A DNA stretch of 64,000 nt, taken from assembly GCA_019075865.1 (NCBI GenBank), contig JAGXAN010000004.1, positions 186,001 to 250,000 on the forward strand. Reading direction: 5' to 3'. This DNA comes from Hyphomicrobiales bacterium. Lineage in GTDB: Bacteria; Pseudomonadota; Alphaproteobacteria; Rhizobiales; Beijerinckiaceae. This document shows positions 1 through 64,000 of this stretch, one piece after another. Below the pieces are notes generated by a model. That model had not been told where the DNA came from. It saw only the letters and a program-made list of their open reading frames with translations, and made no database searches. The translations under genes and the position numbers were made by a program. Numbering within the stretch: the stretch's first letter is position 1; each line of letters starts with the position of its first letter.

Positions 1-2
1 GC

Positions 3-113
3 GTGGTTATTCTGGACACTGGCATGATTGCTTATCAAGGCACAACGGCCAGCATCAAGGCGGATCATACCATCCTTGATCGCTTGGTCGGTGTCGGCCT
101 CGCCGAAGTTTGA
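3..113 (+). CDS. ABC transporter ATP-binding protein, 3' end only
   Basis: This is the tail of a gene that begins left of the window. The reading frame from base 3 gives 36 residues beginning VVILDTGMIAYQGT and ending at TGA 111-113. The pattern of a D-loop/H-loop-distal strand (VILDTGMI), a GT step and then a short helix with a hydrophobic end is what the C-terminus of a LivF/UrtE-like ATPase of branched-chain amino acid or urea importers looks like. Only the last few percent of the protein is visible, so the substrate cannot be told and the family call is tentative. It converges on the aldo/keto reductase gene, whose stop codon is 3 bases away. Confidence 0.5.
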   Translation: MVILDTGMIAYQGTTASIKADHTILDRLVGVGLAEV

Positions 114-116
114 GGT

Positions 117-986
117 TCAAGCTTGCGTCATGGCTTCCAGCGCTTCCAGGGCCTGCGGCGGCAATACCAACGCGCCCGCCGCCATATTTTCGCGCAAATG
201 CGCCACGGATGATGTGCCCGCGATGGCCAGAATGTTGGGGGATCGTTGCAGCAGCCACGCCAATGCCACCTGCATCGGAGTAGCACCGAGGATTTCCGCC
301 ACTTCTGAAAGCTGTGCCGAGTGCAGGGGCGTAAACCCGCCGAGCGGGAAATAAGGCACGTAAGCGATGCCGGCGCGGGCGAGGCCGTCGATCATCGCAT
401 CATCGCGCCGCTGGATCAGATTGTAATGGTTTTGCACACAAGCGACGTCGATCATATGCCGCGCATCCGCAAGCTGTTTTGGCGTGACATGACTAAGCCC
501 GATATGATGTATCAGGCCTTGCCTTTGCAGATCCGCCAACACTTCGAGTGGTTCCTCCAGCGAACCTTCTGCCGGGTGATGCGGATGGAACATGCTGCGC
601 AGGTTCACGACCTCCAGAACGTCCAGCTTGAGATTGCGCAGATTGTCATGCACCGCCTGCACCATTTCGTCGGGCGAGAATGCTGGCAACCATTGGCCCT
701 TGGCATCGCGCCGCGCCCCAATCTTGGTTACGATCACCAGATTGTCGGGGTAGGGATGCAGTGCCTCGCGGATGATCTGGTTGGTAATATGCGGCCCATA
801 AAAATCGCTGGTATCGATATGGTTCACGCCCAGTTCCACCGCCTCGCGCAGCACCGCCAGAGCAGCGGCAGGATCCTTGGGCGGGCCGAACACGCCGCGC
901 CCGGCCAATTGCATGGCACCATAACCGAGGCGAGAAACCTGACGTGATCCAAGCGTATAGGTTTCAGCCGAAGCGGTTTTGCTCAT
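117..986 (-). CDS. aldo/keto reductase family protein
   Basis: The product is 289 residues and starts MSKTASAETYTLGSRQVSRLG. The ATG at 984-986 is chosen because an AGGAGTT ribosome site precedes it; an upstream in-frame extension runs through a tandem repeat and is not credible. Family marks are GYGAMQLAG near the start, the catalytic Asp-Tyr pair in HIDTSDFYGPH, the active-site Lys in VIVTKIG, and the NADPH-binding end LAWLLQRSPNILAIAGTSS. Members are cytosolic TIM-barrel oxidoreductases that reduce aldehydes or ketones with NADPH. The natural substrate is not evident. The gene is divergent from the Atm1-type exporter. Confidence 0.9.
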   Translation of the reverse strand: MSKTASAETYTLGSRQVSRLGYGAMQLAGRGVFGPPKDPAAALAVLREAVELGVNHIDTSDFYGPHITNQIIREALHPYPDNLVIVTKIGARRDAKGQWLPAFSPDEMVQAVHDNLRNLKLDVLEVVNLRSMFHPHHPAEGSLEEPLEVLADLQRQGLIHHIGLSHVTPKQLADARHMIDVACVQNHYNLIQRRDDAMIDGLARAGIAYVPYFPLGGFTPLHSAQLSEVAEILGATPMQVALAWLLQRSPNILAIAGTSSVAHLRENMAAGALVLPPQALEALEAMTQA

Positions 987-1080
987 GGGTAACTCCTGAT
1001 AGATGATTTTTATTAAAATTAGCGCCCGCCGGGGTGAAAGCAAGGGATGCAACAAGGTCATGTCAGGGTCGTGGATCACG

Positions 1081-1111
1081 ACTTGGAGCATGACTTGGAG
1101 CATGACTTGGG
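1081..1111. repeat. 12-bp tandem repeat, about 2.6 copies
   Basis: The unit ACTTGGAGCATG is repeated directly at 1081-1092 and 1093-1104, with a partial third copy to 1111. It lies in the divergent intergenic region between the aldo/keto reductase and the ABC exporter. No function is apparent. Confidence 0.7.
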
Positions 1112-1269
1112 CCAAGACGTGGCGCATAAAGCGCCGGCGGCGGGCCTGCATCGGGTCTCCCCCCATACACTTAAAAAATAGAGGGCGTCACGCAATTGGC
1201 GCAAAATGGGTGCGCATTCGGCACTTATGCACTATGTAAGGGCGATATCTTTTTCAGGAATAGTTCCCA

Positions 1270-3195
1270 ATGACCCAACAAGCCCTTGAAAGGGTTCAAC
1301 CCTCGGCCAAGACCAACCGCCATCCGAAGGCCGAAGGCTCTCTGGCCGTCACGGTGCGCAATCTTTGGCCCTACATCTGGCCAAAAGACCGCCATGATTT
1401 GAAATTGCGGGTGTTTCTCGCGCTGGCGCTGATGATCGTCAGCAAATTCGTCAATATGGGCGTGCCGTTTTCGTTCAAATGGGCGACAGATGCCTTGGTC
1501 AATATCGCCAAGCCGGGAACAACCCATGATCTGGCCAATGTCGCCGCCGCACTGAGCGGGCCACTGGTAATCACATTGCTCTACGGCCTGTTTCGTATTT
1601 CCACGACATTGACGCAGCAAGCCCGCGACGCCCTGTTTGCCGCAGTCGCGATGAACGCGGTGCGTCACCTGGCGCTGGATGTGTTCATTCACATTCATCA
1701 ATTGTCGCTGCGCTTTCATCTGGAGCGCAAGACCGGCGGCTTGACCCGTGTGCTGGAGCGTGGCCGCGCCGCCATTGAAACGATTGTTCGCATGGTAATG
1801 CTGACCGCTGTGCCGACAATCGTCGAATTTGTGATGATTCTTGCGGTGCTTTTGTGGAAGTTCAACTGGTATTACGCGCTGGTCGTGGTGCTCACCATCG
1901 TCGCTTACATGTGGTTCACGACTTTTGCTTCCAACTGGCGCATCGGCATTCGCCGGGCCATGAATGAAAGCGACACCGATGCCAATACCAAGGCGATCGA
2001 CAGCCTTTTGAATTATGAGACGGTCAAATATTTTGGTGCCGAGCAGCGCGAGCAATCGCGATACAATGTCTCGATGGAGCGCTTTGAGAAGATGAGCGTG
2101 CGCACCTATACGTCGCTCGCCGTGCTCAATTTTGGTCAGGGCCTGATCTTTTCCGTTGGCTTGATGATCGTGATGGCCATGTGCGTCATCGACATTCGCG
2201 CCGGACGCAACAGCGTCGGCGATTTCGTGCTGATCAACGCCATGATGATTCAATTGTCACAGCCGCTGAACTTCATGGGTATGGTCTATCGCGAGGTCAA
2301 ACAGGCCGTGGTGGACATTGAAATGATGTTCGATATCCTCGACAAGAATCCGGAAATTCAGGACCATGCCAATGCGCCCGACATCCAGGTCACCGAAGGG
2401 CGGGTTCGCTTTGAGGATGTTCGCTTCAGCTATGACCCCGCCCGCGAGATTTTGCGCGGCGTCAGTTTTGAAGTTCCCGCTGGCAAAACCGTCGCAATTG
2501 TCGGCCCATCGGGGGCTGGCAAATCGACCCTCTCGCGCTTGCTGTTCCGGTTTTATGAGCCACAGTCGGGGCGTATCACCATTGACGGCCAGGATATTGC
2601 CGCTGTCACGCAAACCTCGCTCCGCCGCCAGATTGGTATTGTGCCGCAAGACACCGTGCTGTTCAATGACACCATCGCTTACAATATCCGTTATGGCCGT
2701 TGGGATGCGACGCGCGAGGAAATCGAGGAAGCTTCGCGCCTTGCCCAAATCGACAAGTTCATCAAGCTGGTGCCCGGTGGGTTTGATGCGCAGGTTGGCG
2801 AACGCGGGCTGAAGCTGTCGGGGGGCGAGAAGCAGCGCGTTGCCATTGCCCGCACCATTTTGAAGGCACCGCCGATTCTGGTGCTGGATGAAGCCACCTC
2901 CGCCCTCGACACATTCACCGAGCGCGAAATTCAGGATGCGCTCGACCGTGTTTCGAAGGGGCGTACAACCCTCGTTATCGCGCACAGGCTTTCGACCGTT
3001 GTCAATGCGGACGAGATTATCGTGCTGGACAAGGGTGTCATCGCCGAGCGTGGCACGCATGATCAATTGCTGGCCAAGAACGGCATTTATTTTGCGCTAT
3101 GGAGCCGCCAGCGTCAGGTCGATGAAGCACAGGAAGCCCTGCGCCGCGCCGCTGAAGCCGAGGAACCAAGCGTTCGCGTCACAGTTACCGCGTGA
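1270..3195 (+). CDS. Atm1/HMT1-type ABC exporter (fused membrane and ATPase domains)
   Basis: The 641-residue half-transporter has an N-terminal six-helix membrane domain (about residues 45-340) followed by a nucleotide-binding domain. Visible motifs are Walker A GPSGAGKST (412-420), signature LSGGE (516-520), Walker B ILVLDEA (536-542) and the H-loop VIAHRLST. The segment LLNYETVKYFGAE (247-258) is characteristic of the mitochondrial Atm1 / bacterial HMT1 branch, whose members export glutathione-linked sulfur or metal-thiol compounds and need homodimerisation. It should act in the inner membrane. A gene for phosphatidylserine decarboxylase follows 84 bp downstream on the same strand. The family call is firm; the exact cargo is inference. 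Confidence 0.9.
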   Translation: MTQQALERVQPSAKTNRHPKAEGSLAVTVRNLWPYIWPKDRHDLKLRVFLALALMIVSKFVNMGVPFSFKWATDALVNIAKPGTTHDLANVAAALSGPLVITLLYGLFRISTTLTQQARDALFAAVAMNAVRHLALDVFIHIHQLSLRFHLERKTGGLTRVLERGRAAIETIVRMVMLTAVPTIVEFVMILAVLLWKFNWYYALVVVLTIVAYMWFTTFASNWRIGIRRAMNESDTDANTKAIDSLLNYETVKYFGAEQREQSRYNVSMERFEKMSVRTYTSLAVLNFGQGLIFSVGLMIVMAMCVIDIRAGRNSVGDFVLINAMMIQLSQPLNFMGMVYREVKQAVVDIEMMFDILDKNPEIQDHANAPDIQVTEGRVRFEDVRFSYDPAREILRGVSFEVPAGKTVAIVGPSGAGKSTLSRLLFRFYEPQSGRITIDGQDIAAVTQTSLRRQIGIVPQDTVLFNDTIAYNIRYGRWDATREEIEEASRLAQIDKFIKLVPGGFDAQVGERGLKLSGGEKQRVAIARTILKAPPILVLDEATSALDTFTEREIQDALDRVSKGRTTLVIAHRLSTVVNADEIIVLDKGVIAERGTHDQLLAKNGIYFALWSRQRQVDEAQEALRRAAEAEEPSVRVTVTA

Positions 3196-3200
3196 CTTGC

Positions 3201-3235
3201 GCGCCCAATGCCAGCAAAAGCCATGCTTTGGGCGC
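3201..3235 (+). terminator. weak inverted repeat after the exporter gene
   Basis: GCGCCCAA (3201-3208) is complementary to TTGGGCGC (3228-3235) across a 19-nt loop. There is no proper T-run after it, so this may be an attenuating hairpin or chance rather than a terminator. Confidence 0.2.
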
Positions 3236-3279
3236 ACAGCTTTTGATGTTGAAATTATTTTGCAGGAAGAGAATGAAAT

Positions 3280-3978
3280 ATGTCGGTGCTTAAATCCATC
3301 CGCAGCCAGATCGTCCCCATCCATCCGGAGGGCTATATATTCATCGCCATATCGGTATTTCTGGCCATGTTCCTGGGCTGGCTATGGTCGCCGCTGGGTT
3401 GGGTGGGTGCGATTCTTTCGTTTTGGTGCATCACTTTCTTCCGTGATCCGCCGCGTGTTACCCCATTGCGCGACGGTTTGGTGGTCGCGCCTGCTGATGG
3501 CATCGTATCCTCGATTGGTTTTTTCGTGCCCCCGCCCGAATTGGGGCTGGGCGACCAGCCATTGCAGCGCATTTCGATCTTCATGAGTGTCTTCAACTGC
3601 CATGTGAACCGGGCTCCGATTTCCGGGCGGATCAGCCGACTTGCCTACAAGCCCGGTCTGTTCCTGAGTGCCGATATGGACAAGGCCAGTGAGGACAACG
3701 AGCGTTCTGGCATGGTGCTGGAAACCAGCGCCGGCCAATTTGGCGTCGTGCAGATCGCCGGCCTCGTCGCCCGGCGTATTGTCAGCTTTGTGCACGAAGG
3801 CGACCGCCTGAATGTCGGCGACCGGTTTGGCCTCATTCGCTTCGGGTCGCGGGTGGACGTCTATATGCCCGGCACCGTGCGTCCGCAAGTTGGCCTTGGC
3901 ACCAAGGCCGTTGCCGGCGAAACCATATTGGCGGATTTGAACTCCGAGGAAGTCGCCCGCAGTTTCAAGGTTGGCTGA
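3280..3978 (+). CDS. psd: phosphatidylserine decarboxylase proenzyme (short type)
   Basis: The enzyme converts phosphatidylserine to phosphatidylethanolamine at the inner membrane. The 232-residue length is that of the short bacterial class. A hydrophobic N-terminal segment spans roughly residues 17-55. The internal self-cleavage site is the Gly-Ser pair in [12 protein letters not shown] (Gly189-Ser190); in this family the serine becomes the pyruvoyl cofactor of the small alpha subunit. The conserved stretch [16 protein letters not shown] is also present. In many alphaproteobacteria the partner synthase gene pssA lies directly downstream, but here the next gene is cobS on the other strand. 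Confidence 0.95.
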
Positions 3979-3984
3979 CGCGCT

Positions 3985-4806
3985 CTAGCGCGCCGCCAGA
4001 ATCAGCAGAAAGGCGATTTCCGCCATTTGCTGGGCAGCACCTGCGACATCGCCGGTATGCCCGTTGATCTGGCGCGCCGCTAGCTTGGCGACGGCGTAGG
4101 CGGCAACAATGGCGGCGCCAAGCCCGACAATGAGGTTGGAGAGGCCCGCACCTGCCAGTAGCGGCAACAGCATGACCAGCAGCGTCAATACGCCCATAAG
4201 ACGCAAGGTCATCGGGCCGGGACGCCCGGCTGCCGCCGCCAGCCCGTCAGCTCTGGCAGGTGCCAGCACTAATAGCGGCACAAGGCCGGCAACGCGTGAA
4301 ACCGCCCCCGCCGCAACGAGACTCAGCGCCGCGACCCATGAACCGTGATGCAGCAGCAGCGTCGCCACCAGCCCGATCCGCAGGCTGATCGACAGGATCA
4401 GGGCGAGGGTTCCAAAAGCGCCGATGCGGCTGTCCCGCATGATTTCGAGCTTTCGCGTGGCACTGGCACCGCCGCCAAACCCATCCGCGCAATCGGCCAG
4501 TCCATCCTCATGCATGGCACCGGTCGCCAGCACCAAAGCACTGATGGCCAGAATACTCGCCTGCGTGGCGGGCAGGTGCAAAATATGGCCGACCAGCAAG
4601 CCGAGCGCCCCTATGCCACCAACCACCGCGCCAACCAGCGGCAACATGCCCGCCGCACGCTCAAAGGAAAAGCGGCCAAAGGCATCCCGCTCAAATCCCA
4701 ATATCGGCACGGGTAGCCGGGTGTAAAACCGCAAGCACGACATAAAATCGCGCAAAGCGGGTTCCACCGGCTTCAAAATCGGCGGCAAATTGGCAAATTT
4801 CGTCAT
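3985..4806 (-). CDS. cobS: adenosylcobinamide-GDP ribazoletransferase (cobalamin synthase)
   Basis: CobS joins adenosylcobinamide-GDP to alpha-ribazole(-phosphate) in the last steps of cobalamin assembly. The 273-residue product is strongly hydrophobic with several membrane segments, as expected for this integral inner-membrane enzyme. The signature acidic motif EDGLADCADGFGGG is intact. It is divergent from cobT, which makes the activated lower ligand, with 149 bp between the two starts; that pairing is the classic layout in rhizobial genomes. I saw no B12-box or riboswitch-like fold in the short spacer. Confidence 0.95.
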   Translation of the reverse strand: MTKFANLPPILKPVEPALRDFMSCLRFYTRLPVPILGFERDAFGRFSFERAAGMLPLVGAVVGGIGALGLLVGHILHLPATQASILAISALVLATGAMHEDGLADCADGFGGGASATRKLEIMRDSRIGAFGTLALILSISLRIGLVATLLLHHGSWVAALSLVAAGAVSRVAGLVPLLVLAPARADGLAAAAGRPGPMTLRLMGVLTLLVMLLPLLAGAGLSNLIVGLGAAIVAAYAVAKLAARQINGHTGDVAGAAQQMAEIAFLLILAAR

Positions 4807-4955
4807 AACCTATCTCCTGAAAGCCATTTTTCAAAATTGCAATGCCCTGACAATACAAGGTGGCGCGCCGAATCGTGGCAGCCAAGTATAAAAGCATACT
4901 ATCGTCCACCCGCGTCAATTGCTAAAGGGGGAGGAACCACAGCCAAGGATACCGT

Positions 4956-5972
4956 ATGACCGCCGCATTACCATTTGATGATATTCGCGAACTCTTCAAT
5001 CATTTGCCTGAAGCGGCCACCCATGCCAGCGCCGATATTGCGGCCCGCGATGCGCAATTGACCAAACCGCCGGGTTCGTTGGGCCGGCTGGAGGAAATCG
5101 CCCTATGGCTCGGCGCATGGCAGGGCAAAGCGCGCCCGACCATTGAGCGCCCGCTTGTGGTGGTTTTTGCCGCCAATCATGGCGTGGTGGCGCAGGGTGT
5201 ATCGCCCTTCCCAGCTTCCGTGACCAAAGCGATGATGGCCAACTTCACCTCCGGCGGCGCTGCAATCAACCAGATTTGCGCAACCTACGATATCGGCCTG
5301 AAGGTATTTGAACTGGCACTCGACATTCCAACGCAGGACATTACCCAAACCGCCGCAATGGACGAGAAGGAAGCCGCCGCGACTTTTGCTTTCGGCATGG
5401 AGGCCATATCCGGGGGCACCGACCTTTTGGGCCTTGGCGAAATGGGCATTGGCAATACCACGATCGCGGCGTCGATCTATTACGCGCTCTATGGCGGCAG
5501 CGCTGGTGATTGGGTCGGTCGTGGCACTGGCGTCGATGACGCTGGCCTTGCCCGGAAGACGGCGGCAGTGGAAGCGGCTGTCGCCTTGCACAAGGATCAT
5601 TTGCAAGATCCTCTGGAAGTTCTGCGCCGCCTGGGTGGACGTGAAATTGCCGCCATGGCCGGTGCCATTATGGCTGCGCGCATTGAGCGCGTACCGGTGG
5701 TGCTGGATGGCTATGTGGTCTGCGCGGCCGCGGCCATTCTGCACGCCATGGATCCGGCTTCGCTGCATCATTGTTTTGCTGGCCATGTTTCGGCCGAAGG
5801 TGCCCATGCCCGGGTTTTGCAAAAGCTGGGTAAAAAGCCGTTGCTGGATATGGGGATGCGCCTCGGGGAGGGCAGCGGGGCGGCTTTGGCCATGGGTGCC
5901 ATGAAGGCGGCTTTGGCCTGCCACAATGGCATGGCGACCTTTGCCGAAGCAGGCGTCGCCAACAAGGAATAA
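4956..5972 (+). CDS. cobT: nicotinate-nucleotide:dimethylbenzimidazole phosphoribosyltransferase
   Basis: The enzyme makes alpha-ribazole-5'-phosphate, the activated lower ligand of cobalamin, from nicotinate mononucleotide and dimethylbenzimidazole. The 338-residue product shows TKPPGSLGRLEEIA near the N-terminus, FAANHGVVAQGVSPFP, GEMGIGNTT, and the C-terminal GMRLGEGSGAALAM that carries the catalytic glutamate. The start ATG has a GGGGGAGGA ribosome site upstream (about 4926-4934). It is divergently paired with cobS. The last 15 bases of the gene are repeated just beyond the stop codon. Confidence 0.95.
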   Translation: MTAALPFDDIRELFNHLPEAATHASADIAARDAQLTKPPGSLGRLEEIALWLGAWQGKARPTIERPLVVVFAANHGVVAQGVSPFPASVTKAMMANFTSGGAAINQICATYDIGLKVFELALDIPTQDITQTAAMDEKEAAATFAFGMEAISGGTDLLGLGEMGIGNTTIAASIYYALYGGSAGDWVGRGTGVDDAGLARKTAAVEAAVALHKDHLQDPLEVLRRLGGREIAAMAGAIMAARIERVPVVLDGYVVCAAAAILHAMDPASLHHCFAGHVSAEGAHARVLQKLGKKPLLDMGMRLGEGSGAALAMGAMKAALACHNGMATFAEAGVANKE

Positions 5973-5991
5973 TGGACGTCGCCAACAAGGA
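5954..5991. repeat. 15-bp direct repeat across the cobT stop codon
   Basis: CGTCGCCAACAAGGA occurs at 5954-5968, encoding the last residues of CobT, and again at 5977-5991 after the stop. A degenerate third start (CATCGCCAA) follows near 6000. It looks like a recent small duplication. Confidence 0.7.
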
Positions 5992-6092
5992 TCAACAGGC
6001 ATCGCCAATGCTAAATTTTCAAATAAGGTGCGTCCGCATCATCGCGCCATAGCGCTTCGCGGGATCGACTTTCGGTTGGAGGATGGGTCGTT

Positions 6093-6893
6093 TTGGCATT
6101 TTTTGTAATTTCCAAACTGGCCTGGTTGCTGGCCGCGCCATCCAACTTCTTCATTCTGCTGGTGGCTTTCGGGGCAGGGCTGTCATGGACGCCTGCGGCA
6201 AGGGGCGGGCGCATTGCTTTGACATTTGGCGTTTTGGGCCTGTTCATCGGGGCATTCACGCCATTGGGCAATGCTTTGCTTGCTCCGTTGGAAAACCGCT
6301 TCCCGCTGCCAAACGTCGCCGCCATGACACCCCCTGATGGCATATTAGTTCTGGGCGGGGCCATGGACGAGGATATGAGCGATTTGCGCCATTCCGCCAC
6401 CCTTACGCAGGACGGGTCGCGCATGACCCTCGGTGTGGCTTTGGCGCGCGTCTATCCAAACGCCAAACTGGTTTTTTCCGGCGGTTCGGGGCATTTGCTG
6501 GGGGCCCGCTATACCGAGGCGGACGCCGCCAAAAGTCTTTGGCTGTCGCTAGGTGTGCCCGCTTCGCAAATGCGGTTTGAGGATCGCTCGCGCAACACAT
6601 TCGAGAACGCGCGCTTCACCAAAGCGCTGCTGCATCCGGTCACAGGGCGAGTCTGGCTATTGGTGACTTCGGCTTATCACATGCCAAGGGCTGTGGGGAT
6701 TTTCCGCAAGGCCGGATTTGATGTCGTGCCTGTCCCCACCGCTTATCGCACGAAACCCTGGCCAAAATGGCTGGCGCCCGATTTTGAGGCCAGCCGAAAC
6801 CTGCAAACGCTCGATATTGCCGTGCATGAATGGCTGGGCCTGATCGCTTATCGGCTTAGTGGGCGCACCTCTGCCCTGTTTCCAGCGCCCTGA
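6093..6893 (+). CDS. YdcF/ElyC family membrane protein (DUF218)
   Basis: The 266-residue protein has two N-terminal hydrophobic stretches (about residues 5-30 and 40-60) and a periplasmic-type DUF218 domain. Family motifs are GILVLGGAM, KLVFSGGSG, TFENARFTKALL and LLVTSAYHMPRA. E. coli ElyC of this fold affects envelope and peptidoglycan-lipid homeostasis; the biochemical activity of the family is unsettled. The start is taken as TTG at 6093 because a GGAGGA site sits about 10 nt upstream and the membrane segment begins at once. An ATG at 6083 is in another frame. Confidence 0.85.
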   Translation: MAFFVISKLAWLLAAPSNFFILLVAFGAGLSWTPAARGGRIALTFGVLGLFIGAFTPLGNALLAPLENRFPLPNVAAMTPPDGILVLGGAMDEDMSDLRHSATLTQDGSRMTLGVALARVYPNAKLVFSGGSGHLLGARYTEADAAKSLWLSLGVPASQMRFEDRSRNTFENARFTKALLHPVTGRVWLLVTSAYHMPRAVGIFRKAGFDVVPVPTAYRTKPWPKWLAPDFEASRNLQTLDIAVHEWLGLIAYRLSGRTSALFPAP

Positions 6894-6895
6894 TG

Positions 6896-7168
6896 CTAAT
6901 CAGCGCGTGGCAGACCGAGCCGATAGACCCCGCGAAAATCCGTCGGGTCAACCGGCTTGCCTTTGCGATAAATCACCAGGCGTCCCTCACCGGCAAGAAT
7001 CACGGACCGGCGGCGCACTTCGGTGAGCCAGTGACGCCATGCCAGATCATCCTCGCCAAGGCGTGTGGCATGGGCTTTGGCAGCATCGGTTGGACAAATG
7101 CTCTTGGCAGCACCGGCTTGCGCGCAAACTTGGAGAATCGTTGCATCTAACAGGGGTTTATTGGTCAT
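6896..7168 (-). CDS. DUF3253 small protein
   Basis: The 90-residue product matches the DUF3253 pattern: a helical start, KSICPTDAAKAHA, then WRHWLTEVRRRSVILAGEGRLVIYRKGKPVDP and the ending RGVYRLGLP. The arrangement resembles a winged helix and is basic enough to suggest nucleic-acid contact, but no function is established. Its stop codon lies 2 bases from the end of the convergent ElyC-like gene. Confidence 0.8.
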   Translation of the reverse strand: MTNKPLLDATILQVCAQAGAAKSICPTDAAKAHATRLGEDDLAWRHWLTEVRRRSVILAGEGRLVIYRKGKPVDPTDFRGVYRLGLPRAD

Positions 7169-7304
7169 GCCCTGCCATGACCCAGCGCCCGCGACACGTC
7201 AATCAAAAATGCCGGGCTTGGGCCGAATAATTAGATGCACGACGCCCAAACCTGTCCTAGATTGCAATGCACACCCTTGTCTGCCCCCGCGAGAGAGTCT
7301 CTAG

Positions 7305-7718
7305 ATGACCCAAAAAATTCATACTGGAATTCACAAGCTGCTCGAAGCCGCAAACAGCCAGATCGAGACGCTGCCGGTCAGTGAGGCGATTGGCCTTCTG
7401 GCGGATCCGGAAGTGCTGCTGGTGGACCTGCGCGATCCGCGTGAGCGTGAGCGCGAGGGCAAGGTGCCCGGCGCGTTCCATTGTCCGCGCGGTATGCTGG
7501 AATTCTGGATTGATCCGGCCAGCCCTTATCACAAGGCGGAATTTGCCACCGATAAACGCTTCGTGTTTTTTTGCGCGGGTGGCTGGCGTTCGGCACTGGC
7601 AACCCATGCCGCCCAAACCATGGGCCTGAAGCCGGTGGCGCATATTGAAGGGGGATTTAAGGCCTGGAAGGAGGCCGGCGGCCCAATCGAGCCACCGCAG
7701 CCATCGAAGCGGGTTTGA
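7305..7718 (+). CDS. rhodanese-like domain protein
   Basis: This is a single-domain rhodanese of 137 residues. The substrate-binding and active loop is FFCAGGWRSA, with the catalytic cysteine that would carry a persulfide; LLVDLRDPRERE and the C-terminal HIEGGFKAWKEAGG are typical of the fold. Members transfer sulfane sulfur in the cytosol, but this one has no neighbour that names a pathway. It converges on the lysozyme-like gene, 19 bp away. Confidence 0.9.
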   Translation: MTQKIHTGIHKLLEAANSQIETLPVSEAIGLLADPEVLLVDLRDPREREREGKVPGAFHCPRGMLEFWIDPASPYHKAEFATDKRFVFFCAGGWRSALATHAAQTMGLKPVAHIEGGFKAWKEAGGPIEPPQPSKRV

Positions 7719-7737
7719 TCCCGCCAGCGCGCCAAGC

Positions 7738-8649
7738 CTATTGCTGGTCCAAATCAGAGAGCGCCATTTTGTCGCCGGCTTCGCTGGCATCATTACCATC
7801 GCTGGCCGCCAAACTCTTCTCTTGCTTTTTGGCAGGCTTCAGCCACGCCTGCCATCTCTTGTCATCACCGGCAAAGGCATTGACGTCGACATGCCCCTTG
7901 ATGCCGGCAATGTTGCCGTCTGACTGGAATTGCCAAAAGTCCCATTTACGGTCGCCGTAGGGCACATTGGGCTTGTATTTGGTGCTGCGTACCCAGATCG
8001 GATATTCACTCAAGGCATTATCGGACAAGATACCCTTGTAGAAATCGACCGTCGTGTAGATGATCGGCTTCTTTCCATAGTGACGCTCGAGTTCCTGCAG
8101 CATTTCGCGCATCGCCGCCTGTGTAGGGGCGCGGTGCAGCACCCGCTTGCAGGTCGGTGAGGTTGGGGTCAATTCCACATCCAGAACCGGGGGCAGGGAA
8201 TTCGCCTCTTTGGGCACATGCGCCTCAAACCACTTGATCTGGCTCATCGGGCCACGGCACCAGTAAACGAAATGATAGGCACCCCGGCGAAGCCCTGCGG
8301 CTTTCGAATATTCCCAGTTTCTCCGGAAATTATCGTCTACCCGGTCACCACCTTCGGTGGCTTTCAGATAAGCAAATTTCATACCCGCAGAGTGAACTTC
8401 GCTCCAGTTCACATCACCCTGAAATTTGGAAACATCCACGCCGCGAATGGAAAACGCCTTGGAATAGCCAAGGGCCTGCGTCCATTTTTGAGAAATATGC
8501 ACCTTGCGTTCCGAGTGACGCACATAATGATGGTGGCTCCGGCCAAACCGCTGATAAGCGAGGGCATCCGAACCCACCGCGCCCGAGCAACCGCTCAAGG
8601 CGAATGCTGTTCCTGCCAACAACAATGAGGAGACGAATGGAACTTTCAT
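7738..8649 (-). CDS. GH25-family lysozyme-like lipoprotein
   Basis: The 303-residue protein begins with a lipoprotein signal: a hydrophobic run ending in the lipobox-like ALSGC, with Cys21 as the likely lipidated residue. Residues about 68-270 form a glycoside hydrolase family 25 domain. The acidic signatures are RGVDVSKFQGDVNW at the start, FAYLKATEGG, PPVLDVELT and the late DFWQFQSDG. GH25 enzymes cut the MurNAc-GlcNAc bond of peptidoglycan, so this is probably an envelope-anchored muramidase used in wall remodelling. The tail after residue 275 is charged and probably disordered. Confidence 0.9.
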   Translation of the reverse strand: MKVPFVSSLLLAGTAFALSGCSGAVGSDALAYQRFGRSHHHYVRHSERKVHISQKWTQALGYSKAFSIRGVDVSKFQGDVNWSEVHSAGMKFAYLKATEGGDRVDDNFRRNWEYSKAAGLRRGAYHFVYWCRGPMSQIKWFEAHVPKEANSLPPVLDVELTPTSPTCKRVLHRAPTQAAMREMLQELERHYGKKPIIYTTVDFYKGILSDNALSEYPIWVRSTKYKPNVPYGDRKWDFWQFQSDGNIAGIKGHVDVNAFAGDDKRWQAWLKPAKKQEKSLAASDGNDASEAGDKMALSDLDQQ

Positions 8650-9008
8650 GAGCGATACTCTAACAGATTATGAACGTGTAGCTAGATGTTTAAGCTGGCT
8701 AGGGTAATAAACCGTTAAACTCGGGGGTACGTCGCGCAACAAGAACAAGACTTGTAATGTGTACAGCCATGGGCGCAGGCCTCAACCTATTTGCCTTTAC
8801 CATACCTTGAATCGTCGATTTTTCAAGTCAATCGCGTCCATTCGCCGTAACCTGCGGCATTCGGCCTCTGATTTGCCCTAGCAAAACGGTACCATTTGGC
8901 TACCCGCGCGGCGCTTTCGAAATGCCCTTCGCGCCCATCTTTAGCGCTCGACAGTAAATGCCGAGCCGCTATAGTTGGCGTCAAAATCAATGGGTAATGG
9001 GGAGCATA
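8650..9008. other. divergent intergenic region, 359 bp, no gene seen
   Basis: This stretch separates the divergent lysozyme and SDR genes. I found no tRNA, no convincing small gene, no long inverted repeat and no riboswitch-like fold. It presumably holds the two promoters, but no clear -35/-10 pair could be picked out. Confidence 0.5.
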
Positions 9009-9758
9009 ATGACGACAATGCCTAAAATCGCGCTGGTAACCGGCGCCGGTTCCGGGGTCGGGCGAGCGGTAGCCATGGCGCTGATGGATGCTGGTTTTTT
9101 CGTATATCTGGTCGGCCGTCGCGTGGAAGCTTTGCAGGAAACGGCCAAACACAAGCCGGATTCATGCGCCGCGCAGCCGTGCGACATCACCGATGCCGCC
9201 AGCGTGCAAGCCCTGTTTGCGGCCGTCAAGGCCCGGCACGGGCGCATTGATCTGCTGTTCAACAATGCCGGCAGCGGCGCTCCAGCCATTCCAATGGAAG
9301 ATCTGACGCTGGCGCAATGGCAAAGCGTGGTGGACATCAACATCACGGCCGCATTCCTGTGCACGCAGCAGGCGATCCGCATGATGAAGGCGCAAGTGCC
9401 TCGCGGTGGCCGCATCATCAACAATGGCTCGGTTTCGGCGCAAGCCCCCCGGCCCAATTCCGCGCCCTATACCGCAACCAAGCACGCCATGACCGGCCTG
9501 ACCAAATCGACCATTCTCGACGGTCGCCCCTTCGATATTGCCTGCGGCCAAATTGATATTGGCAATGCCATGACCGAAATGGCGATGAAAATGGCATCCG
9601 GCGTGCCGCAAGCCGATGGCTCCATCAAGGTGGAACCGCTCATCGACCCCAAGCTGGTGGCGGATGCCGTGGTTTATATGGCCGGGTTGCCGCTAAGCGC
9701 CAATGTGCCCTTCATCACCGTCATGGCGACCAAAATGCCATTGACCGGTCGCGGATAA
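9009..9758 (+). CDS. short-chain dehydrogenase/reductase (SDR)
   Basis: The product is a classical SDR of 249 residues. The cofactor loop is [13 protein letters not shown], the NNAG motif is LLFNNAGSG, and the catalytic pair is Y-x3-K in [10 protein letters not shown], with the active-site Ser in NNGSVSAQ. The ATG at 9009 is preferred over one 51 bases upstream because GGGGAG precedes it at a suitable distance. A GST gene follows after 12 bp, so the two are probably co-transcribed. Substrate unknown. Confidence 0.9.
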
Positions 9759-9770
9759 GGAAGCCAAGCC

Positions 9771-10430
9771 ATGGTTCTCAAACTGACAATTGCCAACAAG
9801 GCCTATTCCTCCTGGTCATTGCGGCCATGGCTGCTGCTGGCCCATTTCAAAATTCCGTTTGAAGAAGAAGTCATTTTCTTGCGTCAGCCCGATACGCGTG
9901 AACGGATGTTGAAAGTATCGCCCACCGGCAAGGTTCCGGCATTGAAGGATGGTAGCCTGCAATTGTGGGAGTCGCTGGCGATCCTCGAATATATCGCCGA
10001 GACCTATCCGCAAAAGGCGATCTGGCCCCGTGCCAAAGCCGCGCGTGCTCATGCGCGGGCATTATCTTGTGAAATGCACGCCGGTTTCATGGCGTTGCGG
10101 TCAGAATGTCCGACCAATTTCCGCCGCAAACCGCACCCGCCCAAAAACCCGTTATCGGCGGCGGCTTTGGCGGATGTGGCCCGCATTGAGGCCGCCTTTG
10201 CGCAGGCGCGTGCCAAATACGGCAAGGCCGGGCCGTTTCTGTATGGCAAATTCAGCGCCGCCGATGCCATGTTTGCGCCCGTCATCAACCGCCTTTACGC
10301 CTATGACATCAAGGTGAGTGCCGCGACCAAGGCCTATATGGACACCGTCATGGCTTTGCCCGCCTGGATCGCCTGGCACAAAGATGGTGCCGAGGAGACG
10401 CAGGTCATCGCCGATTACGAGGCCTATTAG
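9771..10430 (+). CDS. glutathione S-transferase family protein
   Basis: The 219-residue protein has an N-terminal thioredoxin-like GST domain: the early SSWSLRPW places a Ser where the catalytic residue of zeta/omega-like GSTs sits, the cis-proline segment is GKVPAL, and WESLAILEYIAE is the glutathione-binding turn. The C-terminal helical domain ends with ALPAWIAWHKDG. It probably conjugates or reduces small electrophiles with glutathione. It lies behind the SDR and converges on the gamma-glutamyltransferase gene, which would process glutathione conjugates; that link is inference. Confidence 0.9.
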   Translation: MVLKLTIANKAYSSWSLRPWLLLAHFKIPFEEEVIFLRQPDTRERMLKVSPTGKVPALKDGSLQLWESLAILEYIAETYPQKAIWPRAKAARAHARALSCEMHAGFMALRSECPTNFRRKPHPPKNPLSAAALADVARIEAAFAQARAKYGKAGPFLYGKFSAADAMFAPVINRLYAYDIKVSAATKAYMDTVMALPAWIAWHKDGAEETQVIADYEAY

Positions 10431-12170
10431 CTAATATCCAATCGCCAATGTGTCGCGCTGGCGCGGGTCCGCCGCGCCCATCAGCGTATGGCCGAGCCGC
10501 TCGATGCTTTGCGCCGAGCCAAAGGTGGGGCTAACCTTGACCTTATGGCCCATGGCTTCCAGCCGCGCGATGGTGTCCGGCGACATGCCGCGCTCGACCA
10601 GCAATACATCGGGCAGCCATTGGTCATGAAAGCGCGGACTGTCGACGGATTCGGCTATATTCAGCCCAAAATCAACGCGATCCGCGATGATCTCGACCAC
10701 AATATTGATGATCCGCGACCCGCCCGGGGATCCGGTGACCAACTCAAGATTGCCTTTGTCGTCGAACATCATGGTCGGGCTCATCGAGGATAGCGGTCGC
10801 TTGCGCGGGCCGGGCGCATTGGCCTCGCCGCCAATCAGGCCAAAGGCATTGGCAACCCCTGGCTTGGCGGCGAAATCGTCCAATTCGTTGTTGAGCAGAA
10901 TGCCGGTGCCCTCGGCGACCTCGCCAACCCCGTAAAAGAAATTGAGCGTATAGGTGTTGGAAACGGCATTGCCATCCGCATCAACCACGGAAAAATGCGT
11001 GGTCTGCGGGCTTTCATAGGGCAGGGGCTTTCCGGGTGCGATTTCGCTGGCCGGCCGCGCCTTGTCCATGGCAATCGACGCGCGCAGCTCGTCGGCATAT
11101 TTCTTGGATGTCAGCCCGGCCACCGGAACTTTCACAAAATCCGGATCGCCCAGATATTTGGAACGGTCAGCGTAAGCCAGCTTCATCGATTCCGCCATGA
11201 GATGGATGGCTTGCGCTGAATTCTGTCCATATTTGGCCAGATCAAACCCCTCCATCAAATTCAATATCTCGATGATGTGCACGCCGCCCGAGGACGGCGG
11301 TGGCATAGATACAATTTCATGGCCGCGATAATGGCCGCTCACCGGCACGCGCTCGATCGCGCGGTATCCGGAAAGATCGGCCCCGGTCATATGCCCGCCC
11401 CCCGCAGTGACGGCGGCAACGATCTTGTCCGCCACCGGGCCTTTGTAGAAGCCGTCCGGCCCCTGTTGCGCAATGGCTTCCAGGGAATGGGCCAGATCGG
11501 CCTGCACCAGGCGCTCGCCGCTATGCAGGGGCGTGCCGTCTGGATGCAGGAATATCCGCGCGCTGGAGGGGTAACGCGCCAAACGCTTGGCGGCGCGTTT
11601 CAGCGAATCGGCCAATCCGTCATCGACGATGAACCCGTCGCGCGCCAGACCAATGGCGGGGGCCAGAATTTGCGCAAGACTGAATTTGCCGGAGCCATAT
11701 TTTTGCAGCGCCAACACCATGCCCGCCACGGTCCCCGGCACACCAGTGCCCAGCACGCTTTGCTGGCTCTTGTCGGGATCAAAATTGCCGTTGGCGTCTA
11801 GGAATTCGTCTTTTACAGTAGCAAGAGTCGATAACTCTCTATAATCAATCGCGATATTTTTATTATCCTTGGCCAAATGCACCAGCATGAAACCGCCGCC
11901 GCCAATATTTCCGGCCTGTGGCAGGGTCACGGCCATGGCAAACGCAGTGGCAACGGCAGCATCCACGGCGTTGCCGCCGGCTTTCATGAAATCAGTGCCG
12001 ATGGTCGCGGCCCTGCGCTCTTGCGCGGCCACCATGCCGTGCTGCGCCAGCACGGGCAATTCGCGCGCCATGCCCGCGTCCAGCGGAAATGCCAACGGGT
12101 CTGCAAAGGCGGGGAGGGGCAATGACCAAAGCGTCATTCCGGCCAAAATCGCAAAACGCCAACCGCCCAT
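10431..12170 (-). CDS. ggt: gamma-glutamyltransferase
   Basis: The 579-residue precursor has a Sec-type signal peptide (residues 1-23, ending AFA) and should act in the periplasm, hydrolysing or transferring the gamma-glutamyl group of glutathione. The self-processing and catalytic threonine is Thr391 in QTTHFSVVDADGNAVS, matching the position in the E. coli enzyme. The donor-binding segment PLSSMSPTMMFDDKG and the GSPGGSRI loop are intact, so the enzyme looks functional. The ribosome-binding region contains a run of ten G residues ending four bases before the ATG. Confidence 0.95.
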   Translation of the reverse strand: MGGWRFAILAGMTLWSLPLPAFADPLAFPLDAGMARELPVLAQHGMVAAQERRAATIGTDFMKAGGNAVDAAVATAFAMAVTLPQAGNIGGGGFMLVHLAKDNKNIAIDYRELSTLATVKDEFLDANGNFDPDKSQQSVLGTGVPGTVAGMVLALQKYGSGKFSLAQILAPAIGLARDGFIVDDGLADSLKRAAKRLARYPSSARIFLHPDGTPLHSGERLVQADLAHSLEAIAQQGPDGFYKGPVADKIVAAVTAGGGHMTGADLSGYRAIERVPVSGHYRGHEIVSMPPPSSGGVHIIEILNLMEGFDLAKYGQNSAQAIHLMAESMKLAYADRSKYLGDPDFVKVPVAGLTSKKYADELRASIAMDKARPASEIAPGKPLPYESPQTTHFSVVDADGNAVSNTYTLNFFYGVGEVAEGTGILLNNELDDFAAKPGVANAFGLIGGEANAPGPRKRPLSSMSPTMMFDDKGNLELVTGSPGGSRIINIVVEIIADRVDFGLNIAESVDSPRFHDQWLPDVLLVERGMSPDTIARLEAMGHKVKVSPTFGSAQSIERLGHTLMGAADPRQRDTLAIGY

Positions 12171-12174
12171 TTCA

Positions 12175-12184
12175 CCCCCCCCCC
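12175..12184 (-). promoter_or_regulatory. G10 homopolymer in the ggt ribosome-binding region
   Basis: On the minus strand ten consecutive G residues precede TGAA and the ggt ATG. The run takes the place of a Shine-Dalgarno sequence. A tract of this length is prone to slipped-strand changes and also to sequencing error. Confidence 0.6.
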
Positions 12185-12225
12185 TAAATTGCCGCGTCTC
12201 ACTTTGGCATTTTAGAGGCAGGTGT

Positions 12226-12555
12226 TCAATTGCGTTGCAATGCTTTCACGATATAGCGGCCATCCTCGCCACGGGTGAAGATTTGTTCCACCTGCTCATG
12301 CCGGATCGGATCCCCCGATTCGTCAGGCACAAGATTCTGCTCGGAAACGTAAGCCACATACTCGGTTTCCGCATTTTCCGCATAGAGATGATAAAACGGC
12401 TGGCTTTTGCTGGGGCGCACGCTTTCCGGGATGGAGAGCCACCAATCTTCGGTGTTGGAAAAAATCGGGTCCACATCAAAGATCACGCCGCGAAATGGGT
12501 ATTTGCGGTGTTTGACGACTTGTCCAATTCCAAACTTCGCAACAAGAGGTTTCAT
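12226..12555 (-). CDS. hspQ: heat shock protein HspQ
   Basis: The 109-residue product matches the HspQ/YccV hemimethylated-DNA-binding family. It opens VAKFGIGQVVKHRKYPFRG, followed by GVIFDVDP, the Trp-rich NTEDWW, QPFYHLYAEN and YVAYVSEQNL. In E. coli HspQ is a Lon substrate and specificity enhancer that also binds hemimethylated DNA. The gene stands alone here between ggt and the lyase gene. Confidence 0.92.
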   Translation of the reverse strand: MKPLVAKFGIGQVVKHRKYPFRGVIFDVDPIFSNTEDWWLSIPESVRPSKSQPFYHLYAENAETEYVAYVSEQNLVPDESGDPIRHEQVEQIFTRGEDGRYIVKALQRN

Positions 12556-12686
12556 TCGTGCCTTGATCCGTAATGAGCCGCCAACCTATGTGTGGCAGCA
12601 AAACCAAATGTAAATGCTTCAACCGACGGTTTGCGAAGACAAATGAGCATCTCTTACATACTCTAGCTGCGGTTTACCGGTCAACT

Positions 12687-13733
12687 TTAATCCGCAAACC
12701 CATATTGTGCCGCCATGGCAACATCGCCTTTGGCGACCTGACGGGCCAAATCTACCATCACTTTGGCTTGCTTGAAAGTAGCGTCGTCTTGCATCTTGCC
12801 ATCGATCATTACCGCGCCGCTGCCATCGGGCATGGCATCCACAATTTTGCGCGCGAACGCCACTTCTGCCGGATCGGGAGAGAATACCCGACCGGCAATC
12901 GCGATCTGGCTGGGGTGCAGTGTCCAGGCGCCGGCGCAGCCCATCAGATAGGCATTGCGAAACTGAACTTCGCATGCGAGCGGGTCGGAGAAATCGCCAA
13001 ACGGGCCGTAAAACGCCTTGATGCCATTGGCGGCGCAGGCGTCGACCATCTTGGCTATGGTGTAATGCCACAAATCCTGCTGGTAGGCGGCTCTTTGGCT
13101 GGAGGAGCCCGCATCAGCCAACACTTTATATTCCGGGTGGCCACCGCCGACACGCGTGGTTTTCATCGCCCGCGAGGCGGCAAGATCAGCAGGGCCAAGG
13201 CTCATGCCATGCATGCGCGGCGAAGCGCTGGCGATGGCCTCGACATTATTGACCCCGTCGGCTGTTTCCAAAATCGCATGAATCAGGATGGGCTTTGAGA
13301 TTTTGTGGCGCGCTTCCAGTTGCGCCAGCAATTGGTCGAGATAATGGATATCCCATGCGCCCTCGACTTTGGGCAGCATGATAACGTCGAGCTTTTCGCC
13401 AATGGCCTCGACCAGGCGCATGACATCATCCAAAATCCACGGGGAATTGAGGGCGTTGACCCGGCTCCACAGCCCGGTTGCGCCATAATCATGGGCCTGC
13501 GCCATGCTGATAAAGCCTTCGCGTGCCGCCTCCTTGGCGTCAAACGGCACGGCATCTTCAAGATTGCCAAGAATGATATCCACTTTGCCGATCAGATCGC
13601 CAACCTTGGAGCGCACTTTCTCATTGTGCGGCGGCACGAAATGAATCATTCGCTCCAACCGAACCGGCAATTCGCGCAGCGGCATCGGCGCACCGAGTGC
13701 GAGCGGTTCGAAGAATTTGCGGGGAAGTTTCAT
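12687..13733 (-). CDS. L-malyl-CoA / beta-methylmalyl-CoA lyase type (HpcH/HpaI, CitE superfamily)
   Basis: This 348-residue TIM-barrel lyase belongs to the CoA-ester branch of the CitE superfamily. Visible features are [16 protein letters not shown] (metal-binding Glu-Asp), the acidic centre [30 protein letters not shown], and a C-terminal lid [20 protein letters not shown] that donates a catalytic Asp from the neighbouring subunit. From memory, its length and these segments resemble the long malyl-CoA lyase of Chloroflexus more than the roughly 320-residue Mcl1/MclA of Rhodobacter and Methylobacterium. It would cleave malyl-CoA to glyoxylate and acetyl-CoA. No other ethylmalonyl-CoA or serine-cycle gene is nearby. 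Confidence 0.85.
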
Positions 13734-13988
13734 GCCGGCCTCTCGAGATTAAAAAACGTACCTTGTGCAGCGCAGCATAGGGCCTCGACCAAGGCGCTTC
13801 AAGCCAACTTTCGCTGCAGATTCGCCCAATACCGGCGCGGCTTTGTGACAATTCATGGTCTTGTCTCGCGCTTGCCGAAAATCCTCACCTGCATGCGCTA
13901 TTTTTTTGCTGCATCTTGCGTGAAGCATTGCTATAGACGCAGCCAGACGTAACGTTACGCGGTAGCTGGCTGCGGACTCTATGGCTGA

Positions 13989-14073
13989 GCGGGCGTGGCG
14001 GAACTGGTAGACGCGCCGGATTTAGGTTCCGGTGGTGAAAATCGTGGGGGTTCGACTCCCTCCGCCCGCACCA
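13989..14073 (+). tRNA. tRNA-Leu, anticodon UAG
   Basis: A class II tRNA with acceptor stem GCGGGCG/CGCCCGC, a D-arm, and anticodon stem CCGGA/TCCGG enclosing TTTAGGT, so the anticodon is TAG at 14023-14025. A long variable arm and a T-arm with TTCGACT follow. The CCA end is encoded (14071-14073). Confidence 0.97.
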
Positions 14074-14153
14074 TGGCTGTTGCTGGCAATACCGATCAAC
14101 CCTAACCGAAACCCGCGACCTAAGCGGGGTGAGTATGAAAAGGCGAAACGAAG

Positions 14154-15500
14154 ATGCAGGTAACCGAAACCCTCTCGCAGGGCCTCAAGCGCGCATATAA
14201 AGTGGTGTTGCCAGCTGGCGACCTCGCCCAGCGCCTTGACGGACAATTGGCGGACATGAAGGACAAGGTCCGCATCAATGGTTTTCGTCCGGGCAAGGTG
14301 CCTGTCGCTCATCTCAAGCGTCTTTATGGCAAGAGCATCATGGGCGAAGTCGTCCAGAATGCCGTCAACGAAGCCAACCGCAAGATCGTCGAGGACAATG
14401 GCCTGCGCCTGGCGCTTGAGCCCAAAGTTGATTTCCCCGGCGATCAGGCTGAGGTGGAACGGGCCCTTGAAGCCAAAGGCGATCTGGCTTTCACCATTAA
14501 CCTTGAAACCCTGCCCAAGTTTGAGGTTGGCACGTTCGAGGATATTGCCATCGAGCGCCCCGTAGCCACCTTGAGCGATGAGGAAGTGGACAAGAGCGTC
14601 AATCGCCTCGCCGATCGCAACCGCACCTATGCCGACGCGCCGAAAAAAGCCGTGGCCGCGGAACATGACCGCGTGACCATCGATTTCGTTGGCAAGATGG
14701 ATGATGTGGCCTTTGAAGGCGGCAGCGGCACGGATGTCGATGTCGTGCTCGGTTCGGGCAGCTTTATTCCCGGTTTTGAAGAGCAGTTGATCGGCATCAA
14801 GGCGGGTGCCGAAAAGGTGGTGAAAGTTCGCTTCCCCGAAAATTACACCGCGCTGCATCTGGCCGGCAAGGAAGCCGTATTTGATGTAACCGCCAAAAAG
14901 ATTGCCCACCCCGAAAAATTCGAAATCAACGATGAATTCGCCAAGGGTTTTGGTTTTGACAACGTCGAGGCGCTTCGCACCGCCATTCGCGAAAATCTGC
15001 AAAAGGACCATGACAAGGCCTCGCGCGACCGTCTGAAGCGCGCACTTCTGGACGAACTCGACAAGAAATATTCTTTCGAACTGCCCGAAGGCCTCGTTGA
15101 AATGGAATTCAACAACGTCTGGTCGCAGGTGATGCAGGAACAGGCAACCTCGGGCAAGACCTTCGAACAGGAAGGCACGACGGAGGAAGCCAGCAAGGCC
15201 GAATATCGCCGCATCGCCGAGCGCCGTGTGCGCCTTGGCCTTGTTCTGGCGGAAGTTGGCGAAAAAGCCAGCGTTCAGGTCAATGATGAGGAAGTTGGCA
15301 AGGCGCTCGTCGAGCGCGCCCGCGCCTATCCCGGTCAGGAAAAGATGGTGTGGGAATATTACACCAAGAACGAGCAGGCGCTGGCTGAAATCCGCGCGCC
15401 ATTGTTTGAGGAAAAGGTCATTGACCACATCGTGGCGCAGGCCAAAGTAACCGACAAGGAAATATCCCGCGACGATCTGTTCGCGCCTATGCAGGACTGA
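14154..15500 (+). CDS. tig: trigger factor, ribosome-associated chaperone and peptidyl-prolyl isomerase
   Basis: The 448-residue protein has the usual three parts. The N-terminal ribosome-binding domain carries [19 protein letters not shown], a variant of the GFRxGxxP signature. An FKBP-type PPIase domain lies at about 165-245 ([26 protein letters not shown]). The C-terminal substrate cradle is helical and charged. It folds nascent chains at the ribosome exit. It starts 80 bp after tRNA-Leu and ends at a clear terminator. The antisense strand is open over the whole gene but is a composition effect. Confidence 0.97.
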
Positions 15501-15528
15501 GCCCGTCTCAATCCGCATACAAATCAAG

Positions 15529-15556
15529 AAACGCGGCGCTTTGTGCCGCGTTTTTT
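15529..15556 (+). terminator. intrinsic terminator after tig
   Basis: A 9-bp stem AAACGCGGC/GCCGCGTTT with a 7-nt loop (15538-15544) is followed by a T6 run that starts in the stem, 29 bases beyond the tig stop. Confidence 0.9.
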
Positions 15557-15638
15557 CCAAAAATCAAGCGTCATGCCAAGACTTTGCGGCCGGCACGCGC
15601 TTCGCCCGCCATTTTCCGCTTCACGATTGAGGCTCTCT

Positions 15639-15914
15639 ATGCAAACCCATCCTGCCGCCCAACTTGATGCCCGCCGCAAGAAGCTACTGTTTCGCTCCTG
15701 GCATCGCGGCATGCGCGAGATGGATTTACTGATGGGCCAGTTTGCCGACAGCCAGATCGCCGGTTTGAGCGACGCAGAACTTGACGATTACGAGGCGTTG
15801 ATGGAAGCCCCCGATCCGGAAATATTCAAATGGCTGACCGGAACCGTGCCGGTGCCCGATAATTTTGCCACTTCGGTTTTCGCCAAATTGCGCGGCTATC
15901 ACACGGCAAAATAG
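15639..15914 (+). CDS. sdhE: FAD assembly factor SdhE (succinate dehydrogenase)
   Basis: The 91-residue product has the SdhE pattern: RKKLLFRSWHRGMREMD contains the RGxxE-type FAD-attachment motif in the form RGMREMD, followed by LMGQFAD and the C-terminal WLTGTVPVP. It helps attach FAD covalently to SdhA. The ATG at 15639 begins the conserved part; the extension upstream overlaps the tig terminator and is not credible. No sdh gene is in the window, as is usual for alphaproteobacteria. Confidence 0.9.
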   Translation: MQTHPAAQLDARRKKLLFRSWHRGMREMDLLMGQFADSQIAGLSDAELDDYEALMEAPDPEIFKWLTGTVPVPDNFATSVFAKLRGYHTAK

Positions 15915-15922
15915 CGCAAAGG

Positions 15923-16504
15923 CTAACCGGCAAGCGCGCGCATTTCAGCCTGCAGCATCGGCACAATGGCCTCAACGTCACGTGTCACCAGAAACCGCGG
16001 GGTCAACCCCTCACGGATGAAACCCTCTTCGCGCACATGCACCATCAGGTCGAGCAAGCGATCCCAAAATCCATTGATATTGGCGATCAGCACCGGCTTT
16101 TTGTGCTGCTGCAATTGCACCCAGGTCAATTGCTCAAACAATTCTTCCAGCGTGCCAATGCCGCCCGGCAGCGCCACAAAGGCGTCGGCGGCCTCAAACA
16201 TCAAGCGCTTGCGCGTGTGCATATCGGGGACGATTTCCATTCTATGGGCCCCCTCCAGCATATGCTCGCGGGTTCGCAAAAAATGCGGGATAATACCGTG
16301 CACCTCGCCGCCTGAGGCGAGCGAAGCACGGGCCACCTGGCCCATGAGGCCGCTATTGCCGCCGCCATAGATCAGCCGGATGCCTGCCTTGGCCATGGCA
16401 TGCCCGAGCGCGTCGGCGGTTCGCATGAATTCGGGATCATGACCGGGTGCCGATCCGCAGAAGACGCAGATGGAATTCAAGGGGGTAGGAGAATGTTTCA
16501 ACAT
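15923..16504 (-). CDS. LOG-family nucleotide phosphoribohydrolase (TIGR00730)
   Basis: The 193-residue Rossmann-fold protein carries ICVFCGSAPG at the start, IYGGGNSGLMG, the MHTRKRLM segment and the diagnostic PGGIGTLEELFEQLTW. Members remove ribose-5'-phosphate from cytokinin nucleotides or, in bacteria, from AMP and related nucleotides; the older label lysine decarboxylase is wrong. It sits at the 3' end of the minus-strand run that begins with ileS, 87 bp after mutL. Confidence 0.9.
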   Translation of the reverse strand: MLKHSPTPLNSICVFCGSAPGHDPEFMRTADALGHAMAKAGIRLIYGGGNSGLMGQVARASLASGGEVHGIIPHFLRTREHMLEGAHRMEIVPDMHTRKRLMFEAADAFVALPGGIGTLEELFEQLTWVQLQQHKKPVLIANINGFWDRLLDLMVHVREEGFIREGLTPRFLVTRDVEAIVPMLQAEMRALAG

Positions 16505-16591
16505 ACCTTAGCTCTTAGCTGCATTGGTGCGATTCGCAAACCAGCTTCCATTGGATTTCGGATTTTGGGTTGCAAATTCAGCGGTTCGCCG

Positions 16592-18364
16592 TCATCGCCG
16601 TCCAAACAGCTTTTCAAGGTCGGACAGCTTCAGTTCAATATAGGTCGGGCGGCCATGGTTGCATTGGCCGGAACCGGGCGTGGCTTCCATCTCGCGCAAA
16701 AGGGCGTTCATTTCCTCCGGCAAAAGCCGCCGTCCCGCCCGCACCGAATGGTGGCAGGCCAGGGTTGCCAACACATGATCGAGCCGCTTTTCAAGCGGGC
16801 TGGCGGCGCCATGTTCAGCCAAAATATCGACCAAATCCCGGATAAGTTCGCCAATATCGCCCTTCAGCAGGGCAGGGATTTCGCGCACGCAAATTGCGCC
16901 CTCGCCAAAACCTTCCAGAACCAGTCCGAAACTTGCCAGAAGTTCGCCAGCTTCCACCAACAGGGCGCAATCACGCGGTTCGAGCTCGATGACATGGGGA
17001 ATGAGCAGGCCTTGCCGGGCTATGCCTTCACTGGCGCGCCCGCGTTTGAGCTTCTCATACACCAGGCGCTCATGCGCGGCATGTTGGTCAACGATCACCA
17101 GCCCCTGCGCAGTTTGTGCCAGAATATAGGTGTTGTGCACTTGCGCCCTTGCGGCACCCAGCGGCGCATCCTGCGCCTCGGTCGGTGCGCGCGCCGCCTC
17201 GTCCATCCGAAAAGGCCGTGCCATCGGCTCGCTCATGCCCGAAAGCGTCGGGGACTGGAACGGGGCATTGGGGGAGGCGCGCCAATCCCAATCAATATGG
17301 CTTGGTCGCGCCCGCTCGCTCAGCACCTGCAAGGCTGCTGTTCCGCCGGTAGTGGTGGCACGGTGCATGGCGCCTGCCAGCGCATTCTTGAGTGCCCCGA
17401 TCATCAAACCGCGCACAAGGCCGGCATCCACAAACCGCACCTCGGTCTTGGCTGGATGGACGTTGACATCCACAAACTGCGGGTCGCAATTCAAAAACAG
17501 CACCATAACAGGGTGCCGGCTGGCCGGCAGATAATCCATATAAGCCGCGCGCACCGCGCCCTGAAGCAACTTATCCCGAACCGGGCGGCCGTTGACATAG
17601 AGATATTGATGCTGGGCGTTGGCCCGGTGCATCGTTGGCAATCCGCAAAAGCCGGAGAGATGAAATCCCTCGCGGACGGCTTCAATTGCCAGTGCATTCT
17701 GCGTGAAATCGCTGCCGAGCACTTGACCCAGCCGCACCAACCCATTCGACCCGGGCGGAACCGCCAAATAGTCAAAACCGGTAAAGCCATCGCCATGCAG
17801 GCTGAAGCGAATCTCCGGGTGCGCCATGGCAAGGCGGCGCACCATTTCCGCCCCAGCCTGCGCCTCGGCCCGATCCGATTTGAGGAATTTCAACCGCGCG
17901 GGGATCGTGGCAAACAGATCGCTGACCTCAATGCGCGTGCCATAAGCCATGCCGATCGGTGCGACGCCACCCTTGACGCCGCAATCGACGCAGATGCGAT
18001 GGCCCTGTGCCGCATCTTGCGGGCGCGATTGAATTTCAAGCCGCGCCACCGATCCAATGGAGGGCAGCGCTTCGCCTCGAAACCCCAAAGTGCGGATGGT
18101 CGAAAGGTCGCCATCCGGCAGTTTGGAAGTGGCGTGACGCTCCACCGCAAGACCAAGGTCTGCCGCGTCCATGCCAACGCCATCATCGACGATCCGGATG
18201 AGCTTCTTTCCACCGGCCTCCAGCACGATGTCGATGCGACTGGCTCCGGCGTCAATCGCATTCTCGACCAGTTCTTTGAGCGCGGAAGCAGGCCGCTCGA
18301 CCACCTCGCCCGCTGCAATGCGATCGATGAGTATGGCATCAAGTCGGCGAACCACGCCTGACAT
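16592..18364 (-). CDS. mutL: DNA mismatch repair protein MutL
   Basis: The 590-residue product starts MSGVVRRLDAILIDRIAAGE; this ATG lies 4 bases after the upstream peptidase stop, and a longer start would overlap that gene. The N-terminal GHKL ATPase has ELVENAIDAGA, DDGVGM and TLGFRGEAL. The C-terminal dimerisation domain contains DQHAAHERLVYE, the full DQHA(x)2E(x)4E endonuclease motif, and ends near ACHHSVRAG and CNHGRPT. It is therefore a nicking MutL, as expected in a bacterium that lacks MutH. It is part of the ileS-to-mutL operon. Confidence 0.96.
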   Translation of the reverse strand: MSGVVRRLDAILIDRIAAGEVVERPASALKELVENAIDAGASRIDIVLEAGGKKLIRIVDDGVGMDAADLGLAVERHATSKLPDGDLSTIRTLGFRGEALPSIGSVARLEIQSRPQDAAQGHRICVDCGVKGGVAPIGMAYGTRIEVSDLFATIPARLKFLKSDRAEAQAGAEMVRRLAMAHPEIRFSLHGDGFTGFDYLAVPPGSNGLVRLGQVLGSDFTQNALAIEAVREGFHLSGFCGLPTMHRANAQHQYLYVNGRPVRDKLLQGAVRAAYMDYLPASRHPVMVLFLNCDPQFVDVNVHPAKTEVRFVDAGLVRGLMIGALKNALAGAMHRATTTGGTAALQVLSERARPSHIDWDWRASPNAPFQSPTLSGMSEPMARPFRMDEAARAPTEAQDAPLGAARAQVHNTYILAQTAQGLVIVDQHAAHERLVYEKLKRGRASEGIARQGLLIPHVIELEPRDCALLVEAGELLASFGLVLEGFGEGAICVREIPALLKGDIGELIRDLVDILAEHGAASPLEKRLDHVLATLACHHSVRAGRRLLPEEMNALLREMEATPGSGQCNHGRPTYIELKLSDLEKLFGRR

Positions 18365-18368
18365 GGCT

Positions 18369-19655
18369 TCAAGCCATGCCGACGGGTCGGCCTGCGGCAA
18401 CCACCAGCAATTCGCCATTCCCAAACAGGCGTTCAGAAGCGCGTATCGCATCTTCAAGCGATACCGATTCAATCAGCCGGTTGCGATTGTCGAGGTAGGA
18501 GACGTCATACCCTTCCAACTGCAAGCCAACCAATTGCCCGGCGATCTTGGTGGAAGTGTCAAAACGCAAGGCATAGGAGCCGACGAGATATTTGCGGGCC
18601 TTTTCCACTTCCGCAAGGCTCGGGCCGTCGCGACCCATGGCGCGGATTTCAGCCTGAATCACTTCCAGCGATTCCAATGCCCGCTCATTTTTGGTCGAAG
18701 TCGCGCCCATCAAAATGTCGGCATGGTCGAAACTCGCCAGTTGCGAATAGACCGTATAGGCAAGGCCGCGCTTCTCGCGCACTTCAAGAAACAAACGCGC
18801 GGAGAAAACGCCGCCACCCAGAATATGGTTGGCAACCACTGCGGCCATGAAATCAGGGTCTTTGCGTGAAATGCCGGGACGCCCAAAGCGAAGGGTGGAT
18901 TGCGACAGATCGAGATCTACCACCTGGCGTGTGCCAACACCCTGCAATGTGGCCATGGTCGGGCGGGTGATGGAATTTTGCGCGGGCAGGGGGCCAAAAC
19001 ACGTCTCCAGCAGCCCTTCAAGCGTTTTGGCGTCAATTGCGCCAACCACAGCGATCTTGACGTTGTCGCGCGCGAATATCGAACCGTGCAGCGCCACAAG
19101 GTCGGCGCGGGTGACATGGGCAACCGTGGTCAGGTCGCCGCGTCCGGGTAGTCCGTAGGGATGGTTGGGAAAGGCAATCGCGCGGAAAGTGCGGGCGGCC
19201 AGAGAATCAGGGTCATTGGTTTCGCGCTTCAGGCCGGCGAGCAATTGCGCCCGCACCCGCTCCACCGAATCCGCATCAAGGCGCGGCGCTTGAACGGCCA
19301 GCCCCAGCATGTGAAAGGCTTGGCCGACGTGCGCTGCCAAAGTGCGCATATGGCCGCTGACAATGTCGCGATTGGCCGAAAACGACAGCTCGATGGCGTC
19401 ATCATCCAGCGCCCGATGGAAAGCCTCGCCATCCAGATCGCCAGCCCCCTCATCCAGCAACGCTGAAAGCATGGTGGTGGCACCGCCCTTGCCTGGCGGG
19501 TCCTGCGATGAACCGCCGCCAAACGCCAAATCCAGCGCTACGATGGGCACCGCGTAATCTTCGACAAGCCAAGCCTCCACACCGCAGGGCGCGATGACTT
19601 TTTGTACCTTCTCGGCCCGCGAACTTGCTGGCACGGCAATTTTCAGATCATTCAT
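18369..19655 (-). CDS. M16 family peptidase-like subunit without zinc site
   Basis: The 428-residue protein has the two-lobed insulinase/pitrilysin fold but lacks the HxxEH zinc motif; the equivalent region reads ALLDEGAGDLDGEAFHR. The C-terminal half keeps the R/Y-type substrate-binding segment (SARLFLEVREKRGLAYTVYSQ). It follows a zinc-containing M16 gene by 24 bp, so the two probably form a heterodimer like the mitochondrial processing peptidase and bacterial SPH2681/82-type pairs. The start lacks an obvious signal peptide, so a periplasmic or cytosolic site cannot be decided. Confidence 0.9.
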   Translation of the reverse strand: MNDLKIAVPASSRAEKVQKVIAPCGVEAWLVEDYAVPIVALDLAFGGGSSQDPPGKGGATTMLSALLDEGAGDLDGEAFHRALDDDAIELSFSANRDIVSGHMRTLAAHVGQAFHMLGLAVQAPRLDADSVERVRAQLLAGLKRETNDPDSLAARTFRAIAFPNHPYGLPGRGDLTTVAHVTRADLVALHGSIFARDNVKIAVVGAIDAKTLEGLLETCFGPLPAQNSITRPTMATLQGVGTRQVVDLDLSQSTLRFGRPGISRKDPDFMAAVVANHILGGGVFSARLFLEVREKRGLAYTVYSQLASFDHADILMGATSTKNERALESLEVIQAEIRAMGRDGPSLAEVEKARKYLVGSYALRFDTSTKIAGQLVGLQLEGYDVSYLDNRNRLIESVSLEDAIRASERLFGNGELLVVAAGRPVGMA

Positions 19656-19679
19656 GCATCGATTCCAGATTGACAGCGC

Positions 19680-21008
19680 TTATGGTTCTTTGGGCATCAG
19701 ATAGCCGGTCACCGCCCGCTGCTTTTGCAGATATTCGGCGGCTTTTTGCACGTCTTCGGCTTGCACACCCTGCACGCGTTGCGGCCAACTGGCTATATCG
19801 CCAACGCTCATGCCCGTGGCAAGCGCCGCGCCAAACCAGCGGGCCAGCGAAGCCTGACTGTCCTGGGCATAAATTGTATCCGCCACCAGGCGCGTTTTGG
19901 CGCGTACCAGATCCCCTGCGTCCACCGGCGTGGTGCGCACGGCTTCCAGAATTTTCTCAACGGCGGCGTCGAGCGCTTCCAGCGTCACCCCGTCATTGGG
20001 GATGGCAAACACATAAAACCGCGTATCATCGACAGCGGTGCCCATGTAATAGGCTCCGGCCGCGACGGCAATTTTCTGGTCAAGCACCAGACCCTTGTAG
20101 AGAATGCTGGTCGGCCCGCCCCCCAGCATATGGCTGAGCACTTCCAGCGCTTCGGCCTCGCCCGGCTTGGCCGTGGACACGGAAGGCACCAGATACAGAG
20201 CCTGAAGGCTGGGCTGTTCGACTTTTTCGTCGCTCAGACTCACCAGTCGATGCGCGCGGGCCGGTGGCTCCTGCGGACGCAAGCGCTCCGGCTTGGCACC
20301 GCGAGCTGGAATTTTGCCATAGGTTTCATTGGCCAAACGCGTCAATTCTTCGTGGCCAATATCGCCGGCCACCACTAAAATTGCGTTTTCCGGCGTATAA
20401 AACCGCTCGTAATAGGCAATGGCGTCATGGCGGTTGAGGGTCTCGATTTCATGGCCCCAGCCAATAACCGGCCGCCCGTAGGGATGCTGCGTGAACAGTG
20501 CCGCCTGCACAGCCTCCTGCAATTGCGCTGCCGGATCATTGTCGGTGCGCATCCGCCGCTCTTCCATCACCACTTCGCGTTCCGGGTCAACGGTCGCATC
20601 ATCCAACACAAGGTTGATCATGCGGTCCGCTTCATAATCCATGACGACGCGCAAATGGTCGCGCGCCACCCGCTGAAAATAGGCGGTGTAATCATTCGAG
20701 GTAAACGCGTTTTCCTGGCCACCCAATTCGGCGACCATTTCAGAAAACTTGCCCTTGGCATGATTTTTCGTGCCTTTGAACATCAGATGCTCAAGAAAAT
20801 GGGCAATGCCCGATTTCAACGGCAGGTCTTCGGCCGAGCCGTTCTTGTACCACACCATATGCGTTACCACCGGCGCGCGGTGATCCTCAATCAGCACAAC
20901 CTCCATGCCGTTGGCCAGCGTAAAATGGCTGATATTGGCGGGCATGGCCGCATTCTGCGCGCCATTGGGCGACAGGGTCAGACCCACGCTCGGAATCAAG
21001 GCATTCAT
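19680..21008 (-). CDS. M16 family zinc metallopeptidase
   Basis: The 442-residue peptidase carries the inverted zinc motif HxxEH in GIAHFLEHLMFKGTKNHAKG and the downstream glutamate in YEADRMINLVLDD, so it is the catalytic partner of the next gene. Typical segments include GGQENAFTSNDYTAYFQ and the glycine-rich HMLGGGPTSILYKGLV. Members degrade peptides and signal-peptide remnants. The N-terminal stretch is only weakly hydrophobic. It belongs to the conserved lspA-M16-M16-mutL cluster of rhizobia. Confidence 0.93.
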   Translation of the reverse strand: MNALIPSVGLTLSPNGAQNAAMPANISHFTLANGMEVVLIEDHRAPVVTHMVWYKNGSAEDLPLKSGIAHFLEHLMFKGTKNHAKGKFSEMVAELGGQENAFTSNDYTAYFQRVARDHLRVVMDYEADRMINLVLDDATVDPEREVVMEERRMRTDNDPAAQLQEAVQAALFTQHPYGRPVIGWGHEIETLNRHDAIAYYERFYTPENAILVVAGDIGHEELTRLANETYGKIPARGAKPERLRPQEPPARAHRLVSLSDEKVEQPSLQALYLVPSVSTAKPGEAEALEVLSHMLGGGPTSILYKGLVLDQKIAVAAGAYYMGTAVDDTRFYVFAIPNDGVTLEALDAAVEKILEAVRTTPVDAGDLVRAKTRLVADTIYAQDSQASLARWFGAALATGMSVGDIASWPQRVQGVQAEDVQKAAEYLQKQRAVTGYLMPKEP

Positions 21009-21146
21009 TCTGTCATTCCTCCCCGGCGGCGACCCTTGAGCGGGACGCCTCGTTTTGTGCTGTCATCGGCTCATTCACCAGAGTGAATATAGCCCTTCAG
21101 CGCGCTCATGTTAGAGGCGCTTTGAAATATCCTGAACAAAGCCCGT

Positions 21147-21827
21147 TTATTGACCGTTCTGCTGCTTTACGAAGGCGAGGGGGCTATTATCCTCGATCAC
21201 CGGCGCTGCCTGCGTCGCTTTCACGTTTTTGGTGGCAACGCGGTACCCGGCGGGTGGATCGGTAAGGTCTTCACGTGGCGGTTCCTGGCCCGCAGTCAGC
21301 TCATTGGGCGCTTTCACCTTGCTGGGCTTCAAATCCGACCATTTTGCCATGGTGCAGGCATTGCTGGATGCGTTGAAATCGCAAGGGTTATAACCGCCCG
21401 GGCGGGAGGGCGTGCCAGGCGCCAGACGATGTGCCTGCAATTCCGCCTGCGAGGAACCGCGCGAAGCATGCTCCAGCGAAAATGGATGGGTGAACCAGGT
21501 GGCTTTGCCATTGCCGGTATTGGCATCCGGATCATGCGGCCAATTGGGGTTGCCCACTGCCGCCGAGCGCTCCGGCTTTGGCAAATCCATATGCGGCGGC
21601 ACCACCAGCGGCGGGCGCTCGACATAGCTGATATGGGGCGCTTCACTCTTGGGGTTGGCACCCACAATATCCATGAAGCCGGAAAGGATCGACCCCGAAC
21701 CATCATCGCCCGCCAAAGCCGGCATGCTGCCAAAGGCAAGGCTCGCCACAAACGCGCCGCCGACAGCCACGCCCATCACGCCAGTCCTGCGAAAAGCCCG
21801 TTGCAATTGCTGGGTAGAAAATCTCAT
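21147..21827 (-). CDS. exported protein of unknown function in the lspA-M16 cluster
   Basis: The 226-residue product begins MRFSTQQLQRAFRRTG, preceded by AAGGAAG, and has a signal peptide cleaved probably after ALA near residue 38. The mature part is rich in Pro, Asp and Asn, with PPLVVPPHMDLP, a Trp/His patch (NPNWPHDPDAN) and two cysteines (PCDF, ACTM) that could form a disulfide. I recognise no domain, but a similar exported protein in this spot is a recurrent feature of rhizobial genomes. It lies between lspA and the zinc M16 peptidase, so an envelope role is likely. Confidence 0.8.
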   Translation of the reverse strand: MRFSTQQLQRAFRRTGVMGVAVGGAFVASLAFGSMPALAGDDGSGSILSGFMDIVGANPKSEAPHISYVERPPLVVPPHMDLPKPERSAAVGNPNWPHDPDANTGNGKATWFTHPFSLEHASRGSSQAELQAHRLAPGTPSRPGGYNPCDFNASSNACTMAKWSDLKPSKVKAPNELTAGQEPPREDLTDPPAGYRVATKNVKATQAAPVIEDNSPLAFVKQQNGQ

Positions 21828-21892
21828 GGCAACTTCCTTCAAACTTGAATTTCCGATTAGCCGCGATGATTCAGGCTTTTGCACGACCAATG

Positions 21893-22399
21893 TCACCCTT
21901 GTGGCTTGGTATCACCAAAAAACAGGCCATCCAGCAACAAAAGCCCGACCCCGGCTACGATGCCGCAATCTGCTATGTTGAAGATATACCACGAAAAGCT
22001 GCCGATATGAAAGTAGAAGAAATCAGCGACCGCGCCAAAGCGAAACCGGTCGAGCGCGTTGCCAAGCGCCCCCCCAATCAACAGGCCAATGCCAATCGCC
22101 ACGATCGGCTTGCTAACCCGCGAAAGCCACAAGGCCAAGGCCAGCGTTGCTGCCAAAGTAACGGCCAGCAACCAGAACCGGCCGCTGGCGGTATGGGCCG
22201 AGAACATCGAGTAGGAAACCCCGGAATTCCAGGCCATCATCAGGTCGAAATAAGGCCCGATTTTTACCGGCGGCGCATGCGCGGGAAAAAACACATATTC
22301 CATATAGGCCTTGTGTGCCTGATCGAGCGCAAGCGTCACTACCGCACTCATCACGCCCAACAGGCGCACCTTGACCACTGAGCCTGTCACTGTGGCCAT
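21893..22399 (-). CDS. lspA: lipoprotein signal peptidase (signal peptidase II)
   Basis: The 168-residue inner-membrane aspartyl protease cleaves the signal peptides of prolipoproteins after lipid attachment. It has four membrane helices, and both active-site aspartates are present: NALDRFRFG and [11 protein letters not shown]. The gene start overlaps the end of ileS by 13 bp, the standard ileS-lspA coupling. Confidence 0.96.
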
Positions 22400-25300
22400 T
22401 TGCCCATAGCTTTCAATTCTTGCAGGGCTTCGGCGTCGCGTGGTGTCACGTCCGCAAAACCGGGCAGTGCGGTGGCAGCGTCAAAATATTTCCAGGATCG
22501 CGCACATTTGATGCCCGTAGCCTTGCGCACAACCACGCCAACGCCCGGCACCTCACCCAGTTGAAACGCGCCCGCTGGCGCCTGGCCCGCGATGATCTTG
22601 ATGTCTGACGTGATACAGACCTCGGCCATATCCACGGCCTTCACGAGGGCCAATAGCGCGGCATCCTCGATATAGACTTCCGGGGCGGCTTCCAGCGATG
22701 AGCCGATATTCTTGTTGGCCCGCTCGATTTCCAGTGCACCGGTAACCACCGAGCGCACCTTGCGGATTGCGGCCCATTTATCGCCCAACGCCACATCCTG
22801 CCAACTTGTGGGCAGAGTTGGGAAAGCTTCTAAATGCACTGATAATTTTGTCGGATAGCGCGATAGCCACGCTTCCTCGCAGGTGAACACCAAAATAGGC
22901 GCGAGCCATGTCACAACACATTGGAATATATGCTCAATGGTTTCCAAAGCGCCCTGACGTTTCGAACTGGACGGTGCATCGCAATAAAGCGCGTCTTTGC
23001 GAATATCAAAATAAAAGGCGGAGAGGTCGGCGGTGATAAAAGATGTGATTGAAGTTAGCACTTTATTATAGTCAAACGTCTCAAAGGCTGCCCGCACAAT
23101 GGCATCCAATTCCACCAAACGATGCAGCATCAGGCGCTCGGTCTCTTCCATGCCTTGGCCGCCAATGTGTTCCGCGCCGTCGTAATGCGCCAAAGTGCCC
23201 AGCATCCAGCGGATGGTGTTGCGCAATTTGCGGTAATTGTCCGAAACGCTCTTCAGGATTTCCGGGCCGATGCGTTGATCGTCCGAATAATCCACCGATG
23301 CCACCCAGAGCCGCAGGATATCGGCACCCGATGCTTCGATGATCTTTTGCGGCACAACGGTATTGCCGAGCGATTTCGACATTTTACGGCCCTTTTCATC
23401 GAGCGTAAAACCATGGGTGAGCACCACATCGAAGGGCGCGCGCCCGCGCGTGCCGCAGCTTTCCAGCAAGGATGAATGGAACCAGCCGCGATGCTGGTCC
23501 GAACCCTCCAGATACATAACCTCATCGCGCCCGCCATCGACCTTGCGATGGATTTCGGCCAAAGCCGGAAAATGCTTGGGGTCATCCAGCACATAGGCAT
23601 GGGTGGAGCCGGAATCGAACCACACATCGAGCACGTCTTGCACCTGATGCCACTGGCTGGCATCGGCCCGCCCGGCGAGGAAGCGCGCGGCGGCCCCTGG
23701 CGCAAACCAGGCGTCGGCACCCTCCACTTCGAAAGCGTCGGCAATCGCCTTGTTGACCGCCGCATCTTGCAGGATTTCGCCCGTTTCATTGGCGAAAATC
23801 GCAATCGGCACGCCCCAGGCGCGCTGGCGGGACATCACCCAGTCCGGCCGGTTGGCAATCATGCCGTGAATGCGGTTTTCACCAGAAGCGGGCACCCAGC
23901 GGGTTTGCGTGATGGCGTTCAACGCCACATCGCGCAGGCTCTTCTCATTTGCACCGGAACCGGCGCGATAGGCCTTGTCCATGGCAATGAACCATTGCGG
24001 CGTGTTGCGGAAAATGATCGGCTTTTTCGAGCGCCAAGAATGCGGATATTGGTGCTTGAGCCGCCCGCGTGCCACAAGATTGCCAGCCGCAATCAGCGCC
24101 TTGATCACGCGCTCATTGGCGTCGCCCTTGTCGCCCTTGTCGGTGATGACGCGGCCCGGCTTGCCTTCGGTGGATGAGGGGCCAAAGCCGGGGGCCTCAT
24201 CAGTATAAAAACCATCGGCATCGATCATGAACGGGATATGCGTATCGATGGCGCGCGCGGTCAGGTTCTGGCCATTGGCCATCCAAAGGTCAAAATCCTC
24301 GCGCCCGTGGCCGGGAGCCATATGGACAAAGCCCGTGCCGGTATCGTCCGTGACGTAATCGCCTTCGAGGAGGGGGATGGTGAGATTGGCGTAGTATGGA
24401 TCGTGAGTGGCGAGTGGGTGCGAAACCATCATGTTCCAGATTTCAGAATCTGGAAGGTCGCGAACTTTTTGCAACGATACCTTTGCTGCTTTGGAAACCT
24501 CGTTGGCAAGCTTATCCGCAATGATAAGGGTTCGCCCCATCGATACCCAGTTTCCTTCTGGCGCTTCAGTGACCCTGTATAATCCATAGTTGATTCCGAG
24601 CGAAAAACTGATCGCTCGATTGCCCGGAATTGTCCAAGGCGTCGTAGTCCAAATCAAAACTGAAGAACTTCTTAGTTCTTGATGATTGGAAAGCATCGCA
24701 TTCGCATCTGTTGCGACACCATAATTTCCAGCCGTCGTTGCCGCTTCTACAACACTTTCACCATCACTTGAAACTACACATTCCTCGCCATCTTTGCCCG
24801 TTTTTATTACTCCCTCATATCCTGTCTTCACGACCGGAAACGCCACATAAACCGTGTCGCTCGTGTGTTCCTCATACTCAACTTCGGCCTCGGCCAGCGC
24901 GGTTTTTTCCACCACGGACCACATCACCGGCTTGGAGCCGCGATAGAGCAAACCGTTGGCGGCAAATTTCATGATTTCGCGGGCGATCTGCGCCTCGGCG
25001 GCATAGGTCATGGTCAGATAGGGGTGCGCCCAGTCACCGGTAATGCCAAGCCGCTTGAATTCCTCGCGCTGGACATCCACCCACTTTTGCGCAAAGGCCC
25101 GGCATTGCTGGCGAAATTCAACCACCGGCACATCGTCCTTGTTCAGGCCTTTGGCGCGGTATTCTTCCTCGATTTTCCATTCAATCGGCAGGCCGTGGCA
25201 ATCCCAACCGGGCACATAATTGCTATCCTTGCCCAGCATCTGCTGCGAGCGGGTGACGAGGTCCTTCAAAATCTTGTTCAGCGCATGGCCGATATGGATA

Positions 25301-25509
25301 TTGCCATTGGCATAGGGTGGGCCATCATGCAGCACGAATTTCTCGCGGCCCTTGGCGCTTTCGCGTAGCCGCGCGTAAAGGTCGATTTTCGCCCAATGCG
25401 CCAGAATTTCCGGCTCTTTCTGCGGCAGGCCGCCACGCATGGGGAAATCGGTCGCTGGCAGATAAAGACTGGCGGAATAGTCGAGCACTTTGGTCTCAGG
25501 ATCATGCAT
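22387..25509 (-). CDS. ileS: isoleucyl-tRNA synthetase
   Basis: This class I synthetase charges tRNA-Ile. HIGH-type motif: [20 protein letters not shown] motif: [12 protein letters not shown]; the editing domain has [13 protein letters not shown]. The length of 1040 residues exceeds the roughly 970 usual for alphaproteobacteria because about 45 extra residues lie between FPVVKTG and VLIWTTTPW in the editing domain (around 24665-24835), in DNA of lower GC than the rest. Starts at 25521 (ATG) and 25536 (TTG) are also open; none has a good ribosome site. It leads the operon through lspA to mutL. Confidence 0.96.
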
Positions 25510-25622
25510 GAGTGGAAACATCTCAAATTTGCGCAATTGCTTTGCCAGACGGGATAGAGGATTTCGGCGCGCGCGCCAAGCGTAATCAAGTCAAAAGCCG
25601 ACAACAAGGCGGGTGCCAGGCT

Positions 25623-26573
25623 CTAACCCCGTCGGCCCAGCCGCAACCCAACCGCTGCCCGCAGGTCGATCACCTCGCGGGCAAACCGGTAAAGCGAAGC
25701 AGGCCGCCCGCCCGTCGTGGTCAAAACCGCATTGGTTTCCTCAACGGCATGGCTGGCGGAGACCAACCGGCGGAAATTCTGCTTGTGCAGCGCCCGCCCC
25801 GATATGGCCTCCACCGTGCGTTGCAACGCCGTGAGCGTGAATAGCTCTGGCATTAACTCGAAAATCACCGGCCGGTATTTCAGTTTTGCCCGCAGCCGGC
25901 CCAGCGCCGTTGCCAATATCCGGCGATGGTCAAATTGCATGGATTGCCCCAGCGCCGGGGTAATCGTGTCGCTTTGCGCATTCTCGCGCCCGTCGCGCCG
26001 CGCTTCCTCAACAAGGCCGGCCTCATACAGCAATTCATAGCGCTCCAGCACAAATTCCTCGTCGCTGCCACCCGAGGCACTGCCAAACAGCCGCTGCACC
26101 CGGTCACTCTTGCCGCTCGCCCCCTGCTTTTTTGCCCAGCCCTGCAAGCGCGGCAGAATTTGTTCGTCGATGATTGCCGGTCGGCCGTTGCGCCAATCCT
26201 CCCAGGGCAGAAACAAATAGATTTCTGCAAAATCGGCTTGCGTCTGCGGCGGGTTGGCTTCCGCCTGTGTCAAGGCAAGATACCCCACCGACACCACATG
26301 CGGGTCAACATCGCCGGGCATTGCATGGCGTCCACGGTCGCCAAACGTATATAATTGTTCGACATAGCCCAACCGCATATCGGTTTGCTCGCTCACCCAG
26401 TCCCGCAGGCCAATTTCAAATGTGCGGTGCAAAAGAGGGTTGAATTGCCCGGAAGGCAGCGCCGCGGCCTTGCCTGCCTCGTGCTGGGTCAATATCAAAG
26501 GCACATTTTCGCGCATGGCGATGATTGCGGCAGTCAAGCCGATGCTGATCGCCCGCTCGGTCACCGCCGCCAA
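25623..26573 (-). CDS. nadQ: NUDIX-type NAD biosynthesis regulator, NadQ-like
   Basis: The 316-residue protein has an N-terminal NUDIX-like domain (ISIGLTAAIIAM, ALPSGQFNPLLHRTFE) without an intact GX5EX7REUXEEXGU catalytic box, and a C-terminal winged-helix part (NFRRLVSASHAVEETN, GRPASLYRFAREV). This combination is that of the alphaproteobacterial NAD regulator NadQ, which represses nadABC. No nad gene is adjacent here. The gene overlaps the upstream phosphatase gene by 13 bp and so is translationally coupled to it. Confidence 0.75.
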   Translation of the reverse strand: MAAVTERAISIGLTAAIIAMRENVPLILTQHEAGKAAALPSGQFNPLLHRTFEIGLRDWVSEQTDMRLGYVEQLYTFGDRGRHAMPGDVDPHVVSVGYLALTQAEANPPQTQADFAEIYLFLPWEDWRNGRPAIIDEQILPRLQGWAKKQGASGKSDRVQRLFGSASGGSDEEFVLERYELLYEAGLVEEARRDGRENAQSDTITPALGQSMQFDHRRILATALGRLRAKLKYRPVIFELMPELFTLTALQRTVEAISGRALHKQNFRRLVSASHAVEETNAVLTTTGGRPASLYRFAREVIDLRAAVGLRLGRRG

Positions 26574-27085
26574 GCCGGTACATCGAGGGCAAAAGGCACG
26601 CCCTCATAACAATCGCGTCCGCGCCCGATTTCATGGACCGCCGCAATCATCCGTCCTTCGCGATCCAGCATTTCATCCGCCAATGCGACCAATCTGGCGT
26701 TGGGGGTGGCGGTGGGTGACTTTTCCCGTATTTCGCGCGCGATTTCGATTTCCGGTTTCAGCGGTTCCAGAGCGCAGGCCGCGATGAATGCGGAGGCCGT
26801 CGAGCGGCTGACACCGGCAAAGCAATGGACGAGGAGCGGCGCCTGCCGGTCCCATGTGAAAAAGAAATCCAGCATTCGGCGCATATGGCCTTCGTCGGGC
26901 AACACATAGCCAATCAGCGGCGCAACAATGTCAGACACCAGGATTTGCAAATGTTGATGGGCGGGGATAACGCTCGGCCGCAACACTTCCATGCCCGGGC
27001 CAATCACGCTGACCAGACTGCGCGCGCCGCTGCTTTCCACTTGCGCATCCACCATCGACAGCGCGCACACATGAATCTTAGTCAT
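26561..27085 (-). CDS. tyrosine phosphatase-like protein
   Basis: The 174-residue protein has the cysteine phosphatase loop in HCFAGVSRSTA (Cys-x5-Arg with the following Ser) and an N-terminal beta strand that opens IHVCALSMVD. It resembles small rhizobial tyrosine/dual-specificity phosphatases. The general-acid aspartate could be one of those in PDEGHMRRM. It overlaps the HD-domain gene by 4 bp upstream and nadQ downstream, so it is the middle gene of a tight operon. Substrate unknown. Confidence 0.85.
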   Translation of the reverse strand: MTKIHVCALSMVDAQVESSGARSLVSVIGPGMEVLRPSVIPAHQHLQILVSDIVAPLIGYVLPDEGHMRRMLDFFFTWDRQAPLLVHCFAGVSRSTASAFIAACALEPLKPEIEIAREIREKSPTATPNARLVALADEMLDREGRMIAAVHEIGRGRDCYEGVPFALDVPAWRR

Positions 27086-27711
27086 TCCGCACCATCTAAT
27101 TCACGAAAACGCTGCAAGAAGCGGTGTTGCGCTTGCCCGCTCGACATGGGCGCAAGCCAGCTTTCAAGATCGGACAGGGGCGGCGGATAACCGCCAAACA
27201 ATTTGGCTGCCTCCCCCAACGAAAACCCGGCAAGGCGGGTCGCTTCGACAAAGGCGCTGGCCCGGTCGGCGGTCTTGATCCGCTTGAGCAAAGCGGTACC
27301 GGAGGGGTTGGCAAGCCCAAATCTGATATGAATAGCACTGAGCAAACCAGCCTCGATAATCCGATATTCCCCGCCAATGACCGCCTTAAATGGCGAAATC
27401 ATGTCGCCAATAACATATTCGGGGCCGTCGTGGAGCAAAGCCGCCAACAGCGCGGTCTTGGGCAAATCTTGGTCCATTACCCGCACATAAGCCTCCACCA
27501 GCAGGGAGTGTTGCGCGACGGAAAAAATCTGGTCTCCCGAGGTCTGGCCATTCCAGCGGGCGACCCGGGCAAGGCCGTGGGCGATGTCTTCGATTTCGAT
27601 ATCAAGGGGAGCCGGATGGATGAGATCAAGCCGTCGGCCTGAAAGCATCCGCTGCCATACCCGCGCATTTTTCGCAGCCGGATTCAAGTTGGCATTGGCG
27701 GGCGCGCTCAT
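27082..27711 (-). CDS. HD-domain phosphohydrolase (YfbR-like)
   Basis: The 209-residue product starts MSAPANANLNPAAK at the ATG whose TCATGA overlaps the tag stop codon. HD-type metal ligands are visible as SVAQHSLLV and ALLHDGPEYVIGD, the pattern of the YfbR/5'-deoxynucleotidase branch. Such enzymes dephosphorylate nucleotides. It is coupled to tag upstream and to the phosphatase gene downstream. Confidence 0.85.
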   Translation of the reverse strand: MSAPANANLNPAAKNARVWQRMLSGRRLDLIHPAPLDIEIEDIAHGLARVARWNGQTSGDQIFSVAQHSLLVEAYVRVMDQDLPKTALLAALLHDGPEYVIGDMISPFKAVIGGEYRIIEAGLLSAIHIRFGLANPSGTALLKRIKTADRASAFVEATRLAGFSLGEAAKLFGGYPPPLSDLESWLAPMSSGQAQHRFLQRFRELDGAE

Positions 27712-28373
27712 GATACGCGTGGCCCAGTTTTCCCGGTCATCGCGCCAGCCTTGCCATGTTCCGCGCAGGGGCCATGGCGGCAGCAATCCACGAGATGGTC
27801 ATTCACCATGCCAACTGCCTGACAAAAGGCGTAAACGATGGTAGGCCCGCAGAAGTTGAAACCGCGCGCCCGCAAATCCTTGGACATCACCGCACTCAGC
27901 GGCGTTTGCGCCGGCACTTCGCGCATGTCGCGCCATTGGTTCTGCTTCGGGGTTCCGTTGTAAAATCCCCAAAGGTAATCGCTGAAGCCCTGTTTGGACT
28001 CGATCTCGATCCACGCTTGTGCCGATTTTACACTGGCCGCAATTTTGGCCCGGTTGCGCACGATGCCAGCGTCCTGCATCAAAGCCGCGAGCTTTGCCTC
28101 ATCGTAACCGGCGATTGTCTCTGGATTGAATTGGTCAAAGGCGGCCCGAAACGCCTCGCGCTTGCGCAAAATGGTGATCCATGACAGCCCGGCCTGAAAT
28201 CCATCGAGCAGAAGTTTCTCGAACAAGGCCCGGCTATCCCACTCCGGCACGCCCCATTCGTCATCGTGATAGGACACGTATATCGGATCGGTGCTGGGCC
28301 ATGGACAACGGCTCAGGCCGTCAGCGTGCTGGATGGATGGGCGAGGCGGGCGGGGTTCGGGCGTGGATTCCAT
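27708..28373 (-). CDS. tag: DNA-3-methyladenine glycosylase I
   Basis: Tag excises N3-methyladenine from alkylated DNA. The 221-residue product has the zinc-site residues of the family: the Cys in SRCPWPS, the His in YHDDEWGVP, and the C-terminal NDHLVDCC. The base-recognition segment LLLDGFQAGLSWITIL is intact. It leads a four-gene operon with the HD hydrolase, phosphatase and nadQ. Ten bases separate its start from the end of ygfZ on the same strand. Confidence 0.95.
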   Translation of the reverse strand: MESTPEPRPPRPSIQHADGLSRCPWPSTDPIYVSYHDDEWGVPEWDSRALFEKLLLDGFQAGLSWITILRKREAFRAAFDQFNPETIAGYDEAKLAALMQDAGIVRNRAKIAASVKSAQAWIEIESKQGFSDYLWGFYNGTPKQNQWRDMREVPAQTPLSAVMSKDLRARGFNFCGPTIVYAFCQAVGMVNDHLVDCCRHGPCAEHGKAGAMTGKTGPRVS

Positions 28374-28382
28374 GAACCCATC

Positions 28383-29198
28383 CTAGTGATTTGCATTGGC
28401 GTTTGGAAGGGGCAGGGCCGCACTGTCCGCCGCTAATTCAACACCATCCGCCGTGCATGTGCCGCCCGCTTCCACCAACCGATCCAACCGCACCATCGCA
28501 AGGCAAACCCCAGGGCAGGTGCTTCCTACCGTCCCTATCACCGTGCCATTGGCAACCACGTCAGCCCCGGCAGCCGGAGCCTTGCCAGCAAATTTCAGCG
28601 CGATCACGCGTTTGCGGGCCAGACCGCGATGTTCCACCCGCGACACCACTTCCTGACCCACATAGCAGCCTTTTTTGAAATCAATACCATGCAGGCGGTC
28701 CATATTCGCTTCATGCGGGAAGGCATCACCATAAACAAAATCCTGACCGCCTTCGGGCACGCAAAGTCTGATGCGATGCGCCACATAGGGCAAAATATCC
28801 CCTTCAGGCTGACGCGCGACTTTCTGCCGCCAACCCATTTCGGGCATGCGCGGGTCATCAACACCCCCTGCGGGTTTGGGCTCACCCCAGCCCGCGCGCA
28901 CCGCGAAATCGGCGGAAATATCCAAAATGGCAACATCGGCCCGCAATTTGTACATTCCGAAGCGTTTGGCCAAGGCTTGAATCATGGAGCGAGTAACATC
29001 AATCAAAAAATCAGAATTTTCCCGTAATACCATAAAATCAAACAATATTTTACCTTGCGGCGATAGGAGGGCCGCATAACGCATCTCGCCATTGGTCAGC
29101 GCCAGAACATCATTGGTCAGCATATCTTGCAAGAAGCGGGGCGCATCCCCGCCCGTCACCTTGAGCCAGCCGCGATTGTCGAGATAAACCGATGTCAT
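28383..29198 (-). CDS. ygfZ: tRNA-modifying / Fe-S assembly protein YgfZ
   Basis: The 271-residue folate-binding protein carries the diagnostic FKKGCYVGQEVVSR, whose cysteine is the redox-active residue of YgfZ/IBA57. The N-terminus (VYLDNRGWLKVTG, FLQDMLTNDV) resembles the GcvT fold. It supports assembly of 4Fe-4S enzymes such as MiaB. The ATG at 29198 is preferred over a TTG 9 bases upstream. The gene is divergent from pyrC. Confidence 0.93.
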   Translation of the reverse strand: MTSVYLDNRGWLKVTGGDAPRFLQDMLTNDVLALTNGEMRYAALLSPQGKILFDFMVLRENSDFLIDVTRSMIQALAKRFGMYKLRADVAILDISADFAVRAGWGEPKPAGGVDDPRMPEMGWRQKVARQPEGDILPYVAHRIRLCVPEGGQDFVYGDAFPHEANMDRLHGIDFKKGCYVGQEVVSRVEHRGLARKRVIALKFAGKAPAAGADVVANGTVIGTVGSTCPGVCLAMVRLDRLVEAGGTCTADGVELAADSAALPLPNANANH

Positions 29199-29339
29199 GA
29201 AATGCAAACCCTGCGCCGGAAGTTGGTTGTTCGCAATATAATGACGTTTGGTTCAAGCTCCAAAGTAATATTGCGTCTTTCCGCCCTGCGCGCATTGTGG
29301 CAAAGAAAGAGCAGCATAACTCCCATGGAAAGCCCCTCG

Positions 29340-30674
29340 ATGGCACAGACATACGATACGATTTTGCAAGGCGGCACGCTGGTCAATCAGGACGGTATCG
29401 GCCCCTGCGACATTGGCATAATCGGCCAGACCATTGCGTTTATCGGCGATTTATCGCGCGCCAGTGCCGGGCGGGTGATTGATTGCACCGGCTTGCATGT
29501 TCTGCCGGGCGTCATCGATACGCAGGTGCATTTTCGTGAGCCGGGTGCCACCCACAAGGAAGATCTGGAGAGCGGTTCGCGCGCCGCCGTCATGGGCGGC
29601 GTGACTGCCGTGTTTGAAATGCCCAACACCAACCCGCTCACCACCAGCGCCGAAACACTGGCTGACAAATGCCAGCGTGCCAGCAACCGCATGCACTGCG
29701 ACTTTGCATTCTGGGTGGGCGGCACGCATGAAAACGTCCGCGATATCCGGGAACTCGAGCGACTGCCCGGGGCCGCCGGCATCAAGGTTTTCATGGGGTC
29801 GTCCACGGGTTCCCTGCTGGTGGCGGATGATGCGGGCGTTGCTGCCATCTTAAGCCAGACGCGCCGGCGCGCCGCTTTCCACAGCGAAGACGAATTTATC
29901 CTGCGCGAGCGCGAATCCTTCAAGGTGGCCGGTGACGCATCCAGTCATCCGGTCTGGCGTGACGAGGCTGCCGCCCTTTCGTCCACCAGGCGGTTGGTCA
30001 AAATCGCGCGCCAGACCGGTGCCCGCATTCACATCCTGCATATTTCAACCGCTGCTGAAATCGATTTTCTGAAAGCCCACAAGGACATCGCCAGTCTGGA
30101 AGTGACCCCGCACCACTTGACCATGGCCGCCGACGACTATGCGCGTCTGGGCACACGCTTGCAGATGAACCCGCCGGTGCGCGAGGCGCGCCACCGCGAT
30201 CAATTGTGGTATGGCGTGGCGCAAGGCATTGCCGACATATTGGGCTCCGACCACGCCCCGCACACATTGGAGGAAAAGGCCAAGCCCTATCCGCAAAGCC
30301 CGTCAGGCATGACCGGCGTGCAGACTCTGGTGCCGATCATGCTGGATCACGTATATCACGGTCGCCTGTCGCTGCAGCGCTTTGTCGACATGTCGAGCGC
30401 TGGCCCGGCCCGGCTTTTTGGCATTGCCCGCAAGGGCAGGGTGGCGGTCGGCTATGATGCCGATTTCACGATCGTTGACCTCAAGCGCCGTCAAACCATC
30501 ACGGATGAATGGATCGCCTCCCGCAGCCAATGGACGCCGTACCATGGCCGCGCCGTTATGGGCTGGCCCTGCGGCACGATTGTGCGCGGCGGGCAAGTCA
30601 TGTGGGAGGGGCAATTGCTCGCCCCCAGTACCGGCCAGCCAGTTCTGTTTGGCGAAGCGTTGCCGCAACGCTGA
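29340..30674 (+). CDS. pyrC: dihydroorotase (class I)
   Basis: The 444-residue amidohydrolase would cyclise carbamoyl-aspartate to dihydroorotate in pyrimidine synthesis. Motifs include GVIDTQVHFREPGATHKED, MPNTNPLTT, HILHISTAAE, TPHHLTM and GSDHAPHTLEEKA. In the metal motif the first His of the usual D-x-H-x-H/R pattern reads Gln (DTQVHFRE), a variant I recall from other rhizobial members. A second start at 29325 adds five residues. It ends at a bidirectional terminator. Confidence 0.9.
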   Translation: MAQTYDTILQGGTLVNQDGIGPCDIGIIGQTIAFIGDLSRASAGRVIDCTGLHVLPGVIDTQVHFREPGATHKEDLESGSRAAVMGGVTAVFEMPNTNPLTTSAETLADKCQRASNRMHCDFAFWVGGTHENVRDIRELERLPGAAGIKVFMGSSTGSLLVADDAGVAAILSQTRRRAAFHSEDEFILRERESFKVAGDASSHPVWRDEAAALSSTRRLVKIARQTGARIHILHISTAAEIDFLKAHKDIASLEVTPHHLTMAADDYARLGTRLQMNPPVREARHRDQLWYGVAQGIADILGSDHAPHTLEEKAKPYPQSPSGMTGVQTLVPIMLDHVYHGRLSLQRFVDMSSAGPARLFGIARKGRVAVGYDADFTIVDLKRRQTITDEWIASRSQWTPYHGRAVMGWPCGTIVRGGQVMWEGQLLAPSTGQPVLFGEALPQR

Positions 30675-30708
30675 ATTTTGGGTCAAAACCAGACAGCGTT
30701 CAACGAAA

Positions 30709-30740
30709 AAGGCCGTTCCCGAAAGGAACGGCCTTAATTT
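30709..30740. terminator. bidirectional intrinsic terminator between pyrC and the FadL-like gene
   Basis: A perfect 11-bp stem AAGGCCGTTCC/GGAACGGCCTT encloses CGAAA. Five As precede it and TAATTTT follows, so it can stop transcription from both converging genes. Confidence 0.9.
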
Positions 30741-30771
30741 TACAGCCACATATCCGCTGGATGCGCTCAGC

Positions 30772-32070
30772 TTACTGCTTCGGGCCCTTGAAGATGCCGG
30801 GAGTCGCGCTGGCGAACTGGTAACGCAGGCCTGCCGTCACGGCAAAGCCGGAGAGATAGTCACTCACGGTGCCACCACCAAATGCGGCTGGAACCGCGCC
30901 GCTCACCGTATGCTTGGGCGAATAGACGCCACCCAAATCCAAATTCATCTGGTTGGAAATGGCATAGCTCATACCGGCGGTAAAGTGATCGGTAATCACG
31001 CCGGGTGCCAAAATGTTGAGGGCGGCATCGCGCGGGCGAACCGGGTTGGTGTTGTGCGAATAACCAGCGCGCAACACGAGTTGCGAAGTCGCTGCCCATT
31101 CCGCACCAATGCTGAACACATCCACATCGCGCCAGCCAAAGCCGGGGCCGCCGCTAACGCCGAAAGGCAGGGCAATGTTAGAAGCATTGCCAACCGATGG
31201 AACGCCGGAATAGAAAATCCGCTTGTAGTCAGCCAGCACAGTCACGGTTGGCGTTATCTGATAGGAAACACCAAAAGCGATATTGCCCGGGATGTTGAAA
31301 TTGCCCTGATTGGCAAACAACCCGCTATATTTGTTGAACTTGCTCATATACATCGGCGTAGAACCGGTCAGGCCGACGTTGAAACCTGGTGCAGCATTCC
31401 ATTGGATGCCGGCGCGCACGCCGCCGCCCGACGAGGTCGCGTAGCCATTGTCGGAGAAATTGGTCGGCGAAGACGAGCCACCCGCCAGCGCCGCCAAGCC
31501 ATAAGCCTTGAACTGCTGGTAGGCGAATACCGGAGCGATACCCACGGAGAGCGAACCAAACTTGTGCGCATAGCCAACCGTGACGAAAGCCTGTTCGAGG
31601 TCGACGCCGGCCTTGCCCGAGCAGAACACGCCGAGCGCTCCGGGGCAGGCAGGCGCGGTGCTGACAAACGGCTTGTAGGTGGTGTTGATGCCGCCATTAC
31701 CATAGATCGCTATGCCAACCGCAGATGACCCGTCAATCTGATAGGTATAGCCAGCAGCAGGAACGCCAAAGATCGGACGCCCGCTCTTGTGATCGCCGGG
31801 TGCGATGAAGCCGGTTCCGGTGCCTGTATAGCCGCGCGTTGGGTTGATCAGCGTAGCGCCAACGTAAAATTGGTTGCCAATATCAAGAATGCCGGCCGGA
31901 TTGACCGCCAGAGCCATTGCATCTTCGGCGTGGGCGACGCCAGCACCGGCAAGGCTCTGTTGAATGGTGCCATAACCGATTTGAAAATAGCCGTCGGTTG
32001 CATTGGCGGTCCCTGCCAGCAGCAATGCAGCAACTGCGCCGAATGCCAACTTAATTTTTTGATTGCGCAT
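30772..32070 (-). CDS. outer-membrane transport protein of the OmpP1/FadL/TodX family
   Basis: The 432-residue precursor starts with a signal peptide cut after ANA (residues 1-24). The mature N-terminus DGYFQIGYGTIQQSLAGAGVAHAEDAMALAVNPAG is the plug region of FadL channels, and the rest alternates short strands rich in aromatic and Gly residues, ending in YQFA before a short tail. FadL proteins pass hydrophobic compounds such as fatty acids across the outer membrane. It is a single gene with its own 240-bp upstream region. Confidence 0.9.
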   Translation of the reverse strand: MRNQKIKLAFGAVAALLLAGTANATDGYFQIGYGTIQQSLAGAGVAHAEDAMALAVNPAGILDIGNQFYVGATLINPTRGYTGTGTGFIAPGDHKSGRPIFGVPAAGYTYQIDGSSAVGIAIYGNGGINTTYKPFVSTAPACPGALGVFCSGKAGVDLEQAFVTVGYAHKFGSLSVGIAPVFAYQQFKAYGLAALAGGSSSPTNFSDNGYATSSGGGVRAGIQWNAAPGFNVGLTGSTPMYMSKFNKYSGLFANQGNFNIPGNIAFGVSYQITPTVTVLADYKRIFYSGVPSVGNASNIALPFGVSGGPGFGWRDVDVFSIGAEWAATSQLVLRAGYSHNTNPVRPRDAALNILAPGVITDHFTAGMSYAISNQMNLDLGGVYSPKHTVSGAVPAAFGGGTVSDYLSGFAVTAGLRYQFASATPGIFKGPKQ

Positions 32071-32310
32071 CTCGCCCCCTAATATCGTCCATGGAATATG
32101 ACGATTTAATTTGTATCAAATTCTATGTTTCGGGCATCGTCATTGACAATCATTTTCTTCGCAATGAGCGGGGAGCGCCGCTGAAATATGGCATTATTCA
32201 GGCGCCTGTGCTTTACATGCAACAATTCTTATATGATTTTGTCGAAATTGCCTTGCGAAACCAGTAATTCTGGCCACTTCACGGACCAAACGAATCGGAC
32301 CGTCGGGTGC

Positions 32311-32586
32311 TTAATGGCGCGGCGCGAGCGAAAATTCACCGTTGCGGATACGCGCGGGCAATCCCTCGGCCAGATGCGCAGTGTTTTCCACGCCAATTTC
32401 ATGGGTCAAATGCACCATCGCTGCCCGTAAGGCCGCTTGCGCGAAGAAATCGGCGTCAATGCCCGAAACAAGTGCTTCGGCGAAGGCCTCAGTCAGAAAT
32501 TGCATGGCCGCATCGTGCAACTGCTGGCGCGCGATTTCTTCCAGGGCAGGGTCGGCAGTGAGCGGCAAGGGCTTCAGAATGTTCAT
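32311..32586 (-). CDS. small conserved-looking protein, function unknown
   Basis: The 91-residue product starts MNILKPLPLTADPALEEIA and is almost all helix by composition, with the pattern HDAAMQFLTEAFAEAL. I do not recognise a domain. The base composition and codon use look like the neighbours, and it lies between two minus-strand genes, which supports its being real. A longer start 39 bases upstream is possible. Confidence 0.5.
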   Translation of the reverse strand: MNILKPLPLTADPALEEIARQQLHDAAMQFLTEAFAEALVSGIDADFFAQAALRAAMVHLTHEIGVENTAHLAEGLPARIRNGEFSLAPRH

Positions 32587-32661
32587 AAAGCCGATATTAG
32601 GCGCATCCACGGCGCTTTGCGACAATCAGATGTCGGCACGGTTAATATCGGGCAAGGCAGC

Positions 32662-33219
32662 CTATCGTCCGCCGTAATGGCTGCTGATATCCCGCCCCAA
32701 CTGGTCGGCGCGCGCCAATTCGCGGGCGATGATCTGTTTGGCGTTGGCCGTGCAATTATGATAACTCAACGCATAACTGCCATAGCCGGTATTGAATGCG
32801 GCGATCAATTGCTTGCGCCGCTCCGGTGATTTTGCGTCCGAATCAATGATGGCGGCCATATGCTCGCGCCACTGCTTTTCATCGCCATCCATGCATAGGC
32901 CGCGCAGATAAGATACAATCCCGACGGTTTGCGACAGTTGCAGGAGTTGCGCCTCGTAAGGCGGTGGCAATTCCTTGATGGGGGCTGGCGCAGGGGCTGC
33001 CGTGTCCGCCTTCGCTGGGGCGTTTTTATTGCCATCCTTGACGCCAGCTTCCTTTGCCTGCGGGGCTTGGGTGGCGGCCATTATTTGCGGCGCACCGGAT
33101 TGACTGGCTTCAGCCCTGTTACCACCCAACCCGATAACGCATATGGCCATGGCAAACGCCAGCACGAACCGCCACTGGCCCAAGCCATGCGTTGGTGTTT
33201 TTTGTGCCAATTGCGACAT
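32662..33219 (-). CDS. TIGR02301 family exported protein
   Basis: The 185-residue protein has a signal peptide (MSQLAQKTPTH then a hydrophobic run to about residue 37), a low-complexity Ala/Pro/Lys linker, and the conserved TIGR02301 domain: PPPYEAQLLQLSQTVGIVSYLRGLC, EKQWREHMAAII and ERRKQLIAAFNTGYGSY with a Cys pair. The family is found essentially in Hyphomicrobiales and has no known role. It probably sits in the periplasm. It is 52 bp from pdxH on the same strand. Confidence 0.88.
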   Translation of the reverse strand: MSQLAQKTPTHGLGQWRFVLAFAMAICVIGLGGNRAEASQSGAPQIMAATQAPQAKEAGVKDGNKNAPAKADTAAPAPAPIKELPPPYEAQLLQLSQTVGIVSYLRGLCMDGDEKQWREHMAAIIDSDAKSPERRKQLIAAFNTGYGSYALSYHNCTANAKQIIARELARADQLGRDISSHYGGR

Positions 33220-33271
33220 TCCATTCAACCGCAAAATGCGTGCTTCGCCTCGGGCCGCCTCGCGACGCACT

Positions 33272-33883
33272 TCAGGGATAAAGTCTAGCCGACTGCCAGG
33301 GATCGTTCAATGCCGCGCGGCTAAACAACACGCGATCATGCAGGCGCGCAGGCCCGTCGTGCCAGAACTCGATCTGCAAGGGGCGGATGCGATAGCCCAG
33401 CCAATGCGGAGGACGCGGCGGCGCATCATGGTATTTTTCACCATATTCGGCTACCGCTGCTTCCAGCGTGGCGCGGTCTGCCAAAGGGCGGGACTGCTCA
33501 CTCGCCCAGGCACCGATACGGCTGAGCAATGGTCGGCTCGCGTAATATTCATCCGCCTCACGCGCCGTGACGATTTCCACGCTACCACGAATCCGGATTT
33601 GCCGCCGCAGAGATTTCCAGTGAAACAGCAACGCCGCCTGCATGTTGCTGGCAAGTTCAGTGCCCTTGGCACTTTGCGAATTGGTGTAAAACACGAACCC
33701 GTGCGGATCATGGCCCTTCAGCAACACCATGCGCGCGTCGGGCAGGCCGCTGGCATCGACCGTGGCCAGCGCCATGGCGTTGGGATCATTGATTTCGTGC
33801 TGTTTCGCCTCGGCAAGCCAGTCCGCAAACAGGGAAAATGGCTCGCTTCTCTTGGTAAAGTCACCCGGAATTAACCCATTCAC
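33272..33883 (-). CDS. pdxH: pyridoxamine 5'-phosphate oxidase
   Basis: The 203-residue FMN enzyme oxidises pyridoxine- or pyridoxamine-phosphate to pyridoxal phosphate. The FMN-binding block [22 protein letters not shown], the middle [15 protein letters not shown], and the C-terminal [17 protein letters not shown] are complete. It is divergent from the small lipoprotein gene and lies in the pdxH / surface protein / dnaJ arrangement of rhizobia. Confidence 0.96.
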
Positions 33884-33959
33884 GATTTAATCTCCTCAAT
33901 GACCGTGGGAGCCGTTTGGGCACCCGATCGGTTTCGTATTGTGTATAGGGCATCCATCG

Positions 33960-34448
33960 ATGCAAAAAAGATTTTTGTGCAGCGTTTTTTTGGCTTCTTC
34001 ACTATTTTTGACCGGCTGTTCGGTTGCAATCCCATTGCCGGCTTTATTTACTTCCGACACGACCGGGGCAATCGCCGAAAAGCCCTTGGACAATTCGAAG
34101 CCATTGCTTTTGGCCTCCTCGGCCCGTGCCGACAAGATTGCGGATACTTCCACTTTCGGGACGGCCTTTGACAAATCCGACTGGGAAGTTGCCAAACCGG
34201 CGCTTTCCGAAGCTTTGATGTCGACGCCCGAAAACGCGCAAAAAGTGCCATGGTTTGATGCGCGAACCGGTGCCAGCGGCGACTTTTTGCAAAAAACCGC
34301 CAAAGCCGGCGCGCTCGGCACCGGCTGTCGCGGCTTTGTCGCGCTGATCGATGCTTATGACGGCACGCACTCGATTCCGGGAAAGGCCTGCCACACGGCG
34401 ACCGGGGTCTGGAAGGTCGACGAAGTGTTGCCCGATACTTTTAACTGA
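33960..34448 (+). CDS. small outer-membrane lipoprotein (RT0821/Lpp0805-like)
   Basis: The 162-residue product starts MQKRFLCSVFLASSLF with a lipobox LTGC; Cys20 would be lipidated. The mature part has no domain I can name with certainty, but the C-terminal GCRGFVALIDAYDGTHSIPGKACHTATGVW resembles the end of RT0821/Lpp0805 surface proteins, including the two cysteines. This gene position between pdxH and the DnaJ-like gene is where that family is found in related genomes. The start was set by the signal peptide. Confidence 0.7.
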   Translation: MQKRFLCSVFLASSLFLTGCSVAIPLPALFTSDTTGAIAEKPLDNSKPLLLASSARADKIADTSTFGTAFDKSDWEVAKPALSEALMSTPENAQKVPWFDARTGASGDFLQKTAKAGALGTGCRGFVALIDAYDGTHSIPGKACHTATGVWKVDEVLPDTFN

Positions 34449-34578
34449 TGGGGATAGCCAAGCGGTTGGACGGGAAGCTTTGCATTCGCACCTTGCAACT
34501 GGCGCAGAACGGTCCCAAATAGAAAAAAAGACATTCATTCTGCGCCTTTTCGAGGGCAGAATTTCTATGGGCTAATTT

Positions 34579-35472
34579 ATGCGCAATCCTTATGACGTGC
34601 TTGCAATAACAAAGAATGCCAGCATAGCTGACATTAAAAAGGCGTATCGGCGATTGGCCAAAGCCAACCATCCCGACCAAAACAAGGACCCAAAGGCCAA
34701 AGAGCGTTTCAACGAGGCGACGCAGGCCTATGACCTGCTCTCGGACGAGAAGAAACGGGGTGCCTTTGACCGTGGCGAGATCGACGCTGAGGGCAAACCG
34801 AAATTCCACGGCTTTGAGGGCCATCCGGCGGGCAATCATGGCCGCCAACCCGGCTTTGAGAATTTTGATTTCGGCGGAACTCGCGGTTTTGACGCCAGCG
34901 ATATTTTCGCAGACCTGTTCAGCGGCGGCGTGCGTCCGGGCGGCAAGGCGCGTCCGGCGCGTGGTCAGGACATTGAGGCATCGATCCAGGTGTCGCTGGA
35001 AGATGTAGCGCGCGGCAACAGCGTGCGCGTGAGCCTGCCAACCGGCCGCAGCCTCGATATCAAAATTCCGCGTGAGATTGATGAAGGCAAACAGATTCGG
35101 CTCAAGGGGCAGGGGCAGCCCGGCACTTTGAATGGGCCAGCCGGGGATTTGCTGATTGCGGTTCACTTCAACAAGCACCCGCAATTTGTCCGTGACGGCC
35201 GCGATCTGAGGCTGGAATTGCCGATCGCCCTATACGAGGCAGTGCTGGGTGCGGAAATCGAAGTGCCGACGCTGGAAGCGCCCGTGCGCATGAAAGTGCC
35301 GCCAGGTGCTCATCACGGCAAGCCCATGCGCTTGCGCGGCAAGGGCATGCCGGGGGCAACGCCGGGTGACCTCTATGTCACTCTCAAAATCGTCCTGCCA
35401 CGCGAAATCAGACCGGAGTTTACCGCTGAAATGCAGAAATGGCGCGACAATGCGCCCTATAATCCGCGTTAA
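34579..35472 (+). CDS. DnaJ C-terminal-domain co-chaperone (CbpA-like)
   Basis: The 297-residue protein has an N-terminal J domain (residues about 2-67) with the HPD triad in KANHPDQNKD, a Gly/Phe-rich linker (NFDFGGTRGFDASDIFADLFSGG), and two C-terminal beta-barrel substrate domains (RGQDIEASIQVSLEDVARG and KVPPGAHHGKPMRLRGKGMP). It lacks the zinc-finger of DnaJ, so it is a CbpA-type partner of DnaK. Confidence 0.93.
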   Translation: MRNPYDVLAITKNASIADIKKAYRRLAKANHPDQNKDPKAKERFNEATQAYDLLSDEKKRGAFDRGEIDAEGKPKFHGFEGHPAGNHGRQPGFENFDFGGTRGFDASDIFADLFSGGVRPGGKARPARGQDIEASIQVSLEDVARGNSVRVSLPTGRSLDIKIPREIDEGKQIRLKGQGQPGTLNGPAGDLLIAVHFNKHPQFVRDGRDLRLELPIALYEAVLGAEIEVPTLEAPVRMKVPPGAHHGKPMRLRGKGMPGATPGDLYVTLKIVLPREIRPEFTAEMQKWRDNAPYNPR

Positions 35473-35490
35473 AACGTGGCTACCGCCGCG

Positions 35491-36255
35491 CTAGGCCGGA
35501 CTGACCATGGCAAAAAACGCGCCTTGCGGGTCCTTGCATTGGGCGATGATCTGGCCACCTGGCACCGGGTTGGGGCCATGCAGCAATTGTCCGCCGGCCG
35601 CTTTCAGCCGCTCCAGTGCCGCCTCCATATTGGCAACATTGACGTAAAACAGCCAAGAGGGGCGGGGTATTTCCGGTGCCTTGTTCATGATGCCGCCAAT
35701 TTGGCTGCCGCCGACGCTGAATAATTGATAGTCGCCCATCGGCCCCATCGGAATGGCCTCGTCCTTTTGCCAACCAAAGTGCCGCCCATAAAAATCCATG
35801 GCCTTGCCTGCATCGACCGCGTGCAACTCGTTCCAGCCGAAAGTGCCGGGCGTGCCTGCCTTGGGTTGCGCATTGTTGCCCAGCGCCGAAAACAGGATGA
35901 ATGCGGCACCCTGCGGATCGGCCATGACCGCAAATCGGCCAACATTGGGGATGTCGGTGGGCGCGCGATGCATGGTGCCGCCATCCTTTTCAACAGCCTT
36001 TGCCGCAGCATCCACGTCGTCCGCGTAAATATAACCCATCCAGTGCGGCGGCACTTTTTGTGCGACCAGCGGGGCAGGCAGCGGCATCATGCCGGCAACC
36101 CCGTCACCTTCGACGTTGCAGATCGCATAAATCATGTCGGAAAGCCCAGAATCCACCACATTCCAGCCAAACAGGCTGGAATAGAATTTCTTGGCCCCGG
36201 CAAGATCGCTCGTCATCAATTCGTGCCAGCAAAAACGTCCCATGCTATCGCTCAT
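35491..36255 (-). CDS. VOC-superfamily protein with two glyoxalase-like halves
   Basis: The 254-residue product starts MSDSMGRFCWHELMTSDLAG, with GGAGGCGAGG before its ATG. It holds two vicinal-oxygen-chelate repeats: FCWHELMTSDLAGAKKFYSSLFGW and TFGWNELHAVDAGKAMDFYGRHFGW. Both have the His/Glu-type metal positions of the fold. Proteins of this form (such as the mycobacterial CFP32-like group) have no assigned reaction. It lies 44 bp after the anti-sigma gene on the same strand. Confidence 0.88.
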   Translation of the reverse strand: MSDSMGRFCWHELMTSDLAGAKKFYSSLFGWNVVDSGLSDMIYAICNVEGDGVAGMMPLPAPLVAQKVPPHWMGYIYADDVDAAAKAVEKDGGTMHRAPTDIPNVGRFAVMADPQGAAFILFSALGNNAQPKAGTPGTFGWNELHAVDAGKAMDFYGRHFGWQKDEAIPMGPMGDYQLFSVGGSQIGGIMNKAPEIPRPSWLFYVNVANMEAALERLKAAGGQLLHGPNPVPGGQIIAQCKDPQGAFFAMVSPA

Positions 36256-36299
36256 CGCCTCGCCTCCATCGCAGTCGAAAACGCCGGGCCTTATGGCCA

Positions 36300-37292
36300 C
36301 TAACGGGCAGTATCGGAAACTGTATCGCTCAGCCCGATTTCGTCGAACGCGGCCACACTCACCATGGCTACGGTCTGGTCATGATAGCCAAATACCACCG
36401 CATGCAGGCCGGCAACGGCAAGGCTGTCCGCTCCGTTGGCGCTCCAGCCACGCTGGATGGTTGCGCCCCGCAGTGCACCGCCGTGGTCTGCATATAGCAC
36501 GAAAGCGGCTGGGCCGCTGTTTTCGGCGGTCAAGCGTGCGCCCACCATCTTCCAGTGGCTGTCGGCAAATCGCGGCAGTTTCAGCCGGTATCCAAGACGC
36601 TGGCTGAGGGATTTTTCCAGAACATCGGCATTTGGCGAGATAAACTCAAGAGGAAGCGCCGAAAAGCTGCGGTAATTGCGCAGGGCTGCCAGTGCGTTTT
36701 CATGGTCGGGGGCAAGTGCAACCGTTGAAGCAAGCCGGGCACGGCCCTCGCTTGGCGCCATTGCCTGCGCAACGGCCACCGGCGCAGCCAAAACAGGATT
36801 GGTTGTTGGCTGGCGCAATCCCTCTGCCGCCATGCCGGCGCTTTGCAGCAAGGCACCATGCTGCAATATCAGCGACATGGTCGCTGCCATGGCAAAGGCG
36901 CATGCCATGCCATAGACAAAAATGGACCAGGAGCGCCGCCTATCTGCCCCGTGTGACGAATGAGATAAATGCGGTGGCAATGGCATGGGTTCGGGGGGCA
37001 CGATCGACAGGCTGACCGGTGCATGTGGCACTGGCGAGGCCAGCCGCGTGGCAGTATATTTGATGGCACTATTGGCGCGCAATGACAGGCTTACCGGCAC
37101 AGTCTCGCGTGCAACCGCATCGAACTGCCCGCGCAGAAACTGGCGTTGGCTGCGCCAGGACTCAACCTTGCGCGCTGTCTCTGGATGGCCGTTGAGATAG
37201 TCGAGAATACCAGTGCGTTGCTCGGCCGGTAGTTCATCGTCGACGAAAGCGTTCAGCTCGGTATCGGAATAGGGGCATCGCATCGGGGTCAT
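36300..37292 (-). CDS. transmembrane anti-sigma factor
   Basis: The 330-residue protein opens with a short anti-sigma domain (TELNAFVDDELPAEQRTGIL, DYLNGHPETARKV) that lacks the zinc HxxxCxxC motif, then a Pro-rich linker, one membrane helix at about residues 121-144 (SIFVYGMACAFAMAATMSLI) and a large outside domain. It follows the ECF sigma gene by 9 bp, with AGGAGG before its ATG. The pair should form a membrane-controlled regulatory unit in which the sigma factor is held until an envelope signal frees it. The signal is unknown. Confidence 0.85.
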   Translation of the reverse strand: MTPMRCPYSDTELNAFVDDELPAEQRTGILDYLNGHPETARKVESWRSQRQFLRGQFDAVARETVPVSLSLRANSAIKYTATRLASPVPHAPVSLSIVPPEPMPLPPHLSHSSHGADRRRSWSIFVYGMACAFAMAATMSLILQHGALLQSAGMAAEGLRQPTTNPVLAAPVAVAQAMAPSEGRARLASTVALAPDHENALAALRNYRSFSALPLEFISPNADVLEKSLSQRLGYRLKLPRFADSHWKMVGARLTAENSGPAAFVLYADHGGALRGATIQRGWSANGADSLAVAGLHAVVFGYHDQTVAMVSVAAFDEIGLSDTVSDTAR

Positions 37293-37301
37293 CGGCGCCT
37301 C

Positions 37302-37868
37302 CTACTTGACCAGCCGCAAGTGCCGCACCCGCTTGGCTGGCTGCGATGCGCGCGCGCCGCTTTGGCTGTCCTGCGCGTGTATGCCATCCACAACGCGGGC
37401 AAAAGTCGCGCGCGCCCGCACCAGATTGGCTTGCAGGGTCTCGCGCGTCATATCCATGACCACGGCGGCATCGGCATAGTTGAAACCTTCGAGCACGACC
37501 AGCAACATGGCCGCCCGCTCCTCGAGATCAAGCGCGGCGAGCGCGACATCGACCAGGGTTTGCCCGCTCATTGTTCCGCTGATATCCCGCCCCATCGCGG
37601 CCGCATGGGCACCATGTCCCGCGCGCAGATTTTGCAACAGATGCGATTTGGCTCGTGATTGCTGGCGATGCAGTCCTACCAGACTGGCGTAAAGCGACAG
37701 TCGTACATCCATGCCCGAAGGCCGCGCGAATTTCAAAGCCCGCAAAATGGATTCATGCACCAGATCGTCACCCGAGCGACCGCCATCGGCCTTGCTGCCA
37801 ACCGTCAGCGCTCGCGCGAATCGGCGCAGTTTCGGCGTGTGGGTCTCAATTTCTTGCCGCAGGTCCAT
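37302..37868 (-). CDS. ECF-type RNA polymerase sigma factor
   Basis: The 188-residue protein contains sigma region 2 (DDLVHESILRALKFARPSG) and region 4 (ALDLEERAAMLLVVLEGFNYADAAVVMD with METRETLQ-like helix TRETLQANLVRARA). It lacks regions 1 and 3, so it is an ECF sigma factor. A GTG 9 bases upstream is an alternative start. Its gene is followed directly by that of a membrane anti-sigma factor. The promoter region it may autoregulate is the 469-bp gap shared with fabI. Confidence 0.85.
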   Translation of the reverse strand: MDLRQEIETHTPKLRRFARALTVGSKADGGRSGDDLVHESILRALKFARPSGMDVRLSLYASLVGLHRQQSRAKSHLLQNLRAGHGAHAAAMGRDISGTMSGQTLVDVALAALDLEERAAMLLVVLEGFNYADAAVVMDMTRETLQANLVRARATFARVVDGIHAQDSQSGARASQPAKRVRHLRLVK

Positions 37869-38337
37869 AAATCGCACAGCTTTCAGAATGCAAGGCGTTC
37901 AGCAAGAATCCTCTGGCCAAACAGCCGCTCCCGGAACCAACCAATCCATTAACGATTATTAACCTCTTTTATAAACTTTTTCCAGCCCTGACCGCGCGCC
38001 CGCTACAGCTTTTGCGTCAAAAATCACAAAGCTCAGGGAAGGGCTGCGGCAAAGCCGGCATCAGACAGGAAATAGTCGCAAAACGGCGACCAGGTTCCCA
38101 GCGCACACCTGGCGACCTTCACCCACCGACCTTGCAAATTGAGCACAATTTTTGCCGGAAAAATCGTCCAAAAATGCGCGCCGAGCGATGATTGCCATGA
38201 TTTTGTCAATCCAATTTCATCAAATTTACACGCGCGCGGCTTGCATCCAGCGCATGGAGGGCCTAGACGCGCTCAAGAAAATGGGTCAAAGATCACGCTC
38301 TTATGGCCCCCTTTGATACAAAGGCGCGAGTAATTTC
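37869..38337. other. divergent intergenic region, 469 bp, no gene seen
   Basis: The gap lies between the divergent sigma-factor and fabI genes. No tRNA, strong hairpin or credible small gene was found. A 6-bp inverted repeat (CCAGGT/ACCTGG near 38087 and 38106) is too weak to call. A possible fabI promoter is listed separately. The length leaves room for an unrecognised small RNA. Confidence 0.5.
38203..38231 (+). promoter_or_regulatory. possible fabI promoter
   Basis: TTGTCA (38203-38208), a 17-nt spacer and TTACAC (38226-38231) are positioned about 105 bases before the fabI ATG. The -10 match is only partial. Confidence 0.3.
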
Positions 38338-39192
38338 ATGGATCAAACGAATATACCTCCCTCTGGACAGGCCGAGACGGCCGCCCAATTCAGCCACCTG
38401 CTCGCTGGCAAGCGCGGGTTGATCATGGGCGTTGCCAATAATCGCTCCATTGCTTGGGGTATTGCCAAGGCGGCCCATGCCGCAGGGGCACAATTGGCTT
38501 TCACCTATCAAGGAGAAGCATTGGAGAAGCGGGTTCGCCCGCTCGCGGCGGAAGTCGATGGCAAGATTGTCGGCCATTGCGATGTCACCGATGGCGCAAC
38601 CATCGACGCCGTGTTTGCAGAAGTCGAGGCAATGTGGGGTGGCCTTGATTTCATCGTCCATTGCATCGCGTTTTCCGACAAAGACCAACTCACCGGCCGA
38701 TATATCGAGACGACGCAGGATAATTTTGCCAATTCGCTGCTCATCTCCTGCTACTCGTTTACCGCTGTTGCCCAGCGTGCCGAAAAGCTGATGCACAAAG
38801 GCGGGTCGATGCTGACCCTCACCTATTACGGTGCCGAAAAATGGATGCCCCATTATAATGTCATGGGCGTTGCCAAGGCGGCACTCGAAGCCAGCGTGCG
38901 TTACCTGGCCGCTGATCTGGGAGAAAAGAACATTCGCGTCAACGCGATCTCTGCTGGCCCGATCAAGACCCTTGCCGCGTCCGGTATTGGTGATTTCCGC
39001 TACATCCTGCGCTGGAATGAATATAATGCGCCGCTGCGTCGCACTGTAACCACCGAAGAAGTGGGCGAGACCGCAGTTTATCTTCTTTCTCCCATGTCGC
39101 GGGGCGTGACTGGCGAAATTTTGCATGTCGACGCCGGCTATCACGTCGTTGGCATGAAAAACCCCACAGCTCCAGACATAACCGTCGCCTGA
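38338..39192 (+). CDS. fabI: enoyl-[acyl-carrier-protein] reductase (NADH)
   Basis: FabI performs the last reduction of the type II fatty-acid elongation cycle. The 284-residue product has the FabI-style cofactor start GLIMGVANNRSIAWGIAKA, the LTYYGAEKWMPHYNVMGVAKAALE block with the Tyr-x6-Lys-type catalytic pair, and GPIKTLAASGI near the substrate lid. It is followed by the histidine phosphatase gene, 37 bp on, as in other rhizobia. Confidence 0.96.
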   Translation: MDQTNIPPSGQAETAAQFSHLLAGKRGLIMGVANNRSIAWGIAKAAHAAGAQLAFTYQGEALEKRVRPLAAEVDGKIVGHCDVTDGATIDAVFAEVEAMWGGLDFIVHCIAFSDKDQLTGRYIETTQDNFANSLLISCYSFTAVAQRAEKLMHKGGSMLTLTYYGAEKWMPHYNVMGVAKAALEASVRYLAADLGEKNIRVNAISAGPIKTLAASGIGDFRYILRWNEYNAPLRRTVTTEEVGETAVYLLSPMSRGVTGEILHVDAGYHVVGMKNPTAPDITVA

Positions 39193-39229
39193 TCGCGATA
39201 CCCCTCCATTTCCACGATTTGAATCAGCG

Positions 39230-39820
39230 ATGGATACAGAACTTGCCTATCGGCTGATTTTTCTGCGTCATGGCCAGACCGACTGGAATGTGGAAGAACG
39301 ACTGCAAGGCCAACGCGACATTCCGCTAAATGGCATCGGCCGCGATCAGGCTGCCAGTGCCGGACGCTCCTGCAAGCCCTGGCTGGAGAGCGATCTGAAT
39401 TTCCTTTGTTCGCCGCTGCAGCGCACGCGCGAAACCATGACCATTGCCCGGCAGGCCATGGGTTTGCAGCCCAGCCCTTTTGCGACGGATGATCGCCTGA
39501 AGGAAATATCCTTTGGCGACTGGGAAGGCATGACTTGGGGCGAAATCGAGAAGGCTGATCCAGCGCGTGCCAATGCCCGCGACGCCGACAAATGGGGCTA
39601 CGCACCGCCCGGCGGTGAAAGCTATGTGATGCTGGCAGAACGCATCAAGCCAGTATTGGCGGAATTGTCGGCAGATACGCTCATTGTCTCGCACGGAGGC
39701 GTCGCGCGCGCGCTGATGGCACTGATCGGCGGCGTTTCGCCCAAACGCGCACCGCTACTCAACGTCTATCAAGGCCGGCCGCTGGTTTTCGAGGGAGGGC
39801 GATGCAAATGGTATTCCTGA
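39230..39820 (+). CDS. histidine phosphatase family (phosphoglycerate mutase-like) protein
   Basis: The 196-residue protein has the catalytic RHG motif in IFLRHGQTDWNVEERLQGQRD, a second arginine in SPLQRTRETM and the C-terminal His in LIVSHGGVARAL. It hydrolyses or transfers phosphate from small substrates; the small size and missing lid point to a phosphatase rather than a true glycolytic mutase. In related genomes this gene normally leads directly to aroC, but here a 4.2-kb NRPS-like gene comes between. Confidence 0.9.
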   Translation: MDTELAYRLIFLRHGQTDWNVEERLQGQRDIPLNGIGRDQAASAGRSCKPWLESDLNFLCSPLQRTRETMTIARQAMGLQPSPFATDDRLKEISFGDWEGMTWGEIEKADPARANARDADKWGYAPPGGESYVMLAERIKPVLAELSADTLIVSHGGVARALMALIGGVSPKRAPLLNVYQGRPLVFEGGRCKWYS

Positions 39821-40055
39821 CAGCGCCGTTCATCGGACATTCAGCCGCCCGCGCCCATACAGCGGGTTGCAATTTACGCAGAATATTTTTGCACGTTGTG
39901 CTTGCAATACTGGAATATGTGCAATCAATCGTGGCCATTCCTGCCGGGTGTCTCCGGGCGGAAAGCTGGCGGGGGGGCGCTCTCTGGCGCAATGTCTTGG
40001 GGTTTCAGGGCAATAACCGTGGGCGCTGGCTGGATATCAGATCGGAACAGGCAAA

Positions 40056-43000
40056 GTGTCGTCCATTCAAAATGCAAAATCTGCAGCAGACAGTGCTGAA
40101 TCCCTTGCCAGCGTATCGCACAAGGGGGCGCAAGTCGTGAATTTGCACAGTTCCGCGCCCATAGGCGGCGACTCCACCACAACGTCAAAAGCCCTGCTTG
40201 TCGGGCCGGTGATGCCCGAATTGATCCGCGATGAACTGCTGGCCGAAATCTTTGCCGCCACGGTGGAGAAATTCGCGACCAAAACAGCCATGATCGGGGA
40301 CGGCGTCCGCCTTTCCTATCAGGAGGTCGACGCCGAGGCTTTGCGGATCGCGCGCGGCCTGCTGCGCAATGGCATTGGCCCGGGCAAGGTAGTTGGCCTC
40401 TGGTTTGCGCGTGGCACCGAGCTTTTGATCGCCCAGATCGCTGTGGCCAAGACCGGCGCGGCCTGGCTGCCTTTTGATGCCGACGCCCCGTTGGACCGCA
40501 TCAAGGTCTGCCTCGACGACGCGGAAGCTGGCATGTTGCTGGCGAGCACCGCCCATGCCACCAAGGCGCATGATTTTGGCATGAACTGCGCCGTTCACGC
40601 CCCCGCTTCCCTAATTGATGACACCGATCAGCGCGCTGTCGATGCCCGCGCACTGGGCGCAACGCCCGCGCATCCGGCCTATATGATTTACACGTCGGGT
40701 TCGACTGGCACGCCAAAAGGCATCGTCATCAGCCAGAGCAATATCTGCCATTATTTGCGCTCCGCCAACGTCATTTACGGCCTCAACGCGCAGGACGTGG
40801 TGTTTCAGGGCGCTTCCGTTGCTTTCGATTTGTCGATGGAAGAAATCTGGGTGCCTTATCTGGTGGGGGCGACGCTGTTTGTAGCCACGCCCGCCATGAT
40901 GGGCGACGCCGACAAATTGCCCGAAATCATGGAGAAAGCCGGCGTTACCGTGCTGGATACCGTGCCAACTTTGCTCGGGTTGCTCAACCGTGACATTCCG
41001 GGCCTGCGGATTATCATTCTGGGCGGCGAGGCTTGCCCGCCAACCCTCGCCAATAACTGGTGCCGCGCCGGACGCAGCATTTTCAACTCCTATGGCCCCA
41101 CCGAGGCGACCGTTGTCGCCACCATTGCTGAAGTGCGCCCCGGTGAACCCGTGACCATCGGCGGCCCCATCCCCAATTACACCTGCTATGTTGCCGATGA
41201 CAGCCTCAACCTGCTCGATGTCGGCGTTGAGGGCGAATTGCTGATCGGCGGCCCCGGCGTCGCGCAAGGCTATTTGAAGCGGCCGGAACTGACGGCAGAG
41301 AAATTTGTCGCCAACCCATTCAACAAGTCGGGCTCAGACCAGATCCTTTATCGCTCCGGCGATGCGGTTGCCATTGACAGTGCCGGTAACATCGCCTTCC
41401 GCGGCCGCATAGACGATCAGGTCAAGATCCGGGGGTTCCGGGTCGAGCTTGGCGAAATCGAGAACAAGATTGCCGATTTTGATGTGGTTTCGCAAGCGGC
41501 AGTCGTGCTGCGCCACGACGAAGGCATGGATCAACTGGTGGCCTTCATCGTGCCCAAACGCACCGGGCCGGCCGGCCGCAACCTCGACGCCAAGGTCATG
41601 CGCGCCGATTTGAAAGGCCAGTTACCCGGTTACATGGTGCCAGCCCGATTTGAGATGGTGGATGAATTGCCGCGACTGTCCTCCGGCAAGGTCAACCGCA
41701 ACGCCCTCAAAAAGGCAGTGCTGCAAACCATCCTTGTGACCGAGGAGCAGGAAGAGCCGCATACCCCGACCGAAGCCATCCTCCTGAGTGCTGCCAAAAA
41801 GACCTTGCCGCCGCAGGCCATCGCCTTTGACGCTGACTTTTTCACCGATCTTGGCGGCCATTCGCTTATTGCTGCGCGCTTTGTTTCCATCGTTCGCGAG
41901 ACGCCGCAATTTGCAGGGATCACCCTTCAGGATGTCTATGTTTCGCGCAATCTGCGGGCCATGGCGGCGATGCTGGACAAGAAGTTCAGCCATTCTGGCC
42001 CACCCAAAGACCTGAGTTTTGTTCCGCCGCCTTTGAGCCGCCGCTTTTTCTGCGGCTTGGCGCAGATTTGCAGTCTGCCATTCCTGTTCGCCTTGATGAA
42101 TGCCCAATGGCTCAGCGTGTTCGTCAGCTTCATGCTGTTCACCGGCACTGATGCGAGCTTGCTGCAGGAGACTTTCTCGCTGCTTGGCATTTATATCTTT
42201 GTGCATTTTGCCACCGTCCTGGTGGCTGTAGCTGGCAAATGGGCGATTTTGGGGCGCACGCGCCCCGGTCGCTATCCGCTTTGGGGCACCTATTATTTCC
42301 GCTGGTGGTTCTCGCAAGCCCTGCTGGATCTGGCACATATCGGCTGGCTCCAGGGCACGCCCCTGATGCGCTATTTCCTCAATTCGCTGGGTGCCAACAT
42401 CGGTGCCGATTGCTTGATGGCGGAAATGGACGCGGGCGCCTTTGACCTGATCACCATTGGTGCCGGCACCTCGACCGGCGGCAAACTGATTCTCGCCAAT
42501 GCCCGCGTTGAAGGCAATGAATTGATCATCGGCAGCATAACCATCGGTGCCGATTGCCTGATCGGTTCGTCCTGCGTCATAGAAAATGATGTGGTCATCG
42601 GGGATCACGCCGAGATCCGCGACATTACCGCGATCCCGACCGGCGCGCGGATTGGTGCCAGCGAAATCTGGGATGGCTCGCCCGGTCGCAAGGTAGGCAT
42701 GGTTGACGTTGCCGCCCTCGATACCCCGCCGGTGGCTTCGCGCTTTGTCAAAGGCGTCCAACTCGCCGTCTATTTCATCATGACCTCTATCATCCCGCCT
42801 TTGGGATTGATGCCGATCCTCCCGGCTTTCTGGCTGTTCGATCATCTTGCCGACTGGATCAACCTGTCACCCGATGACCATACAACCTACCTGTTGACCC
42901 TGCCGATTCTGGCTTGGCCCACCGCTTTTGCCATGATGATTTTCACGGTCAGCTTCATCACGCTGTTGCGCTGGCTGATCCTGCCAGCGGTGCGCGAGGG

Positions 43001-44222
43001 AAAATATTCGATCTACTCTCATTTTTACCTGCGCAAGTGGATCGTCGCTTTCATGAGCGAGATCACGCTGGACGTGCTCACCTCGCTTTACGCCACGGTC
43101 TATATGCGGGCCTGGTATCGCCTGATGGGTTCGAAAATCGGAAAGGGTTCCGAAATTTCCACCAACTTTGCCGGCCGTTATGACCTGGTAGAAATTGGCG
43201 ACAAATGTTTCATCGCCGATGAAGTCGTGATGGGCGACGATGACGTCCGCCGTGGCTGGATGACGCTCAAACGTCTGCGCACGGGTTCGCAGGTGTTTAT
43301 TGGCAATAGCGGCCTTGTGCCCAGTGGTGCCGATATTCCCGATGGCGTGCTGATTGGCATCAAATCCAAGCCCCCGGCCAATGAATTGATGAGCCCTGGT
43401 GACACCTGGCTTGGTTCGCCGCCGATGAAATTGCCGGTTCGCCAGCGTTTCGATGGGGGTGGTGCCAATTGGACCTATGAACCAACTTTGGCCAAGCGCA
43501 TCCTGCGTGCGCTCTTTGAGGCGACCCGCGCCTCCATGCCAACCATGTTGTCCATTACCTTCGGTTCATGGCTCGTTGATTTGATCAGCCAGCCCTTGAT
43601 CGACGGCGATTACATGAGCGTGTTTGGCCTGTATCTGCTGGCCTCCTTTGGCATGTCGACCATGCTGACCATTGTCGTCATTATCATTAAATGGACGACG
43701 ATGGGCCGCTACGAGCCTTGCGCCAAGCCGATGTGGTCGTGGTGGGCGATGAGCACTGAAGCGGTAGCGGTTCTGCACTTCGATCTGGCGGGCAAATCGC
43801 TGCTCGGCCATTTGCAGGGCACACCGTTCCTGCCGTGGGTATTGCGGCTTTATGGCGTGAAAACCGGCAAGGGCATCTATATGGATTCGGCCGATATTAC
43901 CGAATTTGACTGCGTGTCCATTGGCGATTTTGTCTCGCTAAATACTGGCTCGGCCCTGCAAACCCACCTTTATGAAGACCGTGTCATGAAGGTTGGCCGC
44001 GTTTCGGTCGCCAGGGGTGTCACGGTTGGGTCGGGGGCGACAGTGCTTTATGACACGGTGGTCTCCGAATATGCCCGTCTTGGCCCTCTGACTTTGGTGA
44101 TGAAGGGCGAGTCCATTCCCGCCAACAGCGAGTGGATTGGCATTCCAGCCGAACCGCGCGAAATGTCGGACGTGGAAACCATTGCCCTCAATGCGCAGGA
44201 TTTGCGTGTTGCCGCTTCCTGA
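40056..44222 (+). CDS. Pls/PosA-type non-ribosomal peptide synthetase-like protein (A-T-[TM-LbH]x3)
   Basis: The 1388-residue protein begins with an adenylation domain (about 60-552): YTSGSTGTPKG at 212-222, NSYGPTE at 344-350, RGRIDDQVKIRG at 449-460 and the A10 lysine K545. A carrier domain follows with LGGHS and the phosphopantetheine Ser603. The remaining half has no condensation or thioesterase domain. It holds three units, each with membrane helices (about 664-733, 898-980, 1156-1213) and a hexapeptide-repeat left-handed helix (about 779-880, 1024-1125, 1262-1365). This is the plan of epsilon-poly-lysine synthetase Pls and PosA-like enzymes, which activate an amino acid and polymerise it at the membrane. 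The product here is unknown. Start is GTG with a weak GGAACAGG site; later starts are possible. Confidence 0.88.
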   Translation: MSSIQNAKSAADSAESLASVSHKGAQVVNLHSSAPIGGDSTTTSKALLVGPVMPELIRDELLAEIFAATVEKFATKTAMIGDGVRLSYQEVDAEALRIARGLLRNGIGPGKVVGLWFARGTELLIAQIAVAKTGAAWLPFDADAPLDRIKVCLDDAEAGMLLASTAHATKAHDFGMNCAVHAPASLIDDTDQRAVDARALGATPAHPAYMIYTSGSTGTPKGIVISQSNICHYLRSANVIYGLNAQDVVFQGASVAFDLSMEEIWVPYLVGATLFVATPAMMGDADKLPEIMEKAGVTVLDTVPTLLGLLNRDIPGLRIIILGGEACPPTLANNWCRAGRSIFNSYGPTEATVVATIAEVRPGEPVTIGGPIPNYTCYVADDSLNLLDVGVEGELLIGGPGVAQGYLKRPELTAEKFVANPFNKSGSDQILYRSGDAVAIDSAGNIAFRGRIDDQVKIRGFRVELGEIENKIADFDVVSQAAVVLRHDEGMDQLVAFIVPKRTGPAGRNLDAKVMRADLKGQLPGYMVPARFEMVDELPRLSSGKVNRNALKKAVLQTILVTEEQEEPHTPTEAILLSAAKKTLPPQAIAFDADFFTDLGGHSLIAARFVSIVRETPQFAGITLQDVYVSRNLRAMAAMLDKKFSHSGPPKDLSFVPPPLSRRFFCGLAQICSLPFLFALMNAQWLSVFVSFMLFTGTDASLLQETFSLLGIYIFVHFATVLVAVAGKWAILGRTRPGRYPLWGTYYFRWWFSQALLDLAHIGWLQGTPLMRYFLNSLGANIGADCLMAEMDAGAFDLITIGAGTSTGGKLILANARVEGNELIIGSITIGADCLIGSSCVIENDVVIGDHAEIRDITAIPTGARIGASEIWDGSPGRKVGMVDVAALDTPPVASRFVKGVQLAVYFIMTSIIPPLGLMPILPAFWLFDHLADWINLSPDDHTTYLLTLPILAWPTAFAMMIFTVSFITLLRWLILPAVREGKYSIYSHFYLRKWIVAFMSEITLDVLTSLYATVYMRAWYRLMGSKIGKGSEISTNFAGRYDLVEIGDKCFIADEVVMGDDDVRRGWMTLKRLRTGSQVFIGNSGLVPSGADIPDGVLIGIKSKPPANELMSPGDTWLGSPPMKLPVRQRFDGGGANWTYEPTLAKRILRALFEATRASMPTMLSITFGSWLVDLISQPLIDGDYMSVFGLYLLASFGMSTMLTIVVIIIKWTTMGRYEPCAKPMWSWWAMSTEAVAVLHFDLAGKSLLGHLQGTPFLPWVLRLYGVKTGKGIYMDSADITEFDCVSIGDFVSLNTGSALQTHLYEDRVMKVGRVSVARGVTVGSGATVLYDTVVSEYARLGPLTLVMKGESIPANSEWIGIPAEPREMSDVETIALNAQDLRVAAS

Positions 44223-44339
44223 TTGCGCTTGCGGTCAGGCAAAGGCAGGGCGCAGGTTGCGCGCATACCACGGATCGATTTGCCATAGATGCGGTTTGCT
44301 CTAAAAGGGGCAATATCAAGTTGGGAGCCATTTACCGCA

Positions 44340-45428
44340 ATGTCGCATAATACCTTCGGTCATCTTTTTCGTGTCACAACTTTCGGTGAATCGCATGGGC
44401 TGGCCCTGGGCTGCGTGGTGGATGGCTGCCCGCCGCGCCTGCCGCTGAATGAGGCCGACATTCAGGCGTTTTTAGACCAACGCCGTCCGGGCCAGTCGCG
44501 CTTCACAACCCAGCGTCAGGAGCCCGATCAAGTCAAGATTCTATCGGGCGTGTTTACCGATCCCGAAACCTCGGCGCAGGTAACCACCGGAACCCCGATT
44601 GCCCTGCTCATTGAGAATGTCGATCAGCGCTCCAAGGATTACAGCGAGATCGCGCAGAAATTCCGGCCCGGTCACGCCGATTACACCTATGAGGCCAAAT
44701 ATGGCATCCGCGACTATCGCGGCGGCGGGCGCTCCTCGGCACGCGAGACCGCAGCCCGCGTTGCCGCCGGGGCCATTGCCCGCCGCGTCATCCCGCAGGT
44801 GACAATTCGCGGCGCACTCGTGCAGATGGGCCCGCACAAGATCAACCGTGCCAATTGGGATTGGGCGGCAGTCAACCAGAACCCGTTCTTTTGCCCCGAC
44901 GCCGAGGCAGCTGCCTTTTTTGAAACCTATCTCGATGGCATTCGCAAATCAGGTTCCTCGATCGGCGCGGTGATTGAAGTGGTGGCCGAAGGGGTTCCTG
45001 CCGGCTGGGGTGCCCCGGTTTACGCCAAACTCGACAGCGAAATCGCCAGCGCCCTGATGAGCATCAATGCGGTGAAGGGCGTTGAAATCGGGGATGGATT
45101 TGCCGCAGCCGAACTGACCGGCGAGGCCAATGCCGACGAAATGCGGGCTGGCAATGATGGCGCGCCCCGCTTTCTGTCCAACCATGCCGGTGGCGTTCTG
45201 GGCGGCATCGCCACTGGCCAGCCGATTGTGGCGCGTTTTGCGGTAAAGCCGACTTCCTCCATTTTGGCACCGCGGCTGACGGTGGACAAATCCGGAGCCG
45301 AAACCGACATCCGCACCAAGGGCCGTCATGACCCCTGCGTCGGTATTCGTGCGGTGCCGGTGGGCGAAGCCATGCTCGCCTGCGTGCTGGCGGACGCATT
45401 TTTGCGCCATCGCGGACAAGTGGGCTAG
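44340..45428 (+). CDS. aroC: chorismate synthase
   Basis: AroC makes chorismate from 5-enolpyruvylshikimate-3-phosphate with reduced FMN. The 362-residue product starts [20 protein letters not shown], and contains [44 protein letters not shown] and the late [19 protein letters not shown] (here KGRHDPC). All conserved blocks are intact. It lies 117 bp after the NRPS-like gene on the same strand. Confidence 0.97.
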
Positions 45429-45463
45429 CCCTGCAAGCCGCTTCATAAAGAAAAGTGGTTGCG

Positions 45464-46135
45464 TTACGGCGTGGCCGCCGTATCTGACGCGATTTTGCGT
45501 AAAGCGCCCTTGTTTTTGAGGGAAACAACGCCGCGCCCCAACTCCACCCAGCCCTGTTTGGCAAAATGAGCCAGGTTGCGGCTCACCACTTCGCGCGCCG
45601 TGCCAATATCGCGCGCCAAAGTCTCGTGGGTGGCGTGGACCAAAATGCCGGGTTGCCCAAGCTGCAGCAGCCGATGCGCCAGGCGCTGGTCAATTCGCTC
45701 ATTGACTATGGCCCCGACCGCCGCCGCAATTTCAATGATGCGCCGTCCCTGACTGGCAAATATGTGGTTGCGAAAGCTTGCCGCCTTTTCGAGAAGTTCC
45801 TGAAACAGGCTGTCGGTAATGCGCACAATGCGGGCCGAAGTCTCAGCGCGGGCACTGGCAAAATACTGGGTCTTGCCCAGCAAAGCAGCCGTCGTCACGA
45901 CGCAGGAATCGCCGCTTTCCAGCCGATAGAGCAGGGTTTCCTTGCCCTGTGGCCCCATTACATCAACACGCACGACCCCGGCGCATAACACAATATAATG
46001 GGTGCAACCATCGCCGGGTTGAAACAGCACGGTTCCAGCCTCGACTGTAAAGGGAGCCTCACCGCGCACCAACGCGGTCCGCAAATGGGGCTCCAATCCT
46101 TCGAGCCATTCAAACTGATCGATCCAATCGCTCAT
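45464..46135 (-). CDS. Crp/Fnr family transcriptional regulator
   Basis: The 223-residue regulator has an N-terminal cyclic-nucleotide-type beta-roll (FTVEAGTVLFQPGDGCTHY, LYRLESGDSCVVTTAALLG) and a C-terminal HTH (THETLARDIGTAREVVSRNLAHF). It lacks the four-cysteine cluster of oxygen-sensing FNR. The GDSCVVTT segment with its conserved Cys is typical of a branch found beside rhodanese and DUF2892 genes. It is co-oriented with a DUF2892 gene 26 bp upstream and could bind the TGTGA-N5-TCACA site in front of that gene. The start ATG has only a weak ribosome site. Confidence 0.87.
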   Translation of the reverse strand: MSDWIDQFEWLEGLEPHLRTALVRGEAPFTVEAGTVLFQPGDGCTHYIVLCAGVVRVDVMGPQGKETLLYRLESGDSCVVTTAALLGKTQYFASARAETSARIVRITDSLFQELLEKAASFRNHIFASQGRRIIEIAAAVGAIVNERIDQRLAHRLLQLGQPGILVHATHETLARDIGTAREVVSRNLAHFAKQGWVELGRGVVSLKNKGALRKIASDTAATP

Positions 46136-46161
46136 CTGCCTGGCATTGCGTCCCTGTTGGC

Positions 46162-46368
46162 CTACTTCGCCAACTTGCAGGTGCGGATTCCGAATATCGA
46201 ATAGAGCGGGCAAGAACTCATCAAGCCGGTAGCCAGCAGAATGACACCAATGATGCCAACGATCCACATTCCGGCGCCCGCCTGCATTGTGTAGGCGTAA
46301 TATAAGGCGACCAGACCGACGACGATGCGGATGATCCGATCCACGCTTCCAACATTTGTATTGAACAT
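46162..46368 (-). CDS. DUF2892 (YgaP-like) membrane protein
   Basis: The 68-residue product has two hydrophobic helices separated by a short turn (RIIRIVVGLVALYYAYTM and MWIVGIIGVILLATGLM) and the ending SSCPLYSIFGIRTC with two Cys, the standard DUF2892 pattern. An AGGAGGC site precedes the ATG. DUF2892 is the membrane part of the rhodanese YgaP. Here it stands alone and is followed by the Crp/Fnr gene, so they are likely one operon. Confidence 0.92.
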   Translation of the reverse strand: MFNTNVGSVDRIIRIVVGLVALYYAYTMQAGAGMWIVGIIGVILLATGLMSSCPLYSIFGIRTCKLAK

Positions 46369-46440
46369 GATAAGCCTCCTGAATTTCAGCGACCTCCCAT
46401 GAGGTCGTGGAATGAACTTACCACCCCACGATTTCACGTC

Positions 46441-46455
46441 TGTGACTCTATCACA
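46441..46455. promoter_or_regulatory. TGTGA-N5-TCACA inverted repeat
   Basis: The 15-bp sequence consists of perfect complementary half-sites TGTGA and TCACA around CTCTA. The half-sites are those of CRP-like proteins, but the spacer is 5 rather than the usual 6. It lies 72 bases upstream of the DUF2892-crp/fnr start and 76 bases before the HTH-ribB start. Confidence 0.55.
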
Positions 46456-46489
46456 AATCGCGCAAAAATTGTAAAGATTCTTTTCAAAC

Positions 46490-46510
46490 AAATTTAGTTG
46501 CACTAAATTT
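46490..46510. promoter_or_regulatory. perfect 9-bp inverted repeat before HTH-ribB
   Basis: AAATTTAGT, TGC, ACTAAATTT forms an exact dyad of 21 bp ending 21 bases before the HTH-RibB start codon. Its size suits a dimeric Cro-like repressor. Confidence 0.6.
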
Positions 46511-46531
46511 TTGTGCGTATTATGCACGCCC

Positions 46532-47809
46532 ATGGAACTTTCAGCTTGGCTCAGCCAAAAGAATATCCGGCGCAAAGATTTTGCCAGTCGTATCGGGGTC
46601 ACGCCCGGGGCTGTCACCCAGCTTTGCAACCATTCGCACCCCTGGGTATCGCGCGAGACAGCGGCGCTGATCTTTCGCGAGACGGCAGGCGCCGTTACCC
46701 CCAATGATTTTCTGTTTCTCCCACGGACAAGACACATGACCCATTCAGTACATGATGCAATTGAGGCGATCAAAAAAGGCGAAATCGTCATTGTCACCGA
46801 TGATGATGATCGGGAGAACGAGGGTGATTTGATCATCGCCGCCAGCCATTGCACGCCGGAGAAAATGGCGTTCATCATTCGCAATTGCTGCGGCATTGTC
46901 TGCGCACCAATCACCCTTTCTGAGGCGCGGCGGTTGAATCTGGCCCCCATGGTTGCCGCCAATGATGCACCGCTGGGAACCGCTTTCACGGTGTCGGTTG
47001 ACGCCCGCCACGGGCTCACCACCGGCATTTCCGCAGAACAGCGCACCAATACCGTGCGCGCCCTCGCCAATGGAAACATGGGTGCGGGTGACTTCGTGCG
47101 TCCCGGCCACGTGTTTCCGCTGATCGCGCGCGAAGGCGGCGTGCTCATGCGCTCGGGCCATACCGAAGCCGCCGTTGATCTTTGCGCCCTCGCCGGATTG
47201 CCGCCGGTTGGCGTGATTTGCGAATTGGCCAATGACGATGGCACGGTTATGGCTGGCCAGCAGATTGAAGCATTTTCAAAAAAGCATGGCCTGAAGCGCA
47301 TTTCGGTGGCCGACCTCATTGCGTATCGCCAGTCGCGCGAGAAATTGGTCGAGCAGATCGCGACTTTCCCCGTCACCACCCAGGTCGGGGAGATGACGGC
47401 GCATGTCTATGTAACGCCGTTTGATGACGTGCAGCATTTTGCCTTTGTCCTTGGCGACATTGGCGAGGGCAAGAATGTGCCGACCCGTCTGCACAGGGCC
47501 GATATTCTCGCCGATGTCATTGGCGGCGGCGTCATCATCAACAAGGTTTTGCAGGATTTTGCCAAAGGCGGGCAGGGCGTGCTGGTGTATCTGCGCGATG
47601 GCACGGCAGGCGTGCCAGTCAAATCAACCGGGCAGGAAGCCGACTCGGAAAGCCAACGTGTCAGCCAGTGGCGCGAAGTTGGGCTTGGCGCGCAGATATT
47701 GCGGGATCTGGGGGTATCTTCAATCAAGCTACGCTCGTCAACCCCGCGCAAATACGTCGGTCTTTCGGGCTTTGGTATTGAAATATCCGGCGTCGACAGC
47801 GTCGAGTAA
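46532..47809 (+). CDS. ribB: HTH domain fused to 3,4-dihydroxy-2-butanone-4-phosphate synthase (RibBX type)
   Basis: The 425-residue protein starts MELSAWLSQKNIRRKDFASR. Residues 1-62 form a Cro/C1-like helix-turn-helix (FASRIGVTPGAVTQL, then HPWVSRETA). A complete DHBP synthase follows (about 70-275): VTDDDDRENEGDLIIAA, RSGHTEAAVDL and the segment ending GVICELANDDGT, which makes the four-carbon riboflavin precursor. The last ~145 residues align with GTP cyclohydrolase II but lack the zinc-binding Cys cluster; where SECxTGDVF...RCDC should be, it reads VPTRLHRADILADV. So only the RibB activity is expected, with a degenerate RibA-like domain and a possible DNA-binding role. An internal ATG at 46736 would give a RibBX without HTH. 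Confidence 0.88.
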   Translation: MELSAWLSQKNIRRKDFASRIGVTPGAVTQLCNHSHPWVSRETAALIFRETAGAVTPNDFLFLPRTRHMTHSVHDAIEAIKKGEIVIVTDDDDRENEGDLIIAASHCTPEKMAFIIRNCCGIVCAPITLSEARRLNLAPMVAANDAPLGTAFTVSVDARHGLTTGISAEQRTNTVRALANGNMGAGDFVRPGHVFPLIAREGGVLMRSGHTEAAVDLCALAGLPPVGVICELANDDGTVMAGQQIEAFSKKHGLKRISVADLIAYRQSREKLVEQIATFPVTTQVGEMTAHVYVTPFDDVQHFAFVLGDIGEGKNVPTRLHRADILADVIGGGVIINKVLQDFAKGGQGVLVYLRDGTAGVPVKSTGQEADSESQRVSQWREVGLGAQILRDLGVSSIKLRSSTPRKYVGLSGFGIEISGVDSVE

Positions 47810-47815
47810 GGCGCG

Positions 47816-49207
47816 CTACAGCAAAGGCTCTGCATGTCCGACGATCCGAACGATTTCGGGATGCACGGCCCTTGCCGCACGGTCGAGCGGATCGACCAAC
47901 TCATGCACTTCATCCACGCTCAGGCGCGGATCGACCCGGCAATGGTAATTCACCACCAGTCCGGCGGCTGTATTGCGGGCGCGCAAGTCATGGATGTCGC
48001 AGACTTTTCCCCGCTGCGCCGCCGTCGCCTTGAGTGAGTTCTCAATGGCCAATCGCAAAGCCTCGGGCGCGTCCGTGCCGCTCAATTCGCGCAATTGCAG
48101 TGGCTCAATGTGGGTTTCCACTTCAATGCCGGAACCGATTTCCTGGGCAATGGCGAGTTCGAGCCCACTGGCAATCTCATGCGCCGCGCCATAGGGCAGG
48201 GCACCGTTGATTTCGAGGTCGAGGCTCACCGCCGTAACGCCCGCCAGCTTTTGCACGGTCACGTGATGCACCGGCAAACGTCGCCGCGCCGCAACCAGCA
48301 GAACCTGCTCCAGAATACTCTCGTCATCCAGCGCCTTCGGATTGGCGGTCAGGGTAATATTGGCTTTTGGCAGCGCATCGGCCAACCGCTCGGCGAGGCG
48401 TGTTTTCATATCGGCTACCCGCTCCAGCGGTGTCGATCGGGCCACATCCACAATCACTTCACCCTGAATGTGGGCCCCGGCAGGGCGCAACCGGATGGCC
48501 TCAATACCGATGACGCCGGGCGTCGTCGCCACAATTTCCCGCACCTGCGCACTCATGCCGGCGGGTGCGGCATCCAGCAGGCTGTCCACCGTGCGCCGCG
48601 CCAATCGGTATCCGGCAAGGCCGATAAACAGAGCCACCGCGATCGCCGCCACGGCATCGCCGCGAACAAATCCGAACCGCGTTGCCGCCAGTCCCAAAGC
48701 CACCATGGTTGAGGATACCATGTCACTGGAAAAATGCAGGGCGTCGGCGGCCAGAGCTTCGCTGCTTTCCTCGCGGGCGATTTTCGCCAGTCCGTGCCAA
48801 CGCAGGCCATCAATGGCGATGGATAGACCCAGCACCGCAAAGACGATCCAACTGGCATCGACATGCACACTTTCCTGCAAACGATTGACGGCTTCAATCA
48901 GCACGAAGGACGCCAGCGCCAGCAGCATGCCGGTTTCGGAAAGGGCCGCCAGCGATTCCATCTTGGCATGGCCGTAATGGTGCTCCTCATCGGCTGGCTT
49001 GCCAGCTTCACGCACCGCGAAATAGGTCAAAATTGTCGCAAAAGTGTCGATCAGGCCATGCCCGGCTTCCGAGAGCAGCGCCAACGACCCGGATAGCAAG
49101 CCGGCCACCAGCTTGGCCAGCGCCAATGCAGCGCTCGCGTAAATGGAGGCAATGGCCGCCTTTTCCTTGCGCGCCGAACTTGCAGCTGCATCTGCCATTT
49201 TATTCAT
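47816..49207 (-). CDS. cation diffusion facilitator (CDF) metal transporter
   Basis: The 463-residue protein has the six-helix CDF membrane domain. Its two HxxxD metal motifs are LSEAGHGLIDTF (helix 2) and ALHFSSDMVS (helix 5), and the cytosolic histidine segment is DEEHHYGHAKME. The C-terminal part is about twice the usual length and seems to hold two dimerisation-type domains (MSAQVREIVATTPG and a later LPYGAAHEIASGLELAI). It would export divalent cations such as zinc or manganese. It converges on the ribB gene, with 6 bp between them. Confidence 0.9.
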   Translation of the reverse strand: MNKMADAAASSARKEKAAIASIYASAALALAKLVAGLLSGSLALLSEAGHGLIDTFATILTYFAVREAGKPADEEHHYGHAKMESLAALSETGMLLALASFVLIEAVNRLQESVHVDASWIVFAVLGLSIAIDGLRWHGLAKIAREESSEALAADALHFSSDMVSSTMVALGLAATRFGFVRGDAVAAIAVALFIGLAGYRLARRTVDSLLDAAPAGMSAQVREIVATTPGVIGIEAIRLRPAGAHIQGEVIVDVARSTPLERVADMKTRLAERLADALPKANITLTANPKALDDESILEQVLLVAARRRLPVHHVTVQKLAGVTAVSLDLEINGALPYGAAHEIASGLELAIAQEIGSGIEVETHIEPLQLRELSGTDAPEALRLAIENSLKATAAQRGKVCDIHDLRARNTAAGLVVNYHCRVDPRLSVDEVHELVDPLDRAARAVHPEIVRIVGHAEPLL

Positions 49208-49294
49208 TAAATGCCCCCGATGGTCGAAAACGCACGCACAGTTTATATATTCTGTGATATGGCACCCCAATAACCATCCTTATGGAGCTGACGA

Positions 49295-49735
49295 ATGCAA
49301 TATCTGCACACAATGGTCCGCGTCAAAAACCTCGAAGAATCGCTGGATTTCTATTGCAACAAATTGGGTCTGGTTGAAATGCGCCGCATGCAGAGCGAAA
49401 AGGGTCGCTACACGCTCGTTTTCCTGGCTACTACCGATGATGTTGAATCAGCCAACAAAACCAAAGCCCCGCTACTGGAACTCACCTATAATTGGGATGC
49501 GGAGGATTATCAAGGCGGCCGCAATTTCGGACATCTGGCTTATGCGTGCGATGACATCTATGCCACGTGTGAAAAGCTGATGAAAATGGGCGTGACCATC
49601 AATCGTCCGCCTCGGGATGGCCATATGGCTTTCGTCCGCTCGCCGGACAATATTTCGATTGAGCTTCTTCAGAAGGGCGGCTCAAAAGCGCCAGCAGAAC
49701 CTTGGCTGTCCATGCCCAATGTGGGCGTCTGGTAG
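49295..49735 (+). CDS. gloA: lactoylglutathione lyase (glyoxalase I)
   Basis: The 146-residue VOC enzyme opens [20 protein letters not shown] and includes [13 protein letters not shown] and [13 protein letters not shown], the Glu/His metal ligands of GloA. It isomerises the hemithioacetal of methylglyoxal and glutathione. The gene converges on the amidohydrolase gene, one base away. It starts 87 bp from the CDF gene in divergent orientation. Confidence 0.95.
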
Positions 49736-49736
49736 T

Positions 49737-50666
49737 CTACTGCCCCATGAGGGCACGCACATGGGCAGCGGCGGAGGTGGCAAGGCCGGTCAGGTCATAG
49801 CCACCTTCGAGCACCGAGACCAGGCGGCCATGGCAGCGCTTTTGCGCCAAATCCATCAGCATGTTTGTGGCCTGGTAGAAATCATCCGCCTCAAGCCGCA
49901 GATTGCCCAACGGGTCGAGGTGATGGCCGTCAAAGCCAGCGGAAATCAAGATCAGGTCAGGCGCAAAATCATCGATTCTGGGGAGAATCACTTCACTCAG
50001 GGCAGCCAGAAACACAGCACCGTCATCTCCCGCGCGCAGCGGCGCATTGACGATCTGGTTATGCGTTCCGCATTCCGACTTCTCGCCGGTGCCCGGGTAG
50101 AGCGGCATTTGATGCGTCGAGGCATAGAGCACGCTCTTGTCGTCGTAGAAAATGTCCTGCGTGCCATTGCCGTGATGCACGTCGAAATCGATGATGGCCA
50201 CGCGCTCTGCACCAAATTTTGCCTGCGCATGGCGCGCTGCGATCGCGACATTGTTGAAAAAACAGAACCCCATTGGCGTGGCCTTTTCGGCATGATGGCC
50301 CGGCGGGCGGGTCGCCACAAAAGCTGTCTGGATACGGCCCGACATCACTTCATCAACGGCGAGCACGGCACCGCCGCTTGACCGCAAGGCCGCCTGCCAT
50401 GTGCCTGAATTCATGATGGTATCTGCATCCAGCTGTATCCGCCCGACCGCCGGCGCAACTTCGCTCAGCGCCAGATAATAAGCCTCCGGATGAACCCGCA
50501 ATATATCGGCACTGGTGGCAATTGGCGCGTCCATCCGCCCCAAATGGGCAAACTCCGGCTTGGCCAGCGCATCCATGATGGCACCAATGCGGGCCGGCCT
50601 TTCGGGATGCCCCGACCCCATGTCATGCGACAAGCTGTCCGTGTGCGAAATCAGAACACTTGCCAT
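49737..50666 (-). CDS. histone deacetylase-like (acetylpolyamine amidohydrolase) family protein
   Basis: The 309-residue zinc hydrolase starts MASVLISHTDSLSHDMGSGHPERP. The active-site motifs are ATRPPGHHAEKATPMGFCFFNN with the His-His dyad and IIDFDVHHGNGTQDIFY with the Asp-His zinc ligands; a second Asp lies in LILISAGFDGHHLDPLG. Bacterial members deacetylate polyamines or proteins. A long upstream in-frame extension crosses the oppositely oriented L,D-transpeptidase gene and is rejected. Confidence 0.93.
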   Translation of the reverse strand: MASVLISHTDSLSHDMGSGHPERPARIGAIMDALAKPEFAHLGRMDAPIATSADILRVHPEAYYLALSEVAPAVGRIQLDADTIMNSGTWQAALRSSGGAVLAVDEVMSGRIQTAFVATRPPGHHAEKATPMGFCFFNNVAIAARHAQAKFGAERVAIIDFDVHHGNGTQDIFYDDKSVLYASTHQMPLYPGTGEKSECGTHNQIVNAPLRAGDDGAVFLAALSEVILPRIDDFAPDLILISAGFDGHHLDPLGNLRLEADDFYQATNMLMDLAQKRCHGRLVSVLEGGYDLTGLATSAAAHVRALMGQ

Positions 50667-50861
50667 AGCGCATCCACCCTGAGTTGATCGTCTTTTGTAG
50701 CAAACTGTGCGCACCGGCAACAACGGGATTTTATGCCTGACAATTCGTGATGCAATATTGCAACACGGCACTTGATTTGTTGCGGCCGGGTTCAATTTAG
50801 GTAATATTGTGGTAACCATACCAGCCTTAAGTAGGCATGTCATTTGGTTTGGAAGGCTAAT

Positions 50862-51467
50862 ATGAAAGTTACTACCGCTATCGCAATGGGCATAAGCTGC
50901 TTTCTGTTGGCAGGGTGCCAATATACCGCGACCCCGGATCCCTCTTTGTCGGTTTACGATCGCGAGCAGTTTGCGAAAGTGCCAAACGAGACGATCGACC
51001 TGCAATTCAATCGCTACAAGATCGCCTATACCGGCAGCGAAGCGCCAAACACGATCATCGTCGATACCAAAGATCATTTCCTCTATTATGTTTTGCCGCA
51101 TCATCAGGCCATTCGCTACGGCGTAGCCACTGGCGCGGAAGCCTATGGCTGGACCGGAACCGCCACAGTGCAGGACAAGAAGGAATGGCCGACCTGGACC
51201 CCGACCGCCTCGGAATATGAGCGCTGGCCCTATATCAAGAAAGCGCTGCCCAATGGCGTGATGCCCGGCGGCGGAGACAATCCGTTGGGAGCCCGCGCAC
51301 TCTATCTGTATCAAGATGGCAAGGACACGGGTTATCGTATTCACGGCACCAATGAGCCGGGCGAAATCGGACATTCGGTTTCTTCAGGCTGCATTCGCAT
51401 GGCCAACATCAACGCGATCGATCTGTTCAATCGCGTAAAGGTCGGCACGAAAGTCATCGTTCGCTGA
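50862..51467 (+). CDS. L,D-transpeptidase lipoprotein (YkuD family)
   Basis: The 201-residue protein starts MKVTTAIAMGISCFLLAGC, a lipoprotein signal with Cys19 as the acylated residue. The YkuD catalytic motif is complete: YRIHGTNEPGEIGHSVSSGCIRM, with the His and active Cys. It forms 3-3 peptide cross-links or anchors proteins to peptidoglycan in the periplasm. GGAAGG precedes the ATG. It is divergent from the amidohydrolase gene. Confidence 0.95.
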   Translation: MKVTTAIAMGISCFLLAGCQYTATPDPSLSVYDREQFAKVPNETIDLQFNRYKIAYTGSEAPNTIIVDTKDHFLYYVLPHHQAIRYGVATGAEAYGWTGTATVQDKKEWPTWTPTASEYERWPYIKKALPNGVMPGGGDNPLGARALYLYQDGKDTGYRIHGTNEPGEIGHSVSSGCIRMANINAIDLFNRVKVGTKVIVR

Positions 51468-51486
51468 ACTGAAAGTTGGCGGTAGC

Positions 51487-52395
51487 TCAGGCTGCCGTCA
51501 CATTGACCTCAATGATCTCGGGCGGGCGCAGGAACCGAACCGGCAGGGCCGACGTGCCAAGCCCCCCGGAAATCACCATATGCTTGTTGCCAATTTGCGT
51601 ATGGCCATAAATGGAATCATATCCGGTCAATCCGTCCTTGTACCAGCGGCGGTGCAGAAAGGGCAGGTTGACCTGACCGCCGTGGGTGTGCCCGCATAAG
51701 GTCAAGGCGATACGCTCGGGCACATGCCGAAAAATATGCGGCTCGTGCGCCAGCAAAATGGCGGGCGCACCATCCCTCACCTTTCGCAATGTTCCGGGCA
51801 GATCATCAATGCCACGCGTCCACCCGCGCTGCACGAAATGCGCCATCTGGTCGCCAAGCCCGAGCAGCCAGAAGGGCTGGCCGGACTTTTCCAGACGCAC
51901 CGCATCATTTTCCATGCAGTGAATGTTGGCGGCCTTCAGGCCCGCCCGCACCCCGGCGCCATTGTCACCGGGCATTGACACCAGGGCACCATGCCACCAA
52001 TCGTGATTTCCCAATACGCCCCAGGACCCCAATGGCGCGCGCAGACCTGAGAGCGCTTCCGCCCATTCATGCGGCATTACCGGCCCGCTGACAAAATCAT
52101 GGCCGGCGTTGAAATCACCCAGCAGCACGATCACATCCGGATTTAAGGCATTAGTGACGTCGGCAATGTGGCGGATGCGCGCCACATTCATCCACGGCCG
52201 GCAGGCGTGTATGTCGGCTATGGCAGCAATTTTCAGGTTAAGCCCGCGCGGCCAACCGGCAATGGCCACGTGATACGCGGTCACATCCAGCAGGAAGGCT
52301 GGCTCCAGCGCGAAGGCATCGCCAGCCAGACCTGCCCCCAGCAAGGCCACGCCGCCGGCACCCATTATGAAATGCCGCCGCGTTACCAAGGCCAT
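51487..52395 (-). CDS. Tat-exported metallophosphoesterase (YaeI-like)
   Basis: The 302-residue precursor starts with a twin-arginine signal TRRHFIMGAGGVALLGAGLAG. The calcineurin-like metal site is seen as AAIADIHAC, VLLGDFNAG, GNHDWWHG and GHTHGGQVNLP. Enzymes of this group hydrolyse phosphodiester or phosphoanhydride bonds in envelope lipids or nucleotides. It faces the L,D-transpeptidase gene in convergent orientation. Confidence 0.92.
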   Translation of the reverse strand: MALVTRRHFIMGAGGVALLGAGLAGDAFALEPAFLLDVTAYHVAIAGWPRGLNLKIAAIADIHACRPWMNVARIRHIADVTNALNPDVIVLLGDFNAGHDFVSGPVMPHEWAEALSGLRAPLGSWGVLGNHDWWHGALVSMPGDNGAGVRAGLKAANIHCMENDAVRLEKSGQPFWLLGLGDQMAHFVQRGWTRGIDDLPGTLRKVRDGAPAILLAHEPHIFRHVPERIALTLCGHTHGGQVNLPFLHRRWYKDGLTGYDSIYGHTQIGNKHMVISGGLGTSALPVRFLRPPEIIEVNVTAA

Positions 52396-52423
52396 GAAAC
52401 TTTACCCCGAAGTTGAGCCGCGC

Positions 52424-52681
52424 TCAGGCGGCCCGTACCTTTATGTAGGGCGCACGTCCGTGGCCCGCAGGTATGGAAAATTCGTTTTCGAGACGCGGAT
52501 CGTCATTGGCATCTTCAAGTCGCAACCCGAGCGCTTCGGCAACCGCAGCAACCCCGAGCAGATGCAATAACGATTGTTGCAACTGGCGGGCATCATTCGT
52601 CCCGGCGACTTCATGGCGACCCGCCCGCGACACGTCGCCTGTTTGCCGAATAATAGCCGGATCTATCGCCACAAAACTCAT
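52424..52681 (-). CDS. small protein of unknown function
   Basis: The 85-residue product starts MSFVAIDPAIIRQTGDVSRAG, with GGAG 9 bases before its ATG. The middle is helical (QLQQSLLHLLGVAAVAEALGL) and the end is polar and basic. No domain is recognised. It lies 28 bp from the metallophosphoesterase gene on the same strand. An overlapping plus-strand reading frame looks less protein-like. Confidence 0.45.
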   Translation of the reverse strand: MSFVAIDPAIIRQTGDVSRAGRHEVAGTNDARQLQQSLLHLLGVAAVAEALGLRLEDANDDPRLENEFSIPAGHGRAPYIKVRAA

Positions 52682-52789
52682 CTCACGCACTCCAACGCCA
52701 CCGCCGCGGCAACCTCGCCAAAGCATGCGGGTCAATATCCGGTGTTTGCCTTAAATTTGCATGAAGCAGGGACTTTTCCGACTGTGCCG

Positions 52790-54256
52790 TCAGGGGATGC
52801 TGAGCGCGGCGCGCGGCCCGGGCAGGGGGCCATTGATGGCCTCCAGCATCGCGGCTATGGCGATGGCTTGGCGATCCTGGGCGTGGCCGCAGATGATTTG
52901 CACACCCGATGGCAAGCCGCCCGCGTTCTGACTGACCGGCGCAACACAAGCTGGCAAATGCGCAAAAGTGGCCAGAGAAGCCCATTTCATCATGTCAAAA
53001 TAGGGCCGCTCGCCAAAGCTTCCGTAAATGCGGCGCGCATACATATCCGGCACCAGATTATGCTTCATCGCCAATATGGGTGCAGGTGGCACCAAAATAG
53101 CGTCATATTGCGTGAAAAAAGCCGCCCATGCGGCTTGAATGTCGCGTTTGCGGGTTTGAATCATATCATAGCTGTCAGCCGACAATTTGGCACCGCGCGC
53201 TTGCAAGGCCTCGTGCGAGCGGTCATTGGCGGTAAATTTCAAGGCTTCCTGCGCCAATTTGGCCCGCAATGGCGCGGGAAACCCGCTTGCAACAATCGCG
53301 TTCAAATACAGAGAAAACGCCTCATAGCCATCTTCGAAATCAAAATCGGGTCGCGCCTTCCAGTCGACATTTGCGCCCGCTTGCGCCAGCATGCGCGCGG
53401 CCATTTGCACACTGGTGCGCACTTCATCGTCCACCGCAGCAGAAGGTTCATCCAGCCACACGGCAATTTTGAGATCGCGGGCGCTTTTGGCGCGGGCGGG
53501 AGGCATGAATTCGGGCCCGCGCGCGTTGATGGGCCCAGCAATGACCTTCAGCACCAATTCCAGATCCAGTGCCGAGCGCGCAATGGGGCCGGCTACACCC
53601 AATTCTGCGGTTTTTGCGGTTCGCTGAACCGGCGTTGGCGGCAAATGACCCTGCATCGGCACCAGATCCCAGGTCGGCTTCAATCCAAACAGGCCACAGG
53701 CATGGGCAGGCCAACGGATCGAGCCGCCAAGGTCGGAGCCAAGCTCAAAAGCACTCATGCCCGCAGCCACCGCCGCCGCCGCGCCGCCCGAGGAGCCGCC
53801 CGGCGAGCGCTCAAGATCATAGGGGTTGCGGGTGGTGCCAAATAGCGAATTGCTGGATTGAAAATCACTGGTCAGTTTTGGCACGTTGGATTTGGCAAAT
53901 ATCACCGCCCCCGCCGCCCGTAGGCGTGCTACGGCGGGCGCGTCTACGGTTGGGTGGAAATCGGCGAATTCTTTGGCACCTGACGTATTGGCCATGCCCA
54001 GAACATCAAAACTGTCCTTGATCGATATGGGCAGGCCTTCCAGCGGTCGCATCTGGCCAGCGGCAATTCGCGCATCGCTTGTGCGCGCTGCAACCCGCGC
54101 TCCATCCAGGTCAAAAGCGATCAGGGCATTCAGGGCAGGGTTACACGCATCCACCTGCTTTAAGGCGATCTCCAGCAATTGGCTGGCGTTATATTCTCCC
54201 GCCCGCAACCCCGCGAGCATCCGGATGGCACTCTGGGTCAGCCCCGCATTTCCCAT
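52790..54256 (-). CDS. amidase signature family enzyme
   Basis: The 488-residue hydrolase starts MGNAGLTQSAIRMLAGLRAG after an AGGAG site. The Ser-cisSer-Lys triad is seen as the lysine in PISIKDSFD, the Ser pair in SPGGSSGGAAAAVAAGM, and the nucleophile in LGSDLGGSIRWPA. It hydrolyses small amides, but GatA is unlikely because no gatB/C neighbour exists and the length and ends differ. It follows the MarR gene by 10 bp, suggesting MarR control. Confidence 0.93.
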   Translation of the reverse strand: MGNAGLTQSAIRMLAGLRAGEYNASQLLEIALKQVDACNPALNALIAFDLDGARVAARTSDARIAAGQMRPLEGLPISIKDSFDVLGMANTSGAKEFADFHPTVDAPAVARLRAAGAVIFAKSNVPKLTSDFQSSNSLFGTTRNPYDLERSPGGSSGGAAAAVAAGMSAFELGSDLGGSIRWPAHACGLFGLKPTWDLVPMQGHLPPTPVQRTAKTAELGVAGPIARSALDLELVLKVIAGPINARGPEFMPPARAKSARDLKIAVWLDEPSAAVDDEVRTSVQMAARMLAQAGANVDWKARPDFDFEDGYEAFSLYLNAIVASGFPAPLRAKLAQEALKFTANDRSHEALQARGAKLSADSYDMIQTRKRDIQAAWAAFFTQYDAILVPPAPILAMKHNLVPDMYARRIYGSFGERPYFDMMKWASLATFAHLPACVAPVSQNAGGLPSGVQIICGHAQDRQAIAIAAMLEAINGPLPGPRAALSIP

Positions 54257-54266
54257 CCCAGTCTCC

Positions 54267-54725
54267 TCAGGAAGCGGACGCTTCTTGCTCCACCGCCTCG
54301 CGGACATAATCACGCGTTGCGATGAGAATGCGTTCAAAATCCTGCAATTGCTGGACATTCAATCTGCCAAATGTCTCGGCTACATAGACCTTCTGCACTT
54401 CAATGCCTTCGGCAGCCATCTTGTGGCCCGCTTTGGTAAGAAACAGTGCATGCGAGCGCCGATCGCCATCTATGGTGCGTCGCTCCACAAACCCGGCTTC
54501 GGTAAGACGGTCAACCAATCCGGAAATATTTCCCTTGGTGACATACAGCTTTTGCGCCAGTTCTTGCTGGCTGATGCCCTCTTTTTCAGAGAGCGTTGTC
54601 AATACATCGCATTGAGGCAGGGATAGATCAAATTTTCTGAGCCGCCCGGCAATTTCAGATTTGATGCGGGTGTTTAAGCGCATCATGCGAAACCATACCC
54701 GATCGGCGCTTGAATTCTCGGTCAT
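54267..54725 (-). CDS. MarR family transcriptional regulator
   Basis: The 152-residue winged-helix repressor contains LPQCDVLTTLSEKEGISQQELAQKL, the recognition segment VTKGNISGLVDRLTEAGFVERR, and the wing DGDRRSHALFLTKAG. The ATG at 54725 begins the conserved domain. The amidase gene follows after 10 bp, and the divergent acyl-CoA ligase gene starts 194 bp away. Either may be its target; the ligand is unknown. Confidence 0.92.
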   Translation of the reverse strand: MTENSSADRVWFRMMRLNTRIKSEIAGRLRKFDLSLPQCDVLTTLSEKEGISQQELAQKLYVTKGNISGLVDRLTEAGFVERRTIDGDRRSHALFLTKAGHKMAAEGIEVQKVYVAETFGRLNVQQLQDFERILIATRDYVREAVEQEASAS

Positions 54726-54919
54726 TCCCTGGCCCTCCGCCGGCCCTGTCCATGTTCTTACCGGCGCAAAATTGGCAGTGCAAGCGTTAATTGGGAACAA
54801 CGCCAAGTCGATCCGTGTCGGTTCACAGTTAAACAATTAAGCCAATATCGGCGCAAAACGTTTGTCTAGGCGTATGGATCGTGCCTATAATTATACCCAT
54901 AAAATCAAGGGAGGATGAA

Positions 54920-56551
54920 ATGCTGGGATTGATGCAAGAATGGCCACTTTTGCTGCATCGCATTATTGACCATGCTTCGCGCCAGTTCGGGGAACGCGAA
55001 GTGGTCACCCGATCCATTGAAGGCCCGATTGTTCGCACCAATTACCGCCAGATTCGCACGCGGTCGCTGCAACTGGCCAAACGACTGACCCGGGACGGGA
55101 TCAAACTGGGGGATCGCGTTGCCACCATGGCGTGGAACACGGGCCGACATCTTGAAACCTGGTATGGCATTTCCGGCATTGGCGCGATTTATCATACCGT
55201 CAACCCCCGTCTTCATCCTGAACAAATCGCCTGGATCATCAACCACGCTGAAGACCGGATCGTCTTTGCCGATCTCACCTTCGTGCCGCTGCTCGAAGCC
55301 ATTGCCGGCCATTTGAAATCGGTGGAGCGTTTCATCATTCTCACCGACGGCGCGCATCTGCCAAAAAACAACCTGCGCAATTGCGTGGCTTATGAGGATT
55401 GGCTGGCGCAGGCCGATGCGGATTTTGAATGGGCCTCGTTTGACGAGCGCACCGCTGCTGGTCTTTGCTACACATCGGGCACCACCGGCAATCCTAAAGG
55501 CGTGCTTTATTCGCATCGCTCCAACACCCTGCATTCCATGGCGAGCACCGGTGGTGATGGTTTGCGCATTGATGTCACCGATATTGTCCTGCCGGTCGTG
55601 CCGCTGTTTCACGCCAATTCCTGGTCGCTGGCATTTTCCGCCCCCATGCGCGGCGCGGGTCTGGTTATGCCGGGCCCAAAACTCGACGGCGCTTCGGTCT
55701 ACGAGCTGTTGGAAAATGAGAAAGTCACCATGACAGCGGGTGTGCCCACCGTCTGGCTGATGCTGCTCGATTACATGCGCAAGAATAACAAGCGTCTATC
55801 CACGGTGAAACTGGTGGCCATTGGTGGTGCGGCAGCCCCGCTTTCAATGATCCGCGAGTTTGAAATCGACTATGGCATCGATGTGCGCCACGCTTGGGGC
55901 ATGACTGAGATGAGCCCCATTGGTTCGACCGGCTCATTGAAAGCCAGCGTCGCTGACCTGCCTCGTGACGAGAAGCTGCAGCTCAAGGCCAAGCAGGGCT
56001 GGGCACAATTTGGTGTCGAAATGAAGATCACCGATGATGATAACAAAGAACTGCCGTGGGATGGCGTGAAGTTCGGGCATTTGAAAGTTTCGGGCTTTGC
56101 CGTCACTTCGGGCTATTTCCGTGGCGAGGGTGGCAATATTCTGGATGCGGACGGCTTCTTTGATACCGGCGATGTCGCCACCATAGATCCGAACGGATAT
56201 ATGCAAATCACCGATCGCGCCAAGGATGTGATCAAGTCAGGCGGGGAATGGATCTCCTCGATTGACCTTGAAAATATTGCGGTCAGCCATCCTGACGTTA
56301 TGGAAGCGGCGGTGATCGGTGTGCCGCATCCCAAATGGGACGAACGCCCGCTGCTGATTGTTGTAGCGCAGGAGGGCAAAACCCCTGACAAGCAGAAAGT
56401 CCTCGATTTCATGAGTGGCCGCGTTGCCAAATTCTGGATGCCGGACGACGTTCAGGTGATTTCTGAAATTCCCCACACCGCAACCGGCAAAATCAACAAG
56501 CTTAAATTGCGGGAAATTTTCAAGGACTATAAACTGCCCACCGTCGTATAA
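54920..56551 (+). CDS. AMP-dependent acyl-CoA ligase, DmdB-like
   Basis: The 543-residue ligase starts MLGLMQEWPLLLHRIIDHA after GGGAGGA. The adenylation motif CYTSGTTGNPKGVLYSHRS, the middle HAWGMTEMSP, and the C-terminal ITDRAKDVIKSGGEWISSIDLEN with the catalytic Lys in ATGKINKLKL are complete. The N-terminus and overall pattern recall the 3-(methylthio)propionyl-CoA ligase DmdB and medium-chain acyl-CoA synthetases. The substrate is not decided by sequence. It is divergent from the MarR gene. Confidence 0.9.
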   Translation: MLGLMQEWPLLLHRIIDHASRQFGEREVVTRSIEGPIVRTNYRQIRTRSLQLAKRLTRDGIKLGDRVATMAWNTGRHLETWYGISGIGAIYHTVNPRLHPEQIAWIINHAEDRIVFADLTFVPLLEAIAGHLKSVERFIILTDGAHLPKNNLRNCVAYEDWLAQADADFEWASFDERTAAGLCYTSGTTGNPKGVLYSHRSNTLHSMASTGGDGLRIDVTDIVLPVVPLFHANSWSLAFSAPMRGAGLVMPGPKLDGASVYELLENEKVTMTAGVPTVWLMLLDYMRKNNKRLSTVKLVAIGGAAAPLSMIREFEIDYGIDVRHAWGMTEMSPIGSTGSLKASVADLPRDEKLQLKAKQGWAQFGVEMKITDDDNKELPWDGVKFGHLKVSGFAVTSGYFRGEGGNILDADGFFDTGDVATIDPNGYMQITDRAKDVIKSGGEWISSIDLENIAVSHPDVMEAAVIGVPHPKWDERPLLIVVAQEGKTPDKQKVLDFMSGRVAKFWMPDDVQVISEIPHTATGKINKLKLREIFKDYKLPTVV

Positions 56552-56599
56552 GGGTGGCAGCCAGAATGTGGCTCGGCCGATATTGGTAAAGTTGTTGGG

Positions 56600-57376
56600 A
56601 TGAAGCCACTGGTTTTTCAAGCCGGCCCGTCGCAGGCCGCGAAATGGGCCCTGCGTTCCGTGTCGTTTGGCGTGCTCGTCGCGCTGATGGCTGTCGGGCT
56701 TGCCGCCACCTCAGCCATCAGCGGGCTGAACGCTCTGGTGCTTTTGACCGCAGCGGCGCTGTTTGGCGTGCTCTCGCTGCTTCTGGTCGTGGTGGCGGGC
56801 ATTTCGATCTGGCAAAAAGGCAAGCAAGGGCTGGGAATGTTGGTTTTGGCATTATTGATGAGCATCGCACTTCTGGCCTATCCCGCCTATTTTGTGGCGC
56901 GCGGAATAAGCTTGCCAATGCTCAATGACGTCACAACAGACATCGATCATCCGCCCGAATATTCGACGGCGGCCGTCGCTGTGGCGGCGCGCGCCGGGCA
57001 TAATCCCGGCCCGGTTTCCATTGATGTTCGCAAGGCCCAGCAAAAAGCCTATCCGGATGTGCAACCCATTTTGGTGGACATTGACAGCCAACAGGCTTTC
57101 GACCTCGCCTTGCAAGCGATCAAGGTGCTGGGCTGGCAGGTGATTGTCGCGGTTCCGCCCGGCAAGCATCAGACCTTTGGTCACATTGATGCCACGGATC
57201 GCACCAAGCTATTGCATTTTGTGGATGACATCACGCTGCGCATAGGCCCCAATCAGGGCCAGACGCAAATTGACATACGTTCATCGTCGCGGGTCGGGAA
57301 ATCGGATTTTGGCACCAACGCTGCGCGTATCATGCGATTTTCAGACGAATTCCAGCAATTAGTCGATAATTTGTGA
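56600..57376 (+). CDS. DUF1499 membrane protein
   Basis: The 258-residue protein has three hydrophobic helices in its first half (about 17-43, 43-70 and 78-100) and a C-terminal DUF1499 domain with YPDVQPILVDIDSQQAFDLAL and LLHFVDDITLRIG, ending QIDIRSSSRVGKSDFGTNAARI. No activity is known. Its end overlaps the convergent hydrolase gene by 18 bp. Confidence 0.88.
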   Translation: MKPLVFQAGPSQAAKWALRSVSFGVLVALMAVGLAATSAISGLNALVLLTAAALFGVLSLLLVVVAGISIWQKGKQGLGMLVLALLMSIALLAYPAYFVARGISLPMLNDVTTDIDHPPEYSTAAVAVAARAGHNPGPVSIDVRKAQQKAYPDVQPILVDIDSQQAFDLALQAIKVLGWQVIVAVPPGKHQTFGHIDATDRTKLLHFVDDITLRIGPNQGQTQIDIRSSSRVGKSDFGTNAARIMRFSDEFQQLVDNL

Positions 57377-58303
57377 GCTCTTCGAGGTAGCGAAGAAATC
57401 ACTGCCAAGGCGTGGCGCGCCATTCGTGCGCACCTTGCCTTGCGCAACCAGTTCCTCAATATGGGCAAACACCGATAGCGCTGCCGCCCCGTGCAATTTG
57501 GGGTTGAGACCCTCGTAAATGGCGCTGACAATGGCCGCAATCTGGGCATCACCCATTTCAATACGGCGCAGAATGGCGCTTTCACGGGCGCGCCGATGTC
57601 CCAAAAGGCCGCGCACAAACCTTTGCGGATCCCGAACCGGGCCGCCATGGCCGGGCCAATAAACGGTCTCACCACGGCCTTTCAATTTTTCCAGCGAGGC
57701 CATGTAAGCCCCCATGGCACCGTCGGGCGGCGCAACGATGGATGTGGACCACGCCATGACATGATCGCCTGAAAACAGCGCCGATTCCTGCGCCAAAGCA
57801 AAGCACATATGGTTCATGGTATGGCCGGGAGTTGCCAGCGCGGTCAAGCTGAAGCCATCCCCCTCGAACCGCTCGCCCTCGTTCATCACCCGGTCGGGGG
57901 CATATTCGGCATCATTGGCCGCATCCATCGGGTTGGTCTCTCCCAAAGCCAGCGCGCGCGCAACAAAGTGAGGTGCGCAGCCGATGATCGGCGCGCCGGT
58001 TTGCGCCTTGAGCGCGCGGGCCGCCGGTGAATGGTCGCGGTGCGTGTGGGTGATAACAATGGCGGCGACCTCTGCCGAACCTATGGCGGTCATCAGCCCT
58101 GCCATATGCGCGTCATTTTCCGGGCCAGGGTCAATGATCGCCAACCGTCGCTCCCCGACCAGATAGCTGCACGTGCCAGTGAATGTGAATGGTCCGCCAT
58201 TGGGTGCCACCAACCGGCGCACCAAAGGAGATACTTGCTCCAGAATGCCGGCGGGGCAGGGGTGGACATCGAGGTCCATGGGTTCAACGCGCGGTTCTGA
58301 CAT
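57359..58303 (-). CDS. MBL-fold metallohydrolase (LACTB2-like)
   Basis: The 314-residue enzyme has the HxHxDH metal motif in VITHTHRDHSPAARAL, a later Asp in FSGDHVMAW, and His in WPGHGGPV. After the MBL domain comes a helical winged-helix extension (ILRRIEMGDAQIAAIVSAI, LSVFAHIEELVAQGKV) as in LACTB2-type nucleases and glyoxalase-like hydrolases. It is divergent from bioY. Confidence 0.92.
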   Translation of the reverse strand: MSEPRVEPMDLDVHPCPAGILEQVSPLVRRLVAPNGGPFTFTGTCSYLVGERRLAIIDPGPENDAHMAGLMTAIGSAEVAAIVITHTHRDHSPAARALKAQTGAPIIGCAPHFVARALALGETNPMDAANDAEYAPDRVMNEGERFEGDGFSLTALATPGHTMNHMCFALAQESALFSGDHVMAWSTSIVAPPDGAMGAYMASLEKLKGRGETVYWPGHGGPVRDPQRFVRGLLGHRRARESAILRRIEMGDAQIAAIVSAIYEGLNPKLHGAAALSVFAHIEELVAQGKVRTNGAPRLGSDFFATSKSSQIID

Positions 58304-58400
58304 TCCTCATCCATTCGAGATAATTGGCACATAAGCCTTGTTGCTGTGTCGAGCGCCACTTATACAGCAATCGCTGCGAAGCGATAATGATGGAGTCGAA

Positions 58401-59015
58401 ATGAAATTTGTAAACGTGACTGCCCAATCCGCAACTCTGGCCAACACACTTTGGCCAGCAGGCAATCCGGCGGCCCCGATGCGCCTGTTGCGTCATGCCA
58501 GCCTTGTGGTTGCCGGCGCCTTGGCCCTGACCCTTTCGGCCCGGGCAGAAGTGCCGCTGCCGTTGGTGCCGATCACCTTGCAAACCCTTGTGGTTCTTTT
58601 GCTTGGCGCGGCTTTGGGGGCACGCCTTGCGGCTTCCAGCGTAGCGCTTTATCTGATCGAGGGATTGTTCAATCTGCCGGTTTTTGCCGGAACGCCGGAA
58701 AAGGGCCTCGGCCTTTCCTATATGATGGGGCCAACAGGGGGCTATCTGGCCGGATTTTTGCTGGCTGCGGCGCTCGTCGGCTTTTGCGTCGAGCGTGGCT
58801 GGGGTCGCTCGCTTGGCGCTTTGCTGGTGGTGATGAGCTTCGGTCATCTGGTCATTTTCACCTTCGGCTATCTGTGGCTGGCACATTTTGTGGGCATGCA
58901 GAAGGCTTTTGCATTCGGCGTTGCGCCGTTTTATGCCGCCACTATTTTGAAAACGCTGCTGGGTGCCGGTATCGTTTCAGGCTCGTGGAAGTTGATCGGG
59001 CGACTGCGCGCTTAA
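58401..59015 (+). CDS. bioY: biotin transporter BioY (ECF substrate-binding subunit)
   Basis: The 204-residue membrane protein shows the BioY hallmark LPLVPITLQTLVVLLLGAALG, then LPVFAG and the conserved MMGPTGGYLAGF. It binds biotin in the membrane as the S-component of an ECF transporter. bioM and bioN are absent here, so it acts alone or shares an energising module encoded elsewhere. It has about 25 residues before the first helix. It ends in a 4-bp overlap with the convergent dnaE2. Confidence 0.93.
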   Translation: MKFVNVTAQSATLANTLWPAGNPAAPMRLLRHASLVVAGALALTLSARAEVPLPLVPITLQTLVVLLLGAALGARLAASSVALYLIEGLFNLPVFAGTPEKGLGLSYMMGPTGGYLAGFLLAAALVGFCVERGWGRSLGALLVVMSFGHLVIFTFGYLWLAHFVGMQKAFAFGVAPFYAATILKTLLGAGIVSGSWKLIGRLRA

Positions 59016-62000
59016 TGAAAATTGCGTCCGCGCGGCATCACTTGTGCGGCGCGGGCGCTTGCAACGGGCATCGGCAGGCGGCCCGGCTCCTGATGCCGGT
59101 CAAAGGTCGCCGCCGGGGCATTCTGGCTGGATAATTGCCCCAGCATGGGCGTCAAATCTTCCAGTTTTTCGGCGATGAGATGGGTGACGCCATCGGCACT
59201 TTGCACGCGCCCGCTCACCGCCACCAGCCGGGCCCCAATGACAATGGCCCGCTGTGTCTCGAAAACCTTGGGCCAGACGATGACATTGGCGGTGCCCATT
59301 TCATCTTCCAGCGTCATGAAAATAACGCCCTTTGCCGTCCCCGGGCGCTGGCGCACCAGCACCAGCCCGGCAATCACCGCCCGTCGTGGGCGCGGGCCGG
59401 TGCGCGGCTCCAGCGCGGCCGTTGGCAATATATGCCTTGCGGCCAGCTTTTGCCGCAGGAAAACCAGCGGATGCGCCTTCAGCGACAGGGACAGATGCCG
59501 ATAATCAGCCACCACATGCTCGCCGGGCAGAATGGGCGGCAAATGCGCATCGGGCTCCAATTCGCCCAAGCGGGCTTCGGCAAACAACGGCAAATCATCC
59601 TTGTCGCCGGCCCGGTTCAACCCGCGCACGGCCCATAAGGCCACGCGCCGCTCCAGCCCCAGCGAGCGAAAACAATCGGCTTGTGCCAGCAATTCGAGAA
59701 TATTGGGTGACAATCCGCTGCGCAGCCAGACATCGCGGACCGAATCAAACCCGCCACCACGGCACGCCACCAGCCGCGCCATATCCTCCGCACCAACCCC
59801 CTTGATCTGCTGCAGACCGAGCCGGATGGCACAACGCCCCTTCATGTCGCCCGCCATGGCGCGATGGCGCGGATGCAGGGGGGCAGGGGCATCGCCCGGC
59901 GACTCCAGCGTTGCCTCCCAACCGGAATGATTGATATCCACCTCGCGCACTTCCACCCCATGCTCGCGCGCATCGCGCACAATCTGCGCCGGGGCATAAA
60001 ACCCCATGGGCTGCGAATTCAGCAAAGCACAAGCAAAAACATCGGGATAATGGCATTTCATCCATGCCGAGGCATAGACCAGAAGCGCAAAGGAAGCCGC
60101 ATGACTTTCCGGAAAGCCATAGGTGCCAAAACCCTCGATCTGCTTGAAGCAGCGGCTGGCAAATTCGCGGTCATAGCCGCGTGCCACCATGCCATGCACC
60201 ATTTTGTCGTGGAAGCCGCTGATCGTGCCCACTTTCTTGAAAGTGGCCATGGCACGCCGCAACTGATCGGCCTCGCCGGGGGTAAAACCGGCAGCGACAA
60301 TGGCAATTTTCATCGCCTGTTCCTGAAACAGGGGCACGCCCAATGTCTTGCCCAGCACGGCCTCCAGTGCGCTCGATGGATAGCTCACCGGTTCCAGCCC
60401 CTGCCGGCGTCGCAGATAGGGATGCACCATATCCCCCTGAATCGGGCCGGGCCGCACAATTGCCACCTCAATCACCAGATCGTAAAAGGTCGCCGGTTTC
60501 AGGCGCGGCAGCATCGACATCTGCGCGCGGCTTTCAATCTGGAACACGCCAACCGTGTCCGCGCGCGAAATCATCGCGTAAACGCAGGCCTCCTCTTGCG
60601 GCAACGTCGCCAGCGTCAGATCCCGCCGGTAATGATGCGACAGCAGGTCAAAACCCCGCCGCAGGCAGCTCAGCATGCCAAGAGCCAGCACGTCAATTTT
60701 CAAAATGCCCAAGGCATCGAGATCGTTCTTGTCCCATTCCACATTGGTGCGCCCGACCATGGCCGCATTGAGCACCGGCACCACCTCGTCGAGCCGCGAA
60801 TGGGTGATGACAAATCCGCCCGAATGCTGCGACAAATGTCGCGGAAATCCTTCCAGTTCCGCTGCCAGCGCCAGGGTTTGCACCAGGGGCGGGCTATCGG
60901 GCTCCAGCCCCGCCCGGCGGATGGATTCCGGCTCCAGTCCCAACCCATGGTGCCCCCATATCGTGCCCGACAGCGCCTGAAGCACATCCTCCGACAGGCC
61001 AAATACCTTGCCCACATCGCGCAGGCTGGAGCGCGCGCGATAAGTGGTGACAGCGGCGGTCAACCCGGCGCGCTCGCGGCCATAGCGCGCATAAATATAT
61101 TGCATCACTTCTTCGCGGCGATCATGCTCGAAATCGACATCAATATCGGGTGGCTCCTTGCGTTCGGGCGAGATGAAGCGCTCAAACAGCAGATCGTGCT
61201 TGGCCGGATCCACCTCGGTAATGCCAAGGCAGAAACAAAGCGTGGAATTGGCGGCTGAACCGCGCCCCTGGCATAATATGCCGCGCCCGCGGGCAAAGCG
61301 CACAATGTCATGCACGGTCAGAAAATACGGCGCGTATTTCATCTGCGCGACCAGATTGAGCTCATGGTCTATGGATTGCGCCACTTTGGCCGGCACCCCC
61401 GCCGGATAACGAAACCGCACCCCTTCTTGCACAAAGGCCGCCAGCGCGGCTTGCGGGCTGGCATGGCCCTCACGCAATTCATGCGGATATTCATAGGCCA
61501 GATCATCCAGGCTGAAACCAATGCCATCCAGAAAATAGAGGCTCTGCGCCAGTGCCTCCGGCACATGGCTGAAAAGCCGGGCCATTTCTTCCGGGGATTT
61601 CAAATGACGCTCACCATTGATTTCCAGCAATTGCCCGGCCTTTTCCAGCGTGGTGCCGTGCCGGATGGCCGTAATCACATCCTGCAGGGGGCGTCGCTCC
61701 GCCCGATGCATCAGAACATCATTGCTGGCAATCAGCGGAATCGCGAACCGGGCAGCCAAATCCACCCGCGCCATCAGATTGCGGCGCATGGTTCGCCGAT
61801 AGGGCAGAACAACCCCGAGCCACAATCGCTGCCGGGCGATTTCCGCCAGCTTCTGCAGGCATTCCACCTCCCGCTCATGGCCCGTTGCCGCGGTTGGCAT
61901 GGCGATCATTTGCAGTCCGTCCTGAAACGCGCATAAATCGTCCAGATACAATTGGCAGTCGCCTTTTTGGGTGCGCCGGTTGCCAAGCGTCAGCAGGCGG

Positions 62001-62317
62001 GTGAGGCGGCCATAGGCGGCGCGGTCGCGCGGATAGGCGAGCAGATCCGGGGTTCCATCGCAAAACACCAGCCGCGCGCCCGTCACCACCCGAAAGCGCC
62101 GCCCCAACCCGCCGGGGGCGGCGTTTGGCGGTGTGGCGCTTTGCAGGGTGCGGGCCTGCACATGGGCGCGCACCACACCTGCCAGCGAATTGCGGTCGGC
62201 AATGCCGATGCCGGCATAGCCAAGCTGAAAGGCAGTCTCCACCATTTCTTCGGGGTGGGATGCCCCGTGCAGAAATGAAAAATTGCTGGTGACCGCAAAT
62301 TCAGCAAAGCCGCTCAT
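59012..62317 (-). CDS. dnaE2: error-prone DNA polymerase III alpha subunit DnaE2
   Basis: The 1101-residue polymerase starts with a PHP domain (FAVTSNFSFLHGASHPEEMVE). The catalytic palm has GRGSAANSTLCFCLGITEVDP and PPDIDVDFEHDRREEV with the three aspartates; the finger segment is GVFQIESRAQMSMLPRLKP. The N-terminal order and the C-terminal OB domain (VIAGLVLVRQRPGTAKGV) fit the DnaE2 (ImuC) branch that performs damage-induced mutagenesis. Its ATG overlaps the imuB stop by 4 bp, so the two are co-translated. Confidence 0.95.
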   Translation of the reverse strand: MSGFAEFAVTSNFSFLHGASHPEEMVETAFQLGYAGIGIADRNSLAGVVRAHVQARTLQSATPPNAAPGGLGRRFRVVTGARLVFCDGTPDLLAYPRDRAAYGRLTRLLTLGNRRTQKGDCQLYLDDLCAFQDGLQMIAMPTAATGHEREVECLQKLAEIARQRLWLGVVLPYRRTMRRNLMARVDLAARFAIPLIASNDVLMHRAERRPLQDVITAIRHGTTLEKAGQLLEINGERHLKSPEEMARLFSHVPEALAQSLYFLDGIGFSLDDLAYEYPHELREGHASPQAALAAFVQEGVRFRYPAGVPAKVAQSIDHELNLVAQMKYAPYFLTVHDIVRFARGRGILCQGRGSAANSTLCFCLGITEVDPAKHDLLFERFISPERKEPPDIDVDFEHDRREEVMQYIYARYGRERAGLTAAVTTYRARSSLRDVGKVFGLSEDVLQALSGTIWGHHGLGLEPESIRRAGLEPDSPPLVQTLALAAELEGFPRHLSQHSGGFVITHSRLDEVVPVLNAAMVGRTNVEWDKNDLDALGILKIDVLALGMLSCLRRGFDLLSHHYRRDLTLATLPQEEACVYAMISRADTVGVFQIESRAQMSMLPRLKPATFYDLVIEVAIVRPGPIQGDMVHPYLRRRQGLEPVSYPSSALEAVLGKTLGVPLFQEQAMKIAIVAAGFTPGEADQLRRAMATFKKVGTISGFHDKMVHGMVARGYDREFASRCFKQIEGFGTYGFPESHAASFALLVYASAWMKCHYPDVFACALLNSQPMGFYAPAQIVRDAREHGVEVREVDINHSGWEATLESPGDAPAPLHPRHRAMAGDMKGRCAIRLGLQQIKGVGAEDMARLVACRGGGFDSVRDVWLRSGLSPNILELLAQADCFRSLGLERRVALWAVRGLNRAGDKDDLPLFAEARLGELEPDAHLPPILPGEHVVADYRHLSLSLKAHPLVFLRQKLAARHILPTAALEPRTGPRPRRAVIAGLVLVRQRPGTAKGVIFMTLEDEMGTANVIVWPKVFETQRAIVIGARLVAVSGRVQSADGVTHLIAEKLEDLTPMLGQLSSQNAPAATFDRHQEPGRLPMPVASARAAQVMPRGRNFH

Positions 62318-63909
62318 GCAAACAATCCATGGATGAACCAGGCGGGGCGAGGGTGCTCGACCTGCAAAATCCCTTCGCGAAATAGCCAGAAGCGTTGCCC
62401 CGCCGCATCTTCCGCCCGAAAATAATCACGCGTCAGCATCTTGGGTGCGAGCTTCCACCATTCGGGGGCAATGCGCTCGGGCCCTTCAATTGCCACCACC
62501 TCATGCAGCGCTCGCCGCCAACGAAACCGCATGGGTGGCCCATCGGGCACTTTGGCAATGGTCTCGATCGGTTCGGGGAGCTTCAATAAATGAAGGGGAC
62601 GCTCGGGCAGGGGGGATGCTGCGGACGGCTTCAGCCGGTTTTGCCCTGCCTGAAACGGGGCCGCGGGCATGTTAGTGACCGCAAGTTCAGGAATGTGGCT
62701 GTCCTGCATTTGCAGCCGCGTGATGCGCTGCGTGCCCAACCGCGCGCCGAGACGATCCACAAGATCGGTGACATGATCGCGCTGGAAAACATCCTTCTGC
62801 GGCGAAAAAGCCTGCGTATGGGGCAAAGCGCTGGTTTGCAAATCGGCGGCAGGCTCGACAAGTTGCGCGTCAAGGCGCAGCACATCAAATCCATAGCCGG
62901 TTTCAAACCCGTCTTCGCGCAAGCCCGCAAGCCGCTCGCTGAACAGGCGGGCCATGGCCGCAGCCTCACGCAAGGGGCGACCCGTGCCAACCTGAACCTC
63001 GCGCACCACGCCATCGACGCGAAACAATGTCAGGCCCAGTTTGCGTGCACCCATGCCGTGGCGCTCCAGAAGGGCACCCAGATCCCGGGCCAGAATGTGG
63101 ATATTGGCCAGAATGACGGATTCCTGGGTCAGCCCATCGGCAAAGCGTCGCTCAACGCTGAAATCGGGGGCGGAAAACTGCGGCAGAATCGGGCTTTTTG
63201 CCAGCCCCAGAAGCTGATCCAGCCTTGCCAGAACATCCGGGCCAAACCGCGCCGCGATCGGCGCACGCGGGCGCAGGAACACATCCTCCACCCGCCGCAA
63301 CCCGGCTTGCGCCATGGCTTCACACACCTGACTGCCAAGGCCCAGCGCGGCCAGCGGGAAATGCCCGAAAATTTTGGGCAGCCGCGCCTCCACAACCTCA
63401 GGCGGCAATATCTGCTTTTGCGAGAAACGCGCAATCGCGGATGCCGCAAAGGGATTGGGGCCAATCCCCACCCTTGCGCCAAAACCCTGCGCAGCCAACC
63501 GCTGTTCAATCTGGGCACATAACGCCGCCTCGCCGCCAAACAGATGCGCAACGCCCGAAATATCGAGCATCAAACCATCCTCGCCATCGGCGGCGATCAG
63601 CGGGGTAAAACGGCGGCACCAGGCCAGAACGGCCGCAAAAATCTCCCGTTCCGCGCGCAAATCCGCTTGGGCAACCAAAAGATCCGGATGCATGGCCCGC
63701 GCGCTGGCAAGCCCCATGCCGCGGGTCAATCCCAGCGCCTGCGCCCGCGCATCCAGCCCCACCAACCGCTGCGCGCCCTTTACTTTGGCAATGGTTGCCA
63801 GCGGTATTTCAGGCGCTTTTGGCGTGCGCGCCAGCCGCATCAACCGCATCACGCGGTCGGTGGCGAGATAGGGCAGATGGATCGACAGATAACGCATTTT
63901 GCACGACAT
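62314..63909 (-). CDS. imuB: ImuB, inactive Y-family polymerase-like mutagenesis protein
   Basis: ImuB is the hub of the ImuA-ImuB-DnaE2 mutasome and binds the beta clamp. The 531-residue product starts MSCKMRYLSIHLPYLATDR; an ATG at 63897 (MRYLS) and one at 63978 are also open. Y-family fold segments are visible (LMLDISGVAHLFGGE, GFGARVGIGPNPFAASAIARFS), but the catalytic acidic residues of active Y-polymerases are not where expected at the N-terminus, as is usual in ImuB. The C-terminal domain ends YFRAEDAAGQRFWLFREG. The imuA gene would lie just right of the window. Confidence 0.92.
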   Translation of the reverse strand: MSCKMRYLSIHLPYLATDRVMRLMRLARTPKAPEIPLATIAKVKGAQRLVGLDARAQALGLTRGMGLASARAMHPDLLVAQADLRAEREIFAAVLAWCRRFTPLIAADGEDGLMLDISGVAHLFGGEAALCAQIEQRLAAQGFGARVGIGPNPFAASAIARFSQKQILPPEVVEARLPKIFGHFPLAALGLGSQVCEAMAQAGLRRVEDVFLRPRAPIAARFGPDVLARLDQLLGLAKSPILPQFSAPDFSVERRFADGLTQESVILANIHILARDLGALLERHGMGARKLGLTLFRVDGVVREVQVGTGRPLREAAAMARLFSERLAGLREDGFETGYGFDVLRLDAQLVEPAADLQTSALPHTQAFSPQKDVFQRDHVTDLVDRLGARLGTQRITRLQMQDSHIPELAVTNMPAAPFQAGQNRLKPSAASPLPERPLHLLKLPEPIETIAKVPDGPPMRFRWRRALHEVVAIEGPERIAPEWWKLAPKMLTRDYFRAEDAAGQRFWLFREGILQVEHPRPAWFIHGLFA

Positions 63910-64000
63910 TTTGAGTGAAATCCTGAATGAAAACAGCTTTTTGCGCATCAAACCGCAATCGTTTGGGGCGCTCTCCATAAATACCGGGGCTGGCTCTGGC

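Follow-up and report, generated by a model that had tools for sequence, protein, structure and literature searches.

Two described enzymes offer the closest comparison for the synthetase reported here: PosA, the delta-poly-L-ornithine synthetase of Acinetobacter baumannii, and Pls, the epsilon-poly-L-lysine synthetase of Streptomyces albulus. PosA is encoded by a stand-alone gene and consists of an adenylation (A) domain, a carrier (PCP) domain and a membrane tail, with an Asp/Glu pair in its substrate pocket (PMC10522769); Pls has the same domain plan. According to the PosA report, exchange of Asp/Glu at code positions 1 and 3 of PosA abolished activity, Ser313 was worth 183-fold in efficiency, and Pls has helix pairs between three repeats; the authors liken their model of the tail domain to hexapeptide acetyltransferases (PMC10522769). 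The text also flags a pocket code, DLEDIGT V T/V/I K, in Rhizobia, Methylobacterium and Archaea, and the available part attaches no product, locus or co-occurrence to it (PMC10522769).

The stretch of DNA that was analysed (the window, 64,000 nucleotides) contains a further member of this already known Pls/PosA family, which shares the domain plan, the stand-alone gene and the Asp/Glu pair with PosA, and the NCBIfam family and the helix pairs with Pls (Table 1). The sequence-only reading had placed it in a rhizobial chromosome, which is correct at the level of the order and too narrow otherwise, the host being Beijerinckiaceae-like. The open reading frame has a GTG start codon and no internal stop, and it is not a chance frame, because long open matches exist in hundreds of genomes. 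The start itself is uncertain, because residues 1 to ~45 are poorly kept among relatives; candidate starts lie at 40056, 40137 and 40143. Against TIGR02353 ("Pls/PosA", NRPS_term_dom) the tail scores 573.8 bits, above the cut-off of 423.1, which bears out the family identity that the earlier reading had proposed from the letters; a C-terminal half belonging to an unrelated transporter or acyltransferase family, the outcome that the reading had set against its own assignment, did not appear. The synthetase also scores 394.3 bits against TIGR01733 (cut-off 317.4), and a Pfam hexapeptide match, at 26.3, lies slightly below its gathering score of 27. No condensation or thioesterase domain was found in the synthetase by Pfam at E <= 0.001, and the plan first described, with one adenylation domain, one carrier domain and a long membrane tail, agrees with Pfam, the repeats and the structural models. 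The gene is single-copy in its own genome, where ten other matches of the protein are 25-31% identical and confined to the adenylation region.

Table 1. Features of the synthetase locus, in window coordinates
Feature	Position	Strand	Remarks and basis
fabI-type enoyl-ACP reductase	38338..39192	+	conserved upstream marker, not part of the enzyme
Histidine phosphatase (PGAM-like)	39230..39820	+	conserved upstream neighbour
Pls/PosA-type single-module synthetase, A - PCP - membrane polymerisation domain	40056..44222	+	1388 aa; ORF, Pfam and TIGR02353
Adenylation domain, residues 66-545	40251..41690	+	Pfam (AMP-binding 66-407, AMP-binding_C 467-545); alignment to PosA crystal-structure sequence 8G95
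Carrier (PCP) domain, residues 584-640	41805..41975	+	Pfam (PP-binding 584-640); phosphopantetheine Ser603 in DLGGHSL, codon 41862-41864
NRPS_term_dom / polymerisation domain, residues 669-1365, three repeats	42060..44150	+	TIGR02353, hhalign of repeats, AlphaFold2
Putative polymerisation active site, third repeat: E1283, Q1302, H1304, E1307, K1312, K1350, E1352	43902..44111	+	each residue retained by >= 80% of rows within all five code classes; proposed catalytic role
aroC chorismate synthase	44289..45428	+	conserved downstream neighbour, 66 bp past the synthetase

Substrate choice is read from the pocket. The Stachelhaus code of the window synthetase is DLEDIGSVVK (D258, L259, E262, D301, I321, G323, S345, V353, V354 and K545), assigned by alignment on the PosA sequence 8G95 and, for K545, by the A10 motif. 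D258 and E262 supply the Asp and Glu of code positions 1 and 3 that go with a basic amino acid, and the position of PosA Ser313 is occupied by Val. The pattern DLED[IL]G[ST]VVK recurs in all 98 rows compared (the window, 17 own-family regions and 80 named loci), with Ser rather than Thr at code position 7 in 62 of them, the window included. By letters alone, the code agrees at 7/10 positions with the lysine-type DAESIGTVVK of a Nocardia row and at 5/10 with PosA; such letters do not tell ornithine from lysine.

Neighbouring genes give a second indication of the monomer. Query proteins for monomer genes were taken from three loci (L133, L150 and L152) and searched at >= 40% identity in the fetched flanks. 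ectB lies beside the synthetase in 7 of 18 DFE/DYE loci, and a lysine aminomutase in all three DGES loci; ectB, lysine aminomutase and SbnA/SbnB were found at none of the 109 DLED-class loci, which suggests that the substrate comes from primary metabolism (ornithine, lysine or arginine). At four DLED loci (L033, L048, L078 and L155) there are distant matches, 24-33% identical, to aminotransferases or other PLP enzymes.

The same enzyme working with L-lysine, and so making epsilon-poly-L-lysine as Streptomyces Pls does, would need no dedicated monomer gene either, in line with the loci observed; it has in its favour the seven letters in common with the Pls-like Nocardia code, and the published lysine code DGEDHGTVVK contains the E239/D278 pair (PMC12283262). 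It is nevertheless rather unlikely, given that the window has Leu at code position 2, where lysine-type members have Ala, and that the change of Met to Ala at this position of PosA lifted lysine efficiency nearly 10-fold (PMC10522769). The DLED clade, moreover, adjoins ornithine-code rows and not DAES rows.

Were the monomer L-arginine, or else a basic amino acid of larger size or unusual kind, the polymer would be chemically new. The published arginine consensus D[AV]ED[IVL]GA[VI][TD]K also has E239 and D278 and agrees with the window code at these positions and at I/L299 and G301 (PMC12283262), and a Bdellovibrionales family member was active with L-Arg and not with four diamino acids tried (PMC10522769). 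Against this, the pocket of the window enzyme is narrowed by Leu at position 2, and Ser/Thr at position 7 is in line with the diamino-acid members. To our knowledge, no member of the Pls/PosA family forms an isopeptide polymer by way of a guanidine. A monomer of this kind is improbable. The window synthetase probably chains one basic amino acid, ornithine being favoured, into a polycation.

The phylogeny of the family points the same way. In trees that hold rows with similar codes, without the full-length A. baumannii and S. albulus proteins, the DLED rows form a single clade, set apart from the rest by a branch with SH-aLRT 100, and they adjoin the ornithine-code DMEH (PosA-type) rows with a support of 99 for the full length and 95 for the polymerisation domain alone. 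The clade takes in Methylobacterium and Methylorubrum records, and laboratory strains exist for this group; locus L116 comes from a metagenome-assembled record of Methylorubrum extorquens. Both its DLED pocket and its common descent (branch support 100) fit the window gene into the DLEDIGT-V-(T/V/I)-K class.

The tail was modelled separately, because the first structure search was filled by carrier domains. It is built of three tandem repeats (hhalign probabilities of 99.5, 99.6 and 97.5 between repeats), each predicted to combine two paired long helices with a beta-helix part (AlphaFold2 models, pLDDT 85.3 and 85.7). This predicted fold does resemble that of hexapeptide acetyltransferases: the modelled first repeat matches galactoside O-acetyltransferase with a Z score of 8.4 over 141 residues (rmsd 2.8). 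A viral structure library gave no match to the model at E <= 0.001. The polar residues kept in all code classes number 21, with seven in the first repeat, three in the second and 11 in the third, and because 11/21 fall there the third repeat is favoured as the active site, though not alone. His1304 is the sole tail histidine conserved across the code classes.

An acyltransferase-like first repeat, together with 4ihf and 4ihh, two entries that concern acyl carrier protein in the making of lipid A, among the Foldseek rows for the model, might also be expected of an enzyme that makes no polymer and whose tail transfers single amino acids to an envelope lipid, sugar or protein, like one-module D-alanine or lipid A acyl transfer; the gene is also widespread in the bacterial family, which would suit a role in the envelope. 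We consider single transfer improbable, since both TIGR02353 and the A domain of solved structure that matches best belong to polymer makers, the PosA code class is the nearest in both trees, and the third-repeat residues are identical across code classes, Pls- and PosA-like rows included.

A TIGR02353 gene is present in 273/397 genomes of the bacterial family, mostly at one locus, and gene order suggests that fabI-PGAM-NRPS-aroC is usually, and ancestrally, the place of the synthetase in this Beijerinckiaceae-like family. The locus markers were found at 16/17 own-family regions and at 55/60 named loci outside Azospirillum/Roseomonas; the neighbours are absent at L040 and at five named loci (L058, L065, L069, L073 and L114). 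Four NRPS-less genomes have a gap of 750-1326 bp ahead of aroC, with no convincing synthetase match within it. A candidate remnant gene beside aroC in genome G032 (L191; 25% over 310 residues) was rejected, as it reads as an acyl-CoA-ligase-like frame. A horizontally acquired antibiotic cluster was rejected on the conserved markers and an unremarkable GC content, a decaying gene on the long open reading frames among the family matches listed, and a tailoring operon on the housekeeping or regulatory nature of the scanned neighbours. A promoter and terminator scan gave no more matches than shuffled sequence. The earlier claim that no tailoring, export or immunity gene surrounds the synthetase stands for the eight surrounding proteins scanned (Pfam; ORFs of 34-50 kb) and has to be amended for the genome as a whole, in which an Sfp-type phosphopantetheinyl transferase sits elsewhere.

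This transferase could activate the synthetase. A second phosphopantetheinyl transferase is statistically linked to the gene, being present in 38/38 genomes examined with a TIGR02353 gene (18/18 and 20/20) and in 7/18 without one; against the link, genomes G442 and G462 have two transferases, yet neither a synthetase nor a condensation-domain match. Transferase and synthetase have neighbouring coordinates in five genomes (G021, G476, G526, G546 and G586). A transferase gene lies within the fetched flanks at only 3/100 loci (BLAST, L029-L128; L030, L031 and L040), so that in this family the two genes are not, as a rule, closely linked.

Our main reading, to which we give a probability of roughly 0.6, is that the window enzyme is a membrane-embedded, iterative one-module synthetase of a cationic homopoly(amino acid), old and mostly vertically kept in the bacterial family rather than acquired as an antibiotic cluster. 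The A domain would adenylate one basic amino acid of primary metabolism, most likely L-ornithine, then L-lysine, then L-arginine. The unlinked Sfp-type transferase would convert the carrier to its holo form, and the amino acid would be loaded on Ser603. The tail may be a covalent pseudo-trimer of hexapeptide-acyltransferase-like repeats in the membrane. It would lengthen the chain by passing the aminoacyl group to the chain's side-chain amine, His1304 in the third repeat acting as the general base, and the product would be a short polycation joined by isopeptide bonds.

More tentatively, and at somewhat less than even odds, the DLED class may be a further functional class, widespread and chromosomally fixed in the Beijerinckiaceae and kept with its own Sfp-type activator, whose polycation is a standing part of the physiology and not an antibiotic. 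If so, the polycation would serve the envelope, storage or the surface. Some two thirds of the sampled genomes carry the gene, mostly in one place; its losses look clean and are linked to those of the second phosphopantetheinyl transferase, which makes the family a natural system in which to study the physiological role.

The literature searched yielded, among the matches listed, no report of a product of a synthetase at this conserved chromosomal locus; searches with the pocket code strings and with the family name found none, and those for the fabI/aroC/NRPS arrangement returned matches unrelated by title. The description of the product as undescribed thus holds to that extent, though the pocket code had previously been flagged in print.

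Compared with known systems, the window synthetase comes closest to PosA, whose A domain is the best solved-structure match of its adenylation core (403 bits). The PosA pocket, DMEHNGTVSK, is too different for the two to pass as orthologues, and the window gene lies in a different class of bacteria at a conserved chromosomal locus. The Pls-side structure 7wew matched more weakly (239 bits, full-length query). Galactoside/maltose O-acetyltransferase and CysE share with the window repeat the modelled beta-helix fold and a conserved His, which is catalytic in hexapeptide acetyltransferases; the window tail differs in having three repeats per chain, membrane helices and, presumably, an aminoacyl-carrier donor. 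An orthologue of Pls is likewise not indicated, with Leu259 in place of the Pls Ala at code position 2, the position that gauges side-chain length (PMC10522769). The flagged DLEDIGT members are of the same code class, to which the window synthetase belongs, with Ser at position 7.

The open reading frame at 40056-44222 (+) is real and complete. Its first ∼45 residues are not conserved among relatives, so the start codon may be 40056, 40137 or 40143. The carrier serine is Ser603, within DLGGHSL, and a Pfam scan of the protein returned no condensation or thioesterase domain. The 3.29-Mb genome has one copy of the gene and no condensation-domain match; of its four carrier-domain matches, three sit in short frames of 90-130 aa, and the synthetase alone provides a long one (1401 aa).

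Domain matches of the window synthetase (residue numbering)
Feature	Residues	Source	Score
Adenylation domain, amino-acid type	66-545	Pfam	
Carrier domain	584-640	Pfam	
TIGR02353, "Pls/PosA family non-ribosomal peptide synthetase"	669-1365	NCBIfam	573.8 bits (cut-off 423.1)

Of 397 genomes from the window's family, 273 have a TIGR02353 match (264 above cut-off; 239 of the 332 good genomes); matches also occur in 51 of 297 genomes drawn from the order (12 from the window's own family) and in 10 of 385 drawn from the class (4 from that family), with E limits of 1e-40, 1e-40 and 1e-50, respectively; these counts pool all code classes, and the copy in genome G007, for example, is of another class. 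The 80 top-scoring of 373 relatives include named carriers such as Methylobacterium, Bosea, Rhodoblastus, Methylocella and Chelatococcus. The window synthetase thus joins an established family as a well-supported new member, its gene widespread in the lineage and mostly fixed in place.

The best solved sequence for the adenylation core is the crystallised adenylation domain of PosA, the delta-poly-L-ornithine synthetase (8G95, 403 bits), and the pocket code aligned on it reads DLEDIGSVVK. The pattern DLED[IL]G[ST]VVK, here the DLED class, is found in 98 of 100 aligned rows (the window, own-family loci L032-L048 and named loci L049-L128), as DLEDIGSVVK (62), DLEDLGTVVK (34) or DLEDIGTVVK (2); the other two rows, L029 and L031, are ∼30% identical and of other classes. 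No report of a DLED-class product was found in the open-access literature (long result lists covered partly, most subscription journals outside the scope). In the part of PMC10522769 that was covered, "D L E D I G T V T/V/I K" is listed among unique signatures, for Archaea, Rhizobia and Methylobacterium, with no product given; code position 2 is proposed there to gauge side-chain length, Phe fitting DAP/DAB, Met ornithine and Ala lysine. The Leu at this position is by size closest to Met. The window code shares 7 of 10 letters with relative L134 (DAESIGTVVK), 5 of 10 with PosA (DMEHNGTVSK), and 7 of 10 each with two codes published in PMC12283262, one for ornithine with lysine accepted as well (DMEDVGSVDK) and one for lysine (DGEDHGTVVK); E239 and D278 of the arginine consensus given there are present in the window code too. 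Such letter counts do not decide the monomer. Family members L137 (DVEANGTGSK), L140 (DFEHSGTCSK) and the very divergent L169 (DGSFVATTDK) have codes unlike the classes discussed here.

In a quick IQ-TREE analysis of 65 full-length rows, a branch with SH-aLRT 100 sets the 34 DLED rows apart from the rest; they join one row of the PosA-type DMEH class (99) and then the other DMEH rows with L137 (99). A tree of 46 rows built on the polymerisation domain alone, hence free of the pocket, has supports of 100, 95 and 99 at the matching branches. With a root placed outside these rows, an ornithine-type pocket would appear to be the ancestor of the DLED one. Ornithine is the favoured monomer.

Code class and neighbouring genes are concordant across 40 further alphaproteobacterial regions and six plasmid regions, compared over fetched flanks of differing length. 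An ectB gene (diaminobutyrate-transaminase-like, at least 49% identity) lies in the flanks of 7 of 18 DFE/DYE loci, one of them (Skermanella) annotated as such, and a lysine-2,3-aminomutase-like gene in those of all three DGES loci; the genes at L159 and L160 match at 66% that of L152, which carries Pfam LAM_C. The query proteins for all these comparisons came from L133, L150 and L152 themselves. In the fetched flanks of the DLED loci, ectB, lysine aminomutase and SbnA/SbnB were found at 40% identity or more in 0 of 109, with four distant matches (24-33%). The pattern suggests that the DLED monomer is drawn from primary metabolism. Three DFEALG-type loci (L143, L175, L176) have a distant (30-32%) lysine-aminomutase-like gene, which may be an EF-P-type aminomutase.

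Unusual members occur elsewhere. Two genomes from a different family within the order encode a terminal domain of Pls/PosA type fused to four (L172:3102-6452 (-), G046, 666 bits) or three (L171:6319-9456 (-), G928, 655 bits) carrier domains in tandem; neither protein has an adenylation match. The next gene encodes a partial condensation-A-PCP protein (L172) or a partial condensation-A-PCP-TE protein (L171); upstream are OCD and PALP genes like SbnB/SbnA, the pair associated with 2,3-diaminopropionate, and a transferase gene is nearby in both. The system seems here to be divided between proteins that would work in trans. At L138:8089-10920 (-) in G110, the terminal domain lies in a 3474-aa open frame by one search and a 943-aa frame by locus reading; the match spans only residues 414-1371 of the window synthetase, and no adenylation-domain start was found.

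The gene usually sits at a single ancestral place, in the order fabI-PGAM-synthetase-aroC. At least one of these markers is present in 16 of 17 own-family regions (L032-L048), and an upstream marker together with aroC in 12; for named loci other than Azospirillum/Roseomonas the figures are 55/60 and 24/60, many of these stretches being short or ended by a contig end. Near fabI, the window carries at 36300-37877 (-) a Sigma-70-family ECF-like gene and then an ORF that has no Pfam match and whose position suggests an anti-sigma factor; many relatives keep the two near fabI. Azospirillum/Roseomonas loci have the markers in 0 of 20 cases. Because five tree rows of this and related origin nest within the DLED clade, a transfer out of the window's order is suggested. 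The Azospirillum/Roseomonas copies without markers are L077, L079-L087, L090, L093-L098, L100, L107, L108 and L129; in many of these records the contig breaks off ∼0.4-1.3 kb ahead of the gene, where a repeat may lie. Among 18 gene-less family genomes (at least 90% complete, from the first 20 listed without a match; G004 and G008 dropped), all have aroC and 11 have PGAM or fabI upstream of it within the 1.5 kb fetched. The gap before aroC is 33-113 bp in seven (L177, L178, L180, L182, L185, L192, L193), which look like clean losses of the gene, and 750-1326 bp in four (L179, L181, L183, L190).

Two transferases are encoded in the window genome, one AcpS-like (L136) and one of Sfp type (L135) that is not linked to the synthetase. 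At least two PF01648 genes are present in 18/18 chosen genomes with a TIGR02353 gene versus 7/18 without (Fisher p 1.1e-4, relatedness ignored) and in 20/20 further genomes with the gene (own included); genomes were picked from the head of the list, codes were read for some, not all, and the counts pool AcpS and Sfp types and could miss divergent transferases. Five of the seven gene-less two-transferase genomes have condensation-domain matches (G022, G453, G466 and, partial, G016 and G441). In genomes lacking such matches, two transferases occur in 12/12 with the gene (own included) versus 2/12 without (p 6.7e-5, Fisher, relatedness ignored). Seven genera have both states and counts (g16, g17, g18, g21, g27, g29, g32; g5, with a copy of another class, was dropped), and absence of the gene goes with a drop to one transferase in six, g16 being a tie. 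A phosphopantetheinyl-transferase-like gene adjoins 7 of the 10 code-readable DLED loci among the 40 regions (L139, L153, L155, L158, L161, L163, L164; those of L163 and L164 score too low for the Pfam gathering threshold but cluster in BLAST with L153 and L158). A synthetase copy on a Rhizobium plasmid, 48% identical, has such a neighbour too. Most simply read, the second transferase chiefly serves this synthetase.

The three repeats of the membrane tail match one another (hhalign 99.5, 99.6 and 97.5). AlphaFold2 models of residues 576-1388 (pLDDT 85.3, pTM 0.87) and 656-1388 (85.7, 0.87) both show helix pairs and strand-rich parts, repeated threefold. The first modelled repeat resembles galactoside O-acetyltransferase (Z 8.4, modest per the tool's own note; 141 aligned, 2.8 Å), and Foldseek PDB rows are mainly hexapeptide acyltransferases, including 4ihf/4ihh, LpxD entries on the part of acyl carrier protein in making lipid A. 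LacA-type enzymes use a His as base. In each of five code classes (110, 3, 6, 3 and 18 rows), at least 80% of the rows retain the same 21 polar or aromatic residues, seven in the first repeat, three in the second and 11 in the third (E1235, T1256, E1283, D1291, Q1302, H1304, E1307, K1312, Y1332, K1350, E1352). His1304 is the sole His, replaced by Ala and Asp in the first two repeats in the repeat alignments. By analogy, we infer a single LacA-like polymerisation site in the third repeat, where His1304 would act as base. The acyltransferase-like shape of the window tail model is also the one that the PosA authors give for their own model (PMC10522769).
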